From assembly GCF_029846255.1 (NCBI RefSeq), contig NZ_JARVWQ010000002.1:1-64000 (forward strand): a stretch of 64,000 nucleotides of DNA. The letters run 5' to 3'. The translations under genes and the position numbers were made by a program. Shown here in pieces: positions 1 through 64,000 of this stretch. The notes beneath the pieces are model-generated. The model saw only the letters and a list, made by a program, of their open reading frames with translations. It did not search any database and had not been told where the DNA came from. How positions within the stretch are numbered: position 1 is the first letter of the stretch; each line of letters starts with the position of its first letter. Source of the DNA: Amnibacterium sp. CER49 (GTDB taxonomy: Bacteria; Actinomycetota; Actinomycetes; Actinomycetales; Microbacteriaceae).

Positions 1-6
1 TGCTCC

Positions 7-65
7 CGAGGCCCGGGACGGGCCTCGGCGCTGGGGTCGCGGCGGAGACCCGGAAGGGTCTCCGC
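7..65 (+). other. Two tandem GGA-loop hairpins upstream of dxs
   Basis: Two perfect hairpins lie close together. The first has a 9-bp stem (7-15 with 19-27) and loop GGA; the second has a 10-bp stem (42-51 with 56-65) and a GGAA tetraloop. A weaker 5-bp stem follows at 92-104. No convincing coding frame covers bases 1-134. They may be the terminator region of a gene left of the window, or a structured untranslated RNA. I see no U-tract and cannot choose between these. Confidence 0.5.
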
Positions 66-138
66 TCTGAGCTCCACCGCGCGGCTCCGCAGCCTCGTGG
101 AGGCGTGATCCGGAGGCTCAGGAACCACTGACAGGTGC

Positions 139-167
139 GATGCCCGCCCCGGAACGGGGCGGGCATC
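139..167 (+). terminator. Strong hairpin just before dxs, probable terminator of the upstream gene
   Basis: A perfect 12-bp stem (139-150 with 156-167) encloses the loop GGAAC. No U-run follows, which is common for actinobacterial terminators. It ends 21 bases before the dxs start, so it either stops transcription from the left or sits in the dxs leader. Confidence 0.6.
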
Positions 168-188
168 ACCCGTATTGTGGGGACGACC

Positions 189-2105
189 ATGAGCGTGTTG
201 GACAGCATCCGAGGACCGAGAGACCTCGACGGACTGACCCGCGAGCAGCTGACGCGGCTCGCCGCGGAGATCCGCGAGTTCCTCATCCGGTCGGTGTCGA
301 AGACGGGTGGCCACCTCGGTCCGAACCTCGGCGTCGTCGAGCTCACCATCGCGATCCATCGCGTCTTCGACTCGCCCCGCGACGCGATCGTGTTCGACAC
401 CGGGCACCAGTCGTACGTGCACAAGCTCCTCACCGGTCGGAAGGACTTCTCCCGGCTGCGGCAGCGGGGCGGCCTGGCGGGCTATCCGAGCCGTGCCGAG
501 AGCGTCCACGACATCGTCGAGAGCTCGCACGCGTCGTCGTCCCTGTCCTGGGCCGACGGCATCTCCAGGGCCTTCCACGTGACGGGCCAGCGCGACCGGC
601 ACGTCGTCGCGGTGGTCGGCGACGGCGCGCTCACCGGCGGCATGACGTGGGAGGCGCTGAACAACATCAGCGACGACAACAACCGCCGGCTGGTGATCGT
701 CGTGAACGACAACGGCCGCTCCTACGCGCCGACGATCGGCGGCCTCGCGCACTACCTCAACGAGGTGCGCACCCGTCGCACCTATCGCGACATGTACCTG
801 GGCTCGAAGCAGCTGTTCGACCGATTCGGCCGTCCGGGGCGCGCCTTCTACCGAGGCGCCCGCGGCGCGCTGCACGGCTTCCTCGGGCGGTTCGCCTACA
901 ACGACCGCATGTACTCGAACCTCGACATCAAGTACCTCGGCCCGATCGACGGGCACGACGAGGCAGCGGTCGAGCAGGCGCTGCGTCAGGCGAAGCAGTA
1001 CGAGCTGCCGGTGCTCGTGCACGTGATCACCGAGAAGGGCCGCGGCTACGCGCCCGCCCGCAACGACGAGGCGGACCAGTTCCACGCGGTCGGGGTCATC
1101 GATCCCGATACCGGCCTCTCGCTCGCGACGGGAGCGCGGAAGGACTGGGCCGACGCGTTCGGGCAGGACCTGCTCGAGCTCGCCGAGCACGACCCGCGGA
1201 TCGTGGGCATCACGGCGGCGATGCTCCGCCCCGTCGGGCTCGCTCCGCTCGCGGAACGCTTCCCGGCTCGCGTCATCGACGTCGGGATCGCCGAGCAGCA
1301 TGCGGCCGCCTCAGCGGCCGGCCTCGCGTTCGGCGGCCTGCATCCGGTGTTCGCGGTCTACGCGACCTTCCTCAACAGGGCCTTCGACCAGGTGCTCATG
1401 GACGTCGCGCTGCACCGGGCCGGCGTGACGTTCGTGCTGCACCGCGCCGGCATCACCGGGCCCGACGGCGCGAGCCACCACGGCATGTGGGACCTCGCCG
1501 TGCTGCAGATCGTGCCCGGGATCCGCATCGCATCGCCTCGCGACGCCGACACCCTCGCGGCCGAGCTCGCCGAGGCCGTGGCCGTCGAGGACGCGCCGAC
1601 GGTGCTGCGGCTGCCGAAGGGCGGCGTGCCTGCGGCGATCCCGGCCCTGGAGCGGCTGGAGGACGGCGTCGACGTGCTGACCCGGGACGAGCGCGGGGAC
1701 GTCCTCATCGTCGCGGTCGGGGTCATGGCGCAGCAGGCGCTCGAGGTCGCCGGACTGCTGAAGCAGGAGGGGATCGGCGCCACGGTCGTCGATCCGCGCT
1801 GGGCGGTGCCGATCGCGCCGAGCCTCATCGAGCTGTCCGCGCAGCACCGGCTCGTCGTGACGATCGAGGACGGTGTGCGCGTCGGTGGCGTCGGCACCCG
1901 CCTGCGCCAGGACCTCCGCGCCGCCGGGGTGGACACCGCGTTGAACGAGGTGGGGCTGCCCGACGCGTTCCTCCCGCACGCGGAGCGCGCCGAGATCCTC
2001 GCCGACGCGGGTCTCGCCCCGGCGCAGATCGCGCGCGACATCGTCGACCAGATGCGTGGCGCGAAGCTGCCCGCAGCCCGGGCCGCCGACGCGCGTGTCC
2101 GCTGA
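189..2105 (+). CDS. dxs: 1-deoxy-D-xylulose-5-phosphate synthase
   Basis: This is the thiamine-diphosphate enzyme that condenses pyruvate and glyceraldehyde 3-phosphate, the first step of the MEP isoprenoid route. The 638-residue length is normal. The ThDP/Mg site is visible as GDG at residues 144-146 with the paired NDN at about 173. The catalytic glutamate of the transketolase-type second half is E369 in GIAEQH, and a C-terminal transketolase-like domain follows. The ATG at 189 is preferred over the in-frame start at 135 because the protein family begins near this MSVLDSIRGP and the earlier start lies on the terminator hairpin. The next gene overlaps its 3' end. Product assignment is secure. 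Confidence 0.97.
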   Translation: MSVLDSIRGPRDLDGLTREQLTRLAAEIREFLIRSVSKTGGHLGPNLGVVELTIAIHRVFDSPRDAIVFDTGHQSYVHKLLTGRKDFSRLRQRGGLAGYPSRAESVHDIVESSHASSSLSWADGISRAFHVTGQRDRHVVAVVGDGALTGGMTWEALNNISDDNNRRLVIVVNDNGRSYAPTIGGLAHYLNEVRTRRTYRDMYLGSKQLFDRFGRPGRAFYRGARGALHGFLGRFAYNDRMYSNLDIKYLGPIDGHDEAAVEQALRQAKQYELPVLVHVITEKGRGYAPARNDEADQFHAVGVIDPDTGLSLATGARKDWADAFGQDLLELAEHDPRIVGITAAMLRPVGLAPLAERFPARVIDVGIAEQHAAASAAGLAFGGLHPVFAVYATFLNRAFDQVLMDVALHRAGVTFVLHRAGITGPDGASHHGMWDLAVLQIVPGIRIASPRDADTLAAELAEAVAVEDAPTVLRLPKGGVPAAIPALERLEDGVDVLTRDERGDVLIVAVGVMAQQALEVAGLLKQEGIGATVVDPRWAVPIAPSLIELSAQHRLVVTIEDGVRVGGVGTRLRQDLRAAGVDTALNEVGLPDAFLPHAERAEILADAGLAPAQIARDIVDQMRGAKLPAARAADARVR

Positions 2106-3123
2106 GACCCCGGTGCGGTACCCGCGCCCCCTCCAGCCCGGCGACCGGATCGGCGTCACGTCGCCGTCGAGCGGCGTCGGCACCCGGCACCTGGCACGGC
2201 TCGAGGCGTCGGTGCTGCTGCTCACCGACCTCGGCTACGACGTGCGCGTCGGCCGGTGCATGGACGGGGCGAGTCACGTGAGCGCGCCAGCGGCGGACCG
2301 TGCCGCCGAGCTGCAGGAGCTGCTGCTCGACCCCGAGGTGCGCGCCGTGGTGCCGCCGTGGGGCGGCGAGACGGCGATCGACCTCGTGCCGCTGCTCGAC
2401 TGGGCCGCGCTCGCCGAGGCCGAGCCGACGTGGCTCGTCGGCTACTCCGACCTCTCGACGCTGCTCGTGCCGCTCACGCTGCTGACCGGCACGGCGACGC
2501 TGCACGGCTCGAACCTGATGGACACCCCCTACAGCGTCCCGCCGCCGCTGCTGCACTGGCTCGACGTCGCGACCGGCCGCGCGGGGGAGCGGTTCCGGCA
2601 GGCGAGCGCCGGCGTCTCACGGCGCGGCGAGTGGGACGACTGGACCGCCGAGCCCGCGATCCGCGAGCGCCGCTGGAACGGCGACGGCGGCTGGGTGCGG
2701 CTCGACTCGGGCACGGAGCCCGTCGACGTGCAGGGGCGTCTCATCGGCGGGTGCATCGAGACCCTCGGACCGCTGGCCGGCACGCCCTTCGCCGACGTGA
2801 GGCGACTGCCCGGACCCCGCATCGTCTACGTGGAGGCGGCCGAGGACCCGGCCTTCGCCGTCTGCCGCGCCCTGCACGGCATGCGGCTCGCCGGCTTCTT
2901 CGACGACGCCGTCGCCGTGCTCGTCGGGCGAACCGACGCGCCCGACGCGCCGACCATGACGCAGCACGAGGCCGTCCGCGACGCGCTGCTGCCGCTCGGC
3001 GTGCCCATCATCGGCGAGGTCGACTGCGGGCACGTGCCGCCGCAGGCCGCGCTCGTGAACGGCGCCCTCGCCCACCTCGTGTTCTCGGACGAGCGCGCGT
3101 TCGTCGAGCAGTCGCTGGTCTGA
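2095..3123 (+). CDS. LD-carboxypeptidase, peptidase family S66 (LdcA/MccF-like)
   Basis: Family S66 serine peptidases cleave the L,D bond of murein tetrapeptides during peptidoglycan recycling, or hydrolyse microcin C-like nucleotidyl peptides in the MccF branch. The protein (342 residues from GTG 2095) has the N-terminal PGDRIGVTSPSS strand, the PPWGGE stretch, and the nucleophile elbow GYSD with Ser at about residue 118. The C-terminal Glu/His pair of the triad is most likely in YVEAAED and the CGHVPP segment. The start is a GTG overlapping the dxs stop by 11 bases; an earlier ATG at 2056 is possible, but the extra residues do not look conserved. The overlap suggests co-transcription with dxs. 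Whether the substrate is murein or a toxin cannot be told from sequence. Confidence 0.85.
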   Translation: MSAETPVRYPRPLQPGDRIGVTSPSSGVGTRHLARLEASVLLLTDLGYDVRVGRCMDGASHVSAPAADRAAELQELLLDPEVRAVVPPWGGETAIDLVPLLDWAALAEAEPTWLVGYSDLSTLLVPLTLLTGTATLHGSNLMDTPYSVPPPLLHWLDVATGRAGERFRQASAGVSRRGEWDDWTAEPAIRERRWNGDGGWVRLDSGTEPVDVQGRLIGGCIETLGPLAGTPFADVRRLPGPRIVYVEAAEDPAFAVCRALHGMRLAGFFDDAVAVLVGRTDAPDAPTMTQHEAVRDALLPLGVPIIGEVDCGHVPPQAALVNGALAHLVFSDERAFVEQSLV

Positions 3124-3127
3124 CCGC

Positions 3128-3165
3128 CCGACACCGACTCGAGTCGCGACCCGAGTCGGTGTCGG
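3128..3165. terminator. Bidirectional terminator between convergent genes
   Basis: A perfect 14-bp inverted repeat (3128-3141 with 3152-3165) with a 10-base loop sits five bases after the stop of the S66 peptidase gene and faces the convergent beta-oxidation operon ending at 3247. Being symmetrical, it can serve both directions. There is no T-tract. Confidence 0.75.
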
Positions 3166-3246
3166 CTCCGACGGTCGCACTTCGCGTCGGTCAGCCGGAG
3201 CCGAGGCGGCGCGAGGTGCGACCGGTGCGTGGCGCCCCGGTCCGGA

Positions 3247-5391
3247 TCAGGACCGCGAGGCCGCCCCGCGGATCGGCGGGGAGTGGAACGTGGCCCCGAA
3301 CGCCCGCTCCGAGGCGCCGACCCGGTCGAGGTAGGGCGTGATGCCACCCGCCTGGAACGGGTAGCCGGCGCCGAGGACCAGGCAGAGGTCGATGTCCTCG
3401 GGTGCCGCGACCACGCCGTCCTCGAGCATGCGGTGGATCTCGTCGGCGAGCCCGTCCTCGACCCGTTCGCGGAACTGCTCGGCGGTCAGCGGCGTCGCGC
3501 CCTTCGGGACGGTCCGCTGCACGATCGCGATCGCCCGCTTGTCGAAGCCCTTGACCGTGCCCGTGTCGTCCTTGGCGAGCAGCACACCCGCATCGGCGAG
3601 CGCGTGCAGGTTCGCGGAGTCGAAGAACCGCTCGGGGAAGGCCGCGTGGTGCGTGTCGAGCACGTGCGCGCCGACCTGCAGGCCGACGAGGTCGAGCAGC
3701 TCGAACGGGCTCATCGGCAGTCCGAAGGCGTCGAGCGCCCGGTCGACCACCGGGAACGGCGTGCCGGTGTCGACGGCGTGCATCGCCTCGCCGAGCACCT
3801 TCGCGAGGATCCGGTTGACCACGAAGCCCGGGGCGTCGCGCACGATGACCGCGTTCTTCTTCAGGGTCCTCGCCACGGTCATCGCCGTCGACAGCGTCGC
3901 ATCGTCGGTGGCGGGCGTGCGCACGACCTCGATCAGCGGCATCACCGCGACGGGGTTGAAGAAGTGGAATCCGACCACCCGCGCCGGGTGCTGCAGCCGC
4001 GCGCCGATCGCCTCGACCGACAGCGAGGAGGTGTTCGTCGCGAGCACGGCCTCGGGGGAGAGGTGCGGCTCCACGTCCGCGAACACCTGCTGCTTGACGG
4101 ACAGCTCCTCGAAGACGGCCTCGATGACCCAGTCGCAGTCCGCGAAGTCGGCGAGGTCAGTGGTGCCGGTGATCGAGGCGGTGAGGCGGTTCGCCTCGTC
4201 CTGGTTCACGCGGCCGCGGCCGAGCAGCGTGCCGATCTCCTCATGGATGCGGGCGATACCCGCGTCCACCCGCGCCTGGTCGAGGTCGGTGATCTGCACC
4301 GGCACCTTCAGCCGGCGGGCGAAGAGCAGCGCGAACTGGCTCGCCATCAGACCGGCGCCGATCACGCCGACCTTCGTCACCTTCTTGGCGAGTGCCGCAT
4401 CGGGCGCGCCGGCGGGCTTCCGCGCCCGCTTCTGCGTGAGGTCGAACGCGTACATGCTCGCGGCGAACTGGTCGCCGGCGATGAGGTCGGCGAGCGCCTC
4501 GTCCTCGGCGGCGAAGCCCTCGGCCTTCGTGGCCCGCTTCGCGCCCTTCAGCAGGTCGAGGGCGACGTACGGCGACCTCGGCACGGTGCCGATGCGCGAC
4601 TCGAGCTGCTTGCGCGCGACGCCGATGGCGATGTCCCACTTCGCGAGGCGCTCGAGGCGTCCGGGGGCGTGCGGGCGCTCGACCTTCACACGCCCGGCGA
4701 GCACGTCGCCGGCCCAGGCGATCGAGCGCTCGAGGAAGCTCGCGCTCGGCAGCAGCACGTCGGCGATGCCGAGCTCGAACGCCTGAGGACCGGTGAGCGT
4801 CTTCTGCTTCAGCGGGTTCTCGACGATCACGCGGAGCGCGTTCTCGATGCCGATGAGGTTCGGCAGCAGGAAGCAGCCGCCCCAGCCCGGGATGAGCCCG
4901 AGGAACACCTCGGGGAACGCGATCGCGGGCACCGACTCGGCGACGGTGCGGTAGTCGGCGTTCAGCGCGAGCTCGAGCGCGCCGCCCAGGGTGAGGCCGT
5001 TGATGAAGCAGAAGCTCGGCACGCCGAGCTCGCCGAGCATCCCGAGCACCCGGTGGCCGGTCGACACGATCCGCTTCGCCGTGGCGCGGTCCGGCACCAC
5101 GCCGACCTGGCTGAGGTCGGCGCCCGCGCCGAGGATGAACGGCTTGCCGGTGACGGCGAGTCCGCGGATCTCACCCCGTGCGGCACGTGCCTTCGCCGCG
5201 AGCAGCTCGCGCTCCAGGGCGGCGAGGCTGCGCGGGCCGAACGTGTTCGGCCGCTTGTGGTCGCGCCCGTTGTCGACCGTGACGAGCACGAGCACGCCGC
5301 CGTCCGGCAGCGGCACGTCGCGGCTGTAGGCCTCGGTCACGACCTCGTCGGCGGCGAGCGCAGCGAGGTCCTGCTCGACGGTGCCGGTCAT
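3247..5391 (-). CDS. fadJ: Multifunctional enoyl-CoA hydratase / 3-hydroxyacyl-CoA dehydrogenase (FadJ/FadB type)
   Basis: This 714-residue fatty-acid oxidation protein hydrates trans-2-enoyl-CoA and oxidises the 3-hydroxyacyl product with NAD. The N-terminal crotonase domain (about residues 20-310) shows the oxyanion-hole stretch FILGAGADLSQV and LGGALELALNADYRTVAE. The dehydrogenase Rossmann domain starts near residue 338 with KVGVIGAGLMASQFA, with FFNPVAVMPLIEVV near 460, and a C-terminal 3HCDH domain completes it. The Rossmann motif has A where G is common (GLMASQ). The ATG at 5391 directly abuts the thiolase stop at 5392, so the two subunits are almost certainly one operon forming a trifunctional complex. 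The hydratase substrate range is unknown. Confidence 0.92.
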   Translation of the reverse strand: MTGTVEQDLAALAADEVVTEAYSRDVPLPDGGVLVLVTVDNGRDHKRPNTFGPRSLAALERELLAAKARAARGEIRGLAVTGKPFILGAGADLSQVGVVPDRATAKRIVSTGHRVLGMLGELGVPSFCFINGLTLGGALELALNADYRTVAESVPAIAFPEVFLGLIPGWGGCFLLPNLIGIENALRVIVENPLKQKTLTGPQAFELGIADVLLPSASFLERSIAWAGDVLAGRVKVERPHAPGRLERLAKWDIAIGVARKQLESRIGTVPRSPYVALDLLKGAKRATKAEGFAAEDEALADLIAGDQFAASMYAFDLTQKRARKPAGAPDAALAKKVTKVGVIGAGLMASQFALLFARRLKVPVQITDLDQARVDAGIARIHEEIGTLLGRGRVNQDEANRLTASITGTTDLADFADCDWVIEAVFEELSVKQQVFADVEPHLSPEAVLATNTSSLSVEAIGARLQHPARVVGFHFFNPVAVMPLIEVVRTPATDDATLSTAMTVARTLKKNAVIVRDAPGFVVNRILAKVLGEAMHAVDTGTPFPVVDRALDAFGLPMSPFELLDLVGLQVGAHVLDTHHAAFPERFFDSANLHALADAGVLLAKDDTGTVKGFDKRAIAIVQRTVPKGATPLTAEQFRERVEDGLADEIHRMLEDGVVAAPEDIDLCLVLGAGYPFQAGGITPYLDRVGASERAFGATFHSPPIRGAASRS

Positions 5392-6624
5392 CTACGCCGC
5401 CTTCCTCTCCTGCTTGCGGGCCTTCCGCGCGGCCTTCGGGTCGAAGTGCGGGTTCTCCCAGATCACGCTGCCGCCCTGGCCGAGGCCGATGCACATCGCC
5501 GTGAGCCCGTACCGCACCTCGGGGTGCAGGGCGAACTGCGCGGCGAGCTGCACCATGAGGCGCACGCCGGACGAGGCGAGCGGATGCCCGAACGCGATCG
5601 CGCCGCCCCACGGGTTGACGCGCGGGTCGTCGTCGTCGATGCCGAAGTGGTCGAGCAGGCTCAGCACCTGCACGGCGAACGCCTCGTTCAGCTCGAAGAG
5701 CCCGATGTCGTCGATCGTGAGCCCCGCCTTGCGGAGCGCCTTCTCGGTGCTCGGCACCGGGCCGAGCCCCATCACCTCGGGCTCGACGCCGGCGAAGGCG
5801 AAGCTGACGAGCCGCATCTTCACCGGCAGGCCGAGCTCCTTCGCGGCGGCCTCGCTCGCGATCAGGGACGCGCTCGCGCCGTCGTTGAGGCCCGCCGCGT
5901 TGCCGGCCGTGATGCGGCCGTGCGGCCGGAACGGCGTGCGGAGCGTCGCGAGCGCCTCCATCGTCGTGTCGGGGTGCATGAGCTCGTCGCGCACGGCGAG
6001 GCCCCAGCCCGTCTCGCTGCGGGTGGCGACCGGCACGAGGTCCGGCTGGATGCGGCCGGCCTCGTAGGCGGCGGCCGCCTTCTGCTGGGAGCGCATCGCG
6101 AACCGGTCGGAGCGCTCCTTCGTGAGATGGGGCATCCGGTCGTGGATCCGCTCGGCGGTCGCGCCCATGACGAGCGCGTCGGTGCCGACGAGCCGCTCGC
6201 TCACGAACCGCGGATTCGGGTCGGCGCCTGCGCCCATCGGGTGGTGCCCCATGTGCTCGACGCCGCCGGCGATCGCGACGTCGTAGGCGCCGAAGCCGAT
6301 CGCGCCGGCGACCGTCGTGACGCTCGTCATCGCGCCCGCGCACATGCGGTCGATCGCGTAGCCCGGGACCGAGCGGGGGAGACCCGCGAGCAGCGCCGCG
6401 GTCCGCCCGAGCGTGAGGCCCTGGTCGCCGGCCTGCGTGGTGGCCGCGATCGCCACGTCGTCGACGCGGTCCTTCGGGAGCCGCGGGTTGCGCTCGAGCA
6501 GCGCGACCATCGCCTTCACGACGAGGTCGTCGGCCCTCGTGCCCCAGTACATGCCCTTCTCGCCGGCCCGGCCGAACGGGGTGCGGACCCCGTCGACGAA
6601 CACGACCTCGCTGCGCTCGACCAC
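5392..6624 (-). CDS. fadA: Acetyl-CoA C-acyltransferase (thiolase)
   Basis: This thiolase of 410 residues cleaves 3-ketoacyl-CoA to acetyl-CoA and a shortened acyl-CoA. The nucleophilic Cys is at about residue 95 in IDRMCAGAM, the His is in GGAIAFGHPLASSG, and the C-terminal catalytic Cys is in MCIGLGQGGS. The GTG at 6624 is chosen because a GGAGG-type ribosome binding site precedes it and the VVFVDGVRTPFGR strand of the family begins a few residues later. An open frame continues far upstream but has no thiolase content. The gene is followed without spacing by the FadJ-like gene, an arrangement seen in beta-oxidation operons. Confidence 0.93.
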   Translation of the reverse strand: MVERSEVVFVDGVRTPFGRAGEKGMYWGTRADDLVVKAMVALLERNPRLPKDRVDDVAIAATTQAGDQGLTLGRTAALLAGLPRSVPGYAIDRMCAGAMTSVTTVAGAIGFGAYDVAIAGGVEHMGHHPMGAGADPNPRFVSERLVGTDALVMGATAERIHDRMPHLTKERSDRFAMRSQQKAAAAYEAGRIQPDLVPVATRSETGWGLAVRDELMHPDTTMEALATLRTPFRPHGRITAGNAAGLNDGASASLIASEAAAKELGLPVKMRLVSFAFAGVEPEVMGLGPVPSTEKALRKAGLTIDDIGLFELNEAFAVQVLSLLDHFGIDDDDPRVNPWGGAIAFGHPLASSGVRLMVQLAAQFALHPEVRYGLTAMCIGLGQGGSVIWENPHFDPKAARKARKQERKAA

Positions 6625-6719
6625 GCGCCTCCGTTCAGAACGACGCCGCCGGGACCCGACGGCGGAACCCGGACGATCCTGCTGGGCCGCCCTGAGGAAG
6701 TCGAATCGACCGCGGGAAC

Positions 6720-7970
6720 CTACGACGCGTCGGCGTCGGACGCCGGATCCGGTTGGCCGCCGCGCACAAACGCGTCGGCGATCACCGGTGCGGTCAGCGC
6801 GATCTGCCACTCGCGGGCCCCCTGGGCGCGGAGCACCTCGGCGATCGCGTCGGCGTCCACCTCGACGGGGGGCTCCCACGCGACCCGGCGGAGCACGTCG
6901 GGGGTGAGCAGGTTCTCCGTCGGCAGGTTCAGGTGCTCGGCGAGCTCGGCGATCGCGGGCCGGGCCGCCTTCAACCGGCGGTCGGCCTCGGGGTTGCGGT
7001 CGGCCCAGGCGCGCGGCGGCGGCAGCGTGTCGGACGGCACGCGGGCGGCGGGCAGGTCCTCCGTCGCGAGGCCGGCCTCGACGGCCGCCCACCAGCGGTC
7101 GATCTCGTTGCGGCTCGCGCGGCCGCTGAAGCTGCGCATCGCGGCGAGCTCGCGCTTGCTCGACGGCGGCGTCCGGGCGACCGCGACGAGCGAGGCGTCG
7201 GGCACGAGGCGGCCGGGCGCCGAGTCGACGTCGCGGGCGTAGGCGTCGCGGGCGAGCCACAGCTCCCGCGCCACGGCGAGGTTGCGCGCGCCGCGCACGG
7301 CGTGCACGCCCGACAGGCGGCGCCAGGGCTCGGCGGGTGCCGCCCGGACCGCGCGCGTCCGCACCGCTTCGAACTCCTGCTCGGCGATGGCGGTCTTGCC
7401 GGCCTCGTCGAGCAGGCGCGCCTCGGCGTCGCGCACGTCGACGAGCAGCTCGACGTCGAGGGCGGCGTAGACGAGCCAGGAGCGGGGCAGCGGCCTCGTC
7501 GACCAGTCGGCGGCGGAGTGCTCCTTCGCGAGGTGCAGGCCGAGCAGCTGCTCGACGACCGCGCCGAGGCCGACGCGCTCGAAGCCGAGCAGGCGGGCGG
7601 CGAGCTCGGTGTCGAAGACGCGATCCGGGTCGAGCCCCACCTCGCGGAGGCAGGGCAGGTCCTGGCTCGCCGCGTGCAGCACCCACTCCTCGCCGCGCAT
7701 CGCGTCGGCGAGCTCGGCGAAGTCGGTGACCGCGGCGAGCGCGGGCGGGTCGAGCATGATCGTGCCCGAGCCGCGGCGGAACAGCTGGATCAGGTACGCG
7801 CGCTGCGAATAGCGGAACCCCGAGGCGCGCTCGGCGTCGACGGCGATCGGCCCGTGGCCGGCGCGGATGCGCTCCACCGCGTCGAGATAGCCCTCGCGGC
7901 TCGCGACGACCTCGACCGGTTCGGCCGGCACCGCGTCGTGGACGACGGGCTCTTCGGCCGGGTCAGCCAC
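6720..7970 (-). CDS. rnd: Ribonuclease D-like 3'-5' exonuclease with HRDC domain
   Basis: DEDDy-type exoribonuclease of about 416 residues, expected to trim 3' ends of tRNA and other stable RNA. Exo I is seen as VDAERASGFRY (the D-x-E pair), Exo II around LHAASQDL, and Exo III as YAALDVELL with the Tyr and Asp of the DEDDy class. An HRDC domain occupies the middle (near RNEIDRWW), followed by a second HRDC-like C-terminal region. The GTG at 7970 gives an 8-base overlap with the upstream DUF3000 stop; a GTG at 7997 is also in frame. Actinobacterial genomes often pair this gene with DUF3000, so translational coupling is likely. Confidence 0.87.
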   Translation of the reverse strand: MADPAEEPVVHDAVPAEPVEVVASREGYLDAVERIRAGHGPIAVDAERASGFRYSQRAYLIQLFRRGSGTIMLDPPALAAVTDFAELADAMRGEEWVLHAASQDLPCLREVGLDPDRVFDTELAARLLGFERVGLGAVVEQLLGLHLAKEHSAADWSTRPLPRSWLVYAALDVELLVDVRDAEARLLDEAGKTAIAEQEFEAVRTRAVRAAPAEPWRRLSGVHAVRGARNLAVARELWLARDAYARDVDSAPGRLVPDASLVAVARTPPSSKRELAAMRSFSGRASRNEIDRWWAAVEAGLATEDLPAARVPSDTLPPPRAWADRNPEADRRLKAARPAIAELAEHLNLPTENLLTPDVLRRVAWEPPVEVDADAIAEVLRAQGAREWQIALTAPVIADAFVRGGQPDPASDADAS

Positions 7971-8553
7971 GCCCTGCTCGACGTGCGGACAACACACTCA
8001 CTCCCTCGGCCGCCGGGGGGAGACCGGCGAGCATGCACAACAACTCGCCCCACCCTTCCACATGCGCGGCCAGGTCGAGGTCGGCCGGCGTCCAGGAGGC
8101 GCGGAGCTCGATCTTCGCCCCCGTGCCCTGGTCGGCGAGGTCGCCGAAGCCGGACGAGACGATGGTGGTGGCGGTGCCGGCCGCGGCCGTGTAGCTCGCG
8201 CCCCGCGTCTCGAGCGCGTCGGTGAGCCACGACCAGGTCACCTCGGCGAGGAACGGGTCGGTGCCGATCTCGGTCTCGAGCGGTGCCTGCGCGAAGCAGA
8301 CCACCCGGAACTCGCCGTCCCACGCGGGCTGGCCCTCGGGGTCGTGCAGGAGGATGAAGCGCCCGGTGCCGAGCTCCGAGTCCTCGCCGTGGATCTTCTG
8401 CCGCACATCGCCGGCGAGCGCGATCGAGTACGGGGCGACCTCCGTCGGCGACGGGATCTCCGTCACGACCAGCTCGCTCCGGATCCGGGCTGCCTGAAGG
8501 GAGGCCCGCGCCTTCTCGAAGGGGGCCGGCGGCGTGGTGGGACCGTTCGGCAC
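7963..8553 (-). CDS. DUF3000 family protein
   Basis: This 196-residue cytoplasmic protein matches the actinobacterial DUF3000 family by its central segment WSWLTDALE and the ASYTAAAGTATT stretch followed by a conserved LRASWTP(A)D...HVEGWGELLCMLAGLPP tail. It has no signal peptide or membrane segment. It starts with GTG just downstream of a weak GAGG, and its stop overlaps the RNase D start, so the two are probably one transcript. The function of the family is not established. The pairing with RNase D hints at an RNA-related role, which is inference only. Confidence 0.8.
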   Translation of the reverse strand: MPNGPTTPPAPFEKARASLQAARIRSELVVTEIPSPTEVAPYSIALAGDVRQKIHGEDSELGTGRFILLHDPEGQPAWDGEFRVVCFAQAPLETEIGTDPFLAEVTWSWLTDALETRGASYTAAAGTATTIVSSGFGDLADQGTGAKIELRASWTPADLDLAAHVEGWGELLCMLAGLPPAAEGVSVLSARRAGRG

Positions 8554-8604
8554 GACCTCAGGGTAGGCCGGGCGTGCGGGAACGGCCTGGAAGCCGCAGG
8601 CGGG

Positions 8605-8928
8605 TCACGTGACCGTGCAGCGGTCCGGGGCCACCGTCACCTTCACGGAGCCGCCGTCGAGCTCGTGCGGCACGACGCAGAGCCCGCTCACCCGCACCGT
8701 GACCCAGCCGGGCGGGGCCGGGAAGGTGGCGCGCTGCCCGCTCGCCATCTCGCGGTGCGCGACGACCCGGTGCGCGGCGTCGTGGATCCAGACGTCGTAG
8801 TGCTGGACGGCCGCACGCGCCGGGATCGCGACCGTCACGGTCGGGTCGGGGGCGGACGCGGTGCACGCGGAGAGCAGGGCGGGGAGCAGGAGGAGCGGCA
8901 GCATCTTCGCCGCGGTCGACGGCCTCAC
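8605..8928 (-). CDS. Small putative lipoprotein
   Basis: This is a 107-residue (GTG 8928) or 99-residue (ATG 8904) protein with a short hydrophobic leader LPLLLLPALL followed by the lipobox LSAC, predicting lipidation of that Cys and attachment outside the cytoplasmic membrane. The mature part of about 85 residues is beta-rich, with two further Cys (GLCVVP and DRCTVT) that could form a disulphide. I prefer the GTG because the ATG start would leave no basic N-region (RPSTAAK precedes LLL). It is divergent from the hydrolase gene at 9038. No family is recognised. Existence is supported by the lipobox and coding-like composition. Confidence 0.55.
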   Translation of the reverse strand: MRPSTAAKMLPLLLLPALLSACTASAPDPTVTVAIPARAAVQHYDVWIHDAAHRVVAHREMASGQRATFPAPPGWVTVRVSGLCVVPHELDGGSVKVTVAPDRCTVT

Positions 8929-9037
8929 AGCACGCACTGTGCCCCGTTCGGGGGAACACGTCGTGAACCGCGCGCGGCGTTCCGCGGAACGCGTGCCGCT
9001 TCGAGCCGCAGCGGCCGCGCCGGGTGAGGATGGGGCG

Positions 9038-10258
9038 GTGAGCGTTCGGACCCCCCGCGGCGTCGTCGGCGGCGCCGTCGCGGCGGGCGGTGTGCTCGTC
9101 GCCGGCGCGGCCGTCGCCGGCGCGGTGACCACACGGGCGGCGCGGCGGATGCTCGGCACCGCGCACCGCGAGCCGGCGGCGACCGCCGTGCTCGACCTCG
9201 ACCGGGTGACGCGCACGGTGCGGTTCGAGGCGACCGAGGACGCCCTGCTGCCGGGCGTGTACAGCTTCTGGTTCGACGGCGCCCGCGGGCTCCTCCGGGT
9301 CGGCGATGTGCTCGAGCGGCGCGGGGAGGGCGTCGTGCGGGCGCTGCTCGACGTCGAGGGCGACCCGCCGCCGAGCGGGCAGGGCCGGTTCAACGGCTGG
9401 GTGTACCTGACCCCGGACGATCTCGACGTCTTCTCCGACGACGTGCGGCTGCAGACGACGGTCGGCGCGGCGCCCGCGTGGGAGATCCCGGCCGAGGGCT
9501 TCGACTCGCCCCGCTGGGCGGTGCTCGTGCACGGCCGCTCCAGCGTGCGGCAGGAGGCGCTCCGTGCGGTGCCCGCCTTCCACGCGGCCGGCTGGTCGAC
9601 GCTGCTGCCGTCGTACCGCGACGACGGCGAGGCGCCCGGCTCGCCGCCCGGCCGCATCGGCTTCGACGACGGCGCCTGGCTCGACGTCGAGGCCGCGGTG
9701 CTGCACGCCCTCGACCAGGGGGCGCGGGAGGTCGTGCTCATGGGCTTCTCGACCGGCGCCGAGCTCGTGCTGCAGACGGCGGCGCGCTCGCGGCTGTCAT
9801 CGGTGCTCTCCGGCCTGGTGCTCGACTCGCCGGTGCTCGATCCCGCCGAGGCCGTCGCGCATGCCGCGCGCGTCGATCGGCTGCCGCGGCCCGTGCGCCG
9901 CGGAGCGCTCTCGTTGGCCGCGAGCCGGATCGGCGCGCGCGTGCTCGGTGATGACGAGCCGCTCGACAGGCCGCGCCCGGCGTCGGTGCGCCCCGCCGAC
10001 CTCCGGCTGCCGGTGCTCGTGCTGCACGGCGACGACGACGGCCGGGCCCCGTTCGAGGCGTCGCGCCGCCTCGCCGAGGAGCGGCCCGACCTGGTCACGC
10101 TCGTGCCGTTCGCGGGTGGCCGCCACACGCGCCTCTGGAACCAGGACCGCCCGCGGTGGGAGCGCGCCGTCTCGGCATGGCTGCGCACGGACGGCGCCGC
10201 CGTCGCGGCCCTTCCCGGGCCGCACCGGCGTCAGGCGCGCAGGTCCCAGCGCGCGTAG
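9038..10258 (+). CDS. Membrane-anchored alpha/beta hydrolase
   Basis: This 406-residue protein has an N-terminal hydrophobic segment (about residues 9-32, Gly/Ala/Val-rich) that probably anchors it in the membrane. A beta-rich region follows (residues 45-140), then an alpha/beta-hydrolase fold. The VLVHGRSS strand, the nucleophile elbow GFSTGAE with Ser at about 238, the acid in LHGDDDGRAPFE, and the His in GGRHTRLW make a plausible triad. The GTG at 9038 follows a GAGG-containing stretch; a longer frame upstream reaches into the divergent lipoprotein promoter and is not favoured. The substrate is unknown. Its stop overlaps the convergent reductase gene by 28 bases. Confidence 0.8.
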   Translation: MSVRTPRGVVGGAVAAGGVLVAGAAVAGAVTTRAARRMLGTAHREPAATAVLDLDRVTRTVRFEATEDALLPGVYSFWFDGARGLLRVGDVLERRGEGVVRALLDVEGDPPPSGQGRFNGWVYLTPDDLDVFSDDVRLQTTVGAAPAWEIPAEGFDSPRWAVLVHGRSSVRQEALRAVPAFHAAGWSTLLPSYRDDGEAPGSPPGRIGFDDGAWLDVEAAVLHALDQGAREVVLMGFSTGAELVLQTAARSRLSSVLSGLVLDSPVLDPAEAVAHAARVDRLPRPVRRGALSLAASRIGARVLGDDEPLDRPRPASVRPADLRLPVLVLHGDDDGRAPFEASRRLAEERPDLVTLVPFAGGRHTRLWNQDRPRWERAVSAWLRTDGAAVAALPGPHRRQARRSQRA

Positions 10259-10926
10259 AGCCGTCCGGTCGCGTCGGTGAGCAGCCCCGCGAGGCGCGCG
10301 GGCACCGGCGCGAGGTCGCCCGCGACGAGCGGGGACCCGGCCGCGAGCACCGGCGAGAGGGTCTGGTCGAACTCGTCGACGAGCCCGGCAGCGAGCAGCG
10401 CCGTGGCGAGCCGGCCGCCGCCCTCGCAGGCGATGCGCCCGAGCCCCCGCTCGCGGAGCGCCGCGAGGAGCACGGCGGGGTCCACCCTCGGGTCGGCCGG
10501 CAGCGGCACGATCGTCGCCGCGTCGCCCACCGAGTCCCGCGCGGTGCCGACCGCGCCGGCGGGGCAGAGCACGAGGAAGCGCTCGGGCGTCGCGCCCTCC
10601 GGGGGTGCCGGCAGCCGGCCGGACCCGGTCGCCACGGCGAGCGGCACCCGTCTCGGCAGGCCGAGCCCCTCCGCCCGGAGCGAGCCCGCGCCGACGAGCA
10701 CGACGTCGGACAGCGAGCGGAGCACCCCGAGCAGGGTGCGGTCGATGCCGCCCGTGAGGTCCTCGGAGGTGCCCGACGGTCCCGTGATCGCGCCGCCGAG
10801 CGCCGTGACGAGGTTCAGCCGGACCACGTCGCCCGGCCGCTCGTACCGGTCGCGCAGCAGGTCGCGGAGCGCCTCGCCCTCGACCTCGGCCGGCTCGGTC
10901 GCGGGCACGAGGCCCGTGACCCGCAT
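10231..10926 (-). CDS. Pyrimidine reductase family protein (RibD C-terminal domain)
   Basis: A 231-residue protein of the RibD C-terminal / dihydrofolate-reductase-like fold. Recognisable parts are the LNLVTALGGAITGPSG strand-loop typical of RibD-C substrate binding, VLVGAGSLRAEG, and IACEGGGRLATALLAAGLVDEF near the C-terminus. Stand-alone members in actinobacteria are usually annotated pyrimidine reductase, but many lie outside riboflavin operons and their reaction is unproven. Here it follows sufE with a one-base TGATG overlap, so it is the last gene of the sulfurtransferase-sufE operon. A riboflavin role is not supported by context. Confidence 0.78.
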   Translation of the reverse strand: MRVTGLVPATEPAEVEGEALRDLLRDRYERPGDVVRLNLVTALGGAITGPSGTSEDLTGGIDRTLLGVLRSLSDVVLVGAGSLRAEGLGLPRRVPLAVATGSGRLPAPPEGATPERFLVLCPAGAVGTARDSVGDAATIVPLPADPRVDPAVLLAALRERGLGRIACEGGGRLATALLAAGLVDEFDQTLSPVLAAGSPLVAGDLAPVPARLAGLLTDATGRLYARWDLRA

Positions 10927-11366
10927 CAGGCGGCTCGGAGCTGCCGCTTGATGCGGCCGAGCAGGCCGCTCATGCCGCGCAGGCGCAGCGGGGAGACCGC
11001 GGCGTCGAGCCCGAGCGTGTTCGGGAAGTCATCGGGCACCGCCAGCGCCTCCTCGAGCGCGAGGCCGCCGAGGCCGTGCACGAGCACGGAGGCGAACCCG
11101 CGGGTCGTCGGGGCCTCGGCCGGGGCCTGCGCGTAGACGTGCACGACGCCCTCCGGCGCCTCGGCCGCGACGAACACCGGCGCCTGGCACTCGGTGACGC
11201 GCTCGAGCCGCTCGGGGTGCTCGCCGTAGCGCGCGGGCAGCTCCGGCAGGTCGTTCGCGTAGTCGAGCAGCAGCAGGAGCCGGTCGCGCGTCTCGAGCGC
11301 GAGGAACTCCTCCTGGATCTCCTGCAGCGACGCGGGGAGCGCCGTGCTCGCGGCGGGTCCGCTCAT
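10926..11366 (-). CDS. sufE: SufE family cysteine-desulfurase sulfur acceptor
   Basis: This 146-residue SufE-type protein takes persulfide sulfur from a cysteine desulfurase and passes it on, usually to Fe-S cluster assembly. The sulfur-accepting Cys is at residue 60 in VTECQAPVF, and the family pattern [16 protein letters not shown] is present. A hydrophobic-basic tail ends the protein. Its ATG overlaps the upstream sulfurtransferase stop as ATGA (11363-11366), so the pair is translationally coupled. A rhodanese feeding or sharing persulfide with SufE is a sensible partnership. No SufS or SufBCD genes are in the window. Confidence 0.9.
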
Positions 11367-12274
11367 GCGGACACCGGCACCGCCGGGACCTCGCCGGGCT
11401 CGGCGCCCTTCACGATCGGCACCCGCACCGAGCTGCCCCACTCGGTCCACGAGCCGTCGTAGTTGCGCACGCGGTCGTAGCCGAGCAGGTGCGTGAGCAC
11501 GAACCAGGTGTGGCTCGACCGCTCGCCGATGCGGCAGTAGGCGATCACGTCGTCGTCGGGGGAGAGTCCCGCCTGGTCCTGGTAGAGGGCCTCGAGCTCC
11601 TGCCGCGAGCGGAAGGTGCCGTCCTCCGCGGCGGCCTTGCCCCACGGCACGTTCTGCGCGGAGGGGATGTGGCCGGCGCGGAGCGCGGACTCCTCCGGGT
11701 ACTCGGGCGCCGTGGTGCGCTCCCCGGAGTACTCGAGCGGGCTGCGCACGTCGATGAGCGGGTGGCCGAAGTGCGCGAGCACGTCCTCGCGGAACGCCCG
11801 CACCGCCGAGTCGTCGCGCTGCACGACGGGGTAGTCGACCGGCGCGCGCTCCGGCAGATCGGTCGTGAGCGGCCGGTCCTCGGCGATCCACTTCGCGCGG
11901 CCGCCGTCGAGCAGCCGCACGTCGTCGTGGCCGAAGAGGGTGAACACCCAGAGGGCGTACGCCGCCCACCAGTTGCTCTTGTCGCCGTAGATCACGACGG
12001 TCGTGTCGCGGCCGATGCCCAGCCGTCCGAGGAGGCGGGCGAACGCCTCGCCGTCGATGTAGTCGCGGGTCACCGGGTCGTTCAGGTCGAGGTGCCAGTC
12101 GACCTTCACGGCGCCCGGGATGTGGCCGGTCTCGTAGAGCAGCACGTCCTCGTCGGACTCGACGACGACGAGCGACGAGTCGTTCAGGTGCTCGGCGAGC
12201 CACTCCGTCGAGACGAGGCGCTCGGGGTGCGCGTACTCCCGGAACTTCGGGGTCGGGTCGGTGTGCGTGGACAC
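11363..12274 (-). CDS. sseA: Thiosulfate/3-mercaptopyruvate sulfurtransferase (tandem rhodanese)
   Basis: This 303-residue protein has two rhodanese domains, about residues 18-140 (inactive) and 160-290 (catalytic). It transfers sulfane sulfur from thiosulfate or 3-mercaptopyruvate to an acceptor. The active Cys is C247 in YCRIGERSS, a loop typical of actinobacterial CysA/SseA-type enzymes. The GTG at 12274 is selected because GGAAGGA lies about 8 bases upstream, and because translation before it gives no conserved sequence. It is first in the operon with sufE and the RibD-C protein and is divergent from zapE. Donor specificity cannot be read from the sequence. Confidence 0.92.
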
Positions 12275-12331
12275 GTGCGCTTCCTTCCGTTCGGACCGAG
12301 CCCGGTCAGGGGGGGGGATCCAGGCGCGGTC

Positions 12332-12337
12332 TACACT
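12332..12337 (+). promoter_or_regulatory. Putative -10 (TACACT) for zapE
   Basis: TACACT in the 164-base divergent region between the sulfurtransferase and zapE fits the actinobacterial TANNNT -10. It would give a leader of roughly 95 bases. A run of nine G at 12309-12317 sits just upstream. No clear -35 is visible. Confidence 0.4.
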
Positions 12338-12438
12338 GCTGCAGCCGTCCGCGGCCGCTCCCTGCGACGATACGCAACTCGGCCGCACCTTCTGTCCCGG
12401 AGGCCGTAACCGATGCAACCGAACGGCCGACGTCCAGC

Positions 12439-13449
12439 ATGAGCACGACCTCCCACCTCGTCGACCGGGTGCCTGCGGTCGACGCGCACCAGATGGCCGC
12501 CTCGCTCGTGCCGCCGCGGCAGTTCGCGACCGCGAGCGTCGAGAGCTACCGACCCGACGCCGACTACCCGTCGCAGCAGGGCGCGGTCGACGAGGTCGAG
12601 GCGTTCACCGCCGACTGGACCGCCCCGCCCGCCGGGCTCTTCCGGCGCGGCCCGAAGCCGCCGGAGCGGCCCGGCCTGTACCTCGACGGCGGGTTCGGCG
12701 TCGGCAAGACGCACCTGCTCGCGGCCCTCTGGCGCAACGCTCCCGGGCGCAAGTACTTCGGGACGTTCATCGAGTACACAGCGCTCGTCGGCGCCCTCGG
12801 CTACGCGGAGGCCGTGAAGCTGCTCCGTGGCTCGAGCCTGCTCGCCATCGACGAGTTCGAGCTCGACGACCCGGGCGACACCATGCTCATGTCGCGGCTC
12901 CTCGGCGAGCTCACCGCGAGCGGCACGCGCATCGGCGCCACGTCGAACACGCCGCCGAACGCCCTGGGGGAGGGGCGGTTCGCATCCGCGGACTTCCTCC
13001 GCGAGATCCAGGGGCTCTCGGACCGGTTCAAGACCGTCCGGATCGAGGGCCTCGACTACCGCCGGCGGGCCGTGGAGGGCGACGCCCGGGTCGCGACCGA
13101 GGCCGAGGTCGACGCGCTGCCCGACGCCCGGGACGTGACGACGGACGACTTCGGGGCGCTCGTCGAGCACCTCGCGACCGTGCACCCCGCGCGCTACGTC
13201 GGCCTCGTCGACGATCTGCGGATCGTCGGCCTCCGCGACGTGCATCCGCTGCCCGGGCAGGCGGAGGCGCTCCGCTTCGTCGCGTTCGTCGACCGGCTCT
13301 ACGACGCCCAGGTGCGGATCGTCGCGACGGGCACGCCGCTCGACCAGGTGTTCGGTGAGGACATGCTCGCGGGCGGCTACCGCAAGAAGTACCTCCGCGC
13401 GATCTCCCGCCTCGTCGCGATGACGGCGGAGGGCGGGCCGGTCGAGTAG
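12439..13449 (+). CDS. zapE: Cell division protein ZapE (AFG1-like P-loop ATPase)
   Basis: This 336-residue AFG1/ZapE ATPase belongs to a family whose E. coli member associates with the divisome and FtsZ. Walker A is GGFGVGKTH at residues 84-92, and Walker B is [14 protein letters not shown] near residue 134. TSNTPP (sensor region), [12 protein letters not shown] and a terminal [12 protein letters not shown] follow. Actinobacterial homologues carry the same N-terminal [14 protein letters not shown]. The ATG at 12439 has no strong ribosome binding site, and an ATG at 12412 is out of frame with it. The role in actinobacterial division is inferred from the family. Confidence 0.9.
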
Positions 13450-13505
13450 CAGCGCTCGGGCAGGCACGGCCGCCGAAACGCGGAATTCACGTGTGGGACC
13501 GATCC

Positions 13506-13543
13506 GTAACACCCCGGAAACGGGGCGCGCGCACCGGCGAAAC
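13506..13543 (+). promoter_or_regulatory. GlnR-type nitrogen-regulator box upstream of amtB
   Basis: The actinobacterial GlnR box pattern GTNAC-N6-GAAAC is matched exactly by GTAAC (13506-13510), six bases, then GAAAC (13517-13521). A second GAAAC at 13539-13543 lies exactly 22 bases later, which is where the second b-box of a GlnR a-b-a-b site should be; the intervening a-box is degenerate. The site is 116 bases upstream of amtB, a classic GlnR target. The site is read from sequence; binding is inferred. Confidence 0.72.
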
Positions 13544-13658
13544 CTGGTGTCGGAACACTGTGGCCCCATCCCGCACCGGCGCGGCGCTCTGCGGATGGGC
13601 CGAGGGCGCCAGGGGGCGGGATCCGGAACCCCGCTAGGAAGAGGTCCCCGCACAGCTC

Positions 13659-14951
13659 ATGGCCGAACTCACGAACTCCCTCAACTCGCTGTGGCTGCTC
13701 GTCGCCGCAGCCCTGGTCCTCCTCATGACCCCCGGCGTCGCCTTCTTCTACGGCGGCATGGTCAAGGCGAAGAGCGTCATCAGCATGATGATGATGAGCT
13801 TCGGCGCGATCGCCCTCGTCGCGGTCCTCTGGGTGCTCTACGGCTACTCGATGTCGTTCAGCTCCGGCAAGGACTGGATCATCCCGCACGTCATCGGCAA
13901 CCCGCTCGCGAGCGCCGGCCTCATCCCGCAGCTGACGAGCGGGGCGAACGGCGGCCCGAACCTGCACGACCTCGCGTTCTCGGGCTTCCAGGCCACCTTC
14001 GCGATCATCACCGTGGCCCTGATCTCCGGCGCCATCGCCGATCGCGCGAAGTTCGGCACCTGGATGGTGTTCGCCGGCGTCTGGGTGACGCTCGTCTACT
14101 TCCCGGTCGCGAGCTGGGTCTTCAACTTCACCGTCGGCAAGGGCCCGCACGGCTACTCCGACGGCGGCTGGATCACCTACGGCCTCGGCGTGAACGACTT
14201 CGCCGGCGGCACCGCCGTGCACATCAACGCCGGCGCCGCGGGCCTCGCACTCGCGATCGTGCTCGGCAAGCGCGTGGGCTTCGCGAAGGGCATGGTGAAG
14301 CCGCACAACGTGCCGCTCACCCTGCTCGGCGCCGCGCTGCTCTGGTTCGGCTGGTTCGGCTTCAACGCCGGCTCCGAGGCCGCCGTCGACGGCATCGCGG
14401 CGCTCGCGTGGATCAACACGCTCGCCGCCCCCGCCGCCGCGACCATCGGCTGGCTGATCGTCGAGAAGCTGAAGGACGGCAAGGCCACCTCGATCGGCGC
14501 CGCCTCCGGCGCCGTCGCGGGCCTCGTCGCGATCACCCCGGCCTGCAACATCCTCACGCCGTTCTGGGGCATGGTGCTCGGCCTCATCACCGGCGCGGTC
14601 TGCGCCCTCGCGATCGACCTGAAGTGGCGGCTCGGCTTCGACGACGCCCTCGACGTGGTCGGCATCCACCTCGTCGGCGGCCTCATCGGCACGCTCTACA
14701 TCGGCATCTTCGGCAACGGCATCGGCCTCATCTACACGGGCAGCCTCGCGCAGCTCGGAGCGCAGGCGATCGGTGCCTTCTCCGTGATGTTCTTCTCGTT
14801 CTTCACGAGCGCCCTGCTCGGCTGGATCCTGCAGAAGACCCTGGGCTTCCGCATCAAGAACGAGGACGAGGTCGCCGGCGTCGACCTCGCCATGCACGGC
14901 GAGGAGAGCTACCTGCTCGACGAGCGCGAGCGCGAGGCGCTCGGCGTCTGA
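13659..14951 (+). CDS. amtB: Ammonium transporter
   Basis: This 430-residue Amt/Rh-family channel has eleven predicted membrane segments and admits ammonium at low external nitrogen. The family stretch ADRAKFGTWMVFAGVW, the first pore His in GTAVHINAGAAG and the second in VVGIHLVGGLIGTL are all present, so the twin-His pore is intact. The short cytoplasmic tail ends DEREREALGV. The start has a GGAAGAGG-like ribosome binding site. The gene is monocistronic here: a strong terminator and tRNA genes follow, with no glnK or glnD next to it, unlike many actinobacterial amtB-glnK-glnD operons. A GlnR-like box lies upstream. Confidence 0.96.
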   Translation: MAELTNSLNSLWLLVAAALVLLMTPGVAFFYGGMVKAKSVISMMMMSFGAIALVAVLWVLYGYSMSFSSGKDWIIPHVIGNPLASAGLIPQLTSGANGGPNLHDLAFSGFQATFAIITVALISGAIADRAKFGTWMVFAGVWVTLVYFPVASWVFNFTVGKGPHGYSDGGWITYGLGVNDFAGGTAVHINAGAAGLALAIVLGKRVGFAKGMVKPHNVPLTLLGAALLWFGWFGFNAGSEAAVDGIAALAWINTLAAPAAATIGWLIVEKLKDGKATSIGAASGAVAGLVAITPACNILTPFWGMVLGLITGAVCALAIDLKWRLGFDDALDVVGIHLVGGLIGTLYIGIFGNGIGLIYTGSLAQLGAQAIGAFSVMFFSFFTSALLGWILQKTLGFRIKNEDEVAGVDLAMHGEESYLLDEREREALGV

Positions 14952-14969
14952 CGGGCGGACCGCTCGCGG

Positions 14970-14999
14970 CGGGCGCGGTTCCTTCGGGAGCCGCGCCCG
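14970..14999 (+). terminator. amtB terminator hairpin with TTCG tetraloop
   Basis: A 13-bp stem (14970-14982 with 14987-14999, one G-T pair) is capped by the very stable TTCG loop, 18 bases after the amtB stop. It is followed by a mixed TTCGCGTTCC stretch instead of a T-run. It separates amtB from the oppositely oriented tRNA-Val. Confidence 0.85.
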
Positions 15000-15044
15000 T
15001 TCGCGTTCCCGGACCCGGGAGGAGGCCCGATGAGGGGCGGACGG

Positions 15045-15117
15045 TGGGCGATGCCAGACTCGAACTGACGACCTCTTCGGTGTGAACGAAGCGCGCTACC
15101 AACTGCGCCAATCGCCC
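15045..15117 (-). tRNA. tRNA-Val (CAC)
   Basis: The reverse strand folds into a complete cloverleaf: acceptor GGGCGAT/ATCGCCC with discriminator A, D-arm GCGC...GCGC, anticodon stem CTTCG/CGAAG with loop TTCACAC giving anticodon CAC, and a T-arm with the GTTCGAGTC loop. CCA is not encoded. It is convergent with amtB and divergent from the Gly-Cys-Val array. Confidence 0.95.
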
Positions 15118-15224
15118 GTCGGTCGACCACTATGCCACAGGGGATCGGGCCGCCACGCCGCCCCGATCGGTTCGACACCCCCGCGACGATCGGCTACAGT
15201 TCTGGATGCCCCGCGAGGGGCGAC

Positions 15225-15296
15225 GCGGATGTGGCGCAGTGGTAGCGCATCACCTTGCCAAGGTGAGGGTCGCGAGTTCGAATCTCGTCATCCGCT
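15225..15296 (+). tRNA. tRNA-Gly (GCC)
   Basis: A 72-base cloverleaf with acceptor GCGGATG/CATCCGC and discriminator T. The anticodon stem TCACC/GGTGA has loop TTGCCAA, so the anticodon is GCC; the T-loop is GTTCGAATC. It is the first of three plus-strand tRNAs sharing the terminator at 15518-15544. Confidence 0.96.
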
Positions 15297-15344
15297 CGGT
15301 GGGACCAGGCCCGACCTGGCGTGTCACTTGGGTCACCACAACCT

Positions 15345-15415
15345 GGTGGGGTGGCCGAGAGGCGAGGCAACGGCCTGCAAAGCCGTGTACGCGGGTTCGA
15401 ATCCCGTCCCCACCT
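15345..15415 (+). tRNA. tRNA-Cys (GCA)
   Basis: A 71-base cloverleaf with acceptor GGTGGGG/CCCCACC and discriminator T (expected for tRNA-Cys). Anticodon stem ACGGC/GCCGT, loop CTGCAAA, anticodon GCA. T-loop GTTCGAATC. It is the middle gene of the Gly-Cys-Val array. Confidence 0.96.
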
Positions 15416-15439
15416 CCACCGCCCGGCGACGGGCGGAGC

Positions 15440-15511
15440 GGGCGATTGGCGCAGCGGTAGCGCGCTTCCCTGACACGGAAGAGGTCACTGGTTCGAACCC
15501 AGTATCGCCCA
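15440..15511 (+). tRNA. tRNA-Val (GAC)
   Basis: A 72-base cloverleaf with acceptor GGGCGAT/ATCGCCC and discriminator A. Anticodon stem CTTCC/GGAAG with loop CTGACAC gives anticodon GAC. Its acceptor and D-arm are almost identical to the reverse-strand tRNA-Val(CAC) 400 bases away, suggesting a local duplication with divergence of the anticodon arm. Confidence 0.96.
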
Positions 15512-15517
15512 CAGACA

Positions 15518-15544
15518 GAACCCCCGGCCGATGGCCGGGGGTTC
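15518..15544 (+). terminator. Terminator of the Gly-Cys-Val tRNA array
   Basis: A perfect 12-bp stem (15518-15529 with 15533-15544) with loop GAT, seven bases after the tRNA-Val 3' end, followed by TCTCGTTG. It ends the tRNA transcript. Confidence 0.9.
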
Positions 15545-15676
15545 TCTCGTTGCGAGGAGTGCGCGCGGCACAGGCGTGCAGCATCGTCTCCGTCATGTCG
15601 TCCCAGGTGCTCCTGGCGTGGGGGCGAACGGCCGGGAGGCCGGCGCTCACGCCACGACCGACGCTCACCGTGTGAG

Positions 15677-15695
15677 GTACGTGTTTTCCCGGATG
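15677..15695 (+). promoter_or_regulatory. Copy A of a shared 19-bp upstream motif
   Basis: GTACGTGTTTTCCCGGATG, 34 bases before the secreted protein gene at 15730. It matches copy C (18356-18374, opposite strand) at 15 of 19 positions. The dyad core is TACG-N8-CGKA; here the right arm reads CGGA. See copies B and C. Confidence 0.5.
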
Positions 15696-15729
15696 CGACG
15701 TCGCCGCTGGGTGCGCTAGCCCGAACGGC

Positions 15730-16296
15730 ATGCGACTCCTCCGCCGTTCCCACCTCGTCCTCGCCGCCACTGCCGCGGCCGCCACCGTCGCCGCCGTCGT
15801 GGTCGGCGGCGTCCCCTCGGCGTCCGCCGCGACCGCCTACAGCGTCACCTACGCCGGTACCGATGCTCACACGCTCGACCCGAACATGCAGCCGAAGTAC
15901 ACCGGCGGTGGCGGCGTGGGCGCCGTGGTCACCAGCTCGGGGCCCGCCCTGATCCACGCGGTGGAGTTCAGCGTGAACCTTCCGGTCGGAGCCAGAGTCA
16001 CGTCCGTCGCCGTGAGCTACTCCACCTGCAACACGACGTCGCAGCCGGTCATCAGCTTCGGGGTGGACACCCCGGCGAGCGCGAGCAGTGCTCAGATCGC
16101 CGCGATCTCAGCCGGGACGCACTGCGGGGTGACGACGGTCTCGAAGGCGGGCTCGCCGCTGACCACGGTCCTGACCGGCCGGAGGTATGTCGTGGACTTC
16201 ACCTTCACCGACGAGGCCGGCTACAGCGGCCCCTTCAACCAGGTGCTGTACGGGACGACGGTGAAGTACACGTGCGACGCGCCCTGCGTGGCCTGA
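15730..16296 (+). CDS. Secreted four-cysteine protein of unknown function
   Basis: A 188-residue precursor with a clear Sec signal peptide: basic MRLLRRSH, a long Ala/Val hydrophobic core, and a likely cleavage after PSASA near residue 34. The mature domain is beta-rich, Ser/Thr/Gly-rich and contains four Cys (in STCN, THCG, YTCD and APC), enough for two disulphides. I do not recognise a family. It stands alone on the plus strand behind the tRNA array, ends before a 185-base gap with a hairpin, and faces the convergent secreted gene at 16482. The 19-bp motif 34 bases upstream is shared with two other secreted genes nearby. Expression and export are inferred; the function is unknown. Confidence 0.8.
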   Translation: MRLLRRSHLVLAATAAAATVAAVVVGGVPSASAATAYSVTYAGTDAHTLDPNMQPKYTGGGGVGAVVTSSGPALIHAVEFSVNLPVGARVTSVAVSYSTCNTTSQPVISFGVDTPASASSAQIAAISAGTHCGVTTVSKAGSPLTTVLTGRRYVVDFTFTDEAGYSGPFNQVLYGTTVKYTCDAPCVA

Positions 16297-16481
16297 AGTC
16301 GCCCACCTCGAGCCGCCCCAGGACCCCGGTGGTTCCGCTCCACCGCGGGGCATCGGGCCGGGGCGGGCGTCGCCGTGCTCGGCGGTGACCCGGCCGGCGC
16401 AGTCACCGCGTCCGACATCATCGTCACGGCGGGCTTGAGATCGCCGGGCGATGACCTGACGGCGACCGGCCCTGCTGGATC

Positions 16482-16790
16482 TCAGAGCCCGTAGTCGTTC
16501 CTCAGGGTGCTGACGCACGTGCCGTAGTTGGGGAAGTACGGACCGCCGAGCACCTTGCAGAGGATCGAAGCCAAGCCGGCGGAGCTGCCGTTGCTCTGGA
16601 TGTACCCCACGCAGTTCCCATAGATGTTCACCCCCGAGAAGTTCGCCTGGATCTGCCGACACACCTGCACGCCTGCGTTCCCTCCGCCGGCGGCGAAGGC
16701 AGGGGCAGCGAGCAGCGGGGTGACGACGGTCGCGCCGGTGAGCGCGGTGACGAGAGCGACGGCGCGAATGCGCCTCCTGAGCGGTGACAT
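16482..16790 (-). CDS. Small secreted four-cysteine protein of unknown function
   Basis: A 102-residue precursor starting with MSPLRRRIR, a hydrophobic core and cleavage predicted after APAFA near residue 34, leaving a mature peptide of about 68 residues. It holds four Cys (VQVC, YGNC, ILC, YGTC) that are evenly spread and could form two disulphides. The inner ATG at 16790 is chosen because it begins the signal peptide; the frame stays open further upstream but without a credible start. A GGAAGGG lies about 12 bases before it, rather far. The fold is not recognised. A short, disulphide-rich, exported protein could be a surface, inhibitor or bacteriocin-like factor; nothing in the sequence decides. 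Confidence 0.72.
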   Translation of the reverse strand: MSPLRRRIRAVALVTALTGATVVTPLLAAPAFAAGGGNAGVQVCRQIQANFSGVNIYGNCVGYIQSNGSSAGLASILCKVLGGPYFPNYGTCVSTLRNDYGL

Positions 16791-17142
16791 GAGGGAACTG
16801 CACCCTTCCTCTTCGAATGGACGGTGCCGGACGTCCGTGGGTACGAGAGGTCCGGGCTGCGCGAAACGTATGGCAGCCGGTCCAGCGCCGGACATACGGA
16901 GAACTACGTATCCCGACAGCCGGAGATCGTGAGCGACTCCGGCGGAGCAGTCCGCTGACTGATGGGCCCTGCGCACGCTGAAGGGGCGCCGGCCGTCACG
17001 CCCCGGGCGGCGGTGCTGCGTTCTCGGTGAGGAGCGCGGTTCTCGTTCAAGTCCCGCTCAGTGGCTTCCTTCGGCTTCCTCCGCGCCCTACGGTTCACGG
17101 GAGCAGCGATGCGCTGCATCCGTGCCGAACGAGGAGCAGACC
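16791..17142. other. 352-base divergent intergenic region
   Basis: No credible gene is seen between the minus-strand secreted gene and the plus-strand lamin-tail gene. The region holds motif copy B (16893-16911). It also holds an imperfect palindrome whose outer arms are CGTATG (16867-16872) and CATACG (16893-16898) with CCGG repeated inside. Its right part (16980-17120) is GC-rich without clear promoter boxes. Both flanking promoters should lie here. Confidence 0.6.
16893..16911 (-). promoter_or_regulatory. Copy B of a shared 19-bp upstream motif
   Basis: Read on the minus strand it is ATACGTAGTTCTCCGTATG, about 102 bases upstream of the secreted gene starting at 16790. It matches copy C at 15 of 19 positions and carries the full dyad TACG-N8-CGTA. 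Confidence 0.55.
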
Positions 17143-17604
17143 GTGCCCCGATGGACGCTCGTCCCCGTGTCCCTGCTCGCCGCGCTCGCCCTCGGCCTCG
17201 CCGGCTCGCTCCCGGCGAACGCGTCGAGCTCGCCGCTGCACCTCAGCTGGGCGCACCCGAACTCGGCGGGCTCCGACACCCGCACGAACACGAGCCTGAA
17301 CGACGAGTGGGTGAAGATCGGCAACTACAGCTACACGACCAGCTACAACCTGTCCGGCTACACCCTCAAGGACGCGTCCGGGCACACATACCGCTTTCCC
17401 ACGAGCTTCCGCCTCGCCCCGCGCAAGTCGGTCGAGGTGCACACCGGCTCAGGCACGAACACGAGCGCGAACCTCTACTGGGGCTCCGGCGCGTACATCT
17501 GGAACAACACCGGCGACACCGCCTACCTGCGCACCGCCTCCGGCTACCTCAACAGCACGTGCCGCTGGGGCAGCGTGGCCGACAGCGTCACCGTGCCCTG
17601 CTGA
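17143..17604 (+). CDS. Secreted lamin-tail domain (LTD) protein
   Basis: A 153-residue precursor with a Sec signal peptide (PRWTLVPVSLLAALALGLAG, cleavage near PANA|SS about residue 26). The mature part is essentially one lamin-tail domain: EWVKIGN, then YNLSGYTLKDASGHTYRFP, FRLAPRKSVEVHTG, and a terminal Trp/Asn-rich strand with one Cys pair (STCRW, VPC). LTDs are immunoglobulin-like folds found on many secreted bacterial proteins, often as adhesion or nuclease-associated modules; alone, the role is unknown. GTG 17143 is preferred over GTG 17122 because AGGAG at 17132-17136 is spaced six bases from it. The stop overlaps the next ATG by one base. Confidence 0.85.
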   Translation: MPRWTLVPVSLLAALALGLAGSLPANASSSPLHLSWAHPNSAGSDTRTNTSLNDEWVKIGNYSYTTSYNLSGYTLKDASGHTYRFPTSFRLAPRKSVEVHTGSGTNTSANLYWGSGAYIWNNTGDTAYLRTASGYLNSTCRWGSVADSVTVPC

Positions 17605-17774
17605 TGGGCTTCGTCTTCCGCCGCAGCGTCTCGTTGGGCCGCGGCACCAGGCTCAACCTCTCCAAGCGGGGGGCATCGCTGTCCCAGCGCATCGGACGGC
17701 TCACGCTCAGCTCACGCGGCGGCGGCTCCATCCGCATCGCTCGCGGGCTGTCCTTCCGCTTCGGCAGGCGCTGA
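17604..17774 (+). CDS. DUF4236 family small protein
   Basis: A 56-residue basic protein that begins MGFVFRRSVSLGRGTRLNLS, matching the DUF4236 signature (MGFRFRKSxxLGPGxRLNLSKxGxS). The rest is Arg/Ser/Gly-rich and ends LSFRFGRR. Members are short, widespread and uncharacterised; many are fused to membrane helices, but none is present here. The ATG shares its A with the stop of the lamin-tail gene (TGATG), so it depends on translation of that gene. It is convergent with the secreted gene ending at 17830. Confidence 0.78.
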   Translation: MGFVFRRSVSLGRGTRLNLSKRGASLSQRIGRLTLSSRGGGSIRIARGLSFRFGRR

Positions 17775-17829
17775 ACTCGCGTCCGAAGGATGGGGGTCGG
17801 CGGCCCGGACGCAGACCAGGGTCGCGCCC

Positions 17830-18276
17830 CTACTCGCAGTCGCCGGAAGGTCGCTCGAACTGGATGCGCCCGTGGGCGAAGTGGTAGTGCAGGGAAGCGG
17901 TGCAGCTGACGCCGTCCTGCGTGTAGGTGTCGGAGAAGGCGTAATGCTGCTCCTGCAGGTAGTCCGTCGCTGACTTGTAGAGCACATGCGAGTGGCCCGA
18001 CGTCCTGTCGGTCTCGATCGCCGTGCCGTCGAGGTAGAAGGTGAGCACGCCCTTGTAGTTGTCGGTGAAGATGTGGTTCCCCGAGGGTGTGGACACCTGG
18101 TTGAAGGTCTCGTGGCCGTGGAAGCACGCGGAGAACGGTCCGCCGAGCGAGAAGCAGTGGTCGCCGGTGCTCGCGGCACCGCCGCTGCTGCTGGCGAGAA
18201 CAGGACCGGCGGCCGTGAGAGCGAGCGCAGTTCCGACGACGAGTCCTCCGGCGAAGCGCGCGAGAACCTTGACCAT
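17830..18276 (-). CDS. Secreted four-cysteine protein of unknown function
   Basis: A 148-residue precursor. ATG 18276 follows a GAGAGGTGG ribosome binding site at about seven bases, whereas the longer in-frame start at 18309 lacks one. The signal peptide is MVKVLARFAGGLVVGTALAL..., with cleavage near VLA|SSS. The mature protein has four Cys (GDHC, SAC, VSC, GDC) and many His/Tyr residues, including HETFNQVSTPSGNHIFTDN and ASLHYHFAHG, giving a lipocalin- or beta-barrel-like look. No family is recognised. Codon use here is visibly less GC-biased than in the housekeeping genes, hinting at accessory origin. It carries motif copy C upstream. Confidence 0.78.
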   Translation of the reverse strand: MVKVLARFAGGLVVGTALALTAAGPVLASSSGGAASTGDHCFSLGGPFSACFHGHETFNQVSTPSGNHIFTDNYKGVLTFYLDGTAIETDRTSGHSHVLYKSATDYLQEQHYAFSDTYTQDGVSCTASLHYHFAHGRIQFERPSGDCE

Positions 18277-18327
18277 GTGATGCCACCTCTCTGTGGGATC
18301 GACGGGCACGGAGATGTGCCGGGGCGC

Positions 18328-18347
18328 ACGTTAGTTCGAGTTAACGT
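18328..18347. promoter_or_regulatory. Imperfect palindrome ACGTTA-N8-TAACGT upstream of secreted gene
   Basis: Six-base perfect arms ACGTTA (18328-18333) and TAACGT (18342-18347) flank a core containing TCGA. It lies 51-71 bases upstream of the start at 18276 and just downstream of motif copy C, in promoter position. It is a candidate operator and unusually AT-rich for the window. Confidence 0.45.
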
Positions 18348-18355
18348 CCGCGCTC

Positions 18356-18374
18356 CATACGGCGAAACACGTAG
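18356..18374 (-). promoter_or_regulatory. Copy C of a shared 19-bp upstream motif
   Basis: On the minus strand it reads CTACGTGTTTCGCCGTATG, 79 bases upstream of the secreted gene starting at 18276. It has the full dyad TACG-N8-CGTA and resembles copies A and B at 15 of 19 positions each. Confidence 0.55.
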
Positions 18375-18488
18375 AACGGGTGGCACACCGCAGCACTGCT
18401 CGAGGTCCGATCGGCTCCAGCTCGGCGCGCGGGAGATCATGCCGACTACCGTGGCGCCCATGAGCGACGCGCAGCAGCCCGCCTCGGG

Positions 18489-18692
18489 GTGGCGGGCGAG
18501 CAGAGGTGGACCGTGCGGTTCGGCCCGGAATCGCAGTCGCAGTCGCAGTCGAGGCCGCATCCCATGCTCGGCGACGTGAGGGAGCGCGACGACGGGTCGC
18601 GGATCGCGCGGCGCGGGGACGGGCCCGAGCGGGTCCTCGAGAACCGCGACGAGGCCGTGCAGCTCGTCGTCCTCGGATGGGCGAGCCTGTGA
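18489..18692 (+). CDS. Small hypothetical protein, possibly frameshifted at its 5' end
   Basis: A 67-residue frame from GTG 18489 (MAGEQRWTVRFGPES...) containing a QSQSQS run encoded by a TCGCAG hexanucleotide repeat at 18531-18551. Its stop overlaps the acetyltransferase GTG as GTGA, which argues that it is translated. However, a good -10 (TACCGT, 18447-18452) lies seven bases before ATG 18460 in another frame, which opens with MSDAQQPASGWR and stops at 18579. A one-base shift near 18490 would join the two into one 78-residue protein. Either the GTG is the real start or the sequence carries a frameshift. The family is not recognised. Confidence 0.42.
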   Translation: MAGEQRWTVRFGPESQSQSQSRPHPMLGDVRERDDGSRIARRGDGPERVLENRDEAVQLVVLGWASL

Positions 18693-19219
18693 TCGGCCGA
18701 GACCGCGGAGCGCACGCCGCTGCGCGCATCGACCGGGTCGCCGACGACGAGTGGGACGTGGTCGCGTGGTTGTGGCAGGCGTTCCGCCAGGACCTCGCAC
18801 CCATCGTCGAGGGTCTGCCGTACACCGACGGTCGCTACCAGGCCGGCCCGCTCGCGGCCTTCCCCTCGCCGGACGGCGCCGGCTGGCTCGCCCGGCGCCC
18901 CCACCCTCGGACCGGCGAGGACGCGCCGATCGGCTTCGCGCTCGTCGACGGGCTGACGGGGGAGCGGCGCTCGATCGTGGGGTTCTGGGTCGCCCCGGTG
19001 GTCCGCCGCGACGGCGTCGGCCGGGCGCTCGCGCTGCACGCGCTCGCGGCGCATCCCGGTCCGTGGTCGATCGGCTTCCAGCAGGACAACGAGACGGCAG
19101 GCGCGTTCTGGCGCAGGGTGGCCGACGAGGCGTTCGGCCGCGGCGCTTGGGTGGAGGCGGTCCGGCCGGTGCCCGGGCGTCCGGACGTGCCGCCGGACCA
19201 CTTCATCGAGTCGCGCTGA
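18689..19219 (+). CDS. GNAT family N-acetyltransferase
   Basis: A 176-residue acetyltransferase of the GNAT fold. The acetyl-CoA loop is recognisable in VGFWVAPVVRRDGVGRALALHAL (RRDGVG takes the place of the usual Q/RxxGxG/A), after an N-terminal helix WLWQAFRQDLAPIVEG, and FQQDNETAGAFWRRVADEAFG is the typical motif-B helix region. The GTG at 18689 gives a four-base overlap with the preceding small frame; an ATG at 18677 is also in frame. The acceptor substrate cannot be inferred. Confidence 0.82.
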   Translation: MIGRDRGAHAAARIDRVADDEWDVVAWLWQAFRQDLAPIVEGLPYTDGRYQAGPLAAFPSPDGAGWLARRPHPRTGEDAPIGFALVDGLTGERRSIVGFWVAPVVRRDGVGRALALHALAAHPGPWSIGFQQDNETAGAFWRRVADEAFGRGAWVEAVRPVPGRPDVPPDHFIESR

Positions 19220-19279
19220 CGGTCCCGCGCGTCGGGCTTCATGCGGGCGCCGAGCGGAGGGCCGCTACCGTCGACGCCG

Positions 19280-20236
19280 ATGCTGTACCGCAACCTCGGG
19301 GCCTCCGGCCTGCGCGTCTCCGCCGTCGGTCTCGGCGGCAACAACTTCGGCCGCACCGGCACCGCCACGATCACGCAGGAGGGCACCGACGCGGTCGTGA
19401 ACGCCGCGCTCGAGGCCGGGGTGAACCTCATCGACACCGCCGACGTCTACGGGGCCGAGTACGGGACGAGCGAGCGGCTGCTCGGCGCCTCGCTCGCCGG
19501 TCGCCGCGACCAGGTCGTGCTCGCCACGAAGTTCGGCCACGCGGACATCCCGTCCCCGATCCCGGCCTGGGGTGCGCGCGGGTCGCGGCGCTACGTCCGG
19601 CTCGCCGTCGAGGGCTCGCTGCAGCGACTGCAGACCGACTGGATCGACCTGTACCAGCTGCACACGCCCGACCCGCTCACGCCGATCGAGGAGACGATCG
19701 ACGCGCTCGACGAGCTCGTCACCGAGGGCAAGATCCGCTACTTCGGCCACTCGAACCTCGCCGGATGGCAGATCGCTGAGGCGCACCTCACCTCGCTGCT
19801 GCGGAACCGGCGCGCGTTCGTGTCCGCGCAGAACGAGTACAACCTGCTCGCCCGTGGCGCCGAGGCCGAGGTGCTGCCCGCGGCCCGGCGGTTCGGGCTC
19901 GGCTTCCTGCCCTACTTCCCGTTCGTGAACGGCCTCTTCACCGGCAAGTTCTCCCGCGACGGCGGCCCCGCCGACAGCCGGATCGTGCGGCAGCGGCCGC
20001 ACATCCTGGACGAGGCGCCGTGGGACGCCATCGAGTCGCTCGACGCGCTCGCCCGCGGCCGCGGCTCGACCCTGCTCGAGGTGACCGTCGCGTGGCTGCT
20101 CGCCCACGAGGAGCTCTCGAGCGTCATCGCCGGCGCCACCACACCCGAGCAGGTGCGGCAGAACGCCGCCGCGGCCGGCGCGGAACCGCTCACGGCGGAG
20201 GAGCGGGCGGCGGTCGAGGCGCTCTTCCCAGCCTGA
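19280..20236 (+). CDS. Aldo/keto reductase
   Basis: A 318-residue NADPH-dependent oxidoreductase of the AKR superfamily. The catalytic tetrad is visible: Asp in DTADVYG, Tyr in the same motif, Lys in LATKFGH, and His in YQLHTPDP. FGHSNLAGWQ and the C-terminal SVIAGATTPEQVRQN (cofactor phosphate binding) complete the signature. A TACCGT -10 at 19266-19271 is only eight bases before the ATG and there is no ribosome binding site, so a leaderless mRNA is likely. The substrate is unknown. The next gene is separated by a TPP riboswitch and is unrelated. Confidence 0.9.
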   Translation: MLYRNLGASGLRVSAVGLGGNNFGRTGTATITQEGTDAVVNAALEAGVNLIDTADVYGAEYGTSERLLGASLAGRRDQVVLATKFGHADIPSPIPAWGARGSRRYVRLAVEGSLQRLQTDWIDLYQLHTPDPLTPIEETIDALDELVTEGKIRYFGHSNLAGWQIAEAHLTSLLRNRRAFVSAQNEYNLLARGAEAEVLPAARRFGLGFLPYFPFVNGLFTGKFSRDGGPADSRIVRQRPHILDEAPWDAIESLDALARGRGSTLLEVTVAWLLAHEELSSVIAGATTPEQVRQNAAAAGAEPLTAEERAAVEALFPA

Positions 20237-20267
20237 TCCGCCGCGGCCGCGGTGTACCGTGGGCCGC

Positions 20268-20357
20268 AGCGACAGGGGAGCGCCGTCGGGGCGCTGAGAG
20301 TGCGGGAACGCAGACCCTCGAACCTGATCCGGGTCATGCCGGCGAAGGAAGTCGAGA
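20268..20357 (+). ncRNA. TPP riboswitch (THI element)
   Basis: The conserved thiamine-pyrophosphate aptamer is unmistakable: GGGGAGC, CTGAGAGT, ACCCTCGAACCTGATC, GGGTCATGCCGGCGAAGGAAG in the canonical order. P1 can form between CGAC (20270-20273) and GTCG (20351-20354). A -10 TACCGT sits at 20255-20260, so transcription should begin just before the aptamer. It controls the ykoE-ECF operon, which identifies the transported ligand as a thiamine-related compound. Confidence 0.96.
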
Positions 20358-20363
20358 TCGATC

Positions 20364-20417
20364 ATCCGGTGGTGGGACCACCGGATCTCCTGCCCGATCC
20401 CACGAGGAGGAGATCCG
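20364..20417 (+). promoter_or_regulatory. Riboswitch expression platform with ribosome-binding-site sequestering helix
   Basis: Two helices compete. Hairpin A is a perfect 10-bp stem, 20364-20373 with 20377-20386. Helix B pairs CGGATCTCCT (20382-20391) with AGGAGATCCG (20408-20417), also 10 perfect base pairs, and ends exactly at the ATG of ykoE. They share 20382-20386, so only one can form. Helix B buries the AGGAGG ribosome binding site, which points to translational control. Confidence 0.8.
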
Positions 20418-21068
20418 ATGACCGACCGCGCCGCCGTGCTCGACCGCCGCACCGATGTGCCCGCCGCAGGCCGTCCTGGATCGTGGCGAGTCGTCGACCT
20501 CGTCACGGCCGCCATGGTCGCGGTCGCCTTCGGCGTCGTCTTCTGGGGGTACGACACCCTCGTCTACCCGGCCATCGGGCTCGCGACGGCGGCGGTGCCG
20601 CCGCTCGCGGAGCTCTCCCTGGGGGTCTGGCTGCTGCCGGGTGTCGTCGGCGGCCTGATCGTGCGCCGGCCCGGCGCGGCCCTGTTCACCGAGCTCGTCG
20701 CCGCGAACGTCGAGCTGCTGCTCGGCAACCAGTGGGGCGTGACGGTGCTCGCCTCGGGCCTGCTCCAGGGCGTCGGCGTCGAGCTCGTGTTCCTGCTCAC
20801 CCGGTGGCGCCGGTTCGGGGTCGGGGTCGCGATGGCGGGCGGCGCGCTCTCCGCGGTCGCCGAGATCGTGGCCTACGAATGGTGGTCCTACGTGCCGAGC
20901 TTCTCGTGGCCGGCGAAGCTGCTCTACCTCGCCGCCGGCGTGGTCTCGGGCGCCGTGATCGCCGGCCTCCTCGGCTGGCTGCTCGTCCGGGGCCTCGCCC
21001 GCACCGGAGCGCTCGCGGCGTTCCCCGCCGGCCGGGAGGTCCGCGCCACCGGCCGTGGCGGACGCTGA
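20418..21068 (+). CDS. ykoE: ECF transporter substrate-binding (S) component, YkoE family (thiamine/HMP)
   Basis: A 216-residue integral membrane protein with about five or six hydrophobic segments. It resembles the YkoE S-components that bind thiamine or its hydroxymethylpyrimidine precursor. The segment WRVVDLVTAAMVAVAFGVVFWGYDTLVYP at the N-terminus and EIVAYEWWSYVP are typical; the Trp-rich part probably lines the ligand pocket. It is directly under a TPP riboswitch with its ATG abutting the sequestering helix, which supports the substrate call. The next gene, encoding energizing modules, overlaps by 14 bases. Confidence 0.9.
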   Translation: MTDRAAVLDRRTDVPAAGRPGSWRVVDLVTAAMVAVAFGVVFWGYDTLVYPAIGLATAAVPPLAELSLGVWLLPGVVGGLIVRRPGAALFTELVAANVELLLGNQWGVTVLASGLLQGVGVELVFLLTRWRRFGVGVAMAGGALSAVAEIVAYEWWSYVPSFSWPAKLLYLAAGVVSGAVIAGLLGWLLVRGLARTGALAAFPAGREVRATGRGGR

Positions 21069-23223
21069 GCCGGCCGCCGGCGCAGCCGTCACCGTCGCGG
21101 ACCTGACCTGGCGGCCGCTCGGACGTGCGCGGCCGGTGCTCGCCGGCGTGGGGTTCGTGCTCGCGCCGGGGGAGCGGGTCGTGCTCGCGGGCCCGAGCGG
21201 CTCGGGGAAGTCCACGCTGCTGCGGGTGCTCGCCGGCGTGCTCGACCCGGAGGACGGCGAGCTCGCGGGTCACGTCGAGGTCGGTGGGCGTGCCGGCCTG
21301 CTGCTGCAGGACCCGCGCGATGCGCAGGTCGCCGAGCGCGCGGGTCGCGACACCGCCTTCGGGCTCGAGAACGCCCGCGTGCCCGCGGCCACGATGCCCG
21401 CTGCCGTCGCCGCCGCGCACGCCGCCGTGCGGTTCCCGTACGGGCCGTCGCGCCGGGTGCAGGCGCTGTCCGGCGGTGAGGCGCAGCGGCTCGCGCTCGC
21501 CGGGGTGCTCGTGTTCGAGCCGGGGCTGGTGCTGCTCGACGAGCCGACCGCGATGCTCGACCCGGCGAGCGCCGCGGCCGTCCGCGACGCCGTGCTCGCG
21601 GCGGCGGACGCCTCCCGCGCGACCGTGGTCGTCGTCGAGCACCGGTTCGAGCCGTGGTCGCCGTTCGCGCAGCGGGTGCTGCTGCTCGACGCGAGCGGTC
21701 GGCTCGCCTTCGACGGCGCCGGGGATGCCCTGCCCGAGGCCGACGGCGTGTGGCAGCCGGGCCGGCCGGCGCCGCGCCCCCTGCAGCTCGCCCCCGCGCT
21801 GCTCGCACCCGCCGCCGTCGCCTCTCCCGGCACCGTCGTGCTCCGGGCCGAGCGCGTCGCCGCGGTCCCGGCGTCGACCGGGAGGGGAGCCGCCGTCGTG
21901 CAGGACCTCGACGTGCAGGTGCGCGCCGGCAGCATCCTCGCGGTCCAGGGGCCGAGCGGCGCCGGCAAGAGCACCCTCGCCGCGGTGCTCGCCGGGCTCG
22001 CCCCTCCGGCATCCGGCGCGGTCGCGCTGCAGCCGCCCCTCGCGGAACCGGCCGTGGCACCGAGCGCGCTGTCGTCGACGAGGCTCGCGGGGCTCGTCGG
22101 CTGGGTGCCGCAGGAGCCCGAGCTCGCGGTCGTCGCCCGGACCGTCCGCGACGAGGTGCTCGCGACGCCGCGCGCGCTCGGCATGGGTCGGGAGGAGCGT
22201 GCCGACGAGCTGCTCGCGGTGCTCGGCCTCGACGAGCCCGACGAGGACCCGCATGTGCTCTCAGGCGGCGAGCAGCGGCGGCTCGCGCTCGCCGCGGCGC
22301 TCGCGCACGGGCCCGCCGTCCTCGTGCTCGACGAGCCGACCGTCGGCCAGGATCCGGGCACCTGGGCGGCCGTGGCGGGTGTGCTGCTCGCCGCGCGTGA
22401 CGCGGGCGTGGCCGTCGTCGTCGCGACGCACGACCCGCTGCTCGCCGCGCTCGCCGACGACCGGCTCGCGCTGCCCGGCCGGGCGCCCGAGCCGGAGCAG
22501 CTCGCGCCACGGGTCCGCGCGCTCGGACGACGAGCCGGTCCTCTCGGCCTCCTGCTCTCGGGCGCGCTGCTGCTCGCCGGCTCAGCGCCGATCACCTCGC
22601 CGCTGCCGGGCGCGCTCGGCCTCCTCGCCGTGGCCGCCTGCGCGCCCTTCGTCGTCGGTGGGGGCGTGCCGGCCCGCCGGCTCCTGCCGCCCCTCGTCGC
22701 CGCGCTCTCGCTCGGGATCGCCACCCTGCTCTTCGGCACGGTCCACGACGTGTCCGCAGCGCTCACCGCGGCGCTGCGCATCGCGTTCTTCGCGGTGCCC
22801 GGGGTCGCGCTCGCCGCGCTGATCGACCCCTCGGCACTCGGCGACGCGCTCGGGCAGCGCCTCCGGCTGCCTGCGCGCCCCGTGGTCGCCGCCACCGCCG
22901 CGTGGCTGCGCTTCGGGCAGCTCGCCGACGGCTGGCGGACGCTCCGGGGCGTCCGACGGATCCGCGGCCTCGCCCGCCCGGGTCCGATCGGCCGGGTCCG
23001 CGAGCTCGCCGCGCTCACCGCCGCGATCCTCGTCGCGACGCTCCGGCAGGCCGCGCGGATGGCGGTCGCCATGGAGGCGCGCGGCTTCGGCACCGCGACG
23101 AGGCGCACCTGGGCGGCCGACTCGCCGTGGCGCGCCGCCGACACCGCGGTCGTCCTGCTTGCGGCGGTCGTCGCGGCGGTGCCCGTGCTCACGGTCCTGC
23201 TCGCCGGCACGGGCGTCGGCTAG
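21055..23223 (+). CDS. Fused ECF transporter energizing module: two ATPase domains plus EcfT membrane domain
   Basis: A single 722-residue chain contains all three ECF energizing parts. ATPase 1 (about residues 10-230) has Walker A GPSGSGKST, signature LSGGEAQR and Walker B LVLLDEPTAM. ATPase 2 (about 265-480) has GPSGAGKST, LSGGEQRR and LVLDEPTVGQD. The remainder (about 490-722) is a transmembrane EcfT domain with the coupling-helix motif MEARGFG. In Bacillus these parts are YkoD (two ATPases) and YkoC (T), so this is a YkoD-YkoC fusion. GTG 21055 overlaps the S-component gene. With ykoE it should form a complete thiamine-precursor importer, regulated by the TPP riboswitch. The ATPase 2 Walker B Glu is intact. 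Confidence 0.92.
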   Translation: MADAEPAAGAAVTVADLTWRPLGRARPVLAGVGFVLAPGERVVLAGPSGSGKSTLLRVLAGVLDPEDGELAGHVEVGGRAGLLLQDPRDAQVAERAGRDTAFGLENARVPAATMPAAVAAAHAAVRFPYGPSRRVQALSGGEAQRLALAGVLVFEPGLVLLDEPTAMLDPASAAAVRDAVLAAADASRATVVVVEHRFEPWSPFAQRVLLLDASGRLAFDGAGDALPEADGVWQPGRPAPRPLQLAPALLAPAAVASPGTVVLRAERVAAVPASTGRGAAVVQDLDVQVRAGSILAVQGPSGAGKSTLAAVLAGLAPPASGAVALQPPLAEPAVAPSALSSTRLAGLVGWVPQEPELAVVARTVRDEVLATPRALGMGREERADELLAVLGLDEPDEDPHVLSGGEQRRLALAAALAHGPAVLVLDEPTVGQDPGTWAAVAGVLLAARDAGVAVVVATHDPLLAALADDRLALPGRAPEPEQLAPRVRALGRRAGPLGLLLSGALLLAGSAPITSPLPGALGLLAVAACAPFVVGGGVPARRLLPPLVAALSLGIATLLFGTVHDVSAALTAALRIAFFAVPGVALAALIDPSALGDALGQRLRLPARPVVAATAAWLRFGQLADGWRTLRGVRRIRGLARPGPIGRVRELAALTAAILVATLRQAARMAVAMEARGFGTATRRTWAADSPWRAADTAVVLLAAVVAAVPVLTVLLAGTGVG

Positions 23224-23233
23224 CGTCCGCTGC

Positions 23234-24100
23234 GTGACCGACGCCAAGGAGGCCCCGCGGCCCCTGACGGAGCTGCTCGCGGCCGTCCGCGCGGCGTTCC
23301 CCGACCTCACCTGGTCGCGCGTCCGCAGCATCGACGGCGGCTGGGACCACCAGGTCATCGTGCTCGACGAGCGGCTGCTGCTCCGCTTCCCGAACGAGCA
23401 GTACTACCGAGACGTGCTGCCGCTCGAGATCGACGTGCTGCGGCAGCTCGACGGCACGGTCGCCGCCGCGGTCCCGCGCTACACCCACGTCGCGCGCGAT
23501 GGGTCGTTCGCCGGCTACCCGCTGCTGCCCGGGGAGCCGCTGACCCGCGCGCGGTTCGACGCGTTGCCCCACGCGGACCGTCGGACGATCGCCGTGCAGC
23601 TCGCGGAGGTGCTCACCGCGATGCACACGCGGGTGCGCATCGACGGGTCCGTAGCGCTCTGGAACCTGCCGGAGGAGAACGAGGCGGCCGGACGCGTCGC
23701 CCGCGAGCGGCTGCCCGGGCTGATGACGGCGGCCGAGGTCGCCACCGCCCTCGCGATCCTCGACGATGCGCGCGCGCTCGTCGCCGAGGCACCCGCCGAG
23801 GTGCTGCTGCACGGCGACGTGTACGCCGACCACCTGCTCTGGGACGGGCGCCGTCCCGCGCTGATCGACTGGAGCGACCTCGCCCACGGCGATCCCGCGG
23901 TCGACCTCGCCGACCTCGGCATCTACGGCAGGCCGTTCCTCGACATGGTCCTCGAGCGGTACGGCGGGCCGGCCGATCCGGGGCTTCGCGAGCGGGCGGA
24001 GCGGTACGCCCGATGGCTCGCCGTGTTCCTCCTGACCGACTCGTTCCGCGCCGGCATGCCGTTCGCGGAGGCACGCGAGGCGTTCGACCGGCTGTCCTGA
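23234..24100 (+). CDS. Aminoglycoside phosphotransferase-family (APH) kinase-like protein
   Basis: A 288-residue protein of the APH/choline-kinase fold. The catalytic loop is LLHGDVYADHLLW (HGD...H) and the metal-binding stretch is LIDWSDLAHGDPAVDLADL. DHQVIVLDERLLLRFP supplies the nucleotide-binding strand. Such proteins phosphorylate macrolides, aminoglycosides or small metabolites; resistance should not be assumed. Translation likely starts at GTG 23234: a -10 hexamer TAGCGT at 23221-23226, which contains the stop codon of the ECF gene, is seven bases upstream and no ribosome binding site is seen, suggesting a leaderless transcript separate from the ECF operon. Confidence 0.83.
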   Translation: MTDAKEAPRPLTELLAAVRAAFPDLTWSRVRSIDGGWDHQVIVLDERLLLRFPNEQYYRDVLPLEIDVLRQLDGTVAAAVPRYTHVARDGSFAGYPLLPGEPLTRARFDALPHADRRTIAVQLAEVLTAMHTRVRIDGSVALWNLPEENEAAGRVARERLPGLMTAAEVATALAILDDARALVAEAPAEVLLHGDVYADHLLWDGRRPALIDWSDLAHGDPAVDLADLGIYGRPFLDMVLERYGGPADPGLRERAERYARWLAVFLLTDSFRAGMPFAEAREAFDRLS

Positions 24101-24158
24101 CGACCCGAGGCTCCGTCCGGGAGAATCGCGGTCGGGGCAGGATCGCGGAGGGGGGCCG

Positions 24159-24779
24159 ATGTCGCAGGACCCGATGCTCGGCGCCACGGCCGACGAGATC
24201 CGCGCGGAGGCCGAGGAGGGCCTCCTGCTCGCCGAGTTCGCGACCCGCATGCGCCTGAAGAACCGCATCATCGTCGACACGCTCACCGCCGCCGACGGCG
24301 TGGACGAGGACGCATGGCGCGAGGAGGTGCTGCTGTCGCTCGGGAACCTGCGCGTCGAGGCGGAGCAGTCGGCGCGGCGGATGGAGCGCGAGCGCGACGT
24401 CGCTGCCGGCACAGGCGGCCGGGGCCGCCACGAGCACGACTACCGCACGGTCGACGCACCGATTCTCGAGCGGCGCCGTCTCGTCTACCGCGAGGTCGCC
24501 CGCGGCCTGCTCCGGTGGAGCGCGGACCGCGACCGCGTCGACGCGCTGCTGGCCGCCGCGCGCGCCGATGCCGCCCGCGAGGTGAACGCCGCGCTCGCGG
24601 CGTCGCTCGAACCGGCGCCCAACCGGATCGAGGACGCCGCGGTGCTGCAGGAGCGCCTCCGGCTGCTCACCGACGTCGACCTGCCGGCGCTCGCGGCCGC
24701 CCGGGAGGCGGCGAGCACCGCGTCGCCGCGGCGCGGTCCGCTTCGGCGCATCGCCCGGGCGCTGCGCCGCCGTCGCTGA
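24159..24779 (+). CDS. Conserved-looking hypothetical protein
   Basis: A 206-residue soluble, mostly alpha-helical protein, rich in Ala, Glu and Arg. The N-terminal part [30 protein letters not shown] and the W-containing [21 protein letters not shown] look like coiled helices; the last 20 residues are strongly basic ([16 protein letters not shown]) and may bind nucleic acid or membrane. It has a strong GGAGGGGGG ribosome binding site before ATG 24159. It lies alone between the phosphotransferase and thrS, followed by a short GC hairpin at 24793-24809. I do not recognise a family. Confidence 0.7.
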
Positions 24780-24792
24780 CGGCGGCGGAGGG

Positions 24793-24817
24793 GCCGCGGG
24801 ACCCGCGGCGATACAGT
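24793..24817 (+). promoter_or_regulatory. Hairpin then -10 (TACAGT) upstream of thrS
   Basis: A GC palindrome (GCCGCGGG / CCCGCGGC at 24793-24800 and 24802-24809) can end the preceding transcript. Directly after it, TACAGT at 24812-24817 is a TANNNT -10, which would give thrS a leader of about 30 bases. There is no room for a T-box. Confidence 0.5.
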
Positions 24818-24853
24818 GAACCGCTCCCTGGATGTGACGTCGAAAGGCACCTC

Positions 24854-26920
24854 GTGACCGATCCGACCCCGACCGCCGACCGCACCGCCGACGGACCCGA
24901 GGTCGTCACGGGACGCTCGCTGTTCGGCGACGATCGCACCGTCGTCGCCGCGCGCGTCGACGGTGCGCTGTGGGACCTCGACCGGCCCGTGCCCGCCGGC
25001 GCGGTCGTCGAGCCCGTACCGCTGTCGTCGCCCGACGGGCTGTCGATCCTGCGGCACTCCACGGCCCACGTCCTGGCGCAGGCGGTGCAGACCGTCAACC
25101 CCGAGGCGAGGCTCGGCATCGGGCCGCCCATCACCGACGGCTTCTACTACGACTTCGACGTCGACCAGCCCTTCACGCCCGAGGACCTGAAGCGCCTCGC
25201 GAAGGAGATGGAGCGCATCCAGCGCGCCGGGCAGCGCTTCGAGCGCCGCGTCGTCACCGAGGACGAGGCCCGCACGCTCTTCGCCGACGAGCCGTACAAG
25301 CTCGAGCTCATCGGGCTGAAGGGCGGCGGCGACGCCGACAGCGGATCGGGGGAGTCGGTCGAGGTCGGCGGCGGCGAGCTGACCGTCTACGCGAACGTCG
25401 ACCGCAGCACGGGCGAGGTCGTCTGGCAGGACCTCTGCCGCGGGCCGCACGTGCCGAACACCGGCGTGATCCGCAACGGCTGGGCGCTCACCCGTGTGGC
25501 GGCCGCCTACTGGCGGGGCTCGGAGCAGAACGCGCAGCTGCAGCGGATCTACGGCACCGCGTGGCCGAGCAAGGACGAGCTGCGCGAGTACCAGCAGCGG
25601 CTGGAGGAGGCCGCGAAGCGCGACCACCGCAAGCTCGGCGCCGAGCTCGACCTGTTCAGCTTCCCCGACGAGATCGGCTCGGGCCTCGCGGTGTTCCATC
25701 CGAGGGGCGGCATCGTCCGGCAGGAGATGGAGAACTACTCGCGGCGCCGCCACACCGAGGGCGGCTACTCCTTCGTGAACTCGCCGCACATCACGAAGGC
25801 GAACCTCTTCCAGACCTCCGGCCACCTCCAGTGGTTCGCGGAGGGCATGTTCCCGCCGATGCGCCTCGACGAGGAGGTCGACGCGGTGGGCGAGGTGGTG
25901 AAGCCCGGCCAGGACTACTACCTGAAGCCGATGAACTGCCCCTTCCACAACCTGATCTTCCGAGCGCGCGGCCGGAGCTACCGGGAGCTGCCGCTGCGGC
26001 TGTTCGAGTTCGGTTCGGTCTACCGGTACGAGAAGTCGGGCACCCTGCAGGGCCTCACCCGCGTGCGCGGCCTCACCCAGGACGACGCGCACCTCTACTG
26101 CACCCCGGAGCAGCTGAAGCCGGAGCTCACCCGCACGCTGAACTTCGTGCTGGACCTGCTGCGCGACTACGGCCTCGACGACTTCTACCTCGAGCTGTCG
26201 ACGCGGGACGACGGGCCGAAGTTCATGGGCCCGGACGAGCTGTGGGAGACGGCGACCGCCACCCTGGCCGAGGTGGCCGAGGAGTCCGGCCTGCGCCTCG
26301 AGCCCGATCCGGGCGGCGCCGCGTTCTACGGGCCGAAGATCTCCGTCCAGGCGCGGGACGCGATCGGTCGCACCTGGCAGCTGTCGACGATCCAGATCGA
26401 CTTCAACCAGCCCGAGCGGTTCGGTCTCGAGTACACCGGCCCGGACGGCACGAAGCACCGGCCGATCATGATCCATCGCGCCCTCTTCGGCTCGATCGAG
26501 CGGTTCTTCGCCGTGCTGCTCGAGCACTACGCGGGGGCGTTCCCGGTCTGGCTGTCGCCCGTGCAGGTCGTCGGCATCCCGGTCGCGGAGGAGTACGCCG
26601 AGTACCTCGGGGGCGTCGTCGACCGGCTGCGGCGCGAGGGCGTGCGCGCCGACCTCGACGTCTCCGACGACCGGATGCAGAAGAAGATCCGCACCCACAC
26701 GACCGACAAGGTGCCGTTCCTGCTCATCGCGGGCGAGAACGACCGGGCAGCGGGCGCGGTCAGCTTCCGCTTCCGCGACGGCACGACCCGCAACGGCGTC
26801 CCCGTCGACGAGGCCGTCGCCCTCATCACCCGCGCGATCACGAGCCGCATCCAGGTCTCCACCGAGGCCGACCTCGAGCCCGCAGGCGGCGCGGGGGCGG
26901 CGGCCGTGGGGGCCGTGTGA
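24854..26920 (+). CDS. thrS: Threonyl-tRNA synthetase
   Basis: A class II aminoacyl-tRNA synthetase of 688 residues. An N-terminal TGS domain (about 15-65) is followed by the editing/SAD region with [11 protein letters not shown] and RGPHVPNTG, where zinc-type His/Cys residues occur. The catalytic core has motif 2 [28 protein letters not shown] and motif 3 [21 protein letters not shown], and the anticodon-binding domain has [12 protein letters not shown]. The GTG at 24854 has AAAGG seven bases upstream. Its stop is overlapped by the HIT gene (GTGA), the same order as thrS and the Ap4A phosphorylase gene in mycobacteria. Confidence 0.97.
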
Positions 26921-27495
26921 CCGACGCGGGCGGCGCCTACGGGCCGCACGAGTTCGACGACGTCCCGCGCCTCGACGGCGCGGTCGGGGTGCCCGACGCG
27001 TACCAGCGGCTCTGGGTGCCGCACCGCATCGCCTACATCCACTCGAACCACGACGGCGAGAAGACGCCCGAGGGCGGCTGCCCGTTCTGCGCGGCGCCGG
27101 GCCTGTCCGACGAGGACGCGCTCATCGTGCACCGCGGCGAGCACGCGTTCGTGCTGCTGAACCTCTTCCCGTACAACTCGGGCCACCTGCTCGTCTGCCC
27201 CTACCGGCACGTCGCGCTGCTCGACGAGGCGACGGACGAGGAGACGGGCGAGATCACCGCGCTCACGCAGACCGCGATGCGGGTGCTGCGGGCGGACTCG
27301 AACTGCGACGGCTTCAACATCGGGCTGAACCAGGGCCGGGTCGCGGGCGCCGGCGTCGCGGACCACCTGCACCAGCACGTCGTGCCGCGGTGGGCGAGCG
27401 ACGCGAACTTCTTCCCGATCGTCGCGCAGACGAAGGCGCTCCCGGTGCTGCTCGGCGACACCCGCGACGCGCTCGCCCGCGCCTGGCCCGCCTGA
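26917..27495 (+). CDS. HIT-domain protein, probable Ap4A phosphorylase/hydrolase
   Basis: A 192-residue HIT-family nucleotide hydrolase/transferase. The HIT motif is HLHQHVVP (His-phi-His-phi-His), and the N-terminal CPFCAAP plus [16 protein letters not shown] are typical of actinobacterial Ap4A-degrading HIT proteins encoded beside thrS. Threonyl-tRNA synthetase makes Ap4A as a side product, so clearance of this alarmone-like nucleotide is a coherent role. The GTG overlaps the thrS stop by four bases, so the two are coupled. In mycobacteria a phosphatidylinositol synthase gene follows; here pdxS does. Confidence 0.88.
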
Positions 27496-27511
27496 CCCCC
27501 GCCGCCCCCCG

Positions 27512-27609
27512 TCGCGGATCCGGAGTTCTCTCGCGGATCCGGAATTCCTGCGCGACGCGCCGCTTCCGTGCGTCCTGCTGCGGCGTGTCGCCGCGTTTCT
27601 CCGGATCCG
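27512..27609 (+). repeat. Direct and inverted GGATCC-centred repeats before pdxS
   Basis: Two adjacent near-identical units of about 19 bases start at 27512 and 27531 with TCGCGGATCCGGA(G/A)TTC. A third, inverted copy CTCCGGATCCG is at 27599-27609 and is exactly complementary to part of the first. They lie between the HIT gene and the pdxS promoter. They could fold as a long stem, bind a regulator, or be a dispersed intergenic repeat. Confidence 0.6.
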
Positions 27610-27632
27610 TGAAGGGGCGTCCGGGGCCGCCG

Positions 27633-27638
27633 TAGACT
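27633..27638 (+). promoter_or_regulatory. Putative -10 (TAGACT) for pdxST
   Basis: TAGACT, 54 bases before the pdxS ATG, matches TANNNT. The same hexamer precedes efp at 55117-55122, so it is probably the local housekeeping promoter type. Confidence 0.5.
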
Positions 27639-27692
27639 GGCTGATCGCTCCGGCGGAGCGCCGGACCTCTTGATGTGCAGCAAGGAACCCTC

Positions 27693-28592
27693 ATGACGGA
27701 CACCACGACCACGGGCGTCGGCACGAGCCGCGTCAAGCGCGGCCTCGCCGAGATGCTGAAGGGCGGCGTCATCATGGACGTCGTCACCGCGGACCAGGCG
27801 AAGATCGCCGAGGACGCCGGTGCCGTCGCCGTCATGGCGCTCGAGCGCGTGCCCGCCGACATCCGCTCGCAGGGGGGCGTGGCGCGCATGAGCGACCCCG
27901 ACCTCATCGCGGGCATCGTCGAGGCGGTCTCCATCCCGGTCATGGCGAAGGCGCGCATCGGCCACTTCGTCGAGGCGCAGGTGCTGCAGTCGCTCGGCGT
28001 CGACTACATCGACGAGTCCGAGGTGCTCTCGCCCGCCGACTACGCGAACCACATCGACAAGTGGCAGTTCACGGTGCCGTTCGTCTGCGGCGCCACGAAC
28101 CTCGGCGAGGCCCTGCGCCGCATCACCGAGGGCGCGGCGATGATCCGTTCGAAGGGCGAGGCCGGCACCGGCGACGTCTCCGAGGCCACCCGCCACATGC
28201 GTCAGATCGCCGGCGAGATCGCGGCGCTCGCCGCGAAGAAGCCCGACGAGCTCTACGTCGCGGCGAAGGAGCTGCAGGCGCCCTACGAGCTCGTCGCCGA
28301 GGTCGCGGCCGCCGGCAAGCTGCCGGTCGTGCTCTTCACCGCGGGCGGCGTCGCGACGCCGGCCGACGCGGCGATGATGATGCAGCTCGGCGCCGACGGC
28401 GTCTTCGTCGGGTCCGGCATCTTCAAGTCGGGCGACCCGGCCAAGCGCGCCGCCGCGATCGTCAAGGCGACCACGTTCTTCGACGACCCGGCCGTCATCG
28501 CGGAGGCGTCCCGCGGCCTCGGCGAGGCGATGGTCGGCATCAACGTCGCCGACGTGCCCGCCCCGCACCGTCTCGCCGAGCGCGGGTGGTAG
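27693..28592 (+). CDS. pdxS: Pyridoxal 5'-phosphate synthase subunit PdxS
   Basis: A 299-residue TIM-barrel synthase that builds PLP from ribose 5-phosphate, glyceraldehyde 3-phosphate and ammonia supplied by PdxT. The near-universal stretches [20 protein letters not shown] (substrate Lys), [14 protein letters not shown] (second active Lys), [13 protein letters not shown] and [15 protein letters not shown] are intact. ATG 27693 is chosen over the upstream GTG because AAGGA lies seven bases before it. pdxT overlaps by seven bases, so the two subunits are made together. Confidence 0.98.
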
Positions 28593-29179
28593 CCGGTCCC
28601 ACCGTCGGGGTCCTCGCACTGCAGGGCGACTTCCGCGAGCACCTCGCCGTGCTCGCGGAGCTCGGCGCGAAGGGGGTGCCCGTCCGCCGCGAGTCCGAGC
28701 TCGACCAGGTCCACGGGCTGATCATCCCCGGCGGTGAGTCCACCGTGATGGACAAGCTGTCGCGCGCCTTCGGGCTCGCCGAGCCGCTCAAGCGCCGCAT
28801 CGGGGACGGGCTGCCCGTCTACGGCACGTGCGCGGGCCTGATCTTCCTCGCCGACACGGTGCTCGACGCGATCGAGGGGCAGCAGACCCTCGGCGGCCTC
28901 GACGTCGCGGTCCGGCGCAACGCGTTCGGCAACCAGCTCGACTCGTTCGAGACCGACCTCGACGTCGACGGCTTCGACGGGCCGCCCGTGCACGCGGCCT
29001 TCATCCGGGCACCCGTGGTCGAGGAGGTGGGGGAGCGGGCGACCGCGATCGCCGCCCTCGACGACGGCCGCGTCGTGGCGGTGCGGCAGGGGAACCTGAT
29101 GGGCACGTCGTTCCACCCCGAGATCACGGGGGAGCTGCGCTTCCACCGGGCCTTCCTCGACGCGGTCGCCGCGGCCTGA
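28586..29179 (+). CDS. pdxT: Pyridoxal 5'-phosphate synthase glutaminase subunit PdxT
   Basis: A class I glutaminase of 197 residues that releases ammonia from glutamine for Pdx[14 protein letters not shown] opens the protein, [12 protein letters not shown] is the oxyanion region, the nucleophilic Cys is in [11 protein letters not shown], and the triad His/Glu are in [12 protein letters not shown] 28586 overlaps the pdxS stop. Downstream, a short direct repeat (CACGCCTGCGT type) and no terminator precede the next gene. Confidence 0.96.
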
Positions 29180-29250
29180 CGCCTGCGTGGCTGCCTCACG
29201 CCTGCGTCGTGGTCCGGGCCGCTCACGGCTGCCCCCGCGAGGATGACCGG

Positions 29251-29877
29251 GTGAGGCTCTACTCGGACTTCTGGGGCGCCCGCGCCTACCAGATCGCCGG
29301 CGACGTCGTCGCGCTGCTCGTCGTGATCGCGGGGATCCTGCTCGGCCGGTCGCTGCACGACGCGATCGCCGGGCTCGAGGACGTCGGCACGCAGGTCGAG
29401 CGCTCGGGCAGCGACTTCTCGTCGACGCTCGGCAGCATCGGCAAGCAGCTCGGCGGGGTGCCGCTCATCGGCGGCGGGATCCGGGCTCCCTTCGACGCAG
29501 CGAGCGGCGCCGGCGCCACGCTCGCCTCCGCGGGTGCGCAGTGGCGGGACGGCGTCGAGCGGGTCGCGACGCTGTCCGGGTGGGCGGTGGTGCTCGGGGT
29601 CCTGCTCGTCGTGCTCGTCGGGTGGGTGCGGCCGCGCCTCGTCGGGGCGGTGCGCCGCGCCGTCGTCGCTCGGCTCGCGGGCTCGGACGCCGACCTCGAG
29701 CTGCTCGCGCTGCGTGCGCTGGCCACCCGCCCGCCGCGCGCGGTCACCCGCGTCGACCCGCACGCCACCGCGGCCTGGCGCCGCGGGGATCCCGACGTCA
29801 TCCGCCGCCTCGCCGCGCTCGAGCTGCGCGCCGCCGGGGTGCGGCTCCGGGAGCGGGAGGGCGTGGCCCGGCCCTGA
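29251..29877 (+). CDS. Two-TM membrane protein of unknown function
   Basis: A 208-residue protein with one hydrophobic segment near the N-terminus (IAGDVVALLVVIAGILLG, residues about 12-30) and one in the middle (WAVVLGVLLVVLVGWV). An extracytoplasmic loop of about 80 residues rich in Gly/Ser lies between them, and a basic cytoplasmic tail follows. The loop SSTLGSIGKQLGGVPLIGGG...FDAASGAGATLA is reminiscent of actinobacterial conserved membrane proteins of unknown role. GTG 29251 has GAGG about ten bases upstream. No partner is obvious. Confidence 0.72.
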   Translation: MRLYSDFWGARAYQIAGDVVALLVVIAGILLGRSLHDAIAGLEDVGTQVERSGSDFSSTLGSIGKQLGGVPLIGGGIRAPFDAASGAGATLASAGAQWRDGVERVATLSGWAVVLGVLLVVLVGWVRPRLVGAVRRAVVARLAGSDADLELLALRALATRPPRAVTRVDPHATAAWRRGDPDVIRRLAALELRAAGVRLREREGVARP

Positions 29878-29994
29878 CGGCACCCGTTCTGGGGGTCGCA
29901 CCCGCGTCCGGGGGGCGGCGCGGCGGCGGGGGCGCCCGCACCAGCGGTCAATACGGTCCGAGGACGCTCTTCCCCCCGAACCCCTGGAGCCCCC

Positions 29995-31332
29995 TTGAAG
30001 AAGTCCGCCCGCATCGCCGCGCTCACCGGGGCGTCCGCAGTCGCGCTCTCCCTGATCGCCGCGCCCGCCTACGCCCTCGCCTCCGACGTCGGCGACGGCG
30101 CCGCCGTCGACCCGAGCGGCTCGACCGCTGTGAGCGTCGGGGCGGCCGATGCCTCGTCGCCGGCGACCGAGGCTCCTGCCGCGTCCGAGCCGGCACCGGC
30201 GGAGTCCTCGTCGGTCGATGTCGAGCCGAGCGAGTCCGCCTCCGAGGTACCCGCCGAGACCCCGGCCGTCCCGGATCCCGCCACGTCCGATTCGGCACCG
30301 GCCGAGTCCTCGTCGGCCGGCGTCGAGTCGAGCGAGTCGGCGTCGTCAGCGCCCGTCGCGCCCCCCTTCGTCCCCGCCCCTCAAGGGTCCGCGCCGACCC
30401 TCCCCGGGACCGTGTCGTTCCCCGGTTCCCTGCCCTGGGACCTGCTGAACTGGGACGACCGCTGCGACAGCCCTCTCTCCTTGCTCAGCCTGGACCTCTG
30501 CTTCCCCTGGGTCGGGTCGATCCAGCCGCAGCCGATCGTCTCCTCGAGCATGCCGGCGATCCCGGATGAGGACGGCTGGATCTTGAACGGGTTGCAACCG
30601 GCCGTCCCCGCGACCACGCCGACCGGTACGCCCAGCGCGACCACCACGCCTGACGCGGCGACCACGGCGTCGCCGGCCGCGACCGCGAAGCCCGCCGTCG
30701 TTCCCGGTCCGGCGGCCTCGACCGTCGCCGTGCACCCCGCGGTGAGCGCGACCCCGGCTTCGCCGAGCCTCTGGCACCTCTCCAAGGACGGCGTCGTGCT
30801 CCACCTCAAGGGCCTGAAGAACACGAAGGTCGACATCGTCTGGAGCGGGAGCCAGAGCGGCGGCCTCTACCGGTCCGGCGTCTCTGTCGGCGCCTCCGGC
30901 ACCCGGGACGTCGTCTTCGCGATGCCCGGCGCCACCGCCGACCGCTACTCGATCTCCGTCTGGGCGTCCGGCGCCGACCCGAGCGTCGCGTCGCCGCTGG
31001 CGAAGACCTCCTTCACGGTCAAGACCAACGCGAACGTCACGTGGGTCGCGACGCACCGCACCGCGACGGGCGAGCAGCTCCGTGTCACGGCGAAGCGCTT
31101 CTCGGCCACGGCGAACGGCGACCGAGGCGGCTGGGTCGGCTGGACCGGCGAGTCCATCGCCTTCCAGGTGAAGACCGCAGCCGGCTGGAAGACCGTCGCC
31201 ACCGACGTCGCCGACAGCAGCGGCGTCGCCGAGGTGACCGTGCCGGTGCACGACGCGCAGCTCCTGCGCGCGGTGGCCGCGAGCACGAGCAGCACCGTCG
31301 GCGACTGGACCGAGCACCGCCTGCACGGCTGA
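29995..31332 (+). CDS. Secreted Ser/Pro/Ala-rich protein with C-terminal beta domain
   Basis: A 445-residue exported protein initiated at TTG 29995 (GGAG seven bases upstream). The signal peptide MKKSARIAALTGASAVALSLIAAP is cleaved near residue 27. Residues about 30-130 are a low-complexity linker with ESS/PAES repeats, 200-255 a second Thr/Pro/Ala linker, and 260-445 a beta-rich domain with Trp/Tyr/Lys (LWHLSKDGVVLHLKGL, VDIVWSGSQSGGLYRSG) that looks Ig-like. No catalytic motif or sortase LPXTG is seen. It resembles wall-exposed adhesin-type proteins. It is monocistronic, ended by the hairpin at 31349. Confidence 0.75.
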   Translation: MKKSARIAALTGASAVALSLIAAPAYALASDVGDGAAVDPSGSTAVSVGAADASSPATEAPAASEPAPAESSSVDVEPSESASEVPAETPAVPDPATSDSAPAESSSAGVESSESASSAPVAPPFVPAPQGSAPTLPGTVSFPGSLPWDLLNWDDRCDSPLSLLSLDLCFPWVGSIQPQPIVSSSMPAIPDEDGWILNGLQPAVPATTPTGTPSATTTPDAATTASPAATAKPAVVPGPAASTVAVHPAVSATPASPSLWHLSKDGVVLHLKGLKNTKVDIVWSGSQSGGLYRSGVSVGASGTRDVVFAMPGATADRYSISVWASGADPSVASPLAKTSFTVKTNANVTWVATHRTATGEQLRVTAKRFSATANGDRGGWVGWTGESIAFQVKTAAGWKTVATDVADSSGVAEVTVPVHDAQLLRAVAASTSSTVGDWTEHRLHG

Positions 31333-31348
31333 TCGGGGTCCTCGAACG

Positions 31349-31379
31349 GCGGCGGCGGTCCCTCCTGGGCCGCCGCCGC
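31349..31379 (+). terminator. Terminator after the secreted protein gene
   Basis: A GC-rich stem of 13 bp with one G-T pair (31349-31361 with 31367-31379), loop CTCCT, located 16 bases after the stop. No T-tract. The yebC promoter begins directly behind it. Confidence 0.8.
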
Positions 31380-31400
31380 TGACCATTGTGGCGCCGCCCG

Positions 31401-31406
31401 TAGAAT
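31401..31406 (+). promoter_or_regulatory. -10 (TAGAAT) of the yebC-ruvC transcript
   Basis: TAGAAT is close to the TATAAT consensus and lies 46 bases before the GTG of yebC. A GAGGAGG ribosome binding site (31441-31447) follows in the leader. Confidence 0.6.
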
Positions 31407-31452
31407 CGTCGGCGGCATTTCCGCATCCGATCCGCTCCCCGAGGAGGTTCAC

Positions 31453-32214
31453 GTGTCCGGGCACTCCAAGTGGGCGACCACCAAGCACAAGAAGGCGGTC
31501 ATCGACGCCCGCCGCGCGAAGTCCTTCGCGAAGCTCATCAAGAACATCGAGGTGGCCGCGAAGATCGGCGGCGCCGACCTCTCCGGCAACCCGACCCTCG
31601 TCGACGCCGTGCAGAAGGCGAAGAAGACCTCGGTGCCGAACGACAACATCGACCGCGCCATCAAGCGCGGCGCCGGCCTCACCGGCGAGTCGATCGACTA
31701 CCAGAACATCACCTACGAGGGCTACGGCCCGAACGGCGTCGCCCTCCTCATCGAGTGCCTCACCGACAACCGCAACCGCGCCGCGGCCGAGGTGCGCACG
31801 GCGATGAGCCGCAACGGCGGCACCATGGCCGACCCGGGTTCGGTCGCCTACAACTTCACCCGCAAGGGCGTCATCCGGGTCGAGAAGACCGACGGGCTCT
31901 CCGAGGACGACGTGCTCGGCGCGGTCCTCGACGCCGGCGTCGAGGACGTCACCGACCGCGGCGAGGGCTTCGAGGTCGTCACAGAGCCGAGCGACCTCGT
32001 CGCCGCCCGGTCCGCCCTGCAGTCGGCGGGTATCGACTACGAGTCCGCCGACGTCGAGTTCGTGCCGGGCGTCAGCGTCGAGATCGACGACGTCGACCTC
32101 GCCCGCCGTGTGCTGCGCCTCGTCGACGCGCTCGAGGACAGCGACGACGTGCAGAACGTCTACGCGAACTTCGAGCTGTCCGGCGAGGTCGAGGCCGCGC
32201 TCGACGAGGAGTAG
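31453..32214 (+). CDS. yebC: YebC/PmpR family DNA-binding regulatory protein
   Basis: A 253-residue TACO1/YebC protein; members act as transcription regulators or, as recently shown for some, in translation through poly-proline stretches. The signature [22 protein letters not shown] at the N-terminus and [24 protein letters not shown] in the middle are textbook. GTG 31453 follows an ideal GAGGAGG. The gene precedes ruvC-ruvA-ruvB, a conserved order in many bacteria, and ruvC begins eight bases after its stop. Confidence 0.96.
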
Positions 32215-32221
32215 CCGCTCC

Positions 32222-32782
32222 ATGCGGGTCCTCGGGGTCGACCCGGGTCTCACGCGGTGCGGCGTCGGTGTCGTCGACGTCGCCCCCGACCGCACCGCGC
32301 GCCTGGTGCACGTCGAGGTCATCCGCACGTCGCCCGAGCTCGCCCTCGAGCAGCGGCTGCTCACCGTCGGCCGCGCGCTCGCCGTGCTGCTCGACGAGCA
32401 CCGCCCCGAGGCGTTCGCCATCGAGCGGGTGTTCGCGCAGCACAACGTGCGCACGGTGATGGGCATCGCGCAGATCAGCGGCATCGCCCTGCACCTCGCC
32501 GCCGAGCGCGGGCTGCGCGTCGGGCTGCACACCCCGAGCGAGGTGAAGGCGGCCGTCACGGGCTACGGCGCCGCCGACAAGGCGCAGGTCACGGCGATGG
32601 TCACCCGCGTGCTCGGCCTCGAGGTCGCCCCGAAGCCCGCCGACGCGGCGGACGCGCTCGCGATCGCCATCTGCCACGCGTGGCGCGGCGGTCCGGCGTC
32701 CGCGCCGGCAGGGTCCGACGCGGCGATGACGCCGGCGCAGCGCGCGTGGCGCGCGGCGGAGGCCGCGACCCGCGCCCGCTGA
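32222..32782 (+). CDS. ruvC: Holliday junction resolvase RuvC
   Basis: A 186-residue endonuclease that nicks four-way junctions symmetrically during recombinational repair. The acidic residues of the RNase H-like site are D7 (VLGVDPGLT), E in FAIERVF, and DAADALAIA near the C-terminus. The C-terminal extension after ICHAW (about 30 residues, Ala/Arg-rich) is dispensable-looking. The gene is separated from ruvA by a 98-residue hypothetical, which is less usual than ruvC-ruvA-ruvB in direct succession. Confidence 0.96.
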
Positions 32783-33064
32783 GGATCCGCCGACGGGCGG
32801 GTACGGCCGTCCCGGGCGGGAGGAGTCGCCCGCATCGGCCGAGGACGCCCGTGCTCACACCGGAGCCGCCCGTCATCCGCGCTGAGGTGCGGTCCGGCGA
32901 CGGATACTGGACCCGGCGCCACTGACGGGAAGCAGCGGCGCCCGGTTGTGACGCGACGCGTGCCTCGGACCGGGAGGCCGGGCGCTCGCACGCGCCCGGC
33001 CGGACTGTCAACGACGTCGGTGAGGCGCTCGCGCATCACGGACCGATCAACGCGGGGGACCGTC

Positions 33065-33361
33065 ATGCCGTCGTATCGAGTCGTCCTGACGCTGGGGCGC
33101 ATCCATCCGGGAGCGAACGCGCAGGCGGTGCTGCCGCGGGCGGCCACCGCCGTCGAGCAGCTCGCGGTCGTCGAGGCGCGGTCGGTCGGCGTCGTGAAGG
33201 GACGCGGTCAGGCGATCGTCCGGTTCGAGGCCGCCGACGACGGCTCCGCGCGTCCCGTCGCGCGGGCCGCGGCCGAGGCGGCCGGCACCGAGGCGGAGAT
33301 CCTCGAGGTGCAGCTGCGGCGCCAAGCGGGGACCCGCTGGTCGCTCGTGGCCGCCGCGTGA
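33065..33361 (+). CDS. Small hypothetical protein between ruvC and ruvA
   Basis: A 98-residue protein beginning MPSYRVVLTLGRIHPGANAQ. It alternates beta strands and helices (YRVVLTLG, VEQLAVVEARSVGVVKG, ILEVQLRRQ) like a small ferredoxin-like fold. GGGGGA upstream may serve as ribosome binding site. The stretch 32783-33064 before it is 282 bases without a gene and shows nothing distinctive. The family is not recognised. It interrupts the usual ruvC-ruvA neighbourhood. Confidence 0.6.
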   Translation: MPSYRVVLTLGRIHPGANAQAVLPRAATAVEQLAVVEARSVGVVKGRGQAIVRFEAADDGSARPVARAAAEAAGTEAEILEVQLRRQAGTRWSLVAAA

Positions 33362-33442
33362 CGCCGGCAGTGCTCGAAGGAGTGTTCGACACGCCGGGCG
33401 TCGCTGTCGGCGGTGTCGTCACCTCCGCCTACCGTTGAGAGC

Positions 33443-34039
33443 ATGATCGCGTCGCTCCGGGGAACCGTGCTCGAGGCGGCCGGGTCGACCCTCGTGGTCG
33501 AGGTCGCCGGCGTGGGCTACGCCGTCACCGTGACGCCGGAGCACGCCCTGTCGGTACGCACCGGCGAGCTGGTGCTCCTGCACACGGCGATGGTCGTCCG
33601 GGAGGACGACATGTCGCTCTTCGGCTTCCAGAACCGCGAGCAGCTCGCCGTGTTCGACCTGCTCCGCGGGGTCACCGGTGTCGGCCCGAAGTCCGCGATC
33701 GGCGTGCTCGCGGCGCTGTCGCCCGCCGAGATCGCGCAGGCCGTGGCCGAGGACGACGACGCGGTCTTCCGCAAGGTGTCCGGCATCGGTCCGAAGACCG
33801 CGAAGCTCATCGTCGTCTCGCTCACGGGCAAGCTCGCGCACGTCCGCTTCGCCGCGCCCGTGCCGGTGCCGGCGTCGCGCGGTGAGGACGTCCTCGTCGC
33901 CCTCGTCGGCCTCGGCTACACCGAGCGGGACGCGAAGGCGGTGGTCGACGACGTGCTCGCCGCGCGTCCAGACGAGCGGCAGACGCCCGTGCTCCTCCGC
34001 GCCGCCCTCGCGCTGCTCGGCCCGCAGGCGGTCCGGTGA
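33443..34039 (+). CDS. ruvA: Holliday junction branch-migration protein RuvA
   Basis: A 198-residue subunit that binds the four-way junction as a tetramer and loads RuvB. It has the N-terminal OB fold ([11 protein letters not shown]), two helix-hairpin-helix motifs ([17 protein letters not shown] and [16 protein letters not shown]), and a short domain III ([16 protein letters not shown]) that contacts RuvB. TACCGT at 33430-33435 is seven bases before the ATG and no ribosome binding site is present, so it may be leaderless with its own promoter, distinct from yebC-ruvC. Confidence 0.96.
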
Positions 34040-35055
34040 CCGTCCGCCCCACGCCCGAGTCCGAGGCCGAGCTCGCCTTCGAGGGCGCGCTCCGGCCCCG
34101 CACCCTCGGCGAGTTCGTCGGCCAGGCGAAGGTCCGCGGACAGCTGCAGGTGCTGCTCGAGGCGGCGCGGCTGCAGAACCGCACCCCGGACCACATCCTG
34201 CTCGCCGGCCCACCCGGACTCGGCAAGACGACCCTCGCGATGATCGTCGCCGAGGAGTCGGGCCGGCCGCTGCGCATGTCGAGCGGCCCCGCCATCCAGC
34301 ACGCCGGCGACCTGGCGGCGGTCCTCTCGTCGCTCACGCCGGGCGAGATCCTCTTCATCGACGAGATCCACCGCATGGCGCGCAGCGCCGAGGAGATGCT
34401 CTACCTCGCGATGGAGGACTTCCGCATCGACATCATGGTCGGCAAGGGCGCCGGCGCGACGTCGATCCCGCTCGACCTCGCGCCGTTCACCCTCGTCGGC
34501 GCGACCACGCGCTCCGGCCTGCTGCCGAACCCGCTCCGCGACCGCTTCGGCTTCACCGCCCACCTCGAGTTCTACGAGACCGGCGAGCTCGAGCAGGTGC
34601 TCGACCGCGCGGCGCGGCTCCTCGACCTGCCGATCGACCGCGACGCCCTCCGTGAGATCGCCGGCCGCAGCCGTGGCACGCCGCGCATCGCGAACCGGCT
34701 GCTGCGCCGCGTCCGCGATTTCGCGCTCGTGCGCGGCGGCTCGCCCGACTCCGAGGCCGTGCACGCCGCGCTCGAGCTGTACGACGTCGACGCGCGCGGG
34801 CTCGACCGCCTCGACCGTGCGGTGCTCGACGCGATCCTCGTCCGGTTCGACGGCGGACCGGTCGGCCTCGGCACGCTCGCGGCGAGCGTGGGGGAGGAGC
34901 CCGAGACCATCGAGTCGGTCGTCGAGCCGTTCCTCGTGCGCATGGGGCTCGTCGCCCGCACCCCCCGCGGCCGCATCGCGACGGCCTCCGCCTGGCGGCA
35001 CGCGGGCAAGGCGCCGCTCGAGGCCGCGCAGGCCCTGTTCGACGACCCGGTATGA
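34036..35055 (+). CDS. ruvB: Holliday junction branch-migration ATPase RuvB
   Basis: A 339-residue AAA+ hexameric motor driving branch migration with Ruv[19 protein letters not shown], Walker [13 protein letters not shown], Walker [11 protein letters not shown], sensor 1 [11 protein letters not shown], arginine-finger region NPLRDRFG, and the C-terminal winged helix are all present. GTG 34036 overlaps ruvA (GTGA). The last codons contain TATGAT (35051-35056), a strong -10 for the following yajC-sec genes. Confidence 0.97.
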
Positions 35056-35082
35056 TCGCCGCACCCGGCGAGATGCGCCGGG
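35051..35082 (+). promoter_or_regulatory. Promoter of yajC-secDF and start-site hairpin
   Basis: The -10 TATGAT (35051-35056) straddles the ruvB stop codon. The transcript would begin near 35063 with a hairpin (CCCGGCG/CGCCGGG, 35064-35070 with 35076-35082). A 5'-terminal hairpin may stabilise the mRNA. Confidence 0.6.
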
Positions 35083-35155
35083 CCGCCGATCCACGGGTCC
35101 CCTGCGCGCTGCGGGTGCGGGCCGGATCGTCCCCCAGACTCCGGAAGGCATGACC

Positions 35156-35563
35156 ATGCAGCCCACCACCCTGCTCTTCTACGGGGCGATCATCCTGATC
35201 GTCGTCCTCTTCATGTTCCGCAACGGCCGCAAGCGCCAGCGCGACGCCGCGGCGCTCACGGAGAGCCTCAAGCCGGGCGCCGAGATCATGACGAGCTCGG
35301 GCATCTTCGGCACGGTCGAGTCCGTCGACGACGCCGAGAACCGCATCGTGCTGCGCACCGGTCCCGGCTCCACGCTCACGATCCACCGTCAGGCGGTCGG
35401 CCGCGTCGTGACGCCGGTCGTCGACGAGGCCGCTCCCGAGCCGGTGCTGCTCGACGACGCGGCCGCCGAGCCCGAGTTCGGCCAGCGGGTGCAGGGTGAG
35501 CCCGAGCAGCAGGACGTGCCGCCGGCCCCCGCCCGCCGCGCCTCCGAGCAGCCGCGCGACTAG
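35156..35563 (+). CDS. yajC: Preprotein translocase subunit YajC
   Basis: A 135-residue accessory Sec subunit with one N-terminal transmembrane helix (TLLFYGAIILIVVLFMF), followed by the family core RNGRKRQRDAAALTESLKPGAEIMTSSGIFGTVESV and an acidic Pro/Glu-rich tail. Of two in-frame ATGs (35150 and 35156), the second is chosen because GGAAGG at 35143-35148 is one base from the first but seven from the second. It lies upstream of secD-secF, as usual. Confidence 0.93.
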   Translation: MQPTTLLFYGAIILIVVLFMFRNGRKRQRDAAALTESLKPGAEIMTSSGIFGTVESVDDAENRIVLRTGPGSTLTIHRQAVGRVVTPVVDEAAPEPVLLDDAAAEPEFGQRVQGEPEQQDVPPAPARRASEQPRD

Positions 35564-35672
35564 CGGTTAGTCTTCTTCGCGCCCGCCGCCCTCCGCGGCG
35601 GCTGCAGGCGTGCGCGCATCGCGGCGCCGTACCCCGGCGGAACCGCCGCCTCCGTAGACCCGAGGGAACGTA

Positions 35673-37403
35673 GTGGCCAAAGCCCTGACCCCGCAGCGCC
35701 GGGCGCGCCGCTCGCTCGTCGGCCTGGTGGTGCTCGTGCTCGCCCTCGTCGCCCTGAACGCCGTCGGTGTGCTCCTCGCGCCGGGCAGCACGTTCACCGC
35801 GAAGGTGGCCTCCGCGGTGCCGAAGCTCGGCCTCGACCTCGAGGGCGGCACCCAGATCATCCTCAAGGCGCAGAGCGACAACGGCAAGCCGCCGACCAGC
35901 GACCAGCTGAACCAGTCCGTCGCGATCATCCGCCAGCGCGTCGACGCGGGCGGCATCAGCGAGGCGCAGATCAGCACCTCCGGGGCCGACAACATCATCG
36001 TGTCGCTGCCGGGCAAGCCCAGCCAGGCGACCATCGACAGCGTCAAGTCGAGCGCCCGCATGGACTTCCGGCCCGTGCTCGTCACGAGCGCGGTGAGCAC
36101 CTCGAGCGTCGGCAAGAAGGGCGCCTACACACCGCCCGCGTCGCTCGCGACCACGCCCTCGGCGAAGCCGACGAGCGGCAGCGACCTCGCGCAGGTCACG
36201 CCCTACCTCGCGGACCTCTACCGGAACTACCGCTGCAGCCAGGACACCGGCGCCGCCGCGGCGCCGCAGTCGAAGCCGCTCGTCACCTGCGACCCGAGCG
36301 GCACCGCCAAGTACCTGCTCGGGCCCGTCGAGGTGCAGGGCAAGCACATCTCGAACGCGACGAGCGGTCTGCGCACCACGAGCCAGGGCGCGACGACGGG
36401 GGAGTGGGTCGTCAACCTGTCCTTCGACGGCACGGGCACGAACCAGTTCGGCAAGGTCTCCACGCGGCTCGTGTCGCTGACGCCGCCGCAGAACCAGTTC
36501 GCCATCGTGCTCGACGGCAGGGTCATCTCCGCCCCGTCGGTGAACTCGGCGATCACGAACGGCCGTGCCGAGATCAGCGGCAGCTTCACCCAGGACTCCG
36601 CGAAGTCGCTGGCCGACCAGCTGAAGTTCGGCGCCCTGCCGGTCAGCTTCGCGGTGCAGAGCCAGGACACGATCTCGGCGACGCTCGGCTCGCAGCAGCT
36701 GCTGAGCGGGCTGCTCGCCGGTCTGATCGGCCTCGTGCTCGTGGTGGGCTACTCGCTGCTGCAGTACCGCACCCTGGGCCTCGTGACCATCGGGTCCCTG
36801 GTCGTCTCGGCGCTGCTCACCTACCTCGTCGTCGACTTCCTGTCGTGGCGTGAGGGCTACCGCCTGTCGCTCGCCGGCGTCGCGGGCCTCATCGTCTCGA
36901 TCGGTATCACCGCCGACTCGTTCATCGTCTACTTCGAGCGCATCCGCGACGAGCTGCGCGAGGGCAAGGCCCTCGTCGGCGCCGTCGAAGCGGGCTGGCG
37001 CCGCGCGATCCGCACCGTGCTCGCCTCCGACGGCGTGAACCTGCTCGCCGCCGCCGTGCTCTACGTGCTCGCGATCGGTGACGTGCGCGGCTTCGCGCTC
37101 ACGCTCGGCATCACGACGATCATCGACGTCGTCGTGGTCAGCCTGTTCACGCACCCGCTGCTGCAGCTGATCGCCCGGCGCCCGTTCTTCGCCGAGGGTC
37201 ACCGCTTCTCCGGCCTCGACCCGCGCGCGCTCGGCGCCGTCTACCGCGGCCGCGGCTCGTTCCGCTCGCCCGCGCCCGCCGCCGCGCTCCGCAGCCGCGG
37301 CGAGGCGCAGCGCCGACAGACCATCGCCGAGCGCAAGGCCGCCCAGGGCGGCACCGCGATCGGCACCATCGAGCGGCCCGACGGCCGGGAGGACCGCGAC
37401 TGA
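35673..37403 (+). CDS. secD: Protein translocase subunit SecD
   Basis: A 576-residue membrane protein that uses proton motive force to complete export through SecYEG. The GLDLEGGTQIIL motif follows the first membrane helix, the large periplasmic P1 domain spans about residues 60-340 with a low-complexity insert, and the RND-like membrane half contains GITADSFIVYFERIRDEL. The C-terminus has an Arg/Ala extension ending DGREDRD. GTG 35673 has GAGGGA upstream; TAGTCT at 35568-35573 could be a second promoter. secF overlaps by one base. Confidence 0.96.
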   Translation: MAKALTPQRRARRSLVGLVVLVLALVALNAVGVLLAPGSTFTAKVASAVPKLGLDLEGGTQIILKAQSDNGKPPTSDQLNQSVAIIRQRVDAGGISEAQISTSGADNIIVSLPGKPSQATIDSVKSSARMDFRPVLVTSAVSTSSVGKKGAYTPPASLATTPSAKPTSGSDLAQVTPYLADLYRNYRCSQDTGAAAAPQSKPLVTCDPSGTAKYLLGPVEVQGKHISNATSGLRTTSQGATTGEWVVNLSFDGTGTNQFGKVSTRLVSLTPPQNQFAIVLDGRVISAPSVNSAITNGRAEISGSFTQDSAKSLADQLKFGALPVSFAVQSQDTISATLGSQQLLSGLLAGLIGLVLVVGYSLLQYRTLGLVTIGSLVVSALLTYLVVDFLSWREGYRLSLAGVAGLIVSIGITADSFIVYFERIRDELREGKALVGAVEAGWRRAIRTVLASDGVNLLAAAVLYVLAIGDVRGFALTLGITTIIDVVVVSLFTHPLLQLIARRPFFAEGHRFSGLDPRALGAVYRGRGSFRSPAPAAALRSRGEAQRRQTIAERKAAQGGTAIGTIERPDGREDRD

Positions 37404-38383
37404 TGGCGAGCTTCACGCGCTTCGGCAACGACCTCTACACGGGTCGGCGGTCGATCGACTTCATCGGCAAGCGCCGCCTCTGGTACGTGATCGCGGCGCT
37501 CGCGATCGTGCTCTCGATCGTGGTGCCGTTCCTCCGCGGCGGCTTCCACTTCGGCATCGAGTTCACCGGCGGCTCGCAGTACACGGTCTCGCACCCGGCG
37601 ACGCTCGATCAGTCCCCGGCGAAGGCCGCGGTGCAGTCGGTGGTCCCGACCCTCGCGCCCGAGATCGCGGTCGTGGGCGGGAACTCGGTGCGGGTGCAGA
37701 CCGCGCAGCTGACCTCGAGCCAGAGCGAGCAGGTGCGGGGCGCGCTCGCGAAGGCCTACCGGGTCTCCACGGATGATGTCGCCTTCTCCTTCATCGGGGC
37801 GACGTGGGGCCAGGACATCTCCGCGAGCGCCGTCCGCGGTCTCGTCATCTTCCTCGTGCTCGTCGCGCTCGTGATGGCGCTCTACTTCCGCACCTGGAAG
37901 ATGTCGGTCTCCGCGCTCATCGCGCTCGCGCACGACCTCATCCTCACCGCGGGCATCTACGGCATCGTCGGCTTCGAGGTGACGCCCGCCGCGGTCATCG
38001 GCTTCCTCACGATCCTCGGCTACTCGCTCTACGACACCGTCGTGGTGTTCGACAAGGTCCGTGAGAACACGCGGCGCATGACGGCCGACGACCGCCGCAC
38101 CTTCGCCGAGACGGTGAACCTCGCGGTCAACCAGACCCTCGTGCGCTCGATCAACACGTCGATCGTCGCGCTGCTGCCGATCGCGGGCATCCTCTTCATC
38201 GGTGCGCTCGTGCTCGGCGCCGGCACGCTGCGCGACATCTCGCTCGCGCTGTTCATCGGCATCATCGTCGGCACCTACTCGACGATCTTCCTCGCCGCCC
38301 CGATCTACACCGACCTGCGCTCCACGGAACCGGCGATCCGGATGCGGACGCAGCGGACCCTCACCGCCCGGGCGCGCGCGTAG
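37403..38383 (+). CDS. secF: Protein translocase subunit SecF
   Basis: A 326-residue partner of SecD with six predicted membrane helices. FGIEFTGGSQYTVS is the SecF counterpart of the SecD motif, and LGYSLYDTVVVFDKVRENTRR with NQTLVRSINTSIVALLPIA are diagnostic. The ATG overlaps the secD stop (TGATG). It is followed by 99 bases carrying the rel promoter, with no obvious terminator. Confidence 0.96.
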   Translation: MASFTRFGNDLYTGRRSIDFIGKRRLWYVIAALAIVLSIVVPFLRGGFHFGIEFTGGSQYTVSHPATLDQSPAKAAVQSVVPTLAPEIAVVGGNSVRVQTAQLTSSQSEQVRGALAKAYRVSTDDVAFSFIGATWGQDISASAVRGLVIFLVLVALVMALYFRTWKMSVSALIALAHDLILTAGIYGIVGFEVTPAAVIGFLTILGYSLYDTVVVFDKVRENTRRMTADDRRTFAETVNLAVNQTLVRSINTSIVALLPIAGILFIGALVLGAGTLRDISLALFIGIIVGTYSTIFLAAPIYTDLRSTEPAIRMRTQRTLTARARA

Positions 38384-38458
38384 CCGTCCGGCGGGGGAGT
38401 TCGCCGACGGCGTGCGCAGGCCGGACCGCCCGCGGAAGGCCGGGAACCGCCCCGATGT

Positions 38459-38476
38459 TACGGTTCACCGAAGGGG
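38459..38476 (+). promoter_or_regulatory. -10 and ribosome binding site of rel
   Basis: TACGGT at 38459-38464 is a plausible -10, very close to AAGGGG at 38471-38476. The ribosome binding site is six bases from GTG 38483 and only zero from GTG 38477, which decides for the second start. A transcript from this -10 would have a leader of only about 12 bases. Confidence 0.5.
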
Positions 38477-38482
38477 GTGCTC

Positions 38483-40744
38483 GTGACCGAGACGCGTGAG
38501 GCAGCGCCGACCACGGCGTCGCTGCGGCGCCGTGTGCCGCGGCTCTTCATGCGGTCGCAGAAGGCCGGCGCGGTCGAGGCCCTCATCCGCACCGTGCGTA
38601 CGCACCATCCGCGCGCCGACACGGCCGTGATCGAGCGCGCCTACGCCACGGCCGAGCGGGCCCACTCCGGCCAGCTGCGCAAGAGCGGCGAGCCCTACAT
38701 CACGCATCCGCTCGCGGTGTCGCAGATCCTCGCCGACCTCGGCATCGGTCCGCGCGGCATCGCGGCCGCCCTGCTGCACGACACGGTCGAGGACACCGAC
38801 TACACGCTCGACGAGCTGCGCGCCGACTTCGGCGACGAGGTGGCGCTGCTCGTCGACGGCGTCACGAAGCTCGACAAGCTGAAGTACGGCGACTCCGCCC
38901 AGGCCGAGACCGTGCGGAAGATGGTCATCGCCATGTCGAAGGACGTGCGCGTGCTGATCATCAAGCTCGCCGACCGCCTGCACAACGCGCGCACGTGGGG
39001 CTTCGTGCCGGCGGAGAGCGCGCAGCGCAAGGCGAAGGAGACGCTCGAGATCTACGCGCCGCTCGCGCACCGGCTCGGCATCCAGACCATCAAGCTCGAG
39101 CTCGAAGACCTCTCGTTCGCGGTGCTCTACCCGAAGCTCTACCTCGAGATCGAGTCGCTCGTGCGCCGGCGCACGCCGCAGCGCGAGGAGTTCGTCGCCG
39201 ACGTCATCAGCCAGGTCACCGAGGACCTGCGGGCCGCGCGCATCAAGGGCAAGGTGATGGGCCGCCCGAAGCAGTACTACTCGATCTACCAGAAGATGAT
39301 CGTGCGCGGTCGCGAGTTCGAGGAGATCTACGACCTCACCGGCATCCGCGTGATCGTCGAGAGCCTGCGCGACTGCTACGCCGTGCTCGGTGCGATCCAC
39401 GCCCGCTGGACGCCGGTGCCGGGGCGGTTCAAGGACTACATCGCCACACCGAAGTTCAACCTGTACCAGTCGCTGCACACGACCGTGCTCGGACCGGAGG
39501 GTCGGCCGGTCGAGATCCAGATCCGCACGCAGGAGATGCACCAGCGCGCCGAGTTCGGTGTCGCGGCGCACTGGAAGTACAAGGAGCAGGTCACGGGCGG
39601 TCGCTCCGGCGATCGCGGCCTCGGCGACGACACCGAGATGGCGTGGCTCGCCCACCTCTCCGACTGGGAGTCCGAGACCGCCGACCCGCGCGAGTTCCTC
39701 GAGGGCCTCCGCTTCGAGATCGGCGCGAAGGAGGTGTACGTCTTCACCCCGAAGGGCAAGGTCATCGGCCTGCCCGCGGGCGCGACCCCGGTCGACTTCG
39801 CCTACGCCGTGCACACCGACGTGGGTCACCGCACGATGGGCGCCAAGGTGAACGGGCGGCTCGTGCCGCTCGACTCGTCGCTCGCCTCGGGCGACGTGGT
39901 CGAGATCTTCACCTCGAAGAACCCCGACTCGGGTCCGAGCAAGGACTGGCTGCAGTTCGTCCGCAGCCCGCGGGCGCGGGCGAAGATCCGCCAGTGGTTC
40001 ACCAAGGAGCGCCGCGACGAGGCGATCGAGCAGGGCAAGGACGCCATCGCCCGGGCGATGCGCAAGCAGAACCTGCCGCTGCAGAAGCTCGTCTCCCAGG
40101 ACGGGCTCGCCGCCATCGCCACGTCGATGCGCTACGAGGACGTCTCGGCGCTCTACGCGGCGATCGGTGAGGGGCACGTCTCGACGCAGTCGGTGATCGA
40201 GCGCGTGCTGCAGCAGCTGCAGGGCACGCAAGAGGCCGACGAGCCCGAGTTCGAGGCGCCCACCACCGGCAAGCAGCGCGTCATGCGCACGAGCGACTCC
40301 GGTGTGCTCGTGCGCGGCGCGCCCGACATCCTGGTGAAGCTCGCGAAGTGCTGCACGCCGGTTCCGGGTGACGAGATCGTCGGCTTCGTGACGCGCGGCG
40401 CCGGTGTGTCGGTGCACCGCTCCGACTGCAACAACGTCGCCTCGCTCACCCGTGAGCCCGAGCGGATGGTCGAGGTCGAGTGGGCGCCGACCTCGCAGAG
40501 CGTGTTCCTCGTGCAGATCCAGGTCGAGGCGCTGGACCGCGCCGGCCTGCTGTCCGACGTCACGCGGGTGCTGTCGGAGCACCACGTGAACATCCTCTCC
40601 GCGACGGTGTCGACCTCGACCGACCGCCTCGCGCTGTCGCGCTTCCTGTTCGAGATGGGCGACACGACGCACCTCGACCGGGTGCTCAACGCGGTGCGTC
40701 GCATCGACGCCGTCTACGACGTGTACAGGGTCAGCGCGGGCTAG
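38483..40744 (+). CDS. relA: Bifunctional (p)ppGpp synthetase/hydrolase Rel
   Basis: A 753-residue long RelA/SpoT homologue controlling the stringent response. The HD hydrolase domain (about residues 45-195) has YITHPLAV and LLHDTVEDTDYT, so hydrolysis should be active. The synthetase domain (about 245-370) has GRPKQYYSIYQKM, YQSLHTTVLG and EIQIRTQEMH. TGS follows (VYVFTPKGKVIGLP), then a Cys-containing helical region (LVKLAKCCTPVPGDEIVGF) and a C-terminal ACT domain (LLSDVTRVLSEHHVNI). Both catalytic centres look intact, as in other actinobacteria with a single Rel. Its TAG shares the palindrome CTAG with the convergent gene. Confidence 0.97.
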   Translation: MTETREAAPTTASLRRRVPRLFMRSQKAGAVEALIRTVRTHHPRADTAVIERAYATAERAHSGQLRKSGEPYITHPLAVSQILADLGIGPRGIAAALLHDTVEDTDYTLDELRADFGDEVALLVDGVTKLDKLKYGDSAQAETVRKMVIAMSKDVRVLIIKLADRLHNARTWGFVPAESAQRKAKETLEIYAPLAHRLGIQTIKLELEDLSFAVLYPKLYLEIESLVRRRTPQREEFVADVISQVTEDLRAARIKGKVMGRPKQYYSIYQKMIVRGREFEEIYDLTGIRVIVESLRDCYAVLGAIHARWTPVPGRFKDYIATPKFNLYQSLHTTVLGPEGRPVEIQIRTQEMHQRAEFGVAAHWKYKEQVTGGRSGDRGLGDDTEMAWLAHLSDWESETADPREFLEGLRFEIGAKEVYVFTPKGKVIGLPAGATPVDFAYAVHTDVGHRTMGAKVNGRLVPLDSSLASGDVVEIFTSKNPDSGPSKDWLQFVRSPRARAKIRQWFTKERRDEAIEQGKDAIARAMRKQNLPLQKLVSQDGLAAIATSMRYEDVSALYAAIGEGHVSTQSVIERVLQQLQGTQEADEPEFEAPTTGKQRVMRTSDSGVLVRGAPDILVKLAKCCTPVPGDEIVGFVTRGAGVSVHRSDCNNVASLTREPERMVEVEWAPTSQSVFLVQIQVEALDRAGLLSDVTRVLSEHHVNILSATVSTSTDRLALSRFLFEMGDTTHLDRVLNAVRRIDAVYDVYRVSAG

Positions 40745-41382
40745 GCCGCGCTGACCGACGAGTGCGGGCCGGCGAGCCGGCACGGGGCGCGATGACGCCC
40801 TCGCCCGCAGTCGCGCAGCCGGTCGATCCCGCGGCGCTTGCCGGGCAGGATCGGCGCGACCTCGAGCAGGGCGGCGGCGTCGCAGGGCTGCACATCGGCG
40901 AGCGCGAGCAGCGCGAGCACCGAGAGCCGCTCGCTCTCGCCGAACTCGTCCTCGAGCCGCGCGAGGTCGAGCGCGGTGCGCAGCGGCGTCGTCACCCGCA
41001 GCCCCGCGATCAGGGCGACGTCGCCGGGGGAGAGCAGCACCTCCCGCGGGGGCACCGCGAGCACGCGCGTGCGGACCCCGTCGTTGCGGTCGACGGTGAA
41101 TCGGAACGGCGGCGCGGGCAGGTCGCCCGCGCCGTGCACCCAGGCCGCCAGCCGGTCGGCGGCGACGAGGTCGTAGCGGGCCGCCTCGGGCGCGAGCACC
41201 GCGGCGCGCAGCGCGGCATCGATCGGCTCGTCGAGGGCGACGACCGCCGGCCCGAGCGGCAGGCAGTCGCCGTCGAGCCGGAGCGCCGAGAGCTCGGCTT
41301 CGGCGAACAGGGCGGTGTCGAGCAGCGCTGGCAGATGCACGCGGACAGGGTGCCGCGTGCGCAGCGGTGCTGATCGCTGCAC
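40741..41382 (-). CDS. AbiEi-like antitoxin/regulator domain protein (orphan)
   Basis: A 213-residue protein. Its middle segment reads AAWVHGAGDLPAPPFRFTV, then PPREVLLSPGDVALIAGLRVTTPLRTALDLAR, the pattern of the AbiEi-family C-terminal domain often annotated as type IV antitoxin or transcriptional regulator in actinobacteria. The usual N-terminal winged helix is weak here. No AbiEii-type nucleotidyltransferase toxin is adjacent, so a functioning toxin-antitoxin pair is not supported. The start is uncertain (GTG 41382 or 41340; neither has a good ribosome binding site). It is convergent with rel, sharing stop bases. Confidence 0.62.
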   Translation of the reverse strand: MQRSAPLRTRHPVRVHLPALLDTALFAEAELSALRLDGDCLPLGPAVVALDEPIDAALRAAVLAPEAARYDLVAADRLAAWVHGAGDLPAPPFRFTVDRNDGVRTRVLAVPPREVLLSPGDVALIAGLRVTTPLRTALDLARLEDEFGESERLSVLALLALADVQPCDAAALLEVAPILPGKRRGIDRLRDCGRGRHRAPCRLAGPHSSVSAA

Positions 41383-41428
41383 CCGGGGCCTGTGGACAAC
41401 CGCCGCAGGCGTCGTGCCCTGGGGAGGA

Positions 41429-42976
41429 TCAGCCGATCGCGTCGAGCCAGATGCGGCGCGCGTTCAACGCGTCCTCCGCGTCCTTGATGCGGCGGGCGTC
41501 GCCGGCGGCGCGCGCCTCGTCGAGCTCGGACTCGAGCTTGCCGATGGCCGCGCTGAGCTGCGCCGCGAGACCCTCGGAGCGTGCCTTGACCTCGGGATCG
41601 GTGCGGCGCCAGTGCTCCTGCTCGAGCTTGCCGACCGCCTGCTCGATGCGCCGGAGCCGCTCCTCGAGGGGCCGCACCTGCTCGCGCGGCACGCGGCCCG
41701 CGGCGTCCCACCGGCGCTGGATGCCTGTGAGCGTGCGGCGGGCCTCCTGCGGGTCGGTCGCCTGCAGCAGGGGCTCGGCCTCGTCGAGGAGCGCGAGCTT
41801 GACCGTGAGGTTCTCGCCGTACTCGGCGTCCTGCACGCTCTGCTCCGCGGCGCGTGCCTGGTAGACGGCGTCGCCGGCGGCACGGAAGCGGGCCCAGAGC
41901 GCGTCGTCGGCCTTCCGGCCGGCCCGGCCGGCGCGCTTCCACTCGTCGAGCAGGCCGCGGTACTGGTTGATCGTGTCGCCGCCGCCGCTGCCGGCGAGGG
42001 CCTCGGCCCGCTGCACGAGCCGCTCCTTCACCTCGCGTGCTGCGGACTGCACGCCGTCGAGCTCGGCGAAGTAGGCGCGACGCTGGCTGTCGATGCTCGA
42101 GCGGGCGTCGCGGAATCGCTTCCACAGCTCGTTCGACTCGCCCTTCGGCAGGCGGGCGCTCGAGCGCTGCGCCTCCTGCCAGCGGGCGAACAGCGCGTCC
42201 ATCGCCTGGCCGGTGGCCTTCCACTGCACGCTCGCGGGGTCGCGGGCGGCGAGGGCCTCGGCCTCCTCGACGATCGCGACGCGGTCGGCGCGGGCGGCGT
42301 CGACCTGCGCGCGGTGCTCCTCGGAGCGCTTCGCGGAGAGGTCCTCGACGGTGCCGCCGAGCGCGCCGAGCCGGTCGCGGAGCGACTGCAGGTCGCCGAC
42401 CGCGCTCGCGGTCTCGAGCGTGTCGTGCAGCCGCGCGACGGCCTTCGCGATGTCGGCGGGCGGGGCGCCGCGGCGGGCGCGCTGCTCGAGCAGCCCCACC
42501 TGTGCGGCGAGGTCGGCGAACTTGCGCTCGTAGTAGGCGAGCGCCTCATCGGCCGGGGCATCGGGGTACTCGCCGACCTGGCGCTCGACGCCACGGTCGC
42601 GGACGAACACGGCTCCGGACTCGTCGACCCGGCCCCACGGGTGGTCGCCCGACGCGGGTGCGGCGGCAGACGTCGGCCCGGGGACCTCGGACGCGCCCGT
42701 GCCGTCCTCAGCCGTGGTCTCGTCGCTCGCTGCGGGGGCGTCGGCCTCGGACACGACGGCGTCCGGCTCGGGCTCGGCGCTCCCCGGCTCGGAGGCAGTG
42801 GCCTCCGGCTCGGGCTCGGCGCTCTCCGCCTCGGCGGCGGCCGCCTCCGGCTCGGCGACGGCCGCGTCGGGCTCGGCCACGGGCGCGTCGGGCTCGGTCG
42901 TCTCGGTCTCCACGGCGGCGTCGGCGCGCTCGATGGAGGCGTCGTCGCGCTCGGCGGACGGATCAGGCGTCGTCAC
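41429..42976 (-). CDS. DUF349 domain-containing protein
   Basis: A 515-residue highly helical protein. An acidic, Ala/Pro/Glu-rich disordered N-terminus (residues 1-110, repeated AEPEA units) precedes GRVDESGAVFVRDRGVERQVGEYPD. Several DUF349 helical repeats follow, each with a Trp-containing signature (LWKRFRDARSSIDSQRRAYF, DALWARFRAAGDAVYQ). GTG 42976 has GAGGGGAG four bases upstream. The gene is conserved between rel and the cyclophilin gene in many actinobacteria; biochemical function is unknown. The acidic tail could mediate protein contact. Confidence 0.88.
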   Translation of the reverse strand: MTTPDPSAERDDASIERADAAVETETTEPDAPVAEPDAAVAEPEAAAAEAESAEPEPEATASEPGSAEPEPDAVVSEADAPAASDETTAEDGTGASEVPGPTSAAAPASGDHPWGRVDESGAVFVRDRGVERQVGEYPDAPADEALAYYERKFADLAAQVGLLEQRARRGAPPADIAKAVARLHDTLETASAVGDLQSLRDRLGALGGTVEDLSAKRSEEHRAQVDAARADRVAIVEEAEALAARDPASVQWKATGQAMDALFARWQEAQRSSARLPKGESNELWKRFRDARSSIDSQRRAYFAELDGVQSAAREVKERLVQRAEALAGSGGGDTINQYRGLLDEWKRAGRAGRKADDALWARFRAAGDAVYQARAAEQSVQDAEYGENLTVKLALLDEAEPLLQATDPQEARRTLTGIQRRWDAAGRVPREQVRPLEERLRRIEQAVGKLEQEHWRRTDPEVKARSEGLAAQLSAAIGKLESELDEARAAGDARRIKDAEDALNARRIWLDAIG

Positions 42977-43030
42977 GGTGCTCCCCTCGACGGTGCAGCC
43001 TATTGCACCCCCGGGGGCGCGCATCCGGGC

Positions 43031-43822
43031 CTACTTGACGGTGACGGCGGTGATCTTCGTCGGCACCTTGGGCTTCCCGTCGTTCGTGCCGTTGTCGGTG
43101 CCCTTGCTCGTGATCGCCGACCGGAGGCCGGGCAGGCCGCTCGTCACGTGGCCGAACACCGTGTAGCCGCCTGCGGCGTCGTTCGGGAAGCCGCTCGTGC
43201 TGTAGACGAGGAAGAACTGGCTGCCCTGGCTGTCGGCGTTGCCGCCGACGCGGGCCATCGCGAGGTCGCCGGTCGGATAGATCTGGTTCTTGGGGGCGTT
43301 CTCGATGGGGCCGAACGAGTACCCGGGACCGCCGGTGCCGTCGCCCTTCGGGTCGCCGCACTGCAGCACGTGCGAGCTGCCGGTGGTGAGCCGGTGGCAG
43401 GTGAGGCCGGTGTAGAAGCCCTTCTTCACGAGGCTCACGAAGTTCGCGACCGCCTGCGGAGCCGCCTTGCCGTCGAGCGTGAAGCCGAGCCGCACCGAGT
43501 CGAGGGTGATGCTCCCGGTCCAGGTGCGGTTCTCGGACAGCGCCTTCGGCGGCACCGTCGCGGTCGGCGTCGGGGTGGGCGTGGGTGCCGCGGTGGCGCT
43601 CGTCGTCGGCTTCGCCACCGGCTTGCCGGGCCCGACGGTCGCATAGGTGATCTGCGCGGCGGTGGCGAGGGCGAGCACGACGAGGAAGGCGATCAGGCCG
43701 ATCAGCTCGTCGCGGCGGCGGCGCTTCCGGCGCTGGGCGTGCACCGCCTGCTTCGCCGCGTACTCGCGGGCGCGGCGGCGCGCCTCGCGGTCGGCGCGGT
43801 CGCGCGGGTTTCGTGCGGGCAC
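43031..43822 (-). CDS. Membrane-anchored cyclophilin-type peptidyl-prolyl isomerase
   Basis: A 263-residue protein with a very basic N-terminal cytoplasmic part (about 38 residues of RRRA), one membrane helix ([19 protein letters not shown]), a Thr/Pro linker ([12 protein letters not shown]), and an extracytoplasmic cyclophilin domain. The domain has [54 protein letters not shown] and [11 protein letters not shown]. It should assist folding of exported proteins. The catalytic-site Arg/Phe/Gln set is partly recognisable (CHRL, SQFF). It probably forms an operon with the DUF349 gene. Confidence 0.9.
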
Positions 43823-43953
43823 GCGGCCTCCTGCAGCCTCGAGGGACCGCCCTGCGCGAGCGGCCCGGCGATCGGACGGCCGCCATCGTAGTGAGCGGAC
43901 GCAGCGCGGCCACGGCGACGCCCTGTCGTGGCGCGGGCCTAGGGTTCGTTCTC

Positions 43954-45324
43954 GTGCAGGCGCAGGTCGGGTTGCGGTCGGGGCCGGTGCCCCTCGCCGT
44001 CCGCATGCGGCCGAAGTCGCTCGACGAGGTCGCCGGGCAGGCGCACCTGCTGCGGCCGGGGTCCCCGCTGCGGCGCCTCGCCTCGGCGAACGGCTCGACG
44101 GGCGCGGTCTCCGTGATCCTCTGGGGACCGCCGGGCACCGGCAAGACCACGCTGGCGCAGGCGATCGCCGGCAGCTCCGGCCGCCGGTTCGTCGAGCTGT
44201 CGGCCGTCACCGCGGGCGTCAAGGACGTGCGCGAGGTCATGGAGCAGGCGCGGACCAGCGCCGAGCTGTACGGGCTGTCGACGGTCCTCTTCCTCGACGA
44301 GATCCACCGGTTCACGAAGGCGCAGCAGGACGCCCTCCTGCCGGGAGTCGAGAACGGCTGGGTCACGCTCATCGCCGCGACGACCGAGAACCCGTCGTTC
44401 TCGGTGATCGCGCCGCTGCTCTCGCGCTCCCTGCTGCTCACGCTGCAGCCGCTGTCCGACGACGACCTGGGGCTGCTCGTCGACCGGGCCGTCGACGACC
44501 CGCGCGGGCTCGCGGGCCGGGTCGAGCTCGAGCCCGAGGCGCGCGAGGCGCTCGTGCGGCTCGCCTCCGGCGACGCCCGGCGCGCGCTCACGGCGCTCGA
44601 GGCGGCGAGCATCCTCGCCGTCGACGCCGAGGGGGAGCAGGAGAGCGGCGGCGACGAGGCGCCGAAGCCGCACGTCACCGCCGAGCTCGTCGCGACCGCG
44701 GTCGACCGGGCGCTGCTGCGGTACGACCGCGACGGCGACGAGCACTACGACGTCATCAGCGCCTTCATCAAGTCGGTGCGGGGCAGCGACGCCGACGCAG
44801 CGCTGCACTACCTCGCGCGCATGATCGAGGCGGGGGAGGATCCGCGGTTCATCGCCCGGCGCATCATGGTGCTCGCCGCCGAGGACATCGGTCTCGCCGA
44901 CCCGCAGGCGCTGCCGCTCGCCGTCGCCGCGGCCGACGCGGTGCAGTTCCTCGGCATGCCGGAGGGGCGCATCCCGCTCGGCGAGGTGGTCGTGTACCTC
45001 GCGCTCGCGCCGAAGTCGAACGCCGCCTACCTGGCCATCGACGCGGCCATCGCCGACGTGCGCGCCGGCAACATCGGCCGGGTGCCGGTGCACCTCCGCG
45101 ACGCGCACTACCCGGGCGCCAAGCGGCTCGGGCACGGCAAGGGGTACCGGTACGCGCACGACGGCGAGCACGGCGTCGTGGAGCAGCAGTACCCGCCCGA
45201 CCCGCTCGTCGGGCGCGACTACTACCAGCCGACCGGCAACGGCTTCGAGCGCGAGACCGCGGCGCGCGTCGAGCGCCTGCGGCGCCGGATCCGCGGCGGA
45301 TCAGAGGACCAGCCCGACGCCTGA
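43954..45324 (+). CDS. rarA: Replication-associated recombination ATPase RarA (MgsA)
   Basis: A 456-residue AAA+ clamp-loader-like ATPase acting at stalled forks. [21 protein letters not shown] opens the conserved region; Walker [13 protein letters not shown]; Walker [22 protein letters not shown]; sensor 1 [13 protein letters not shown]; and the C-terminal tetramerisation part [33 protein letters not shown] at 43940-43945 is eight bases before GTG 43954 with no ribosome binding site, another leaderless candidate. Earlier in-frame starts would run through the cyclophilin promoter. Confidence 0.95.
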
Positions 45325-45343
45325 CGGTCAGCGCTGCGGCTGC

Positions 45344-45484
45344 TAGGATCGTCGGCGGCCTGGAGCGGGTCCATCGTGTCGTGCGGCTGCGACACCGGAC
45401 GCGCGAGGGGATCGTGGTCTGTAGCCGACCGGTTCCCGCACAGCCCGACCCTCGCGATGCTTTCGCTCGCCTACGCGCGAGCGA
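45344..45484 (+). promoter_or_regulatory. rpsD promoter and long structured leader
   Basis: TAGGAT at 45344-45349 is a good -10, giving a leader of about 155 bases. The leader contains an 8-bp hairpin (45463-45470 with 45477-45484, loop CTACGC) 30 bases before the start codon. S4 commonly represses its own synthesis through leader RNA, so autoregulation is a reasonable hypothesis. Confidence 0.5.
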
Positions 45485-45513
45485 GTCCGATCTCGAGTTC
45501 CTGGAAGGAACGC

Positions 45514-46143
45514 ATGTCCACGAAGTCCCGCACCCGCGGCAAGGTCCGCCTCTCCCGCGCGCTCGGCGTCGCGCTCACCCCGAAGGCCGCGCGCTACCTC
45601 GAGAAGCGCCCGTACGCCCCCGGTGAGCACGGCCGCACGAAGCGCAAGGCCGACAGCGACTACGCCGTCCGCCTCCGCGAGAAGCAGCGCCTCCGCGCCC
45701 AGTACGGCCTGCGCGAGAAGCAGCTCCGCATCGTCTTCAACGAGGCGCGCCGCACCGCCGGCCTGACCGGTGAGAACCTCGTCGAGCTGCTCGAGCAGCG
45801 CCTCGACGCGCTCGTGCTCCGCGCCGGCTTCGCCCGCACCACGGCGCAGGCGCGCCAGCTGGTCGTGCACCGCCACATCCTGATCGACGGCAAGATCGTC
45901 GACCGCCCGAGCTTCCGCGTGAAGCCCGGCCAGCTCATCCACGTCAAGGAGAAGAGCGAGCAGCTCGAGCCCTTCCAGGTCGCGGCCGCGGGCGGTCACG
46001 CCGACGTCCTCGCCAAGGTGCCGGGCTACCTCGACGTGCAGATCGACCGCCTGCAGGCCCGCCTCACGCGCCGCCCGAAGCGCGCCGAGGTGCCGGTGCA
46101 GGTCGACGTCCAGCTCGTCGTCGAGTACTACGCCGCGCGCTGA
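45514..46143 (+). CDS. rpsD: 30S ribosomal protein S4
   Basis: A 209-residue primary rRNA-binding protein of the small subunit. KVRLSRALGVALTPKAARYLEKRPYAPGEHG is the N-terminal domain, and the S4 RNA-binding domain follows (LVELLEQRLDALVLRAGFARTTAQARQLVVHRHILIDGKIVDRPSFRVKPGQLIHVK). There are no cysteines at all, so it is the zinc-free form. ATG 45514 has GGAAGGA upstream. As in some Micrococcales, rpsD stands apart from the rpoA operon, beside alaS. Confidence 0.97.
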   Translation: MSTKSRTRGKVRLSRALGVALTPKAARYLEKRPYAPGEHGRTKRKADSDYAVRLREKQRLRAQYGLREKQLRIVFNEARRTAGLTGENLVELLEQRLDALVLRAGFARTTAQARQLVVHRHILIDGKIVDRPSFRVKPGQLIHVKEKSEQLEPFQVAAAGGHADVLAKVPGYLDVQIDRLQARLTRRPKRAEVPVQVDVQLVVEYYAAR

Positions 46144-46157
46144 GCGCGCTGGAGCAT

Positions 46158-46191
46158 CGAAGGCGCCGTCCCCCAGGGGGCGGCGCCTTCG
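46158..46191 (+). terminator. rpsD terminator
   Basis: An 11-bp stem (46158-46168 with 46181-46191) continues inward with CCCCC-A-GGGGG. It is 14 bases after the rpsD stop and is followed by TCGTTCCTG. Very stable. Confidence 0.88.
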
Positions 46192-46202
46192 TCGTTCCTG
46201 AG

Positions 46203-46281
46203 CCGCGATCAGGCACTGTGGACGGATCCAGGCAGGAACGCCGTCGACCTGCCTGATCCCGGTGCCCGTGCCTGATCGCGG
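46203..46281. repeat. Nested palindrome with four GATCAGGCA-type units
   Basis: The outer arms, 46203-46216 and 46268-46281, are a perfect 14-bp inverted repeat (CCGCGATCAGGCAC and its complement). Inside, GGATC-C-AGGCAGG (from 46223) pairs with CCTGCCTGATCC (46248-46259) except for one bulged C. The core GATCAGGCA thus appears twice in each orientation within 79 bases. It is distinct from the adjacent rpsD terminator and unexplained. Confidence 0.65.
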
Positions 46282-46353
46282 TCGCCGGCGAGACCCTCGA
46301 CGGGCCGCCTCCGGGGACCCCGGTAGGCTCGACGGCTGGAACAAGGAGGGGCG

Positions 46354-46533
46354 ATGGCCAAGGTGCTCTGGCTGCTGATCGGGGTCCTGCTCGGCGCCGT
46401 CGCCGCGCAGCAGCTCTCCCGCAACCCGCAGGGCAGGCGCGTGCTCGCCGCGGTGAACGGCACGGCCGGCGAGTTCGCGCAGACGGTCGCCGACAGCTAC
46501 CGCGCGCGCCGCGACGAGGCGGGCACGAGCTGA
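46354..46533 (+). CDS. Small single-pass membrane protein between rpsD and alaS
   Basis: A 59-residue protein with one N-terminal hydrophobic helix (VLWLLIGVLLGAVAA, residues 4-18) and a basic cytoplasmic tail (QQLSRNPQGRRVLAAVNGTAGEFAQTVADSYRARRDEAGTS). AAGGAGGGG lies a few bases upstream of ATG 46354, an excellent ribosome binding site. alaS starts one base after its stop, so it is the first gene of the alaS-ruvX-mltG operon. Small membrane proteins at this locus are seen in other actinobacteria; the function is unknown. Confidence 0.8.
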   Translation: MAKVLWLLIGVLLGAVAAQQLSRNPQGRRVLAAVNGTAGEFAQTVADSYRARRDEAGTS

Positions 46534-46534
46534 C

Positions 46535-49189
46535 GTGGAGACCGCAGAGATCCGCCGTCGGTACATCGAGTTCTTCGCCGACCGCGGCCACACCGTCGTG
46601 CCGAGCGCCTCGCTCGTGTCGCCCGACCCGTCGCTGCTGTTCACGGTCGCGGGCATGGTCCCGTTCATCCCGTACCTGAACGGCACCGTGCCGCCGCCGT
46701 ACCCGCGCGCGGTCGACAGCCAGAAGTGCATCCGCACCCTGGACATCGAGGAGGTCGGTCGCACGCCGCGGCACGGCACCTTCTTCCAGATGCTCGGCAA
46801 CTGGTCGTTCGGCGACTACTTCAAGCGGGACGCCATCAAGTGGGCGTGGGAGCTGCTCACCACCGCCGAGGCGGACGGCGGCTTCGGCTTCGACCCGGCC
46901 GACCTCTGGGTCACGGTCTTCCAGGACGACGACGAGGCGGAGGCGATCTGGCGCGACGAGGTCGGCCTGCCCGCCGAGCGCATCCAGCGGCTCGGCTACG
47001 CCGACAACTACTGGATGACGGGGCAGCCGGGCCCGGCGGGTCCCGACTCCGAGATCTTCTTCGACCGCGGACCCGCCTACGGCGCGGACGGCGGCCCGGC
47101 GACCGGCGACGACCGGTACGTCGAGATCTGGAACCTCGTGTTCATGCAGTACGAGATCGCGAACATCCGGTCGAAGGAGGACTTCGACGTCGTCCGCGAG
47201 CTGCCGAACAAGAACGTCGACACCGGCATGGGGCTCGAGCGCGTCGCCTTCCTCAAGCAGGGCGTCGAGAACATCTACGAGATCGACCAGATCCGCCCCG
47301 TGATCGACGCGGCGTCGCGTCTCAGCGGCAAGCCGTACGGCGCGGACCACGAGGACGACGTGCGCATGCGGGTCGTCTCCGACCACATCCGCTCCGCCAT
47401 GATGCTCATGCTCGACGGGATCGTGCCGAGCAACGAGGGCCGCGGCTACGTGCTGCGCCGGCTGCTCCGCCGCTCGGTGCGCGCGATGCGCCTGCTCGGC
47501 GTCGAGGAGCCGACCTTCGGCGAGCTCTTCCCGACCTCGCGCGACGCGATGGCGCCCGCGTACCCGGAGCTGGTGCCCGAGTTCTCGCGCATCCAGCGCC
47601 TCGCGAGCGCGGAGGAGGAGACCTTCCTCAGAACGTTGACGGGCGGCACCGCGATACTCGACACCGCGGTGCAGCGCACCCGCGAGGCCGGCTCGTCGAC
47701 GCTCGCGGGCGACACCGCGTTCCTGCTCCACGACACGTACGGCTTCCCGATCGACCTCACCCTCGAGGTCGCGGAGGAGGCGGGGCTCACGGTCGACCGC
47801 GAGGCGTTCGACCGCCTCATGGCCGAGCAGCGCAGCCGGGCGAAGGCCGACGCGAAGCAGCGCAAGCGCGCGCTCGCCGACCTGTCGGTCTACAGCGAGT
47901 TCCGGCAGCGCGGTGAGACCGCGTTCCTCGGCTACGACCAGCTCGTCACCGGCAGCCGCGTGCTCGGCCTCGTCAAGGACGGCGCGAGCGTGCCGAGCAT
48001 CGCGCTCGGCGACATCGCCGAGGTGATCCTCGCCGAGACGACGCTCTACCCCGAGTCCGGCGGCCAGGACGCCGACCAGGGCGAGATCCGCGGACCCGGC
48101 TACCTGCTCGAGGTGCTCGACGTGCAGCGGCCCGTCGCCGGTCTCGTGAGCCACCGGGTGCAGGTCGCCCGAGGCGAGGTCGCGGTCGGCGACGAGGCCG
48201 AGACCGTCGTCGATCCGCTGTACCGCCGCGGCGCGACGCAGGCGCACTCGGCGACCCACCTGATCCACGCGGCGCTCCGGCAGGTGCTCGGCCCGGAGGC
48301 GCACCAGGCGGGCTCCTACAACCGCGCCGGCTTCATGCGGCTCGACTTCTCGTGGAGCTCGCCGCTGTCGCCCGAGACGCGCAGCGAGGTCGAGGACATC
48401 GCGAACCTCCGGGTGAACGAGGACCTCGAGGTCGTCACCCGCGTGCTGCCGCTCGAGGAGGCCCGCGCGATGGGCGCGATGGCGCTCTTCGGCGAGAAGT
48501 ACGGCGACGTCGTCCGCATGGTCGACATCGGCGGCCCCTGGTCGCGCGAGCTCTGCGGCGGCACCCACGTGGCGCACTCCTCGGAGATCGGCCTCATCAA
48601 CGTCGTGGGGGAGTCCTCCGTCGGGGCGACGAGCCGACGGATCGAGTCGCTCGTCGGGCCGGAGGCGTTCCGCGAGTTCGCCGCCGAGCGGGCGCTCGTG
48701 TCGGAGCTCGGCTCGAGCCTCCGGGTGCCGCGCGAGCAGATCGTCTCGCGCGTCGCCGACCTCGCCGCGAGCCTCAAGGCCGCGGAGCGGCGCATCGCCG
48801 AGTTCGAGCGGCAGGCGCTCGCGCAGCGGGTGCCCGCGCTCGCGCAGCAGGCGAGCAGCGCCGGCCGGGTGACGGCCGTGCTCGAGCAGGTCGGCGACCT
48901 CGCGAGCCCGGACGACCTGCGCGCCCTCGTCACGCAGGTGCGCGACCGCCTCGGCGCGGCGCCCGCGGTGGTGGCGCTCGCGGCGACCGTCGGCGGCCGT
49001 CCGGTCGTCATCGTCGCCACGAACGCGGCGGCCCGCGACGCGGGCGTGAAGGCGGGGCCGCTCGCGAAGCGTGCCGCGCAGGTGCTCGGCGGCGGGGGCG
49101 GCGGTCGCGACGACGTCGCGCAGGGCGGCGGCAGCGATCCCGCCCGCATCGGGGACGCCCTCGAGGCGGTGCGCGGGGAGCTCGCCTGA
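46535..49189 (+). CDS. alaS: Alanyl-tRNA synthetase
   Basis: An 884-residue class II synthetase with its own editing domain. The catalytic N-terminal part includes FTVAGMVPFIPYLNG, RTPRHGTFFQMLGNWSFGDYFK and NLVFMQY. The helical tRNA-binding domain follows. The editing domain carries the zinc-type HSATHLIHAAL and CGGTHVAHSSEIG motifs. The C-Ala domain has a Gly-rich stretch GGGGGGRDDVAQGGGSDPA, normal for the family. GTG 46535 follows the small membrane protein without a gap. Confidence 0.97.
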   Translation: METAEIRRRYIEFFADRGHTVVPSASLVSPDPSLLFTVAGMVPFIPYLNGTVPPPYPRAVDSQKCIRTLDIEEVGRTPRHGTFFQMLGNWSFGDYFKRDAIKWAWELLTTAEADGGFGFDPADLWVTVFQDDDEAEAIWRDEVGLPAERIQRLGYADNYWMTGQPGPAGPDSEIFFDRGPAYGADGGPATGDDRYVEIWNLVFMQYEIANIRSKEDFDVVRELPNKNVDTGMGLERVAFLKQGVENIYEIDQIRPVIDAASRLSGKPYGADHEDDVRMRVVSDHIRSAMMLMLDGIVPSNEGRGYVLRRLLRRSVRAMRLLGVEEPTFGELFPTSRDAMAPAYPELVPEFSRIQRLASAEEETFLRTLTGGTAILDTAVQRTREAGSSTLAGDTAFLLHDTYGFPIDLTLEVAEEAGLTVDREAFDRLMAEQRSRAKADAKQRKRALADLSVYSEFRQRGETAFLGYDQLVTGSRVLGLVKDGASVPSIALGDIAEVILAETTLYPESGGQDADQGEIRGPGYLLEVLDVQRPVAGLVSHRVQVARGEVAVGDEAETVVDPLYRRGATQAHSATHLIHAALRQVLGPEAHQAGSYNRAGFMRLDFSWSSPLSPETRSEVEDIANLRVNEDLEVVTRVLPLEEARAMGAMALFGEKYGDVVRMVDIGGPWSRELCGGTHVAHSSEIGLINVVGESSVGATSRRIESLVGPEAFREFAAERALVSELGSSLRVPREQIVSRVADLAASLKAAERRIAEFERQALAQRVPALAQQASSAGRVTAVLEQVGDLASPDDLRALVTQVRDRLGAAPAVVALAATVGGRPVVIVATNAAARDAGVKAGPLAKRAAQVLGGGGGGRDDVAQGGGSDPARIGDALEAVRGELA

Positions 49190-49209
49190 GCGAGGGGTTC
49201 CGGCCCGGG

Positions 49210-49662
49210 GTGCGCCTCGCGGTCGACGTCGGCACGGTCCGGGTCGGGATCGCCCGCTCGGACCGCGACGGGATGCTCGCCGTGCCGGTCGAGACGCTGC
49301 AGCGACGGAAGGACGTCGGGGAGGTCGTCACGCGCATCACGGCGCTCGCGGAGGAGGTCGGCGCGGTCGAGATCGTCGTCGGGCTGCCGCTGTCGATGCG
49401 CGGCACCGACACGGCCTCGACCGCCGACGCCCGCGCGGTCGCCTCGCTGCTCGCGGCCGGCCCGCTGCCCGTCCGGCTCGTCGACGAGCGGCTCACGACG
49501 GTGAGCGCCGCCGGCGCGCTGACCGCGGCCGGACGATCCTCGCGCTCCTCGCGCGCCGTGATCGACCAGGTGGCCGCGGTGATACTTTTGCAGCACGCCC
49601 TCGACGCCGAGCGCAGCCGCGGCGAAGCCCCCGGCGCCCTCGTCGAACCGAAGCGGAGCTGA
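49210..49662 (+). CDS. ruvX: Putative Holliday junction resolvase / pre-16S rRNA nuclease RuvX (YqgF)
   Basis: A 150-residue RNase H-like nuclease. RLAVDVGTVRVGIARSD holds the first Asp, IVVGLPLSMRGTDTAS the second motif, VRLVDERLTTVSA the Glu, and AVIDQVAAVILLQHAL the final Asp. Family members mature 16S rRNA 5' ends in E. coli and may resolve junctions. The start is uncertain. GTG 49210 begins directly at the conserved strand, but its GAGGGG is 13 bases away. A CTG at 49186, overlapping the alaS stop as CTGA and preceded by GGGGAG, would add eight residues (SEGFRPG). Confidence 0.9.
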   Translation: MRLAVDVGTVRVGIARSDRDGMLAVPVETLQRRKDVGEVVTRITALAEEVGAVEIVVGLPLSMRGTDTASTADARAVASLLAAGPLPVRLVDERLTTVSAAGALTAAGRSSRSSRAVIDQVAAVILLQHALDAERSRGEAPGALVEPKRS

Positions 49663-49665
49663 CTC

Positions 49666-50868
49666 TTGGCCGATACCCGGAGCCGCTTCCGGCGTGGGCG
49701 GAGCGCGACCGCCGAGCGCGATCCCGAGGGACGCCCGGACGAGTTCACGGTGCTGCTCGCGCCCCGCGACATCCACGACGGCTCGGAGCCGGAGCGACCT
49801 CGCCACGGCCGCCGCCGCGGCCGGCGTCGCGTGTGGCCGTGGGTCGTCGCCGCGGTCGTCGTGCTGCTCGTCGTGGGCGGCGGTGCCGGTGCGGCCTACG
49901 CGGTGTGGCCCGACCAGGTGAAGACCCTGCTCGGCTGGAGCGACGACTACGAGGGGGCCGGCACGGGCACCGTCGAGATCACGATCAAGGACGGCGACCT
50001 CGGCTCCGACGTCGCTGCGACGCTCGCCGAGCGCGGCGTGACGAAGACGAGCCAGGCCTTCTACAGGCTGCTGCTGCAGACGAAGCCCGAGCCGACCCTC
50101 GTCCCCGGCATCTACCGGCTCGCGCACCACATGAGCGCGAAGTCGGCGCTCGAGGCGCTGCAGAACCCGGCGAACCGGGTGATCTCCGACGTGGCGATCC
50201 CCGAGGGCAGCACGGTGAAGCAGATCCTCGCGATCACCGCCACGGCGACGGGCAAGCCGCTCGCCGAGCTGCAGGCCGCGGCCGCGGACTTCCACGCGCT
50301 CGGCGTGCCGGCCGGAGCCCCGAGCCTCGAGGGTTGGCTGTTCCCCGCCACCTACCAGTTCCAGCCGGGCACCACCCCGCAGGCGATGCTGAAGGCGATG
50401 GTGGAGCGGATGTTCCAGGCGCTCGATGCGCACGGCGTCGCCCCGCAGGACCGCGAGCACGTGCTCACCCTCGCCGGCCTCGTGCAGAAGGAGGGCAACG
50501 GCAGCGACGACGCGAAGGTCGCCCGGGTGTTCCTCAACCGCATCGCGAAGGGCATGCCGCTGCAGTCGGACGCCACCGTCAGCTACGGCGCGGGCGGCAC
50601 CACGGTGGTGCCGACGCCGCAGGAGTACGCGGACAAGAACCCGTACAACACCTACCTGCACAAGGGGCTGCCGGCGGGCCCGATCTCCAACCCGGGCGAC
50701 GCCGCGCTCACCGCGGCCCTGCAACCCGCCTACGGCAAGTGGCTCTACTTCGTCACCGTGAACCTCGAGACCGGCGAGACCGTGTTCAGCACGACGGAGA
50801 CGGAGCACGAGAAGGCCGCCGCCCGGTTCCACGCCTGGCTCAAGGCCCACCCGAACTACGCGAAGTAG
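49666..50868 (+). CDS. mltG: Endolytic transglycosylase MltG
   Basis: A 400-residue membrane-bound murein lytic transglycosylase thought to end glycan strand elongation. The N-terminal cytoplasmic part is charged and basic (HGRRRGRRR), followed by one membrane helix (VWPWVVAAVVVLLVVGGGAG, about residues 47-70), a LysM-like subdomain, and the YceG/MltG catalytic domain with Glu in LVQKEGNG and the typical MPLQSDATVSYGAG and NPYNTYLHKGLPAGPISNPG. TTG 49666 has CGGAG eight bases before it. aroE overlaps its stop (TAGTG). Confidence 0.94.
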   Translation: MADTRSRFRRGRSATAERDPEGRPDEFTVLLAPRDIHDGSEPERPRHGRRRGRRRVWPWVVAAVVVLLVVGGGAGAAYAVWPDQVKTLLGWSDDYEGAGTGTVEITIKDGDLGSDVAATLAERGVTKTSQAFYRLLLQTKPEPTLVPGIYRLAHHMSAKSALEALQNPANRVISDVAIPEGSTVKQILAITATATGKPLAELQAAAADFHALGVPAGAPSLEGWLFPATYQFQPGTTPQAMLKAMVERMFQALDAHGVAPQDREHVLTLAGLVQKEGNGSDDAKVARVFLNRIAKGMPLQSDATVSYGAGGTTVVPTPQEYADKNPYNTYLHKGLPAGPISNPGDAALTAALQPAYGKWLYFVTVNLETGETVFSTTETEHEKAAARFHAWLKAHPNYAK

Positions 50869-51671
50869 TGGCCGCCCCCACCCGGCTCGCCGTGCTCGGC
50901 GCCCCGATCGCGCACTCGAGGTCACCGCAGCTGCAGGCCGCCGCCTACCGTGTGCTCGGTCTCGACTGGGAGTACGGGCGCGCCGAGGTCGACGCTGCCG
51001 GGCTCGCGGACTTCCTCGCGCGGCTCGGGCCGGAGTGGCGGGGGCTGTCGCTCACCATGCCGCTGAAGCGGGAGGTGCTGCGCCTCGTGCCGGACCGCGA
51101 TCCGCTCGTCGCGCGGCTCGGGCTCGCGAACACCGTGCTGCTCGGCGAGCGCCCTCGGCTCTTCAACACCGACGTCGGCGGCATCGAGCGCGTGCTCGCG
51201 CGACACGGGGTGACGCCGTTGCGCGTCGTCGTGCTCGGCGCGGGCGCCACGGCGGCGAGCGCGCTGGAGGCCGTGCGGCGTGCCGGCGCGACGGAGCGCA
51301 TCGCCGCCGCCCGCGACCCGCAGCGCGCCGGTGAGGCGCTCGGCGACCTCGCGACGGCGTTCACGACGCTCGCCGCGGCGCCCCTCGCGGCCGCCGATCT
51401 GGTGATCGCGACCCTGCCCGGCGGTGCGGACGCGGCCGTGGCCGTGCCGCCCGCGGTGCCCGGAGTGCCGCTGCTCGACGTGGCCTACGACCCGTGGCCG
51501 AGCCCGCTCGGCGCCGCCTGGTCGGCCGCGGGAGGCCGGCTGCTGCACGGGCTCGACATGCTGCTCGAGCAGGCGGTGCTGCAGGTGCGGGTCTTCACGC
51601 AGGGCGACCCCGACGCGCCGCTGCCCGACGAGGAGCGCGTGCGGGACGCCATGGCGGCCGCGCTCGCGTAG
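50868..51671 (+). CDS. aroE: Shikimate dehydrogenase
   Basis: A 267-residue NADPH-dependent reductase converting 3-dehydroshikimate to shikimate. The substrate domain shows [18 protein letters not shown] (Ser pair), the catalytic Lys in [11 protein letters not shown], and Asn/Asp in LANTVLL and FNTDVGGIE. The NADP Rossmann loop is [13 protein letters not shown], slightly deviating from the usual GAGGA-R-A, and the C-terminal Gln is in [12 protein letters not shown] 50868 overlaps mltG by one base. It heads the aroE-C-K-B group. Confidence 0.92.
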
Positions 51672-51723
51672 CGGAGCGACCCGCGGCGGATGCGGGCCCG
51701 CCTCGTCTGGAAGAATCGGACGC

Positions 51724-52932
51724 ATGTTGCGCTGGCTCACAGCCGGTGAGTCGCACGGCCCGAGCCTCACCGCCATCCTCGAGGGCCTCCCCGCGGGGGT
51801 GCCGGTCACCGGCGACGCGATCCGCGCCGACCTCGCCCGCCGCCGGCTCGGCGTCGGCCGCGGCTCACGGCAGAAGTTCGAGCAGGACGAGCTCGGCGTC
51901 GTCGGCGGCGTCGTGCACGGCCGCAGCATCGGTGCCCCGATCGCGCTGACGATCGGCAACACCGAGTGGCCCAAGTGGCAGGAGGTCATGTCGGCCGAGG
52001 ACGTGCCGCTCACCGACGCGTCCCGAGGCCGCGGCGCCCCGCTCACGCGGCCCCGCCCCGGCCACGCCGACCTCACCGGCATGCAGAAGTACGGCTTCGA
52101 CGAGGCCCGTCCCGTGCTCGAGCGGGCGAGCGCCCGCGAGACGGCGGCCCGCGTCGCGCTCGGCGCGGTTGCGCGTTCGTTCCTCGCCGAGCTCGGGGCC
52201 GACGTGCTGAGCCACGTCGTCGCGATCGGCCCGGTCGCGGTGCCCGAGGACGCCCCCGTGCCCGCGCGCGGCACCCTGCCCGCGATCGACGACGACCCGG
52301 TGCGCTGCGCCGACGCCGCCACGAGCGCGCTCATGATCGCCGAGATCGACGACGCCCACCGTGCCGGCGACACCCTCGGCGGCGTCGTCGAGGTGGTCGT
52401 CCACGGCCTGCCGCCGGGGCTCGGCTCGTACGTGCACTGGGACCGGCGCATCGACGCCCGCCTCGCCGCGGCCCTCATGGGCATCCAGGCGATCAAGGGG
52501 GTGGAGGTCGGCGACGGCTTCCGCACCGCGGCCCGCCGTGGCTCGGCGGCGCACGACGAGCTGGTCCGCGACGACGACGGGCGCATCGAGCGGATGACCG
52601 ACCGGGCCGGCGGTACCGAGGGCGGCATGACGACCGGCACCGTGCTCCGGGTCCGCGCCGCGATGAAGCCGATCTCCACGGTGCCGAGGGCGCTGCGCAC
52701 GGTCGACGTCGCCACCGGCGAGGCCGCCTCCGCGCACCACCAGCGGTCCGACGTCTGCGCCGTGCCCGCGGCCGGTGTCGTCGCCGAGGCGATGGTCGCG
52801 CTCGTGCTCGCCGACGCGGTGCTCGAGAAGTTCGGCGGCGACTCGCTGCCCGAGACGCGGCGGAACCTCGAGGCGTACGTCGCGGCGATCCCGGAGCACC
52901 TGCGCACCGGCGCCGCGGTGCCCGGCCCGTGA
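51724..52932 (+). CDS. aroC: Chorismate synthase
   Basis: A 402-residue FMN-dependent enzyme eliminating phosphate from EPSP to give chorismate. The signatures [49 protein letters not shown] and the FMN-contacting [16 protein letters not shown] are intact. The ATG at 51724 lacks a clear ribosome binding site; AAGAAT seven bases upstream is a weak -10. It overlaps aroK by four bases. Confidence 0.97.
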
Positions 52933-53429
52933 CCGGAACCGTCGCGATCATCGGGCCGATGGGCGCCGGCAAGACCTCGATCGGCCGCAAGCTCGCGAAG
53001 CGGCTCGGCGTGCCGTTCACCGACACCGACGCGCGCATCGTCGCCGCGTACGGCCCGATCGCCGACCTCTTCGCGACCGTGGGCGAGCCCGGCTTCCGGG
53101 CGATCGAGCGCGTCGTCGTCGCCGAGGCGCTCGCCGCAGGCGGGGTCGTGTCCCTGGGCGGGGGAGCGGTGCTCGACCCGGACACGCAGCAGGACCTCGC
53201 CCGGTGCGAGGTCGTGCTGCTCACCGTCTCCGAGGACGCGGTGGCCGACCGCCTGTCGAGCGGCAAGCGGCCCCTGCTCGTCGACGGGCTCGCGTCCTGG
53301 CGGCGCATCAGCGCCGAGCGCGCGCCCCTCTACGCCTCCCTCGCCGACCGCACGGTCGACACGTCGCACCGCCCCGTCGCGCACCTCGTCGAGGAGCTCG
53401 CCGCCGCCCTGACCCAGGGGACCTCATGA
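52929..53429 (+). CDS. aroK: Shikimate kinase
   Basis: A 166-residue NMP-kinase-fold enzyme phosphorylating shikimate at O3. Walker A is [11 protein letters not shown] at residues 9-19. The shikimate-binding DTD follows (FTDTDARI), then [24 protein letters not shown] and KRPLLVDG (lid region). It starts with a GTG overlapping the aroC stop (GTGA) and ends overlapping the aroB start (ATGA), so aroC-K-B are translationally coupled. Confidence 0.96.
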
Positions 53430-54502
53430 CCGATCCCGTCCGCATCCCGATCCGCGGCGCCGGCGACTACGACGTCGTCGTCGGCCACGACCTCGGCGAC
53501 CTGCTCGCCGACGCGCTCGGGCCGCAGGTGCGCAAGGCGCTCCTCATCCACCAGCCCGTGCAGACCCGGCGTGCCGAGGCGATCCGCGAGCGGCTCGCTG
53601 GCCGGGTCGAGGTGCTGCTCGCCGAGGTGCCCGACGCCGAGGAGGCGAAGCGCATCGAGGTCGCCGCGTTCTGCTGGCAGGTGCTCGGCCAGGCCGACCT
53701 CACCCGGTCGGACGCCGTGATCGGTCTCGGCGGTGGCGCCGTCACCGACCTCGCCGGGTTCGTCGCCGCGACCTGGCTGCGCGGCGTTCGGCTCGTGCTG
53801 CTGCCGACGAGCGTGCTCGGCATGGTCGACGCGGCCGTCGGCGGCAAGACCGCGATCAACACCGCGGAGGGCAAGAACCTCGTCGGGGCCTTCCACGCGC
53901 CGGCCGCGGTGCTCGCCGATCTCGACGTGCTCGAGACCCTGCCGCGCAACGACGTGCTCGCCGGGTTCGCCGAGGTCGCGAAGTGCGGCTTCATCGCCGA
54001 CACCGCGATCCTCGACGCGCTGCAGCGCGACGTCGAGGCCGCGACCGACCCGGGCTCGCCGGTGTTCGCCGACCTCGTCGCGCGCGCCATCCGGGTGAAG
54101 GCCGAGGTGGTCAGCGAGGACTTCCGCGAGTCCGGCCGGCGCGAGATCCTCAACTACGGGCACACCCTCGGCCACGCCGTGGAGTACGCCGAGCGCTACC
54201 AGTGGCGCCACGGCTCCGCGATCGCCGTCGGCATGGTGTTCGCGGCCGAGCTCGCCCGCCTCGTCGGCCGCCTCGACGACGCGGGCGTCGAGCTGCACCG
54301 CGAGATCCTCGGCTCGCTCACGCTGCCGCTCGGCTACCCGGCGGGCCGCTGGCCCACGCTCGTCGCGGCGATGCGCCGCGACAAGAAGGCCCGCGGCGGC
54401 ATGCTGCGCTTCATCCTCCTCGACGGCATCGGGCGCACGAGCGTCCTGAACGGCCCCGAGGACGACCTGCTCTACAGCGCGTACAGCGAGATCGCCACCT
54501 GA
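53426..54502 (+). CDS. aroB: 3-dehydroquinate synthase
   Basis: A 358-residue NAD- and metal-dependent enzyme converting DAHP to 3-dehydroquinate. It shows IGLGGGAVTDLAGFVAATWLRG, PTSVLGMVDAAVGGKTAIN, and the metal ligands Glu/His in ILNYGHTLGHAVEY and the WRHGSAIAVGM region. ATG 53426 overlaps aroK. After it a 139-base gap carries a separate promoter for aroQ. Confidence 0.97.
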   Translation: MTDPVRIPIRGAGDYDVVVGHDLGDLLADALGPQVRKALLIHQPVQTRRAEAIRERLAGRVEVLLAEVPDAEEAKRIEVAAFCWQVLGQADLTRSDAVIGLGGGAVTDLAGFVAATWLRGVRLVLLPTSVLGMVDAAVGGKTAINTAEGKNLVGAFHAPAAVLADLDVLETLPRNDVLAGFAEVAKCGFIADTAILDALQRDVEAATDPGSPVFADLVARAIRVKAEVVSEDFRESGRREILNYGHTLGHAVEYAERYQWRHGSAIAVGMVFAAELARLVGRLDDAGVELHREILGSLTLPLGYPAGRWPTLVAAMRRDKKARGGMLRFILLDGIGRTSVLNGPEDDLLYSAYSEIAT

Positions 54503-54629
54503 CCGCGAGCGGGCGCTCGGGGCGGAGCCGACTGCTCGGCTCCGCGCGCCCATCTCGCCGAGGGCCGTCCCGGCCGTCGGGTCGCAACCAGCACCACGAC
54601 GGCTCGACTTGCGTCGTACGGTCAGTGGA

Positions 54630-54635
54630 TAGGGT
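54630..54635 (+). promoter_or_regulatory. -10 (TAGGGT) placed for a leaderless aroQ transcript
   Basis: TAGGGT ends six bases before the aroQ GTG (54642), so transcription should begin at or next to the start codon. TTGCGT at 54609-54614 could be a -35 with a short 15-base spacer. No ribosome binding site is present. Confidence 0.6.
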
Positions 54636-54641
54636 CGGATC

Positions 54642-55088
54642 GTGCCTCGCGTCCTCGTCCTGAACGGCCCGAACCTCCAGCGGCTCGGCACCCGGGAGCC
54701 CGCGATCTACGGCACCGCGACGCTCGCCGACGTCGAGCGGGACCTCCGTGCAGCGGCGCCCGACGGCGTCGAGGTCGAGCTGCGGCAGACGGACGACGAG
54801 GCGACGCTCCTCGGCTGGCTGCACGAGGCCGTCGACACGGGGTCGCCGGTGATCCTCAACCCGGCCGCCTTCACGCACTACTCGTACGCGCTCCGCGATG
54901 CGGCGGTGCTCGTGCCCGAGGCGGGGCTGCCGCTCATCGAGGTGCACATCTCGAACCCCCACCGCCGCGAGGAGTTCCGGCACACGAGCGTCGTCTCGGG
55001 CGTCGCGACGGGCGTGATCGCTGGCCTCGGCGTCGACGGCTACCGCCTCGCGCTGCAGTACATCGCGGACCGGCTGCCGCGGGACTGA
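54642..55088 (+). CDS. aroQ: Type II 3-dehydroquinate dehydratase
   Basis: A 148-residue dodecameric-type dehydratase producing 3-dehydroshikimate. [19 protein letters not shown] supplies the catalytic Tyr, [18 protein letters not shown] (here [10 protein letters not shown]) the Asn/His, and [17 protein letters not shown] the anion-binding end. GTG 54642 appears leaderless. It completes a near-full shikimate block (aroE, C, K, B, Q); aroA and aroG are elsewhere. Confidence 0.95.
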
Positions 55089-55116
55089 CGGCGGGAGCCG
55101 GGCGTCGCGCGGCGGG

Positions 55117-55122
55117 TAGACT
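55117..55122 (+). promoter_or_regulatory. -10 (TAGACT) of efp
   Basis: TAGACT 48 bases before the efp ATG, identical to the pdxS -10. A GAGGAG ribosome binding site follows near 55157. Confidence 0.5.
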
Positions 55123-55170
55123 GCTGGGTCGGCCGCGCGCGGCCCCCATCGACCTGCGAGGAGATCCGCC

Positions 55171-55731
55171 ATGGCGTCCACCGCCGACATCCGCAACGGC
55201 GTCGTGCTCAACATCGACGGCCAGCTCTGGAACGTCGTCGAGTTCCAGCACGTGAAGCCCGGCAAGGGCGGGGCGTTCGTCCGCACGAAGCTGAAGAACG
55301 TCGTCTCCGGCAAGGTCGTCGACCGCACCTACAACGCGGGCGCGAAGGTCGACATCGAGAACGTCGACCGCCGCGACTTCCAGTTCCTCTACCGCGACGG
55401 CGACGACTTCGTCTTCATGGACACCGACACCTACGAGCAGACGCCCGTCCCGGCCGGCGTCGTCGGCGACGCGGCGAACTACCTGCTCGAGAACCAGTCG
55501 GCCACCATCGCGATGAACAACGGCAACCCGCTCTACGTCGAGCTGCCCGCGTCCGTCGTGCTCGAGGTCACCTACACCGAGCCCGGCCTGCAGGGCGACC
55601 GCTCGAGCGCCGGCACGAAGCCCGCGACCCTCGAGACCGGCGCCGAGATCCAGGTGCCGCTGTTCCTCGAGACGGGCACGAAGGTCAAGGTGGACACCCG
55701 CTCGGGCGACTACCTCGGCCGCGTGAGCTGA
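55171..55731 (+). CDS. efp: Elongation factor P
   Basis: A 186-residue tRNA-shaped factor relieving ribosome stalling at proline runs. It shows three OB-like domains: KOW-like N-terminal [39 protein letters not shown], with the tip Lys of PGKGG, then a middle domain with [23 protein letters not shown], and a C-terminal domain with [19 protein letters not shown]. Good GAGGAG ribosome binding site. nusB starts two bases after the stop. Confidence 0.97.
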
Positions 55732-55732
55732 C

Positions 55733-56155
55733 GTGTCCGCGCGGACGAAGTCGCGCAAGCGCGCCCTCGACATCCTCTTCTCCGCCGACGTCCGCGGCGA
55801 ACCGCTCGAGCGCGCCCTCGCCGTGGAGCAGGAGCGCGCCGACGCCCGGCCCGAGCGCGCCTCGAGCTGGCCGTACGCCCGGCAGATCGTCCAGGGCGTG
55901 ATCGACCACGCCGACGAGATCGACGACGCCATCGCCGAGCACGCGAACGGCTGGCCGATCGACCGGATGCCCGCCGTCGATCGCGCCGTGCTGCGGCTCG
56001 CGACGTGGGAGCTCGAGCACAACCCCGAGGTGCCCGCCGGCGTCGCGATCGACGAGGCGGTCGAGCTCGTGAAGGAGCTCTCGACCGACGACAGCCCGCG
56101 GTTCGTGAACGGCGTGCTCGGCGCGATCGCGAAGACCCCGCGCGCGACGGCCTGA
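55733..56155 (+). CDS. nusB: Transcription antitermination protein NusB
   Basis: A 140-residue all-helical protein, partner of NusE/S10 in rRNA antitermination. SARTKSRKRALDILFSADVRGEPLE and WPIDRMPAVDRAVLRLATWEL are the family hallmarks, with FVNGVLGAIAK near the C-terminus. The GTG is two bases after efp, so it relies on efp translation. This efp-nusB pair immediately before pyrR is a conserved actinobacterial order. Confidence 0.95.
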   Translation: MSARTKSRKRALDILFSADVRGEPLERALAVEQERADARPERASSWPYARQIVQGVIDHADEIDDAIAEHANGWPIDRMPAVDRAVLRLATWELEHNPEVPAGVAIDEAVELVKELSTDDSPRFVNGVLGAIAKTPRATA

Positions 56156-56203
56156 TCCGTCCGCGCGGCTTCCGACCCGGGGGAGCGGTCGGCCGGGCTC
56201 CGG

Positions 56204-56209
56204 TAGGGT
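56204..56209 (+). promoter_or_regulatory. -10 (TAGGGT) of the pyr operon
   Basis: TAGGGT gives a predicted start near 56216, just before the PyrR-type RNA element. The leader is therefore short, about 45 bases. Confidence 0.5.
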
Positions 56210-56221
56210 GACGGGCGATCA

Positions 56222-56256
56222 CCTTTAAGGACCGTCCGGTGAGGCGGGGAAGGAGG
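56222..56256 (+). promoter_or_regulatory. PyrR-binding RNA element overlapping the pyrR ribosome binding site
   Basis: GTCCGGTGAGGC (56234-56245) matches the PyrR binding-loop consensus (UCCNGNGAGGY). CCTT (56222-56225) can pair with AAGG (56250-56253), part of the AAGGAGG ribosome binding site, closing a stem around the loop. PyrR bound to this hairpin would block translation initiation, as described for mycobacterial pyr leaders. Seen in sequence plus family knowledge. Confidence 0.78.
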
Positions 56257-56260
56257 TCGG

Positions 56261-56785
56261 ATGCCGCTGCGCACCCTGCTGCAGGCCGACGACGTGCGAC
56301 GCGCGATCACGCGCATGGCGCACGAGCTCGTGGAGCACGACCCCGACGCCGACCGCCTGCTGCTGCTCGGCATCCCGACCCGCGGCGCCGTGCTCGCCCG
56401 CCGGCTCGCCGCGGAGGTCGCCCGTATCGCCGGCCGCGAGGTGCCCGTCGGCGTCCTCGACGTGACGCTCTACCGCGACGACCTCGGCACGCAGCCCACC
56501 CGGGCGACGGGCCGCACGGACGTGCCCGCCGACGTCGACGGCGCCACGGTCGTGCTCGTCGACGACGTGCTCTTCTCCGGCCGCACCGTCCGCGCCGCGC
56601 TCGACGCGGTCACCGCGCTCGGCCGCCCCGCGGTGGTGCGCCTCGCCGTGCTCGTCGACCGCGGCCACCGCGAGCTCCCGATCCGGCCTGACTCGGTCGG
56701 GCGCAACCTGCCGTCGGCGAAGAGCGAGCGCGTCCGCGTGCTGCTCACCGAGACCGACGGCCGCGACGAGGTGACGATCGAGTGA
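56261..56785 (+). CDS. pyrR: Bifunctional pyr operon regulator / uracil phosphoribosyltransferase PyrR
   Basis: A 174-residue RNA-binding regulator with phosphoribosyltransferase fold. [14 protein letters not shown] is the nucleotide loop and [20 protein letters not shown] the PRPP motif. [30 protein letters not shown] and the basic surface are typical. It senses UMP/UTP and binds the leader element directly upstream. ATG 56261 uses the AAGGAGG just inside that element. pyrB overlaps by four bases. Confidence 0.95.
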
Positions 56786-57732
56786 GCGACCACCTGCTGT
56801 CGACCCGCGACCTCTCGCGCGACGCCGCCGTCGCGCTGCTCGACGTCGCGGAGGACATGGCCGACACCCAGCGCCGCACCGTGAAGAAGCTGCCGACGCT
56901 GCGCGGCACGACCGTCGTGAACCTGTTCTTCGAGGACTCGACCCGCACCCGCATCTCGTTCGAGGCCGCCGCGAAGCGGCTCTCCGCCGATGTCATCACC
57001 TTCAGCGCGAAGGGCTCGTCCGTCTCGAAGGGCGAGAGCCTCCAGGACACCGCGCAGACGCTGCAGGCGATGGGCGCGGACGGCATCGTGATCCGGCACC
57101 AGGCCTCCGGCGCCGCCGCGGTGCTCGCCACGAGCGGCTGGACCCGCGCCGCGGTCGTGAACGCCGGCGACGGCACCCACGAGCACCCGACGCAGGCGCT
57201 GCTCGACGCGTTCACCATCCGCAAGCGGCGGTTCGGCGCCGGCTCCCGCGGCCGCGACCTCGCCGGGCTCGACGTCGTCATCGTGGGGGACGTGCTGCAC
57301 TCGCGGGTCGCTCGCAGCAACGTCTGGCTGCTCACGACCCTCGGGGCGACGGTGCGGCTCGTCGCGCCGCCGACCCTGCTGCCGACGCACATCGAGAGCT
57401 GGCCCGTCGAAGCCGGCACCGACCTCGACGCGGCCATCGCCGACGGCCCCGACGTGGTCATGATGCTCCGCGTGCAGCGCGAGCGCATGACCGAGGCGTT
57501 CTTCCCGAGCGCGCGCGAGTACGCGGCGCTCTACGGGCTCTCCGCCGCCCGAGCCGACCGGCTCCGCGCCGACGCGCTCGTCATGCATCCGGGACCGATG
57601 AACCGCGGGCTCGAGATCGCCGGGAGCGTCGCCGACTCGCCCCGCTCGACCGTGCTCGAGCAGGTCGAGAACGGGATCGCCGTGCGCATGGCGGTGCTGT
57701 ACGACGTGCTGGCGGGGGAGAGGACGGCGTGA
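56782..57732 (+). CDS. pyrB: Aspartate carbamoyltransferase catalytic chain
   Basis: A 316-residue enzyme joining carbamoyl phosphate and aspartate. The carbamoyl-phosphate signature [13 protein letters not shown], the [12 protein letters not shown] loop, and the His/Gln of [16 protein letters not shown] are present, as is [11 protein letters not shown]. No pyrI is adjacent, normal for actinobacteria. GTG 56782 overlaps pyrR, and its own stop overlaps pyrC. Confidence 0.97.
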
Positions 57733-59042
57733 CCGATCTGCTGATCCGAGGCGCGGAGCGCGCCGGCGACGGCGTCCGCACCGACCTGCGCATCGTGGGC
57801 GACCGCGTCGTCGAGGACGGGAGCCTCACCGCGCGGCAGGGTGAGCGGGTGATCGACGCCGACGGGCTCGTGGCGCTCACCGGCTTCGTCGACCTGCACA
57901 CGCACCTCCGCGAGCCGGGCGGCGAGGGCGCCGAGACGGTGCTGAGCGGCTCGCGCGCCGGCGCCGCAGGCGGCTTCACCGTGCTCCACGCGATGCCGAA
58001 CACCGAGCCGGTCGCCGACACGGCCGGCGTCGTCGAGCAGGTCGCCGCCCTCGGCCGCGCCGCCGGCTACGTCGACGTGCGGCCCATCGGCGCGGTGTCG
58101 AAGGGACGGCGCGGCGAGGAGCTCGCCGAGCTCGTCACCATGGCGCGCTCCCGCGCCCGGGTGCGGATGTTCAGCGACGACGGCTCGTGCGTCGCGGACC
58201 CGCTGCTCATGCGCCGCGCGCTCGAGTACGCCCGCATCGTCGACGGGGTCATCGCGCAGCACGCCGAGGAGCCGCGGCTCACCCGCGGCGCGCAGCTGCA
58301 CGAGGGCGCGGTCTCCGCCGAGCTCGGGCTCGCCGGGTGGCCCGCCGTCGCCGAGGAGGCGATCATCGCCCGCGACGTGCTGCTCGCAGCCGAGGCGGGT
58401 GCCCGGCTGCACGTCTGCCACGTCTCCACCGCGGGCAGCGTCGAGCTGATCCGCTGGGCGAAGCGCCGCGGGGTCCGCGTCACGGCCGAGGTCACGCCGC
58501 ACCACCTGCTGCTCACCGACGAGGCGGCCCGCGGCTACGACGCCCGCTTCAAGGTGAACCCGCCGCTGCGCACCGCGTCGGACGTCGAGGCGCTGCGGGC
58601 CGCGCTCGCGGACGGCACGATCGACGTCGTCGCCACCGACCACGCGCCCCACTCCGCCGAGGCGAAGCGCAGCGAGTGGCAGACCGCCGCGATGGGCATG
58701 GTCGGCCTCGAGACCGCGGCGTCGGTGGTGCAGGCGGCGATGGTCGAGACCGGCCTGCTCGGCTGGGCGGACGTGCAGCGGGTCCTCTCGACGACGCCCG
58801 CCGAGATCGGCGGCGACGCCTCCCGCGGTGCGCTGCGGCCGGGCGATCCGGCCGACCTGGTGCTCGTCGACCCCGCCGCGCGTCGCGTGCTCGCGAGCTC
58901 GGACCTCGTCGGCCGGAGCACCAACTCGCCCTACCTCGGCCGCGACCTGCCCGGTCGCGTGGTCGCGACGCTGTTCCGCGGCACCCCCACCGTGCTCGAC
59001 GGCGCCGTCGTCGAGCTCGAGCCCGCGGGGGGCGACGCGTGA
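57729..59042 (+). CDS. pyrC: Dihydroorotase
   Basis: A 437-residue type I dihydroorotase closing carbamoyl aspartate to dihydroorotate. Metal ligands lie in [14 protein letters not shown], the third His in the [14 protein letters not shown] strand, and the catalytic Asp in [13 protein letters not shown]. The C-terminal [24 protein letters not shown] is typical. It is coupled with pyrB and the next gene by GTGA overlaps. Confidence 0.96.
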
Positions 59043-59563
59043 TCCCGGTGCCCGCCGTCGCGGCCGTCTCCGTCGCGCTGCTCGCCGCGATCGCCGGCAT
59101 GGGCGTCTCGTGGCGCCGCCGGAAGCGCGACCAGCAGGGGCTCGCGCTGCCGGACGCGCCCGCCGAGCAGGGGGAGGAGCGGATCGCCGTCGACGGGCTC
59201 CACCTCGCCACCACCTTCGCCGGCCGGCCGCTCGAGCGGGTCGTCGTGGCCGGACTCGGCTTCCGCTTCCGCGCGCGCATCGTCGTCACGGATCGCGGCG
59301 TGCGGATCGAGCGCGACGGCGGGCACCCGCTGCACCTGCCCGCCGGGCGGCTCACCGGTGCCGGCACCGCCACGTGGACGCTCGACCGCGGGGTCGAGCC
59401 CGGCGGCCTCACCGTGCTCGGCTTCACCCTCGACTCGTCCGACGGCCCGGTCGCCGTCGAGTCCTCGTTCCGCATCGACCCCGAGCCCCGCGCCCGCCTG
59501 ATCGCCGCCGTCCAGGCGATCACGGCGGGGCAGCCGAAGGAGACGCCCCATGCCGATTCCTGA
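59039..59563 (+). CDS. Membrane-anchored PH-like domain protein of the pyr operon
   Basis: A 174-residue protein with an N-terminal membrane helix ([21 protein letters not shown]) and a cytoplasmic beta-rich region ([50 protein letters not shown]). It resembles the actinobacterial conserved protein sitting between pyrC and carA, also in mycobacteria. The fold is like a bacterial PH domain; the role in pyrimidine synthesis is unknown. GTG 59039 overlaps pyrC by four bases and its stop overlaps carA by 14 bases, so strict coexpression is clear. Confidence 0.82.
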
Positions 59564-60733
59564 CCCCGCCGTGCTCGTCCTCGAGGACGGCCGGCGCTTC
59601 CCGGGCCGTGCCTGGGGCGCCCGCGGCCGCACCTTCGGCGAGGCCGTCTTCGCCACCGGCATGACCGGCTACCAGGAGACGCTGACCGACCCGTCGTACG
59701 CCGGCCAGATCGTCGTGCAGACCGCGCCGCACATCGGCAACACCGGGATGAACGACGAGGACCCCGAGTCGCGGCGCATCTGGGTCGCCGGGTACGCCGC
59801 ACACGCGCCGTCGCGCACCGCGTCGAGCTTCCGGGCCCTGCGCACCCTGGACGACGACCTCGAGCGGGACGGCATCGTCGCGATCGCGGGGCTCGACACC
59901 CGCGCCCTCACCCGGCACCTCCGCGACCGGGGCGCGATGCGCGCCGGCATCTTCTCCGGCGACGACGCGGTCCTCGGGGCCGACGCGCAGCTCGACCTCG
60001 TGCTGCAGCAGCCGCGGATGACGGGGCAGAACCTCTCGGCCGAGGTCTCGACGCCGGAGACCTACACGGTCGAGGCGCGCGGCGAGCGGATCGGCTCGGT
60101 CGCGATCGTCGACCTCGGCATCAAGGCGGCGACCATCAACGCCCTCGCCGACCGCGGCTTCGACGTGCACGTCGTGCCCGAGTCGGTGACGATCGACGAG
60201 CTGTACGCCCTCGAGCCCTCCGCGGTCTTCTACTCGAACGGCCCCGGCGACCCGGAGGCGAACGACCACCACGTCGGCCTGCTGCAGGAGGTGCTGCGGC
60301 GCCGCACGCCGTTCTTCGGCATCTGCTTCGGCAACCAGCTGCTCGGCCGGGCGCTCGGCTTCGGCACGTACAAGCTGCCGTTCGGCCACCGCGGCATCAA
60401 CCAGCCGGTCGTCGACCTCCGCAGCGGCCGCATCGGCATCACCGCGCACAACCACGGCTTCGCGGTCGACGCCCCGCGCGGCGGCCCCGTGGAGACCCCG
60501 GCCGGCTTCGGCCGCGCCGAGGTGACCCACGTCGACCTGAACGACGACGTCGTCGAGGGCATCGCCTGCCTCGACCTGCCCGCGTTCAGCGTGCAGTACC
60601 ACCCGGAGGCCGCCGCCGGCCCGCATGACGCCGAGGCCCTGTTCGACCGCTTCCGCGACATGGTGCTCGCCGAGCGCAGAGCCGAGCACGCAGCCATCGC
60701 GGTGGAGACCGCGCCGACCGAGGGAGCCAGCTG

Positions 60734-60734
<1 letters not shown>
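59550..60734 (+). CDS. carA: Carbamoyl-phosphate synthase small (glutaminase) chain
   Basis: A 394-residue subunit supplying ammonia for carbamoyl phosphate. The N-terminal CPSase-specific domain ([25 protein letters not shown]) precedes the class I glutaminase with [10 protein letters not shown], nucleophilic Cys in [16 protein letters not shown], and His/Glu in [13 protein letters not shown]. carB starts at the overlapping TGATG. Confidence 0.97.

Positions 60735-64000
<3,266 letters not shown>

Follow-up and report, generated by a model that had tools for sequence, protein, structure and literature searches.

A conserved operator-like motif in promoters of mostly secreted-protein genes of Amnibacterium sp. 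CER49 and a candidate LuxR-type regulator

Three secreted-protein genes beside a tRNA cluster

The window analysed, a stretch of 64,000 nucleotides (C2:1-64000) of the 3.36-Mb genome of Amnibacterium sp. CER49 (two contigs, C1 and C2; GC content 73%), contains a patch of secreted-protein genes beside a cluster of tRNA genes (Val, Gly, Cys, Val; 15043-15512). Directly downstream of the tRNA cluster lies gene A (15730-16296, plus strand, 188 aa). The patch further comprises gene B (16482-16790, minus strand, start at 16790, 102 aa), gene C (17830-18276, minus strand, start at 18276, 148 aa) and a gene for a secreted protein with a lamin-tail domain (17143-17604), immediately past which a short frame (17604-17774) matched DUF4236 (E 4.4e-8). 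Signal-peptide-like N-termini and four Cys residues in the mature part were confirmed for each of A, B and C. None of the three yielded a clear protein-family match or was found in plasmids, and A and C had no match among PDB sequences. Gene A was without a match in six congeners, while a paralogue, 80% identical, occurs in its own genome with a motif site of its own (C2:911577). No close relatives of gene C were confirmed among the genome contigs scanned.

Reading of the sequence and its open reading frames located one motif copy upstream of each of A, B and C, in the orientation of the gene, at the places and on the strands given in a preliminary description. Its counts of agreement between copies (15 of 19 positions) and its motif-to-start distances (34, 102, and 79 bases) were reproduced by eye. 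The operator unit was taken as the 18-mer beginning at the T of TACG, and all three copies were recovered by pattern searches and by a weight matrix. Operator copy A, TACGTGTTTTCCCGGATG, occupies 15678-15695 (plus strand) and is followed by a -10-like hexamer TAGCCC (15717-15722), 39 bases from the operator start and 7 before the ATG. Copy B, TACGTAGTTCTCCGTATG (16893-16910, minus strand), and copy C, TACGTGTTTCGCCGTATG (18356-18373, minus strand), are each followed at offset 40 by a -10-like hexamer, TACGTT (16865-16870, minus strand) and TAACGT (18328-18333, minus strand), respectively.

Nine sites in the genome

The bare dyad was rejected as too weak a search tool. TACG-N8-CGTATG with up to two mismatches was seen 19 times in the window against 24 expected, i.e. 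without enrichment, and genome counts with up to three mismatches (80 vs 64 and 27 vs 12 in the control) were only partly above control. Pattern TACGNNNTTNNCCGNATG occurred at four exact places in the 3.36-Mb genome (A, B, C, and C2:911577), against none for the reversed-pattern control, and a looser pattern led to C1:440827, C2:925977, C1:1932211, C2:312 kb, and C2:261173. Pattern TRCGTNNTTYNNNNNATS, derived from sites already found, gave nine places against none in the control. Eight of these are sites of the set (C2:312 kb in its reverse-strand reading); C2:261173, which came from the looser pattern, falls outside it. The ninth place, C1:88615, was dropped, lying within open frames with no -10 at offset 38-40. 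Another position, C2:909274 (TTCGTGTTTTCTGGAATG, 14.9 bits), was set aside because it shares sequence with the start of an oppositely oriented membrane-protein gene. The whole-genome scan proposed in the preliminary description placed the motif at nine positions, every one upstream of a gene. Among 150 family genomes, exact TACGTNNTTCNNCGTATG was present in the own one alone, so that the site in this form is not family-wide.

Seven of the nine targets are secreted: A, its paralogue, B, C, a 276-aa protein (C1:440827), a fibronectin-III protein (C2:925977), and a ScyD/ScyE-family protein (C1:1932211; NF033206, E 9.6e-53). A PNPOx-like flavoprotein and a FAD-dependent oxygenase (site at C2:312 kb) make up the remainder. 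A cupredoxin gene was discarded as target of the C2:312-kb site, since the minus-strand reading, with a -10 at offset 40, points to the oxygenase, whose orthologues also carry the site. The proposal of a secreted-protein regulon therefore held for the seven targets with signal-peptide-like N-termini and not for the PNPOx-like and FAD-dependent proteins, which have none. Enrichment of signal peptides (7/9 targets vs 11/44 window genes; binomial 0.001-0.004) is a crude figure from a rule that over-calls. Four Cys residues did not prove to be a shared feature: they occur in A, its paralogue, B and C, and the other three secreted targets have one to three.

A leave-one-group-out weight matrix recovered all 16 sites used (see below); the score of the left-out site was matched at 3-12 of 206,742 positions, which is not a whole-genome false-positive rate, as the test DNA was 103.5 kb of the own genome including stretches chosen around sites. 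When all sites contributed to the matrix, the top 12 positions comprised the nine own sites (18.0-30.1 bits), two of these again as read on the reverse strand, and a candidate at C1:228 kb (20.0 bits). Lower ranks were taken by further reverse-strand readings (14.4-15.3 bits), the set-aside C2:909-kb position, one position at 12.2 bits, and the best other position in the window (11.4 bits). A palindrome of similar shape, TCCGTGGAACCACGGA (L146:2914-2931, own C2:261.9 kb; 12.2 bits), lies about 740 bases past the PNPOx site. A covariance model (R1; 15 training rows) applied to seven genomes retrieved all nine own sites (E ≤ 0.043), with the next position at E 0.108; these values are optimistic because the training rows included eight of the nine sites and the remaining one has the same sequence as A. 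As 150 of 5,873-8,479 first-look candidates were scored per genome, weak sites may be missed. About nine genes of this bacterium carry the motif at a constant place in their promoters, as a genuine and conserved switch site.

Position of the motif in its promoters

Promoter geometry was analysed in 16 promoters, comprising eight own promoters (the A duplicate left out) and eight from congeners. At offset 39 or 40, counted from where the motif begins, 14 of them have a hexamer NANNNT, against a median of 0 over all offset pairs. For the own promoters alone the count was 7/8 (P ~1e-9 from base composition, uncorrected for the pick of this offset out of about 60). The exceptions were G002, with its hexamer at 38, and gene A, with TAGCCC at 39. 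The dyad centre lies 31.5-32.5 bases upstream of the -10. The preliminary description had taken the unequal distances to the start codons as an argument for a regulator site. That argument fails, since the distance from motif to -10 is fixed and the variation up to the start codon reflects 5' UTRs of unequal length. In gene A and in a frame on contig C29 of congener G005, the ATG follows 7 and 6 bases past the -10, so that both look leaderless; gene A probably is. The regulator-site claim itself, with a 16-bp dyad of NarL/LuxR size serving a regulon, was upheld by the matrix and genome searches. Of the proposed dyad TACG-N8-CGTA, the right arm CGTA is weak or not kept in congeners.

All eight own promoters lack a good -35 element (TTGACA matched at no more than 3 of its 6 positions, spacers of 16-19), and in all eight the operator overlaps or abuts this poor -35 region, as in class II activation. 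A dyad in such a position could also allow the same LuxR-type regulator (described below) to block polymerase as a repressor; since promoters without a good -35 are what activator dependence would produce, this reading is considered unlikely. The arrangement resembles that of NarL 7-2-7 operators in a derivative of the E. coli ogt1052 promoter, for which PMC9314961 describes a single site at -44.5, 32 bp upstream of the -10, as sufficient for induction: in both cases a single 16-bp dyad is centred about 32 bases upstream of the -10. A fixed distance to the -10 would also fit a conserved block that is recognised by an alternative sigma factor and is not an operator. A sigma -35 element, however, is neither as long nor as distant as this block, which starts 39-40 and ends 21-22 bases ahead of the -10. 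The block is also dyadic, with a reversed centre at the own FAD site (TACGCAGAACCACGTATG), and a sigma element is very improbable.

Pattern searches in congeners gave 25 matches, of which four are the LuxR-ScyE sites described below and 10 others were read in context. NANNNT occurred at offset 38-40 in 10 of the 25 (four ScyE sites, two FAD sites, L106, L104, L100, and L093). The site also stands before the FAD-oxygenase orthologues of two congeners (L097, L098), where the -10 is at offset 39, and the L106 target is SGNH-lipoprotein-like. An untrained match in G005 (C126:5329-5378; E 0.028), with TAGCCT at offset 39, precedes a lipoprotein frame of SGNH-hydrolase-like type, which the draft assembly shows broken. 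Also in G005, TACGTGAATCCCGGCATG (L104; C121:37512-37529; model E 0.34), with TACCGT at offset 39, lies some 150 bases upstream of a frame that has good start signals and GGAGGAGG as its ribosome site, and is likely to mark another regulon member. In the same genome, an operator with TAGCCT at offset 39 (C29:42024-42072) stands before the leaderless-looking frame mentioned above, of 87 aa. Weaker cases were L100 in G002 (CACGAT at offset 39) and L093 in G004 (GATCCT at offset 38), the latter reading as coding sequence by eye. In G001 the ScyE site alone was found, and in G002 the ScyE site and the one weak candidate; congener regulons may be larger than listed here. Chance likeness among AT-rich promoter patches of a 73% GC genome would agree with the unenriched mismatched dyad in the window, but it is contradicted by the leave-one-out test and opposed by the pattern counts against controls, the fixed -10 offset and the conservation in congeners, leaving it a negligible probability.

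A candidate regulator next to the ScyE gene

The search proposed in the preliminary description, for a regulator gene accompanied by the motif, led to a LuxR-type gene at C1:1931473-1932120 (minus strand, 216 aa), which adjoins and diverges from the ScyD/ScyE-family target, with the site in the gap between the two. The encoded protein has a GerE/LuxR-type HTH (PF00196, E 3.4e-17, residues 152-204). No Response_reg match was obtained in Pfam at E ≤ 0.5, so that the protein does not qualify as a receiver-bearing NarL/FixJ regulator, and its N-terminal domain matched no Pfam family. In its predicted structure the N-terminus may resemble SdiA, RhlR, and CviR, with confidence below 50 at residues 53-87 and 15-23% identity.

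Regulator, ScyE and site co-occur in five of seven genomes (own, G001, G002, G005, and G006), and the HTH with its recognition helix is almost invariant in these five regulators. In the other two, G003 and G004, both 93% complete drafts, no regulator, no ScyE and no convincing site were found. The best consensus match of each 3.4-3.6-kb regulator locus in the four congeners falls in the LuxR-ScyE gap (site vs runner-up: G005 15.5 vs 14.0, G006 17.0 vs 13.0, G001 15.5 vs 14.0, G002 14.5 vs 14.0). Among the 18-column windows of this gap, the one at the site is also conserved best, with 11 identical columns against 10 for the runner-up, and a second island, GTACTC, is nearly equal in conservation. 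Facing the LuxR gene, a conserved TACGGT/TACATT (L009:1452-1457, minus strand) is perhaps its own -10. By eye, the ScyE operator would stand at about -63 relative to this putative -10 in three of the five genomes.

With a probability of roughly 0.7, we read the motif as a class II operator of the adjacent LuxR-type regulator, which would activate a small, mostly secreted regulon. This reading builds on what was observed: the sites occupy a fixed place in their promoters, they are conserved, and across seven genomes they are present or absent together with the regulator gene. A regulator dimer would bind the dyad TACGnG..CnCGTA, centred at about -43.5/-44.5, make up for the missing -35 contact and recruit RNA polymerase to the TANNNT-like -10, while the N-terminal domain, GAF-like or autoinducer-receptor-like, may sense a small ligand. 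Several observations weigh against it: seven genomes, two of them drafts, carry the co-occurrence argument; congeners do not preserve the right arm; the GTACTC island is nearly as conserved as the site; and G001 and G002 offer little beyond the ScyE site.

The own genome has 14 LuxR-HTH matches, and another NarL/LuxR member could bind what would still be a real operator. One such protein is a DevR-like response regulator, encoded at C1:223-228 kb in one operon with a DevS-like GAF kinase. The regulator's own promoter has a related palindrome, TGCGGGAAAACCCGCATG, for which TACACT lies at offset 38; this palindrome is the best own-genome position outside the nine sites (E 0.108; 20.0 bits). Clear DevS orthologues, however, occur in the own genome, G001, G003, and G005 and not in G002, G004, and G006 (which has a 35% identical relative), a spread that does not follow that of the sites, and a palindrome scan upstream of the orthologues L159, L160, and L161 found none; a further locus, L165, begins within the gene and was left out of this count. 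Binding by such a regulator is therefore regarded as unlikely. The palindrome at C1:228239-228256 (L143:1740-1757), TGCGGGTTTTCCCGCA with TACACT at 38 in the minus reading, is perhaps the operator of the DevR-like regulator itself.

The adjacent LuxR-type regulator, our preferred candidate, and its presumed operator were compared with related systems. With the DevR/DosR regulon the system shares a NarL-type HTH and the presence of a DevS/DevR-like operon; in contrast, the distribution of DevS does not track the sites, and the DosR box differs from the motif found here. The NarL heptamer is TACYYMT, unlike the TACG..CGTA of this motif, and NarL differs further in that the candidate regulator shows no receiver domain. 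From LuxR solos and AHL receptors (SdiA, QscR, RhlR, CviR) the regulator is set apart by an N-terminal domain without family match, at 15-23% identity, and by its high-GC (73%) host; to our knowledge, little is known of operators of this kind that serve LuxR solos in actinobacteria with high GC content. Among the literature matches listed, nothing relevant to the motif or the regulon was found. PMC3466318 gives LuxR counts, and a search of its text for 'binding site' found none. As far as the literature was searched, the operator is undescribed, and it is a LuxR/NarL-type class II site, a known kind.

The regulon seems to consist of a conserved core (ScyE in five of seven genomes, the oxygenase site in three) and secreted members of the own genome. 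Tentatively, and as a possibility we hold less probable than its opposite, a ligand-sensing LuxR solo may keep the ScyE core and recruit fast-changing, lineage-specific small Cys-rich secreted proteins as a secretome switch responding to cell density or habitat, with the dyad standing in for the -35 in the recruited promoters. A hint in raw sequence has led to an operator with precise promoter geometry, a list of nine target genes and a candidate regulator, for which the two congeners without regulator, ScyE, and convincing site serve as natural controls. This also places within one regulatory context three secreted proteins that have no clear family match.
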